DNA of 17,752 nt from positions 1-17,752 of the forward strand of contig JAOUHR010000006.1 in the NCBI GenBank assembly GCA_029884515.1, given 5' to 3'. The number at the start of each line of letters is the position of its first letter. The first letter of the stretch is position 1. This DNA comes from Gemmatimonadota bacterium. Its GTDB lineage: Bacteria > Gemmatimonadota > Gemmatimonadetes > Gemmatimonadales > Gemmatimonadaceae. The position numbers and the translations under genes were made by a program. The notes under the pieces were generated by a model. That model was not told the origin of the DNA and ran no database searches. It saw only the letters and a program-made list of their open reading frames with translations. This document shows positions 1-17,752 of this stretch, one piece after another.

Positions 1-2
1 CC

Positions 3-305
3 CCCGCGACGCTCGCGATGCGGCTCGCGCGACGCGATCCCCTCGTCGTGCTCGACGTGCGCGAGGAGTGGGAGCACGCCATGGCCCACCTCGAGGGCGC
101 GCGACTCATCCCGATGTCGCAGGTCCCGGCCCGCCTCGGCACGATCGCGCGGGACGCGGAGGTGGTCGTCTATTGCCACTCGGGCGTGCGCAGCGCGATG
201 GTCGCCGACTACCTGCGCGCCGCGGGATTCCCGCGGGTGCTCAACCTTTCCGGCGGCATCGACCGCTGGAGCGTGGAAGTGGACCCGAGCGTGCCGCGGT
301 ACTGA
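3..305 (+). CDS. Rhodanese-like domain protein (5' end probably outside the window)
   Basis: This is a single rhodanese domain of the kind that carries sulfur as a cysteine persulfide. Counting from the ATG at 18, the N-terminal motif LDVREEWE is at residues 12-19, the active-site loop CHSGVRS starts at Cys53, and the closing motif LSGGIDRW is at 77-84. A six-residue active loop beginning with Cys fits a sulfurtransferase rather than a phosphatase. The reading frame stays open to the left edge, and the codons before the ATG read PATLA, which looks like the usual rhodanese lead-in helix. The true start is therefore probably upstream. It could be a stand-alone protein of about 105-110 residues or the C-terminal part of a MoeB/ThiF-like fusion; the window cannot decide. 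Its stop lies two bases before the next gene's GTG, so the two are probably cotranscribed and perhaps translationally coupled. Confidence 0.85.
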   Translation, partial: PATLAMRLARRDPLVVLDVREEWEHAMAHLEGARLIPMSQVPARLGTIARDAEVVVYCHSGVRSAMVADYLRAAGFPRVLNLSGGIDRWSVEVDPSVPRY

Positions 306-307
306 CG

Positions 308-1216
308 GTGGTCGCCTGGCAGCTCTGGCTCGCGGGCGTGGTGGCAGCCCTCTGGGCGCAGCGGTGGACGCGCGCGCAACTCAAGGAGCGCACCTTCCGC
401 CGCCGGTTCCCGGCCCACGCCGACGGCGTGATCGTGGGCGCCGAGCCGCGCACGTACGGCGCGCACGGTGGCCGTGCGATCCTCCTCCTCCACGGCTACA
501 ACGACTCGCCGCAGTCGCTCGACCAGATCGCGCGTGTGCTGCACGCGAAAGGGTGGACCGTTCGCCTGCCGCTGCTCCCGGGGCACGGGAGATCGCTTCG
601 GGCCTTCGACTCATGGACCGCCGAGGAGGTGCTCACGGTGATCCGCGACGAGTACGCGTCGCTGCACGCGACGCACCACACCGTGGTGGTGGGCGGGCTC
701 TCGATGGGCGGCGCCCTCGCCTGCTGGCTCGCGGCGGAGACCGACGTGGCGGCGGTCATCCTGTACGCGCCCATGCTCTTCGTGCCGGCGCCGATGCAGG
801 TGGCGGTGAGCACGGCCCGGCTCTGGTCGGTGCTCACGCGGTACGCGAGTGGCGGCGGGCAGAAGTCGATCCACGACCCGGAGGCCCAGCGCCGGATGAT
901 CGCCTACGGCTGCTCGACGCGGCGCTCGCTCGAGGCGGTGGAGTACATCGCGCGCGGCACGGTGGTGCGGCTCGGTTTCGTGAGCGCGCCGACACTCGTG
1001 ATCCAGTCGGAGGAGGACAACCGGCTGCCGCGCGAGCAGTCGATGCACGCCATCGCTCGCCTCGGCGCCAAGGACCGCACCGTGATCTGGACGCGAGGCG
1101 CCGGCCACGTCCTCACGGTGGACGTCGGGTGGGAGCAGGTCGCCGCGACCACCGCGGAATGGCTCGCGGCGCGGTTCCCGGTCACGGCCGCAGCCGGCGC
1201 ATCTCCCCAGGGCTGA
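308..1216 (+). CDS. Alpha/beta hydrolase (lysophospholipase/carboxylesterase-like), N-terminal membrane anchor
   Basis: Predicted serine hydrolase of 302 residues, starting at the GTG at 308 two bases after the rhodanese stop. Residues 1-18 form a hydrophobic segment followed by Arg/Lys, so the protein is probably anchored in or exported across the inner membrane. The alpha/beta-hydrolase marks are an oxyanion-region LLLHGYNDSP (59-68), the nucleophile elbow GGLSMGG with Ser132, a likely acid Asp237 in QSEEDNRLP, and His267 in GAGHVLTVD. The loop PLLPGHGRS and the GLSMGG elbow resemble the Est30/monoglyceride-lipase group, so acyl esters or lysolipids are plausible substrates, but the substrate is not readable from sequence. 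Its last 35 bases overlap the 3' end of the convergent MBL-fold gene. Much of this strand is also open in another frame, which reflects GC bias; only this frame carries the motifs. Confidence 0.88.
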   Translation: MVAWQLWLAGVVAALWAQRWTRAQLKERTFRRRFPAHADGVIVGAEPRTYGAHGGRAILLLHGYNDSPQSLDQIARVLHAKGWTVRLPLLPGHGRSLRAFDSWTAEEVLTVIRDEYASLHATHHTVVVGGLSMGGALACWLAAETDVAAVILYAPMLFVPAPMQVAVSTARLWSVLTRYASGGGQKSIHDPEAQRRMIAYGCSTRRSLEAVEYIARGTVVRLGFVSAPTLVIQSEEDNRLPREQSMHAIARLGAKDRTVIWTRGAGHVLTVDVGWEQVAATTAEWLAARFPVTAAAGASPQG

Positions 1217-2189
1217 GCAACCAGAGGCGGTCGGCAGCCCACCCGCGCGCGGCCCAGCCAGCGCGCGTGCGCTCCGGCGGTTCGTCGGGCGGCTCGTCGG
1301 TGAGCACGAAGGTGCCCCAATGCATCGCGACCATCACGGAGGGGTGCGCGCGATGCGCCGCCGTGAGCGCGTCGAACGCGGCGAGCGCCTCGTCCGGATC
1401 CATATGGACCGGCCGCATGAACCAGCGCGGCTCGTAGGCGCCGACCGGAAGGAAGATCGCGTCGCAGGGCCCGAGCCGCGCGCCGACCGCCGCGAAGTCG
1501 GGGTGATGGCCCGTGTCCCCCGCGAAGTAGACCTGTCGGTCGGCCACCGCGACGGCCCAGCCGCACCAGAGCGAGGCATCGCGGTCGAGGGGCGTGCGTC
1601 CGGAGAAGTGTGCGGCGGGCACGCAGGTGATCTCCGCCGTGCCGTGGGAGAACCCCTCCCACCAGTCGAGCTCGGCGACGTGCCGGACGCCGCGAGTCTT
1701 GAGGAATGCGGCGACGCCAAGGGGCGCGCACCAGAGTGCATCCGGATCGCGAGCGGCGATGGCCCGCACGCTGGCGTCGTCGAGGTGGTCGTAGTGGTCG
1801 TGCGACTGCAGGACGAGGTCGATCGGTGGGAGCGCGTCGAGCGCGATGCCCGGTGCTTGGCGCCGCTTGGGGCCGGCCCACCGGAATGGGGAGCAGCGTC
1901 CGCTGAACACCGGATCGGTGAGGATGTTGAGCCCGCCGACCTGCACCAAGAAGGTGGAATGCCCGACCGCAGTGACGCGCAGCTCTTCCGGTGCTGCGCG
2001 CGACGTGGCGACCGCCGAGCCGGCCGGCGCGAGGGCAGGCGGCGTCGGCGGCGGACCGAACTGCCCGCGCCGTGCGCGCTCGAACATCCAGCCGAGGAAC
2101 TCGCGGAATCCGCGCGGCGCGGACTCCGCCCACGGATTGCGGAACCCACCGCCGGATCGGTGGTGCGCGGGGGGTCGGGTGTCCGTCAT
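1182..2189 (-). CDS. MBL-fold metallohydrolase, NAPE-PLD/UlaG-like (COG2220 type)
   Basis: Predicted metal-dependent hydrolase of 335 residues. The core after a Pro/Arg-rich N-terminus of about 68 residues reads VGHSTFLVQ (75-83) and NILTDPVFS (88-96), then the metal motif HDHYDH (His130, Asp131, His132, Asp134, His135). Further ligand candidates are His194 (PAAHFSGR), Asp225 (AGDTGHH) and His290 (MHWGTF). The segment DPVFS.RCSPF..GPKRRQAPGI is typical of the family containing N-acylphosphatidylethanolamine phospholipase D and many bacterial homologues, mostly of unproven substrate. There is no signal peptide, so it is likely cytoplasmic or peripheral to the membrane. Its 3' end overlaps the alpha/beta hydrolase on the other strand by 35 bp; having both next to each other suggests, but does not prove, a lipid or ester theme. 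The ATG at 2189 is the first good start, 71 bp from the divergent YggX-like gene. Confidence 0.88.
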   Translation of the reverse strand: MTDTRPPAHHRSGGGFRNPWAESAPRGFREFLGWMFERARRGQFGPPPTPPALAPAGSAVATSRAAPEELRVTAVGHSTFLVQVGGLNILTDPVFSGRCSPFRWAGPKRRQAPGIALDALPPIDLVLQSHDHYDHLDDASVRAIAARDPDALWCAPLGVAAFLKTRGVRHVAELDWWEGFSHGTAEITCVPAAHFSGRTPLDRDASLWCGWAVAVADRQVYFAGDTGHHPDFAAVGARLGPCDAIFLPVGAYEPRWFMRPVHMDPDEALAAFDALTAAHRAHPSVMVAMHWGTFVLTDEPPDEPPERTRAGWAARGWAADRLWLLSPGEMRRLRP

Positions 2190-2260
2190 GGGTTCGGCGA
2201 CGGTCGCCGCGATGCTCGTGTAGATTTCGGGCTCACGGGTTCCACGAGGGGTGCGGACGG

Positions 2261-2539
2261 ATGGCGGAGATCAAGTGCCTGCGATGCGGGCTGACGAAGA
2301 CGGGGTTCGAGCGGCCGCCCTTCCCGGGCGCGATCGGCGCGCGGATCCTGGAGGGGACGTGCCCGGAGTGCTGGCAGCTCTGGCTCAAGCAGCAGACGAT
2401 GCTGATCAATCATTACGGGTTGAACGTAATGGACCCGCAGGCGCGCCAGTTCCTGACGCGCAACATGGAGGCCTTCCTGTTCAAGTCGGGGCAGGAGGAC
2501 GAGGTGGACACCAGCAAGCAGGGCACGATCGCGCATTGA
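2261..2539 (+). CDS. Fe(2+)-trafficking protein YggX-like, with two CxxC pairs
   Basis: A 92-residue cytoplasmic protein matching the YggX (Fe(2+)-trafficking/oxidative damage protection) family in length and layout. The diagnostic stretch LKQQTMLINHYGLNVMDP is at residues 42-59, followed by the helix ending in NMEAFLF (68-74); PFPGAIGARI (20-29) corresponds to the family's YPGELGKRI. Enterobacterial YggX has one conserved cysteine near residue 7. Here there are four: CLRC (Cys6, Cys9) and CPEC (Cys34, Cys37), the second pair replacing the usual SKEA-type residues before the tryptophan. This arrangement looks like a metal knuckle (zinc or iron). The family is thought to protect Fe-S proteins from oxidative damage; a [4Fe-4S] fumarase is encoded in this same window. 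The ATG at 2261 was chosen because the family homology starts there; upstream in-frame codons do not look like coding sequence. Confidence 0.9.
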   Translation: MAEIKCLRCGLTKTGFERPPFPGAIGARILEGTCPECWQLWLKQQTMLINHYGLNVMDPQARQFLTRNMEAFLFKSGQEDEVDTSKQGTIAH

Positions 2540-2609
2540 GTGCGCACGGGGGTCGGCGCCCGCCCCATGTGCGCCGGAGCGGCAGGCCTGGTCCCGCCAG
2601 CGCGGCACG

Positions 2610-2637
2610 TTGACATTGGTAGCGACTAGCTACTAAT
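2610..2637 (+). promoter_or_regulatory. Promoter of the NrtR-like gene: perfect -35 with probable -10
   Basis: TTGACA at 2610-2615 is a perfect sigma-70 -35 box. About 15-17 bases downstream lies TACTAAT (2631-2637), an AT-rich match to a -10 box in otherwise GC-rich DNA. The implied transcription start (about 2643-2645) falls on the two possible ATG start codons at 2642 and 2645, and there is no purine-rich ribosome site before them. This suggests a leaderless transcript. Seen: the boxes and the spacing. Inferred: promoter activity. Confidence 0.6.
2615..2637. promoter_or_regulatory. Palindromic operator between -35 and -10 (candidate NrtR-like autoregulatory site)
   Basis: Inverted repeat with 9-bp arms ATTGGTAGC (2615-2623) and GCTACTAAT (2629-2637) around the 5-bp spacer GACTA; 8 of 9 arm positions pair. 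It fills the gap between the -35 and -10 boxes of the regulator gene just downstream, where a bound protein would block RNA polymerase. A site of the same 9-5-9 geometry and similar half-sites is found at 3383-3405 before the next gene. Binding by the regulator is inferred. Confidence 0.6.
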
Positions 2638-2641
2638 TGGA

Positions 2642-3325
2642 ATGATGAAGCGCGACCGCTCCACCACTGTCGCGCGCGCCGGCCGCGGGTCGGCCGCCCT
2701 CGACCTCATCTGCTGCACCGCCGTCGACCGGCGACTCGCCGTGCTCACCACGGTCGGGCCGGGTGCGCGTGGGCGCGGACTCCCGTGGACGCCGCTCGAT
2801 CCGAGGGGCGCCCTGGATGTCACCGTCCTGCGATGGACGCGGAAGCTGCTCGGCCGGGCGCCGAGCTGGATGACACAGCTCGGCGCGTTCAGCGCGGGGG
2901 GTCGCCATCCGTCCGGCGCCGCGCTCACGGTGGCGTACCTCGCGGTGGTGCCGGTCGGCACGGAGGCCCCGGATGGGCTCACCTGGTCGCCCGCGACGGA
3001 ACCGCCGCCGCTCCCGCCCGGCCGCCAGTGGATCCTCGACGCTGCGATCGCCGGCTTGCGGGACCGGATGGACATCGCCCCGGTCGCCTTCCGGATGCTC
3101 CCTGCGACCTTCACGCTCTCCGACCTGCAGCAGGTCTACGAGCTCCTGCTCGGCCGGCGCCTCCACAAGGCCAGCTTCCGGCGCGCGCTGCAGGCGGCCT
3201 TCCTGGTGGAACCCACGGATTCCTGGCGCTCCGAGGGGCGGGGCCGGCCGGCCCAACTCTATAGATATGCCCCCCGAAAGCGGCGCGGGGTGCGCCGGTC
3301 GGTCCGGTTCGAGCTCTTGGGCTGA
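2642..3325 (+). CDS. NrtR-type transcriptional regulator (degenerate Nudix domain + winged helix)
   Basis: A 227-residue protein with the two-part plan of NrtR (Nudix-related transcriptional regulators). Residues about 19-105 are a Nudix-like fold: the ending LGAFSAGGRHPSGAALTVAYLAVV (80-103) corresponds to the family's LYTFGDPGRDPRGR...VAYLALV region. The catalytic Nudix box (REx2EExGx) is absent: where it should be the protein reads ALDVTVLRWTRKLLG, so it should bind, not hydrolyse, a nucleotide-like ligand such as an ADP-ribose compound. Residues about 155-209 are the C-terminal winged helix: FTLSDLQQVYELLLGRRL, then KASFRRAL and the wing GRGRPAQLYRY. Known NrtR proteins repress NAD-synthesis genes, but none is seen here; the likely target is the adjacent gene of unknown function, which has a similar operator. 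The ATG at 2642 or at 2645 may be used, probably leaderless. A basic tail (PRKRRGVRRSVR, 211-222) follows the wing. Confidence 0.82.
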   Translation: MMKRDRSTTVARAGRGSAALDLICCTAVDRRLAVLTTVGPGARGRGLPWTPLDPRGALDVTVLRWTRKLLGRAPSWMTQLGAFSAGGRHPSGAALTVAYLAVVPVGTEAPDGLTWSPATEPPPLPPGRQWILDAAIAGLRDRMDIAPVAFRMLPATFTLSDLQQVYELLLGRRLHKASFRRALQAAFLVEPTDSWRSEGRGRPAQLYRYAPRKRRGVRRSVRFELLG

Positions 3326-3350
3326 GCGGAGACGGTATCGCGACAGGACC

Positions 3351-3381
3351 GTGACACCTTCCCCTGCGCGCCGGGTACTAT
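3351..3381 (+). promoter_or_regulatory. Candidate promoter of the small gene at 3422
   Basis: GTGACA (3351-3356) matches the -35 consensus at five of six positions and TACTAT (3376-3381) matches the -10 at four of six. The spacer of 19 bases is longer than ideal. It sits in an AT-rich patch in the 96-bp gap after the regulator gene. The expected transcription start (about 3388) lies inside the palindrome at 3383-3405. Confidence 0.4.
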
Positions 3382-3382
3382 T

Positions 3383-3405
3383 ATTAGTTGCAAGGTGTAT
3401 CTAAC
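3383..3405. promoter_or_regulatory. Second palindromic operator candidate of the NrtR-like regulator
   Basis: Half-sites ATTAGTTGC (3383-3391) and GTATCTAAC (3397-3405) flank the 5-bp spacer AAGGT. The outer TTAG/CTAA is perfectly symmetric and alternate inner positions also pair. The left half differs at only one of nine positions from the reverse complement of the right arm of the site at 2629-2637, and arm length and spacer length are identical. It overlaps the expected transcription start of the 3422 gene, a typical repressor position. Confidence 0.55.
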
Positions 3406-3410
3406 GGCAT

Positions 3411-3418
3411 AAGGAGGG
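3411..3418 (+). promoter_or_regulatory. Strong Shine-Dalgarno site fixing a GTG start
   Basis: AAGGAGGG ends three bases before the GTG at 3422, with its AGGAGG core about five bases away. It is the best ribosome binding site seen in the window and supports GTG at 3422 as the start of the small gene. It contrasts with the adjacent regulator, which has none. Confidence 0.8.
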
Positions 3419-3421
3419 ACG

Positions 3422-3781
3422 GTGCTGACCTACCTCGACGCCATGATCGATGCATGCTCGGTGCGCGACGCCGCGGAACTCGACCGGCTGCTCGCCCACC
3501 CGCTCGCCAGGACCCTCACCGCCGCGGTCCGCGACGAAGTGACCGCCATACGCGATGGCACCGGGGATGCGCTCGTGGCGCCGCTGCGCCTCCTGCGGCT
3601 CCGCCACCAGACCGCCGAGTTGCTGCGCGACGCGCCCGTGGTCGCCGACCGGGCAGAGTCCGCGGAAGTCGTCGTGGTGCCGGGACTCGCCGACACTCTC
3701 AACCCCGTGCGCCCAACGAGCCGTCCGCGCGAACGCCGCAGTGGGCGCCTGGTCCAGATGGAGTTGCCGCTCTCCGCGTAG
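3422..3781 (+). CDS. Small protein of unknown function with sliding-clamp-like C-terminal motif
   Basis: A 119-residue protein that I do not recognise as a known family. Residues 1-72 are rich in Leu, Ala and Arg and look alpha-helical, followed by a short beta-like EVVVVPGL (82-89), a basic probably disordered linker (95-109, rich in Arg, Pro, Ser) and the C-terminus LVQMELPLSA. QMELPL (112-117) resembles the hexapeptide that binds the DNA polymerase beta sliding clamp: QLSLPL in Hda and QLVLGL in Pol IV. A motif at the end of a flexible tail is where clamp ligands often carry it. There is no signal peptide, membrane segment or cysteine pair. It follows the NrtR-like gene by 96 bp, has its own candidate promoter, a matching palindrome and a strong ribosome site, and ends at a strong terminator. 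Function, and regulation by the NrtR-like protein, are inferences. Confidence 0.75.
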   Translation: MLTYLDAMIDACSVRDAAELDRLLAHPLARTLTAAVRDEVTAIRDGTGDALVAPLRLLRLRHQTAELLRDAPVVADRAESAEVVVVPGLADTLNPVRPTSRPRERRSGRLVQMELPLSA

Positions 3782-3794
3782 CGCGTCGCAAGCG

Positions 3795-3827
3795 AAGCGG
3801 CCCCCGGTCGTGGACCGGGGGCCGCTT
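3795..3827. terminator. 15-bp perfect hairpin between convergent genes
   Basis: Arms 3795-3809 (AAGCGGCCCCCGGTC) and 3813-3827 are perfect complements around the 3-base loop GTG, starting 13 bases after the stop of the + gene and ending 25 bases from the stop of the - gene. AA/TT ends but no long T run. Most likely a bidirectional terminator. Confidence 0.8.
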
Positions 3828-3852
3828 CTGCTTCAGGCCAGTTCGCTCTGGG

Positions 3853-4062
3853 CTACGCGGCGCCGGCGATGTAGCGCGCGATGCGTCCGCAGGCCGTGCA
3901 CTTGAGCGTGACATGCGAGCGCGGCGGCGGCGGAGCCTTGCGTGGCTCCCGGTTGATCGTGCCCGAGCATGACGGGCAGCTGAGCGGGTCGCCGTTGCGG
4001 TCGCTCGAGATGAGGTTGAGTGCTTGCGCGGGATTGTACGCGTTCGGTCGTGGCTTCCGCAT
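3853..4062 (-). CDS. Small zinc-ribbon protein of unknown function
   Basis: A 69-residue protein with two CxxC knuckles, CPSC (Cys29, Cys32) and CTACG (Cys55, Cys58), separated by a Pro/Arg/Lys-rich loop (KAPPPPR, 42-48). This is the spacing of a zinc ribbon, which could bind nucleic acid or another protein. The N-terminus MRKPRPNAYN is basic. The ATG at 4062 is preceded on its strand by GGAG nine or so bases upstream, supporting this start; a much longer in-frame extension exists but lacks coding character and spans an AT-richer, promoter-like region. It converges on the NrtR-block gene across the hairpin at 3795-3827. I cannot assign a specific function. Confidence 0.75.
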   Translation of the reverse strand: MRKPRPNAYNPAQALNLISSDRNGDPLSCPSCSGTINREPRKAPPPPRSHVTLKCTACGRIARYIAGAA

Positions 4063-4250
4063 GCGTTCTCCGGCTGAGTTCTGGGCGTCGCACCGTACGT
4101 GGTGGATCGCAAATCTGTGACTGAAAGCTAATCGGACTTGAGCTAAATCCAAGTGGGGACTGAGCTTGCGCGTAAACGGATGGATCGGACCCCTGTCACA
4201 ATTGACAGGTTGACCTGCTAACTGATTGTGGTGAGAGGAGTTCGGCGCGC
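4063..4250. other. AT-richer intergenic stretch upstream of the zinc-ribbon gene
   Basis: The longest non-coding stretch in the window, clearly less GC-rich than its surroundings. It contains an imperfect direct repeat, GACTGAAAGCTAATC (4119-4133) and GACTTGAGCTAAATC (4135-4149), 16 bp apart, and the palindrome at 4192-4209. It probably holds the promoter and control sites of the zinc-ribbon gene. I could not pick a convincing -35/-10 pair on either strand and see no protein or structured RNA I can name. Confidence 0.5.
4192..4209. promoter_or_regulatory. Palindrome CCTGTCA-CAAT-TGACAGG, possible operator
   Basis: Perfect 7-bp inverted repeat with a 4-base centre, lying 130 bp upstream of the zinc-ribbon gene start. 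TTGACA within it (4202-4207) is followed directly by a related TTGACCTG. Size and symmetry fit a dimeric regulator's site; no T run follows, so a terminator is less likely. Which protein would bind is unknown. Confidence 0.35.
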
Positions 4251-4306
4251 GAAAAAAATGTGGCAGTGTCAATAGCTGGACGAGCTTTGTGGTCCCGATT
4301 GTGCCA
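4251..4306 (-). terminator. Probable intrinsic terminator of the NTF2-like gene
   Basis: Read on the minus strand after the stop at 4317, a multi-part hairpin (TGGCA 4261-4265 with TGCCA 4302-4306; CAAT 4270-4273 with ATTG 4298-4301; GGAC 4278-4281 with GTCC 4292-4295) is followed by seven T residues (4252-4258). The T run is exceptional for this GC-rich window. The stem has bulges, so strength is uncertain. Confidence 0.5.
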
Positions 4307-4316
4307 GCGTGGCCCG

Positions 4317-4811
4317 CTACGCAGGACCCGGTGCGGGGGCGCAGCCGTCGCGCCGTCGCGTGTCGACCACCGAGAAGATCTTCCATGCGCCATCCCGGCG
4401 CGCCAAGAGGAACGCATCCACACCGCAGTGCGAGAGGCGCTCGCCGGCGAAGAACCAGTACTCCACCCAGATGTTCGCCAGGTCGCCATCGACGTGCACC
4501 ACTGGGTTCGCGACGCGTTCGTCGAGCACGAGGCTCGCCGGCGCGCCCGCGACGGAGCGGATCCAATCATCCACCGGAACGAACGTCACGCCGGTCGGCG
4601 TCAGCGACTGCATCGACGCGTTCGGCACGAAGGCGGCTCGCATCGCACTCGTGTCCCGCGCCCTCATGCTTTCAAAGAGCGACTTCACCACGGCATACGC
4701 GGCATCGTGGTCCGCCGACTGCGCGGCAGACTCGGTCGACACGCCTGCGAGGGCGGCGAGGGAGGCGAGCAGCGAAACGAACTGCACAGCGACGCGGGAG
4801 ACAGGGCGCAT
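4317..4811 (-). CDS. Secreted NTF2-like / lumazine-binding-like protein
   Basis: A 164-residue protein with a Sec-type signal peptide: positive MRPVSR, a hydrophobic core to about residue 23 and a likely cleavage near Ala30 (ESAA before QS). The mature part is an NTF2-like fold. AYAVVKSLFESMRARDTSAM (38-57) is the typical first helix, followed by FVPNASMQSL, an aromatic strand WVEYWFFAGERLSH (115-128) and the final strand DGAWKIFSVVDTRRRD (140-155). Such small alpha+beta-barrel proteins (DUF4440, SnoaL-like and Lumazine_bd_2 families) include enzymes and binding proteins, and no catalytic residue can be assigned here. It stands alone: 71 bp downstream of the fumarase stop with a hairpin in between, and with its own likely terminator. 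The ATG at 4811 gives a complete signal peptide; no clear ribosome site is seen. Confidence 0.8.
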   Translation of the reverse strand: MRPVSRVAVQFVSLLASLAALAGVSTESAAQSADHDAAYAVVKSLFESMRARDTSAMRAAFVPNASMQSLTPTGVTFVPVDDWIRSVAGAPASLVLDERVANPVVHVDGDLANIWVEYWFFAGERLSHCGVDAFLLARRDGAWKIFSVVDTRRRDGCAPAPGPA

Positions 4812-4838
4812 CGAGCACTCGGGCGGAGGGTGAGAGGA

Positions 4839-4872
4839 GGGCGAAGGGGGCGCTCAGCCCCCCTCCTCGCCC
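4839..4872 (-). terminator. GC-rich hairpin after the fumarase gene
   Basis: Inner stem GGGGGC (4846-4851)/GCCCCC (4857-4862) with a 5-base loop, plus an outer stem GGGCGA (4839-4844)/TCGCCC (4867-4872) separated by a bulge. It begins 10 bases after the fumarase stop on the minus strand. There is no T run, so this is a weaker call. Confidence 0.4.
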
Positions 4873-4882
4873 ATCACTCGTC

Positions 4883-6412
4883 TCACGTCTGCAGGACGGG
4901 CAACTCCCGGATCCGGTCCTGCCACTCGCGCGGCCCGGTCTCATGCACGTTGTGCCCCGCAGCATCGACCGCCACTGTCACTGGCATCTCCTCCACCTCG
5001 AACTCGTAGATCGCCTCCATGCCGAGGTCTCCGAAGGCGACGACGCGTGCCGAACGGATCGCCTTGGACACCAGGTACGCGGCGCCGCCGACGGCCATGA
5101 GGTACGCGGCCTTGTGCTTCCGGATGGCGTCGAGCCCCGCCTTCCCACGCTCGGCCTTGCCCACCATCGCGATGAGCCCGGTCTGGGCCAGCATCATCTC
5201 GGTGAACTTGTCCATCCGTGTCGCGGTGGTCGGCCCGGCGGGACCGACGGCCTCGTCACGTACGGGATCCACCGGACCCACGTAGTAGATCACGCGGTTG
5301 GTAAAGTCCACGCCCTCAGGCAGCGGCTGGCCCTTCGCGAACAGGTCGGCGATACGCTTGTGCGCTGCGTCGCGGCCGGTGAGGAGCTTGCCGTTGAGGA
5401 GAAGCCGGTCGCCCGCCTGCCATGTCGCGACCTCGGCGGGGGTGAGCGCGTCGAGGTCGACCCGCTTCGCGTTCACGTCGGGGCGCCAGGTGACGTTGGG
5501 CCAGTCGGCGAGACTCGGCATGGGAAGCCGGGCGACGCCGCGCCCGTCGAGCGTGAAGTGCGCGTGCCGCGTGGCCGCGCAGTTCGGGATCATCGCGATG
5601 GGCTTGGACGCGGCGTGCGTGGGATAGTCGAGGATCTTGACGTCGAGCACGGTGGCGAGCCCGCCGAGTCCCTGCGCGCCGATGCCGAGCGCATTGACCT
5701 TGTCGTGCAACTCGATGCGGAGTTCCTCGATCCTGCTCTTCGGGCCGCGTGCCTTGAGCTCGGTCATGTCGATCGCGTCCATCAGCGATTCCTTCGCGAG
5801 GACCATCGCCTTCTCCGCCGAGCCGCCGATGCCGATACCAAGCATCCCCGGCGGGCACCACCCGGCGCCCATGGTGGGGACGGTCTTCATCACCCAGTCC
5901 ACGATGGAGTCGCTGGGATCGAGCATGGTGAACTTCGCCTTGTTCTCCGAGCCACCTCCCTTCGCCGCGAGCTTCACCTCGACGGTGTCGCCCGGCACGA
6001 GCTCCATGTGCACCACGGCCGGCGTGTTGTCGCGCGTGTTCTTCCGGCCGAACGCGGGGTCCGAGACGATCGACGCGCGCAGCACGTTCTCCGGCAGCAG
6101 GTAGGCGCGGCGCACGCCCTCGTCCACCATCTCCTGCACGGAGAGCTTCGTGTCCCAGCGCACGTCCATCCCGACCTTGAGGAAGACCACGACGATCCCC
6201 GTGTCCTGGCAGATCGGCCGGTGCCCCTCGGCGCACATCCGTGAATTCGTGAGGATCTGCGCGATGGCGTCCTTGGCCGCCGGGCTCTGTTCCCGCTCGT
6301 ACGCGGCGCCGAGCGCGCGGATGTAGTCGAGCGGATGGAAGTACGAGATGTGCTGCAGCGCGTCCGCGATGGACTGGACGAAGTCGTCCTGCCGGATGGT
6401 GGTCGGGGTCAT
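4883..6412 (-). CDS. Class I (iron-sulfur) fumarate hydratase
   Basis: Catalyses the reversible hydration of fumarate to L-malate in the TCA cycle, in the cytoplasm, with a labile [4Fe-4S] cluster. The 509-residue protein is the single-chain form with the alpha (N-terminal) and beta (C-terminal) parts fused. Cluster ligands are Cys68 (PICQDTG), Cys186 (GAGWCPPG) and Cys278 (IPNCAATRH); the spacings of 118 and 92 residues are close to those of E. coli FumA (105, 224, 318). The beta part shows LTGRDAAHKR (344-353) and GPAGPTTATRMD (390-401). The N-terminus is about 37 residues shorter than FumA, with the start at the ATG at 6412, 10 bp after the VOC gene stop. It is the last gene of a probable six-gene transcript. 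Because this enzyme type is oxygen-sensitive, the YggX-like protein nearby may be relevant, though the link is only by proximity. Confidence 0.95.
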   Translation of the reverse strand: MTPTTIRQDDFVQSIADALQHISYFHPLDYIRALGAAYEREQSPAAKDAIAQILTNSRMCAEGHRPICQDTGIVVVFLKVGMDVRWDTKLSVQEMVDEGVRRAYLLPENVLRASIVSDPAFGRKNTRDNTPAVVHMELVPGDTVEVKLAAKGGGSENKAKFTMLDPSDSIVDWVMKTVPTMGAGWCPPGMLGIGIGGSAEKAMVLAKESLMDAIDMTELKARGPKSRIEELRIELHDKVNALGIGAQGLGGLATVLDVKILDYPTHAASKPIAMIPNCAATRHAHFTLDGRGVARLPMPSLADWPNVTWRPDVNAKRVDLDALTPAEVATWQAGDRLLLNGKLLTGRDAAHKRIADLFAKGQPLPEGVDFTNRVIYYVGPVDPVRDEAVGPAGPTTATRMDKFTEMMLAQTGLIAMVGKAERGKAGLDAIRKHKAAYLMAVGGAAYLVSKAIRSARVVAFGDLGMEAIYEFEVEEMPVTVAVDAAGHNVHETGPREWQDRIRELPVLQT

Positions 6413-6422
6413 GCCACGGAAA

Positions 6423-6815
6423 CTACTTGGCCGAGGGATCGGCTTGCATCAGGCCGAGGATGTTGCCTTCGGGGTCATGGATGTAGGCGAGCCAGCCGAC
6501 GCCGGGGATGGCCGCCCTTGGCACGGCAGCCTCGGCGCCGGACTTGAGCGCCTTCTTCAGGGTCGCGTCGAGGTCGGCGACCTCGAGCGTGACGACGAAG
6601 CCGTTGACGGGCTGGCCCTTGGAGGGTGTGGGGCCGCGCCGCTTGAGCATGCCGCCGTTGATCCCGGGTTTGTCGTCGGGTCCCGTGCCGATCAACCAGT
6701 AGTCCCAGCCCGGGTTGTCCCACTTGGCGATGGACCAGCCCACGACCTCCTCATAGAAGGCCTTGGCGCGCTCGGGATCGGCGGCGTGGATCTCGAAATG
6801 CGTGACGCGGGACAT
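6423..6815 (-). CDS. VOC-family (glyoxalase/dioxygenase superfamily) protein
   Basis: A 130-residue protein with two beta-alpha-beta-beta-beta modules of the vicinal-oxygen-chelate fold. Module one begins VTHFEIHAADPERAKAFYEEVVGW (4-27), with GGMLKRRG following; module two begins NGFVVTLEVADLDATLKKALKSGAE (71-95) and ends GWLAYIHDPEGNILGLMQ (107-124). The pattern FEIxAxDPERAxxFYxxVxGW is common in small stand-alone VOC proteins annotated as glyoxalase/bleomycin-resistance-like. Candidate metal ligands are His6 or His10 and a residue near the C-terminal NILGLMQ, where the usual Glu is not obvious, so enzymatic activity and substrate are open. GGAG lies about 8-11 bases before the ATG at 6815. 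It sits 24 bp after the HD nuclease gene and 10 bp before fumarase. Confidence 0.85.
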   Translation of the reverse strand: MSRVTHFEIHAADPERAKAFYEEVVGWSIAKWDNPGWDYWLIGTGPDDKPGINGGMLKRRGPTPSKGQPVNGFVVTLEVADLDATLKKALKSGAEAAVPRAAIPGVGWLAYIHDPEGNILGLMQADPSAK

Positions 6816-6839
6816 GGTGGGCTCCGTGCGGGTCGTTGT

Positions 6840-7817
6840 TCACTCCCAGCGATGCTTGCGGCGCCAGACGCGCCGCTCGAGGCGCCAGCTCCGCTTGGTT
6901 GAGAACTCCAGGTCGTCGCCGGGGAAGAGCTCGCTGTCCTCGACCGCCTCGTTGAAGTCGTTCCCCTTGGCCGAGGCTTGGTCGGCGTAGTGCAGGATCT
7001 CAGCCTCGAGCGTCATCGGTCGCACGGCGGCGCCATACTCGGGGATGCCGTGGTGCGACTGGATGAAGTGATGGAGCTCGAGCCGTTGGGACTCGCTCAC
7101 GGTCCCCTCGGGAAGCGTGCGCAGCCGTTCCTCGAGCATCAGCGAGCCGAGGACGATGTGGCCGAGCAGCTGGCCGGACTTGGTGTACTCGAAGCCCGCG
7201 AGCTCGACGGCGTACGCGTCGACCTTCCCGATGTCATGGAGGAGGGCGCCGGCGGTGACGAGCGCGACGTCGCCGCGCATGGTCTGCACGGAGTGGCGCG
7301 CGATGTTCGCCACCTCGCAGCTGTGGAGCAGGAGGCCGCCGACCTGCGCGTGGTGGCCGCGGGTCGCACCGGGGGTGCGCGCGAAACGCTCCCGGAACGA
7401 GTCGTCCGCGAAGAAGAGGTCCACCACCTTCCGGAGCGTCCCCCTCATCTCGGCGCGCCAGTCGTCCACGCTCCTCCAGAGTTCGTCGGTGCTGACGCTC
7501 ACGCGCGGGAGGAAGTCGTCGAGGTTGCCGGCACTCTTCGCCACCACGCGCGGCGGTGCGGTCAGCTTGAGCTGCTTCGCGCCCTTGTACGTGTCCATCT
7601 GTCCGATCACCTGCACGACCTGCCCGGGCCGCACGCCCTCGATCTGCGGGACGTGCTCCTTCCAGACGTTCACCGAGAGCACGCCGGTGGCGTTGCCGAG
7701 CTTGAGGATGACGAACGGATCGCCGGACTTGGTGGTCTTGTCGTCGCGCTCGCGCACGAGGAGTTCGTGTTGCACGCGGTCGCCGGGGGCGAGGCGGGGG
7801 ATGTCGAGCGGGGGCAT
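6840..7817 (-). CDS. OB-fold + HD-domain protein, YhaM-like 3'-5' exoribonuclease
   Basis: A 325-residue protein with the layout of YhaM: an N-terminal OB-fold nucleic-acid-binding domain (about 10-95; PFVILKLGNATGVLSVNVW at 34-52, then GQVVQVIGQMDTYKGAKQL) and a C-terminal HD phosphohydrolase domain. Metal ligands visible are His165 (GLLLHSCEVA), His194-Asp195 (LLHDIGK), His220 (LLGHIVLG), His249/His250 and His255/His256 (FIQSHHG), and Asp279 (HYADQASAK). YhaM (about 314 residues) trims RNA and possibly single-stranded DNA from the 3' end using Mn2+. The tail after 305 is unusually rich in Trp, Arg and Lys and could add RNA contact. The start ATG overlaps the methyltransferase stop by one base (TGATG), so translation is probably coupled. 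Confidence 0.88.
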   Translation of the reverse strand: MPPLDIPRLAPGDRVQHELLVRERDDKTTKSGDPFVILKLGNATGVLSVNVWKEHVPQIEGVRPGQVVQVIGQMDTYKGAKQLKLTAPPRVVAKSAGNLDDFLPRVSVSTDELWRSVDDWRAEMRGTLRKVVDLFFADDSFRERFARTPGATRGHHAQVGGLLLHSCEVANIARHSVQTMRGDVALVTAGALLHDIGKVDAYAVELAGFEYTKSGQLLGHIVLGSLMLEERLRTLPEGTVSESQRLELHHFIQSHHGIPEYGAAVRPMTLEAEILHYADQASAKGNDFNEAVEDSELFPGDDLEFSTKRSWRLERRVWRRKHRWE

Positions 7818-8722
7818 CAGGGCTCCGTTCCGTGGCTCCGTGCGGTGAGCACGATCCAGGACTGGGGGGGATGGCGGAACTCGTCGAGCAGTCCGCGTGC
7901 GACCTCACCCGGCAAGGCGGCGAGCTCCGGGAAGGCGAGCGGATCGCGTGCGGCGATCTCAAGGCGTTCCACATCATGCGTACCCGCGAAGCGTGCCGCC
8001 AACCGCTCCGTCACGCCGGCGCGCGCGAAATCGTGCGTCTCCACGAGCAGGTCGGCGTGCGCGAGGGCAGGCGCGGCGGCTGGGTCGAGCAGCTCGTCCT
8101 CGTAGCCTTCGCAGTCCACGAGGCAGAGATCCCGGCGCGCGGGACCATGCGTGGCGCCGGCAGGGGCCGCACGGTGCGCGGGGGCGTCGACGGCGGACGC
8201 GTGCGTCGCGGAGGCACGCGGCGAGCCAAGCAGCACCTGCTCAAGCGCGCGGGCGTCGAGCCGGGAGGCGTACCGCAGCTGCGCCGCGACGCCATTCCGT
8301 GCCGCCGTGCCGCGGCAGGCACGCTGGGCCAGCGGATCGGGGTCCACGGCCCACACCTCGGCGTCAGGCAGACGCCGCGCCAGGCCGACCGTGTAGTAGC
8401 CGTCACCCGAGCCCACGTTCACGACGCGCGTCGGGCGCCGCGCCACGAGCCGCTCCATCGCGACGTGCACTTCCCGTTCATACGCGCCAAGGAGCTTCGT
8501 CGCGTGGACGATGTCGCCGCGTCGCCGCGGGTACAGCATCCCCACGAACGGCCCGCGCACCACGCGATGGCCGAGCCGGGCGGCGAGCGCGCGGCCCGGC
8601 TCGGCGAGGCCGCGGCCGGCGAGCAGCGCCTCGGCTTGCCCGCGCGTCCGCCACGCGAGGAGCGCGCGCCCGGGGACGCCCGTGTGTTCGTCGAGCAGCC
8701 GGCGCAGCAGCGCGTGCGCCAC
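7817..8722 (-). CDS. Class I SAM-dependent methyltransferase, FkbM-like, substrate unknown
   Basis: A 301-residue Rossmann-fold methyltransferase. Residues 1-95 form a helical N-terminal part, with LYPRRRGDIVHATKLLGAYE at 63-82. Motif I is VVNVGSGDGYYTVGLA (100-115), motif II VWAVDPDP (123-130), and motif IV LVDCEGYEDELL (201-212). D-x-E-G-[YF]-E is the pattern common in FkbM-like O-methyltransferases. Between them lies an Ala/His/Pro-rich insert (about 167-195) that is probably a flexible loop. The GTG at 8722 was chosen: it is five bases after the zinc-ribbon stop, and the longer upstream reading frame overlaps that gene and has no methyltransferase character. The substrate cannot be read; its place between a zinc-ribbon gene and an RNA exonuclease gene hints at nucleic acid or protein but is not proof. 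Confidence 0.82.
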   Translation of the reverse strand: MAHALLRRLLDEHTGVPGRALLAWRTRGQAEALLAGRGLAEPGRALAARLGHRVVRGPFVGMLYPRRRGDIVHATKLLGAYEREVHVAMERLVARRPTRVVNVGSGDGYYTVGLARRLPDAEVWAVDPDPLAQRACRGTAARNGVAAQLRYASRLDARALEQVLLGSPRASATHASAVDAPAHRAAPAGATHGPARRDLCLVDCEGYEDELLDPAAAPALAHADLLVETHDFARAGVTERLAARFAGTHDVERLEIAARDPLAFPELAALPGEVARGLLDEFRHPPQSWIVLTARSHGTEP

Positions 8723-8727
8723 GGCCG

Positions 8728-8949
8728 CTAACTCTCGAAGACGATGTCGCCGTCGGCCTCGATGCCGATCTCGCTCTGGTAGCCGCAGACGCCGCAGACC
8801 TTCACGGCGATCCAGACGGCGCCCAGCTCCTTCGTGATCGCGGCGGACGCGGGCTTCACGGAGAGCTTGCGATACGTGTACTCCTGGCAATGCGAACAGG
8901 CGTGAGCCTTGGCGACACGCGTCGCCCGCTCACGGGTGATCTTCGCCAC
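8728..8949 (-). CDS. Small zinc-ribbon protein within the SPFH operon
   Basis: A 73-residue protein with CSHC (Cys18, Cys21) and CGVC (Cys52, Cys55), a four-cysteine zinc ribbon. Between the knuckles is a strand-rich segment ending GAVWIAVKVCGVCGY (43-57), then an acidic tail IGIEADGDIVFES. The N-terminus is basic (VAKITRERATRVAKAH). It starts at a GTG that shares one base with the SPFH stop (TAGTG), so translational coupling is likely, and it ends five bases before the methyltransferase. A longer reading frame continues upstream inside the SPFH gene in another frame and is not real. The family is unknown to me; it differs in sequence from the other zinc-ribbon protein at 3853-4062. Confidence 0.78.
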   Translation of the reverse strand: MAKITRERATRVAKAHACSHCQEYTYRKLSVKPASAAITKELGAVWIAVKVCGVCGYQSEIGIEADGDIVFES

Positions 8950-9980
8950 TAGTCGTCCCCGGGCTTGATACCAAGCTGGCCTCCGCTGCGCGCGGGCTTC
9001 TCGGCGGCGGCTCCCCCCACGCCCTTCAGCATCTCCTTCATGCCACCGATCGCGCCGAGCACGCCCATGGCCTCGCTCGGGAGGAAGATCGTGGTGCCCT
9101 TGCCCTGGGCGACCTGTGGCAGCGCGTCGATGTAGCGGAGCCCGAGCAGGTAGGAGGAGACCTCGCCGGGCGGGAGTGCGGCGGTGATGCGCTTCACCGC
9201 TTCGGCCTCCGCGTCGGCCATCGCGAGGCGTGCGGTGGCGAGCCCCTCGGCGCGCAGGATCGCGGCACCCTTCTCGCCCTCGGCCTTCCGGATCTGTGCC
9301 TCCTTCTGGCCTTCGGACTCGAGGATCGCGGCGCGCTTGGACGCTTCGGCGTTGGTGACGGCGGCGCGACGCTCGCGCTCGGCGCGCATCTGGAGTTCCA
9401 TCGACTGCTGGATGTCGCGCGGGGGCTCGATGCTCTGCAGTTCCACGCGCGTGACGTCCACGCCCCATCCGATGGAGGCCTCCTCGATCACCTCGCGCAT
9501 CTTGCGGTTGATCATGTCACGCGAGGCGAGCGTCTGGTCGAGCTCGATGTCGCCGACGATGTTGCGCAGCGTGGTGCGGGTGAGCGTCTCGAGGGCGTAC
9601 GGGAGGTTCTGCACCGAGTAGGTCGCCTTCTGCGGGTCGGCCACGCGGTAGTACATCACGGCGTCGATGTCGATGGTCACGTTGTCCTTCGTGATCACCG
9701 GCTGCGACGGGAAGTTGAGCACCTGCTCGCGCAGGTCGATCCGCGCCGTGGTGGCGGCCACGATCTTCTTGAGCCCCGTGACGTCGCTCTCGAAGTAGCG
9801 CACGTCGATCGTCTTGGCGCGCTCGACGAACGGGATGAGGAGGTTGAGTCCGGAGCGGGCCACGCGGTTGAAGCTGCCGAGGCGTTCGACGACCATGACC
9901 TCCGCCTGGCCGATGATGCGAACGCTCTTGGCGATGATGACGACGATCAGGGCGCCGATGGCGCCGAGGAAGATTTCCAT
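8949..9980 (-). CDS. SPFH/Band 7 membrane protein (stomatin/QmcA/paraslipin-like)
   Basis: A 343-residue membrane scaffold protein. Residues 2-20 are a single N-terminal membrane helix (IFLGAIGALIVVIIA). The SPFH domain follows: VMVVERLGSFNRVARSGLNLLIPF (28-51), then EQVLNFPSQPVITKDNVTIDIDAV (85-108), TLRNIVGDIELDQTLASRD (137-155) and GVDVTRVELQSIEPP (173-187). Residues about 190-265 are an Ala/Glu/Arg coiled coil, typical of oligomer-forming family members. A segment around 64-80 looks longer than in E. coli QmcA. Members organise membrane microdomains and assist proteases such as FtsH; there is no NfeD-type partner or protease next to it. The ribosome site GGAGGAG precedes the ATG at 9980. 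It leads the six-gene run down to fumarase. Confidence 0.92.
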   Translation of the reverse strand: MEIFLGAIGALIVVIIAKSVRIIGQAEVMVVERLGSFNRVARSGLNLLIPFVERAKTIDVRYFESDVTGLKKIVAATTARIDLREQVLNFPSQPVITKDNVTIDIDAVMYYRVADPQKATYSVQNLPYALETLTRTTLRNIVGDIELDQTLASRDMINRKMREVIEEASIGWGVDVTRVELQSIEPPRDIQQSMELQMRAERERRAAVTNAEASKRAAILESEGQKEAQIRKAEGEKGAAILRAEGLATARLAMADAEAEAVKRITAALPPGEVSSYLLGLRYIDALPQVAQGKGTTIFLPSEAMGVLGAIGGMKEMLKGVGGAAAEKPARSGGQLGIKPGDD

Positions 9981-10004
9981 GGACTCCTCCGGGGAGATGC
10001 CACG

Positions 10005-10033
10005 ATACTAGCGGGGGGTCCGGTGTGCGTCCA
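10005..10033 (-). promoter_or_regulatory. Candidate promoter of the SPFH operon, overlapping a terminator
   Basis: On the minus strand, TGGACG (10033-10028; 4 of 6 to the -35) and TAGTAT (10010-10005; 4 of 6 to the -10) are separated by exactly 17 bases. The start would fall near 9998, about 18 bases before the ATG and upstream of the ribosome site. The -35 sits mostly in the loop of the hairpin at 10011-10046. Confidence 0.4.
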
Positions 10034-10046
10034 CCGGACCCCCCGC
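10011..10046 (-). terminator. 15-bp perfect hairpin after the PD40 protein gene
   Basis: Arms GCGGGGGGTCCGGTG (10011-10025) and 10032-10046 are perfect complements around a 6-base loop. It begins 25 bases past the PD40 gene stop on the minus strand. No T run follows, but this matches the style of the other strong hairpins in the window. Confidence 0.7.
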
Positions 10047-10071
10047 GTGCGCCGCTCCGTCGTGGAAACGC

Positions 10072-11130
10072 CTACCAGCGGAAGTCCGCGACGAAGACGT
10101 TCGTCTCGCCTTCGACCTTGGCGTGCCGATTCGATGCCCACATCAGCTTGGAGCCATCGGGGCTGAACATCGCGAAGCCGTCGAACACCGGCGAGGTGGT
10201 GACGCGCTCCAGCTTGTCGGCGGTGGCCATCGTCTCGCTGGCATCAACGAGATAGAGCTCGAAATTCCCGCTCCGCGGCGCGACGAAGTTGGACGAGAAG
10301 ATGATCCGGGTGCCGTCGGGGCTCCACGAGGGGCCGAAGTTCGCGCCACCCAGGTCGGTCACCTGGCGCTGGTTCGAGCCGTCGGCGTCCATCACGAAGA
10401 GCTCCACCCTGCTCGGTCGGATCAGGCCGTCGGCGAGCAACGAGCGATACTGCTCCAGCTCAGCGGCGTCCTTCGGGTGGTTTGCGCGGTAAACGATCTT
10501 CGTGCCGTCGGGGGACCACCATGGCCCGCCGTCGTAGCCCGGCGTGTTGGTGAGGCGGCGGACGTCGGTGCCGTCCGCGTTCATCGTGTAGATGTCGAGG
10601 TCGCCGTCCTTGAGGGACGTGAAGACGATGGTCCTCCCGTCAGGTGAGAGCACGCCCTCGGCGGTGTAGACGTCGTAGTTCGTGAGCCGCTTGAGGTCGG
10701 AGCCGTCGCGGTTGACCGTGTACATGTCGTACGGGTCGAGCGGCCAGACGTAGCCCTTGGAGGGGTCCGGCTTGGCGGGGCAGGCATCCCCGTGCGCCGA
10801 GCTCGACGCGAAGAAGAGGCGGTCGCCGCCGGGTAAGAACCAGCCGCAGGTGGTCTTGCCGCGCCCGTCGGAGACGCGCTTCACGTCGGAGCCGTCGGCG
10901 CGCATGACGAACTGCTGGTCGCACTTCCGTCCGTCGCGCGACGACTGGAAGGTGATCCACTTGCCGTCGGCACTCCAGTACGACTCGGCGTTCTCGCCGC
11001 CGAACGTCAGCTGGTGGATGTTGGAGAGGCGCGTCTCGCCCGGCTCGGGCTGGACGATGACGGCGGGCGTGGATGGCTCGCAGGCCGCCGCGCCGAGGAG
11101 CGCGGCGGCGACCAGGATTCGCTTGGACAT
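10072..11130 (-). CDS. PD40/TolB-like beta-propeller protein, probable lipoprotein
   Basis: A 352-residue exported protein. The N-terminus MSKRILVAAALLGAAAC with Cys17 resembles a lipoprotein signal, although the lipobox (AAAC) lacks the usual Leu at -3; plain secretion is the alternative. The mature part is a beta-propeller of PD40 repeats: WSADGKWITF (52-61), LSPDGRTIVF (161-170), WSPDGTKIVY (205-214), WSPDGTRIIF (269-278) and FSPDGSKLMW (322-331), interleaved with strands such as DIYTMNADGTDVRRLT (179-194). The Cys70/95/117 trio in the first blades could form disulfides. The repeats resemble the TolB C-terminal propeller, but the TolB N-terminal domain and the Tol-Pal genes are absent, so this is not TolB itself. 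It lies 30 bp downstream of the S41 protease gene and is probably cotranscribed with it, perhaps as an accessory or binding protein in the periplasm. Confidence 0.85.
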   Translation of the reverse strand: MSKRILVAAALLGAAACEPSTPAVIVQPEPGETRLSNIHQLTFGGENAESYWSADGKWITFQSSRDGRKCDQQFVMRADGSDVKRVSDGRGKTTCGWFLPGGDRLFFASSSAHGDACPAKPDPSKGYVWPLDPYDMYTVNRDGSDLKRLTNYDVYTAEGVLSPDGRTIVFTSLKDGDLDIYTMNADGTDVRRLTNTPGYDGGPWWSPDGTKIVYRANHPKDAAELEQYRSLLADGLIRPSRVELFVMDADGSNQRQVTDLGGANFGPSWSPDGTRIIFSSNFVAPRSGNFELYLVDASETMATADKLERVTTSPVFDGFAMFSPDGSKLMWASNRHAKVEGETNVFVADFRW

Positions 11131-11160
11131 CAGAGGGAGATGGGGATTCGTGATGGGGAA

Positions 11161-12753
11161 CTACTCGGGCCTGGCCGCCGGCTTGGCGGGCGCCGCGAGA
11201 GCGAGCAGGTCGGCGGTGGTGCGCCCCTTCTTCAGGAGCTCGATCGCCCTGAGCAACTGCGGATCGTCGGGGACATCGCGGCGCTTCCAGGTGGAATCGC
11301 CGAAGGCGCGGCGCGCGATGCGGTCCGCGAGCAGGCGGTCGACGTACGCGCGCCCGGTGTTCCACTCGCCCGCGTCGACCGCGACGCCCTTCGCCGTGAG
11401 GCGTTTGAGGAACTCATCGCGCTGTGCCTGGCTCACGATGAAGTCGGGCTTGAGGGCGCCCTTGAGACTGAAGGCGTAGTCGTCGAGCACGAGGTAGACG
11501 TCCTGCGAGCGCGGCACGAGCGCGCGCGCGAGCTTCTGCTCGGCGGTGGTGAGCGTGTCGTAGGGGACGATCACGTCCGGCGTGATGGCGCCACCGCCGT
11601 AGACGACGCGCCCGCCGTCGGACTTGAACTGCGGACGGGCGAGGCGCACGGAGTCCGTCTCGAGCGAGTCCGGCGTGACCTCGACGAAGTTGCCGTTGCC
11701 ATCGGCGTGGCGATCCTTCTGGATGGAGCGCCCGCTCGGTGTGTACCACTTGCCGGTGGTGAGCTTGATGGCGTAGCCGCCATCGAGCTGGTAGACCGAC
11801 TGCACGAGCCCCTTGCCGAAGGAGGTGGTGCCGACGATCAGCGCACGGTCATGGTCCTGGAGTGCGCCGGCGACGATCTCCGATGCCGACGCCGTGTAGC
11901 CGTCGGTGAGGATCACCATCGGGATGCCCGGCGCGATCGGGTCGATTTCGGCGACGTAGCGCTCCGGCGGCCCGACGCGGGCGCGGACGGTGGCGAGCTC
12001 CTTGCCGCGGGGCAGGAAGTAGTTCGTGAGCTGCAGCGCCTGGTCGAGGAAGCCACCGGTGTTGCGGCGCAGGTCGAGCACGAGGCTCGTCGCGCCCTCA
12101 GCCTGCAGGCGGCGGAGCGTCTCGGCGAACTCGCGCGTCGTGGTCTCGTTGAACTGTTGCAGCGGGATGTACGCCGTCTTCGCCTCGAGCATCAGCGCGT
12201 AGGGGATGGCCGGGATGCGGATGGTGCGGCGCGTGAACTCCACCTCGAACGGCTGCGGCACGCCGGGACGCAGGAAACGCGCCTTCACTTGCGTGCCCGG
12301 CCGTCCCTTGAGGCCGGCGGAGACCTGCGCGGTGGTCCAGCCGCGCGTGGACGCGGTGTCGACGCCCACGATGCGGTCCCCCTCGCGGATGCCCGCCTCC
12401 TCGGCCGGCGTGTTCGGGTAGACCTTGCTGATCATGAACGAGCCCTCGTGATCCTCGATCAGCATGCCGATGCCACCGTAGAAGCCGCCGGTGGTGGTGT
12501 TGAACTCCTCGAGGTCCTTCGGCGTGTACAGCTGCGAGTAGGGATCGTCGAGCGACTCCACGAGGCCCCGTGCCGCCTTCTCATAGAGTGTGCCCGTGCC
12601 AAGCGAATCGACGAAGCGATCGTTGATGATCGACAGCACCTGGTCGAAGAGCCGGGCGCTGTTGCGCGTGCCCTGGTCCTGGACGATGAACGCCGCGCCC
12701 ACCAGCGGGAGGGCGACGAGGGCGGCCAGGGCGAGCTTGCGGGAGCGGGACAT
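11161..12753 (-). CDS. PDZ-domain S41 C-terminal processing peptidase (CtpA/Prc-like)
   Basis: A 530-residue exported serine protease with a Ser-Lys dyad. Residues 1-24 are a basic-then-hydrophobic signal or anchor, so it acts in the periplasm. YEKAARGLVESLDDPYSQLYTP (57-78) is the typical cap region, and a PDZ domain covers about 88-170 (GGIGMLIE, then NTPAEEAGIREGDRIVGVD at 114-132). The catalytic core contains LVLDLRRNTGGFLDQAL (224-240), nucleophile Ser289 in DGYTASASEIVAGALQD and base Lys314 in TSFGKGLVQ, 25 residues apart as in E. coli Prc (430 and 455), with Gln318. A C-terminal helical extension of about 110 residues (420-530) follows the core. These enzymes trim or degrade envelope proteins from their C-termini. 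It is the first gene of a two-gene unit with the PD40 protein. No strong ribosome site precedes the ATG at 12753. Confidence 0.93.
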   Translation of the reverse strand: MSRSRKLALAALVALPLVGAAFIVQDQGTRNSARLFDQVLSIINDRFVDSLGTGTLYEKAARGLVESLDDPYSQLYTPKDLEEFNTTTGGFYGGIGMLIEDHEGSFMISKVYPNTPAEEAGIREGDRIVGVDTASTRGWTTAQVSAGLKGRPGTQVKARFLRPGVPQPFEVEFTRRTIRIPAIPYALMLEAKTAYIPLQQFNETTTREFAETLRRLQAEGATSLVLDLRRNTGGFLDQALQLTNYFLPRGKELATVRARVGPPERYVAEIDPIAPGIPMVILTDGYTASASEIVAGALQDHDRALIVGTTSFGKGLVQSVYQLDGGYAIKLTTGKWYTPSGRSIQKDRHADGNGNFVEVTPDSLETDSVRLARPQFKSDGGRVVYGGGAITPDVIVPYDTLTTAEQKLARALVPRSQDVYLVLDDYAFSLKGALKPDFIVSQAQRDEFLKRLTAKGVAVDAGEWNTGRAYVDRLLADRIARRAFGDSTWKRRDVPDDPQLLRAIELLKKGRTTADLLALAAPAKPAARPE

Positions 12754-12838
12754 GTCGAGGGCGGCCGATTGAGGGAGTCTGAGGAACGTAAGTAGGGAGT
12801 ACGCGCAGGGCTACCGGGGGTTCCGGGAGCCGCCCCGG

Positions 12839-13690
12839 TCAGGTCCGGGCGGGTGCGAACTCGTACACCACGGTCCAGGCGCGGCCAGCCTGCTCGAACT
12901 CGGCCCGTTTCACGATCCCGGCCGTGACGAGCATCTCGTGGGCGGGCTGCAGCACACGCTGCAGGTGCGAGGGGTAGCGCTGGGCGAGCGGAAGGAGCTC
13001 GGCGACGCGCTCGAGCGGGAGCCGCCACTCGCTGCCCTGTTCGGGGCGCACCGCCTCCAGGAGGCGGTAGATCCGGCGTGCCACGGGTGAGGAGAGGGCG
13101 AAGTAGCGTGGCGCGAGCAGTGCGGTGCGATGGCCGGCGGCGATGTTGGCACGCATGTGCGGGTCGAGCACCACGCGCGCGTCGCCGGGCTCATTGGAGG
13201 CGAGGGCGGGGAAGAGGGCGAGCTGGTCGCGATCGGTGAGGCGCCGGCGGTCGATGGCGACGGCCGAGAGGAGAGTGAATCGTGCCGCGACGTGCTTGCG
13301 GCGCTTGGCGTCGAACCAGGCGCCCTCGCTCTCGAGCACCGTGCGCTCAAGCCGGCCGAGTGCGCCGCGCAGCTGTTCGTAGGTGCGGCCGTCCACGCGA
13401 CGTCCCATGGAGCGCAGGAAGGCGTGGAGGGTGAAGGTGACCGCGCCGTCGGCCGGTGACTCGGCTTCGCGGAATCGGCGCAGCAGTTCGACGTAGACGT
13501 CCTGGTCGAAGGTGCCCGGGAGCCTCTCGCCTGGCGCGGGAAGCACGCGCCAGCGTCCGCCGCCGTCGGTGGTGAGGGAAACGGCTGAATCCTCCGAACT
13601 GTCGGAGAGGCGGAAGAGCGGGAGGGCCTCGAGCGCCCGGTCGAGGAAGACGGTGCGCGCCGGAGGCCGGCGACGCGAGGTCGGGGGCAT
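12839..13690 (-). CDS. RepA-like replication initiator protein (RPA family type), two winged helices
   Basis: A 283-residue protein resembling the replication initiator protein A group known mainly from plasmids. After a basic N-terminus (TSRRRPPARTVF) comes FRLSDSSEDSAVSLTT and the family-like PGTFDQDVYVELLRRFRE (58-75), then FTLHAFLRSMGRRVDGRTYEQLRGALGRLERTVL (86-119), which reads as a first winged helix. DPHMRANIAAGHRTALLAPRYFAL (176-199) leads to a second winged helix: SSPVARRIYRLLEA (200-213), LPLERVAELLPL (224-235), YPSHLQRVLQPAHEMLVTAGIV (239-260). Such proteins bind repeated DNA at an origin, but I see no iterons, parA/parB or other plasmid genes here, and the flanking genes look chromosomal. 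It may be a domesticated initiator acting as a transcription factor. It lies 55 bp after the MerR-like gene and is probably cotranscribed. The ATG at 13690 is the first start. Confidence 0.65.
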   Translation of the reverse strand: MPPTSRRRPPARTVFLDRALEALPLFRLSDSSEDSAVSLTTDGGGRWRVLPAPGERLPGTFDQDVYVELLRRFREAESPADGAVTFTLHAFLRSMGRRVDGRTYEQLRGALGRLERTVLESEGAWFDAKRRKHVAARFTLLSAVAIDRRRLTDRDQLALFPALASNEPGDARVVLDPHMRANIAAGHRTALLAPRYFALSSPVARRIYRLLEAVRPEQGSEWRLPLERVAELLPLAQRYPSHLQRVLQPAHEMLVTAGIVKRAEFEQAGRAWTVVYEFAPART

Positions 13691-13745
13691 CCGGCCCTAA
13701 TGTTGTGGTGCACGTGAATCCAGGCAAGGGGCCAGAGACCCCGAA

Positions 13746-14291
13746 CTAGCGCACGTCCTCTCGGCCGAGGGCGGCGCGGACAGACTCTCGGATGGCGACC
13801 ATCGCCGACTCGCGCGCTGCCGCGGAGTCCTCGCGCACGTGAAGCTCGATGCCGTCGGCGACGACGATGCGGCGCCAAGCGATCGTGAGATCGTCGTCGC
13901 GCAGCACTGCCGTGTCGGCGCCATTGCCGAGTGCGGGGGCGAGCGATCCCGCAACGCGCTTCTCCAACTGGTCGCCCTGCATCGCCGCGAGCTCGCCCTT
14001 GATCACGTCGAGTGTCTGGCCCTCGCGCTGCCGGATCTTGATCGCGAGCAACTGGAGGAGGTGCTTGTAGTGGTACGTCGCGGCCGTGCCCTTGCCCTCG
14101 GGATGGTCGAGCAGGCCATTCGCGACGTAAAAGCGGATGGCCCGGGCGCTGGGCGCGGCGCGCGCGGAGGTGTTGGTGGGGCGCATGCCGGCCGCATCCA
14201 CGAGGGCCGTGGCGTGCGCGGCGAGCCCGCGGGCATTCCAGGGAGCGTGACGCGAGTGAGCGCGCAGCAGGGCGACGGGCGAGTCCGACAT
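13746..14291 (-). CDS. MerR-family-like DNA-binding protein
   Basis: A 181-residue protein with a MerR-type winged helix around residues 40-78: SARAIRFYVANGLLDHPEGKG then TYHYKHLLQLLAIKIRQREGQTLDVIKGEL. RFY..NGLLD....G....Y...HL..L is the MerR HTH pattern. After residue 105 there is no standard MerR effector domain or metal-binding cysteine; instead comes an acidic region DDDLTIAWRRIVVADGIELHVRED (132-155), possibly a small beta-domain, and a final helix. The N-terminal 38 residues (LLRAHSRHAPWNARGLAAHATALVDA) are also atypical. A TTG at 14300 could add three residues; the ATG at 14291 is preferred. The 55-bp spacing to the RepA-like gene suggests one transcript and a shared job. Confidence 0.7.
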   Translation of the reverse strand: MSDSPVALLRAHSRHAPWNARGLAAHATALVDAAGMRPTNTSARAAPSARAIRFYVANGLLDHPEGKGTAATYHYKHLLQLLAIKIRQREGQTLDVIKGELAAMQGDQLEKRVAGSLAPALGNGADTAVLRDDDLTIAWRRIVVADGIELHVREDSAAARESAMVAIRESVRAALGREDVR

Positions 14292-14395
14292 CGTCCGCAA
14301 AGATTAGCGCCCGTGAGTCCGCACGGATAGGCGATTGCGCGGCAGGTTCCGCGTGGCGGGGCGTGCGGCGGCATCGATCTCGACCGCTGTGCGCG
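14292..14395. other. Upstream region of the MerR/RepA-like pair
   Basis: About 100 non-coding bases that should hold the promoter for the pair on the minus strand. They contain a short palindrome CCGTG-AGTCCG-CACGG (14311-14326) and GTCCGCA twice (14293-14299 and 14317-14323), possible MerR-type operator elements. No convincing -35/-10 pair and no iteron array were seen. Confidence 0.3.
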
Positions 14396-14460
14396 GCGCA
14401 ATGGGCGATGCACGACGCCCGGCGACGCATGGTGCGTCGCCGGGCGTGAGCCCATCGCGC
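14396..14460 (-). terminator. Large compound hairpin after the H1-like gene
   Basis: Inner stem of 15 perfect pairs, 14415-14429 (ACGCCCGGCGACGCA) with 14433-14447, loop TGG. An outer stem pairs ATGGGC (14401-14406) with GCCCAT (14450-14455) and GCGC (14396-14399) with GCGC (14457-14460), with one mismatch and an asymmetric internal loop (8 versus 2 bases). It starts seven bases after the stop of the gene at 14468. Terminator or mRNA 3'-end protector; no T run. Confidence 0.7.
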
Positions 14461-14467
14461 CGGTCGG

Positions 14468-15172
14468 CTACTTCTTCCTGGCCGGGTTCCTTGAGGGTTT
14501 GCGGCGGGCCGCGGGCCGCTTGGCCACCTTCTTCGCGGCCTTGCGGGCGACCTTCTTGGCCTTCTTGACGGTCTTCTTGACGGCCTTCTTGGCTGCCGTC
14601 TTCGCCCTCTTGACCGCCTTCTTCGCGGCCTTCTTCACCACCTTCCCGGCGGCCTTCTTCTTCGGCGTCGCTGCGGTCCTGGCCTTCGCGGCTGGCTGGG
14701 ACTTCGCCGCGGGCTTCGCGGCCCTGGCCGTCGCCGCCGGCTTCGCCGCTGGCTTCGCCGCTGGCTTCGCCGCTGGCTTCGCCGCCGGCGCCGCGACGAC
14801 CTTCACCGGCGCCCGCACCGCGGCGGGCGCCTCGGTCTCTCCGGTCTCGAAGATGCTCGGTACGCGCGGCTTCTCGGCTGGCTTGCGACCGCGACGGCGC
14901 GGCGCGCTCAGTGACTCGCCGAAGAGATCCGAATCCTCGTCGTCGTCCGTCGCGTCGGCCGACGGGGCGACGCCGCCCTCCTCGTCATCATCATCGCCCT
15001 CGTCGGTCGAGTCCCAGAGTGAGTCGGACTGGTCCTTGTTGATCGCCCACCCACCATCCTCGTCCTCATCGTCGTCGTAGGAGGCCTTGCCGCCGCCTCC
15101 CCCGAATCCCCCCTCTTCATCGTCGTCGCGATCCGAGAAGAGTCTGTCGAACAGCGCCTCGTCGAGCGGCAT
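14468..15172 (-). CDS. Histone-H1-like nucleoid protein with acidic N-terminal domain
   Basis: A 234-residue, strongly bipolar, low-complexity protein. Residues 1-85 are acidic and Gly-rich with Asp/Glu runs (DRDDDEEGG, YDDDEDED, EGDDDDEE, TDDDEDSD). The hinge PRRRGRKPAEKPR (91-103) contains RGRKP, similar to an AT-hook core. Residues 117-170 carry Ala/Lys/Pro repeats (AAKP in tandem), and 170-234 are nearly all Lys, Ala, Val and Arg (KKAAKKAVKRAKTAAKKAVKK), like histone H1 tails and bacterial AlgP/Hc1-like proteins. It should bind DNA through the C-terminal half; the acidic part may self-shield, modulate binding or contact RNA polymerase. The ATG at 15172 has AGGAGGG just upstream; the open frame continues into the RND gene but is not coding there. 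It has its own terminator hairpin and is 67 bp from the RND gene stop. Confidence 0.8.
   Translation of the reverse strand: MPLDEALFDRLFSDRDDDEEGGFGGGGGKASYDDDEDEDGGWAINKDQSDSLWDSTDEGDDDDEEGGVAPSADATDDDEDSDLFGESLSAPRRRGRKPAEKPRVPSIFETGETEAPAAVRAPVKVVAAPAAKPAAKPAAKPAAKPAATARAAKPAAKSQPAAKARTAATPKKKAAGKVVKKAAKKAVKRAKTAAKKAVKKTVKKAKKVARKAAKKVAKRPAARRKPSRNPARKK
14739..14786. repeat. Tandem 12-bp repeat, four copies
   Basis: Unit GGCTTCGCCGCT repeated at 14739, 14751, 14763 and 14775, with only the last base of the fourth copy changed (T to C). It encodes the AAKP repeats of the H1-like protein. The near-perfect identity at DNA level suggests recent expansion by slippage, so copy number may vary between strains. 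Confidence 0.9.
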
Positions 15173-15239
15173 CGCACCCTCCTGTTGATGAATCGCGCAC
15201 TTCTTCAGGTCGCTGAATACAATGCACGACCCCCTGCCG

Positions 15240-17752
15240 TCAAGCGGGGATCTCCGCTCGCTGCTTCGCGAGGGCCGGGGACTCCTTGACCGGGGTCGGC
15301 TGCGCACGGTGCGCGACCCCCCTGCGGCGGGCGAACCAGAGCGCGAGGTCGTCCAGCAGTGTGTACACCGCGGGCACCACGAAGAGCGTGAGGAGGGTCG
15401 AGGTGATGAGGCCACCGATGACGGCGTGGGCCATCGGGGACCGCTGCTCGGCGCCCTCGCCGATGGCGAGGGCGAGCGGGAGCATGCCGAAGATCATCGC
15501 CACGGTGGTCATGATGATGGGCCGGAGCCGGATGCGGCCGGCCTCCAGGATGGCGCCCATCCGGTCCTTCCCCTCGCTGCGGGCGTGGTTCACGAAGTCG
15601 ATCAGCAGGATGCCGTTCTTCGTCACGAGGCCCATGAGCATGATGATGCCGATCATGGACATCACGTTGAGGGTCCCGCCCGTGACGAGGAGCGCCAGCG
15701 ACACGCCGAGGAGCGAGAGGGGGAGCGAGAGCATGATGGCCAGCGGCTGCACGAACGAGCCGAAGAGCGAGGCGAGGATCAGGTAGATGAAGACGATCGC
15801 GAGCACGATCGCCTCGAGCACATAGCCCTTGGTCTCGTTCAGGTTCTGCACGTCGCCGGTGAAGACGGTGCGGTAGCCCGCGGGGAGCACGAGCGAGTCG
15901 AGGCGGACGAGCGTCGCCGCGTACACGTCGCCCACGGCGGCGCCCGGGAGCACGCCGGCCGAGATGGAGATCTGCCGCTGGAGCTGGCGGCGCTCGATCT
16001 GCTGTGGGCCCACGCCGGCGCGCACGTCGGCGACCTGCGAGAGCGGGATCGCGGCGGGCAGGCCGGTGCGCGCATCGATCGCGGTGCCGGTCACCGGGAT
16101 GTTCGACACATCTTCCGCGGAGGCGCGGAGGGACTCGGGATACACCACGCGCACGTCGTGCGTGTAGCCCTGTTCATCCTGCCAGAGCGTGGCGCGCGTG
16201 CCGCTGAAGAGCGGCTGGAGCGTGCCGGCGATGGAACCGACACCGAGTCCGGCTGCCCAGGCGAGTTGCCGGTCGACACGCACGTCGAGCTGCGGGATGT
16301 CGCCCTGGTCGCTCGAGGTGGGCTCCGCCATCCCCGGCGTGTTGCGCACGACGTCCATCACCTGGCCGGCGATCAGCTTGAGGCGCCCCGGTTCGGGCCC
16401 CTGCACGTTCACCACGATCGGCTGCCGGTACCCGCCGAAGATCGAGCGCGTGCCGTCGATGCTCGCGCGCGCGGCGGAGACGTTGCGCAGCTGCGGGCGC
16501 AACGCGTTCTGGATCTCGGCCATCGACCGGGTGCGGTCATGCTGGGGCTTGAGGCGCACGAAGAGCTGGCCTCCCGTGCCGCTGCCGCGGCCGCCGCCGC
16601 CGCCCACGGTCAGGTAGGTGAACTCCACCTCGGGGATGCGATGCACGATGCTGTCGATCGACATCCCCTTGCTCACCACGTAGTCCACGCGGGCGCCGGG
16701 CTGCACGCGATACGAGACGTTGAACTCGCCCGCGTCGTAGTCGGGCATGAAGGTGAAGCCGATGCGACTCGCGATGAGGAAGGCGAGGCCGACCGACAGG
16801 ACGGCGCCGCCGAGCACCAGCCAGCGATGCCGGATCGCGCGCCGGAGGAGGGGTGGGTACCGGTCGGCCACGCGCTCGAACCAGGCATCGAAGGCGAGCG
16901 CCACGCGGCGGATGGGGCCCGCGCGCCGCCGGGCCTCCTCCCCGTGCTGCTCGGCGTCGGGGTCGCGCCAAACGCTCGAGAGCATCGGGTCGAGCGTGAA
17001 CGAGACGAAGAGCGAGACGCCGACGGCGAACGCGACCGTGACGCCGAACTGGAAGAAGATCTTGCCGATCATCCCACCCATGAAGGCCACGGGGATGAAC
17101 ACCGCGATCACCGCGAGCGTGGTGGCGAAGACGGCGAGGCCGATCTCGTCGGTGCCGTCCTTGGACGCGACGTAGTGGTCCTTTCCCATCGCCACGTGCC
17201 GGACGATGTTCTCGCGCACCACGATCGCATCGTCGATCAGGAGGCCGATCGCGAGGGAGAGGGCGAGCAGCGTCATCGTGTTCAGCGTGAAATCGAACAT
17301 CCACATCGCGAAGAAGCTCGAGATGATGGCGACGGGGAGGGTGAGTCCCGTGATGACGGTGGAGCGCCAGGAGTTGAGGAAGAGGTAGATGATCAGCACG
17401 GTGAGCATCGCGCCGAGGACGAGCGTGAGCTCCACGTCGGACAGTGCGTCGCGGATCTTGCGCGAGTCGTCGCGGATGATCGTCATCGCGATGTCGCTCG
17501 GCAGCTGGCGCTGGAGCTCGTCGACCACCACGCGCACCTGGTCCGCGACCTCGACCGTGTTGGCCCCCGTGATCTTGAGCACCTCGAGCGAGAGGGCCGG
17601 GTTGGAGCCCATGAGCGATGCGCTGCGCTTCTCGGCGGTGCCGTCGACGACCGTGCCGAGGTCGCGCACGCGGACCGGCGTGCCCTCGCGCACGACGACG
17701 GTGACGTCGCCGAAGGCCATCGGGTCGGTGACGCGCCCGGTGATGCGCACGA
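15240..17752 (-). CDS. RND multidrug/solute efflux permease (HAE-1 type), N-terminus cut by the window edge
   Basis: Inner-membrane proton antiporter subunit of a tripartite pump, missing its first roughly 230 residues (by alignment of the acidic pair to AcrB D407/D408), which lie beyond the right edge. The 836 codons seen begin in the periplasmic porter domain. TM2-TM6 follow (LTLVLGAMLTVLIIYLFL and onward), with the proton-relay pair in GLLIDDAIVVREN. After the cytoplasmic linker come TM7, the second porter domain with a Gly-rich stretch (GGGGGRGSGTGG), and TM8-TM12 containing GLVTKNGILLIDF with the conserved Lys. FGSFVQPLAIMLSLPLSLLGV and RLRPIIMTT are typical of AcrB/MdtB-like proteins. 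Substrate is not predictable. Its partner adaptor and outer-membrane genes would be expected upstream, outside the window. No clear terminator is seen after the stop at 15240. Confidence 0.95.
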   Translation of the reverse strand, partial: VRITGRVTDPMAFGDVTVVVREGTPVRVRDLGTVVDGTAEKRSASLMGSNPALSLEVLKITGANTVEVADQVRVVVDELQRQLPSDIAMTIIRDDSRKIRDALSDVELTLVLGAMLTVLIIYLFLNSWRSTVITGLTLPVAIISSFFAMWMFDFTLNTMTLLALSLAIGLLIDDAIVVRENIVRHVAMGKDHYVASKDGTDEIGLAVFATTLAVIAVFIPVAFMGGMIGKIFFQFGVTVAFAVGVSLFVSFTLDPMLSSVWRDPDAEQHGEEARRRAGPIRRVALAFDAWFERVADRYPPLLRRAIRHRWLVLGGAVLSVGLAFLIASRIGFTFMPDYDAGEFNVSYRVQPGARVDYVVSKGMSIDSIVHRIPEVEFTYLTVGGGGGRGSGTGGQLFVRLKPQHDRTRSMAEIQNALRPQLRNVSAARASIDGTRSIFGGYRQPIVVNVQGPEPGRLKLIAGQVMDVVRNTPGMAEPTSSDQGDIPQLDVRVDRQLAWAAGLGVGSIAGTLQPLFSGTRATLWQDEQGYTHDVRVVYPESLRASAEDVSNIPVTGTAIDARTGLPAAIPLSQVADVRAGVGPQQIERRQLQRQISISAGVLPGAAVGDVYAATLVRLDSLVLPAGYRTVFTGDVQNLNETKGYVLEAIVLAIVFIYLILASLFGSFVQPLAIMLSLPLSLLGVSLALLVTGGTLNVMSMIGIIMLMGLVTKNGILLIDFVNHARSEGKDRMGAILEAGRIRLRPIIMTTVAMIFGMLPLALAIGEGAEQRSPMAHAVIGGLITSTLLTLFVVPAVYTLLDDLALWFARRRGVAHRAQPTPVKESPALAKQRAEIPA

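Follow-up and report, generated by a model that had tools for sequence, protein, structure and literature searches.

The window analysed here is a 17,752-nucleotide stretch of DNA from a metagenome-assembled genome (G000; 2.74 Mb in 548 contigs, 77% complete); among the relatives that have names, the closest carry the labels Gemmatimonadaceae, Gemmatimonadetes or Gemmatimonas. The window carries a gene for a regulator of the NrtR/AraR family, followed by a gene for a small protein, hereafter the neighbour, with a candidate operator before each of them (Table 1). A gene for a bacterial Fe(2+)-trafficking (YggX-like) protein (2261-2536) lies immediately 5' of the regulator gene, and its end was visible by eye adjoining the regulator in several relatives. 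In G008 (L019) and G001 (L023), the regulator gene overlaps or directly follows the yggX-like gene; in neither case is there an auto-site, a match to the neighbour or the basic tail at the regulator's C terminus. The sequence GTGACA is found at 3351-3356, and in many listed relatives it occurs about 25-60 bases 5' of the neighbour's site.

Table 1. Features of the regulator and neighbour genes in the window
Feature	Position	Strand	Sequence or basis
TTGACA, probable -35 of the regulator gene	2610..2615	+	Sequence; TTGAC kept in relatives
Operator 1 (candidate), 9-5-9 palindrome over the regulator's probable promoter	2615..2637	.	ATTGGTAGC-gacta-GCTACTAAT
Regulator gene, NrtR/AraR family, 227 aa	2642..3325	+	Pfam NrtR_WHD 6e-21, AraR_C 3e-11
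Nudix-like effector domain, eroded, residues ~18-143	2693..3070	+	Relatives' alignment/profile
NrtR winged-helix DNA-binding domain, residues 149-208, best-conserved part	3086..3265	+	Pfam and alignment
Operator 2 (candidate), 39 to 17 bases 5' of the neighbour start codon	3383..3405	.	ATTAGTTGC-aaggt-GTATCTAAC
Probable ribosome-binding site of the neighbour, AAGGAGG	3411..3417	+	Sequence
Neighbour gene, small protein of 119 aa, GTG start	3422..3781	+	Alignments of homologues
Candidate beta sliding-clamp-binding hexapeptide QMELPL, residues 112-117	3755..3772	+	Homologue alignment and motif literature

A sequence-only reading of the window had described the two palindromes, and their sequences and coordinates proved exact. 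It had also placed the first one between a -35 and a -10 element. The TTGACA stands and shares one base with the palindrome. The right half of operator 1, TACTAAT, occupies the position expected for a -10, but a sigma-70 scan of 2540-4100 found no promoter above thresholds, so that the -10 is a reading and not a match. The first site pairs at 8/9 positions, as well as or better than which 14 of the window's 23-mers pair (at least 8), and the second pairs at 6/9, a level reached by 440 of them. Palindromicity alone is thus ordinary in the window, and the palindrome count was rejected as evidence. Both sites fit one motif, TTAGTNNCNNNNNGNNACTAA, with at most two mismatches (2 found versus 0.04 expected; 0 of 200 shuffles reached 2), this motif having been picked after the relatives had been seen. 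The half-sites are TTAGTNNC, with the neighbour's site showing its own variant, approximately TTAGTTGCAANGTGTACCTAA. Throughout the available window genome, the two sites are the sole matches at up to one mismatch; at two mismatches there were four matches, and likewise four for the reversed control pattern.

Judged by comparison among relatives, both palindromes are real, and their conservation is the decisive evidence. Of 30 regulator loci, 26 have a 23-bp site of this geometry 5' of the gene, as do 21 of 27 neighbour loci; the regulator count leaves out the matches G018:C145, G019:C6, G025:C4 and L029 (G042). The earlier claim that matched sites precede both genes was thereby confirmed, and it withstood the refuting outcome named with it, a lack of conservation among relatives. 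At the regulator site, mean pairwise identity among relatives was 0.66, compared with 0.28-0.44 in three flanking 23-mers; at the neighbour site it was 0.80, compared with 0.31-0.41 in the flanking 23-mers. Among the 26 aligned relatives that have a regulator site, 25 carry TTGAC immediately 5' of it, and the best-conserved sites are close 5' of start codons, at similar distance. No recognisable sites were seen at the regulator or the neighbour in G027. We infer with high confidence that the regulator binds the 23-bp sites, and their positions are compatible with the repression that had been proposed for both genes.

Searches of Pfam, NCBIfam, PADLOC and PHROGs gave no match for the neighbour; PADLOC and PHROGs gave none for the regulator either, and on these absent matches a defence or phage origin of the pair was dropped. 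Alignment of 24 neighbour members revealed about 70 conserved N-terminal residues, a linker of varying length and sequence, and then a tail. Among the 120 homologues listed of 1328 matches, Q[MIL][ED][LIM][PS]L lies at most 12 residues from the end in 119, with QTELPL in the remaining one; the variants include 76 QMELPL, 16 QIEMPL and 10 QIEIPL, and the looser Q-x-x-[LIVM]-x-[LFIM] occurs beyond residue 55 in all 120. Composition alone would place a motif of this type among the final 21 residues with a chance of about 0.002 per protein. The tail was present in 0 of 168 called open reading frames, a weak control, as in L178 the calling failed to recover the gene of the neighbour itself. One homologue (L013) has no such tail, and another (L025) has QADLGF. 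In the accessible portion of PMC12309361, QLSLPL is given as Hda's tight-binding clamp motif and QxxLF as the common one; MutS carries QLALF, QFGLF or QLGLF in the four loci listed, and DnaN is present. The neighbour's tail, though a short motif, looks like that of Hda in its Q-hydrophobic-x-L-P-L form, here as a candidate only. The neighbour differs from Hda and other clamp-binding proteins in that its N-terminal domain has no Pfam match, and the motif is joined to this domain by the variable linker. It is reasonably likely that the neighbour binds the sliding clamp through this tail.

Alternatively, the operators may be right and the neighbour a partner or anti-repressor of the regulator, with a tail that is no clamp motif. 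Among 61 genomes, a regulator match was found in 29 (28 of the 60 besides the window genome) and a neighbour match in 24. Of the 29 with the regulator match, 20 have the two genes adjoining each other (<700 bp). This adjacency, together with the lack of any known family for the neighbour in the four databases, would suit a partner. However, each gene also occurs without the other: the regulator match stands without a neighbour match in G001, G008, G010, G019, G025, G031 and G032, with a weak one in G042, and the neighbour match stands without a regulator match in G022, G026 and G036. Because the tail moreover fits the hexapeptide type published for Hda, as far as that source could be consulted, we consider a partner or anti-repressor rather unlikely. 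In a wider set of 200 genomes of the phylum, the neighbour was found in 46, all of which belong to the family of the window.

The winged-helix domain (PF21906) scores 74.8 bits in the window regulator against a cut-off of 27 and is almost invariant among the aligned regulators, bearing out its description as NrtR-like. Pfam NUDIX gave no match in the window regulator; of three relatives scanned, it matched P0121 and L010 and not L022. By eye, the window regulator retains no glutamate of the REUXEEXGU part, of which several relatives keep one. A profile of 23 relatives aligns across the N-domains of AraR and SoNrtR, and its best match among solved structures is AraR (5bs6, 8e-32), with NadQ and SoNrtR also matched. 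For NCBIfam NF050029 (NtrR equivalog), the window regulator scored 61.2 bits, below the cut-off of 400. Arg41 and Arg98 of SoNrtR, reported as ADP-ribose contacts in the available part of the BtAraR paper PMC4666351, align with non-arginine residues in the window regulator (hand numbering, offset 3); an arginine near the first of these positions is retained in some distant members. Four regulators of the same genus (L018, L022, L024 and L026) have no RHP loop. NAD sensing by the window regulator is unsupported, because the known ADP-ribose contacts of SoNrtR are not kept, and the erosion of its Nudix-like domain speaks against ADP-ribose as the signal. We claim no ligand, since the arginines are replaced and the RHP loop is missing in the four same-genus regulators.

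The site was also found before other genes. A matrix trained solely on the regulator and neighbour sites (25 and 18 sequences) detected a site of more than 15 bits, in some cases in tandem, 5' of a SIMPL (DUF541) gene in 19 of 24 loci of genomes with the regulator versus 0 of 6 without it (one-sided Fisher p = 0.0008, the genomes being related and the counts not independent). The scan covered 30 SIMPL loci, with G041 and five second places outside it; G004, G012 and G013, which have no regulator match, have no SIMPL match and so fall outside the six. Of these 30 loci, 26 have a parA gene 3' of SIMPL, among them 18 of the 19 with a site and 5 of the 6 without a regulator; the nineteenth site-bearing locus (L150) is truncated by the end of its contig. 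The order mnmG, site, SIMPL, parA, parB was observed in G011, G017 and G018, and one of the two tandem sites in G018 overlaps the SIMPL gene as called, at its first codons. In G021 and G035, the site lies 5' of parA-parB without SIMPL, between another gene and parA-parB, at about 900 bp and about 450-550 bp from parA, respectively. At 5 of the 24 SIMPL loci with a regulator (G019, G020, G021, G031 and G032) the site is missing, and three of these have parA behind SIMPL. These comparisons suggest, with good confidence, that the regulon extends to parAB.

A site was further found about 395-455 bp 5' of a ribonucleotide reductase gene (Ribonuc_red_lgC) in 7 of 16 same-genus loci versus 0 of 14 others, again in related genomes, when 30 of the 36 reductase places were scanned. 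It exceeded 15 bits in G001, G003, G006, G010 and G014 and reached 10.8-13.6 bits in G008 and G016. In the former five genomes the reductase site and the regulator pair are on different contigs, so that proximity to the origin is not known for these sites. Rfam gave nothing at the gathering threshold in L167, L169, L170 or the window, and a cobalamin riboswitch in front of the reductase, which had been considered, was thus unconfirmed. In the window genome, the reductase gene is without a site and the mutS position scores only 4.1. No SIMPL match was found in this 77% complete genome, nor an origin-type parA (best match 37% identity), so the two sites counted there are a lower bound.

These targets bear on the proposal of the sequence-only reading that the two genes form a private switch answering to ADP-ribose, NAD or a similar nucleotide. 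The family does include ADP-ribose-responsive NrtR proteins, according to the partly available literature, and the window genome, as far as it is assembled, shows only two sites. Against this, the same site precedes SIMPL-parA and, in some species, ribonucleotide reductase, which makes a two-gene regulon too narrow for the family, and the nucleotide-sensing part of the proposal is not supported, in view of the missing NUDIX match, the best structural match to AraR and the replaced arginines, besides the RHP loop absent in the four regulators named above. We therefore regard the private switch as improbable. As that reading had noted, no NAD-synthesis gene was found among the neighbours searched with Pfam and NCBIfam profiles; none for NAD synthesis or salvage was noticed at the strong sites, mostly read by eye, in a regulon sampled by patterns and selected loci.

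Pattern counts were compared with a reversed control. In 37 genomes, the strict pattern TTAGNNNCNNNNNGNNNCTAA occurred at 22 places, versus 24 for the control; within the family the figures were 19 versus 10. Fifteen of the 22 places are at the pair, two before SIMPL behind mnmG (G008 and G017), one upstream of parA-parB (G021) and four elsewhere. With one mismatch, 41 matches versus 18 were obtained in the family and 4 versus 12 outside it, and with two mismatches 84 versus 253. The strict-pattern counts alone prove nothing, given the 24 control places. Matches in the order-level outgroup (L082, L083 and L095) were judged to be chance from the genes read by eye. Genome-wide counts of this kind rest on pattern searches plus selected stretches.

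Position relative to the origin was read in G011, a single contig with dnaA at base 1, followed by dnaN. Allowing two mismatches, G011 has 11 matches (reversed control, 19), of which the five best flank dnaA, three on its right (at 64.1, 64.8 and 22.5 kb) and two on its left (at 71 and 18 kb). Two of the five are of the same kind as the training sites; the other six score at most 8.1 and are scattered. The five best of G015 are within 140 kb of each other, with weaker ones (14.1 and 11.0) on other contigs, and the three best of G005 are within 43 kb, with two weaker ones (18.0 and 12.5) more distant. Matrix scoring of match positions covered four genomes, G020 being represented by the matches listed. 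The regulator and SIMPL are 38-51 kb apart on the same contig in 11 genomes (G005, G010, G011, G014, G015, G017, G020, G025, G027, G029 and G030) and more than 700 kb apart in G031 and G032.

Of 30 mutS loci, 14 also contain an operator-matrix match of 15-30 bits within the 3' portion of the gene, with 14 of 26 for loci with the regulator versus 0 of 4 without it. The match falls at the codons for [FL]V[SA][VL]RNY, for example in L226, L228, L231, L240, L241, L245, L246 and L251, the peptide pattern being unmatched in 9 of the 30 loci. Of seven low-scoring loci with the peptide, six have TAC where the high scorers have TAT. The contrast is suggestive only, and mutS is not claimed as a firm regulon member. 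Similar sites (13-20 bits) lie by a gene for an ABC-transporter-type ATPase (L210:2558, L212:2632 and L168:2065, in G011, G015 and G016), and in G020 (C1, 208-256 kb; L172, L173 and L219) several extra matches lie around mutS, an M16-type peptidase gene, mnmE and yidC, as these genes were read by eye.

Alternatively, the palindromes may be mainly origin-proximal chromosome sites, bound by an organiser or origin factor, and operators only in part. The clustering of the best G011 matches round dnaA would agree with this, as would the matches within the mutS coding sequence and further ones in or between coding regions of G020. The best-conserved sites, however, are those at similar distance before start codons; parAB and the pair lie near the origin of G011 in any case; and the reductase sites of five genomes are on contigs other than the pair's. 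On balance, we think a mainly chromosomal role of the sites has little probability. Ordinary as palindromes are in the window, chance palindromes without function can be dismissed, given that the sites are conserved over many genera and that the SIMPL site is missing from genomes without a regulator match.

We thus favour a regulatory circuit, to whose whole we assign a probability of about 0.6. A Gemmatimonadaceae regulator of NrtR/AraR fold would bind the 23-bp palindromes as a dimer and, seated on its own promoter and on the start region of the neighbour, would block RNA polymerase, so that the regulator and the small protein would both be repressed. The small protein would dock on the beta sliding clamp by the Q-hydrophobic-E-L-P-L tail at its C terminus. 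Across the family, the SIMPL-parA-parB cluster would come under the same regulator, as would ribonucleotide reductase in some species, and the regulon, much of it near the origin, would serve chromosome replication and segregation.

This circuit may be compared with known members of the family, described in the sources as partly consulted. MsNrtR has 23-bp palindromic operators in mycobacteria and is reported to repress itself (PMC6800001). The window regulator resembles SoNrtR and MsNrtR in its PF21906 winged helix, in palindromic operators of similar length and in an impaired Nudix signature, and the palindrome at its own promoter, a predicted operator, parallels the auto-repression of MsNrtR. 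It differs from ADP-ribose-responsive NrtR proteins in lacking the arginines, from NrtR proteins of NAD metabolism in that its predicted targets are chromosome genes, and from the mycobacterial proteins in operator sequence (GTTTTCGA-N7-TCGAAAAC there). The Bacteroidetes proteins AraR and XylR are NrtR-family regulators of sugar use with a 21-bp semipalindromic motif and tandem sites at one operon (PMC4666351). The best structural match, the AraR_C match, a semipalindromic motif and tandem sites connect our regulator with AraR; unlike AraR, which governs arabinose use, our regulator had no sugar-use genes that were noticed at the sites seen here.

As far as the sources were available, published family members control the metabolism of NAD or the use of sugars or, in Pseudomonas, have an influence on secretion, and no description of an NrtR-type regulator of chromosome replication or segregation was found in the titles and abstract beginnings covered. 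The expectation that the output of the system would be new is supported in this respect, although sugar outputs of the family are already published (PMC4666351, in the part available). The NrtR family is known, and the target set and the small protein are new. More tentatively, an NrtR-fold protein may have become a regulator of the chromosome cycle in the Gemmatimonadaceae, one that, through operators gathered around the origin, sets the levels of parAB, the reductase and a new clamp-tethered replisome protein; the latter might in turn signal the replisome's state to the circuit. If the favoured circuit is true, a ligand-sensing NrtR fold would be connected with chromosome replication and segregation, and the result is a short list of targets together with a new candidate partner of the sliding clamp.
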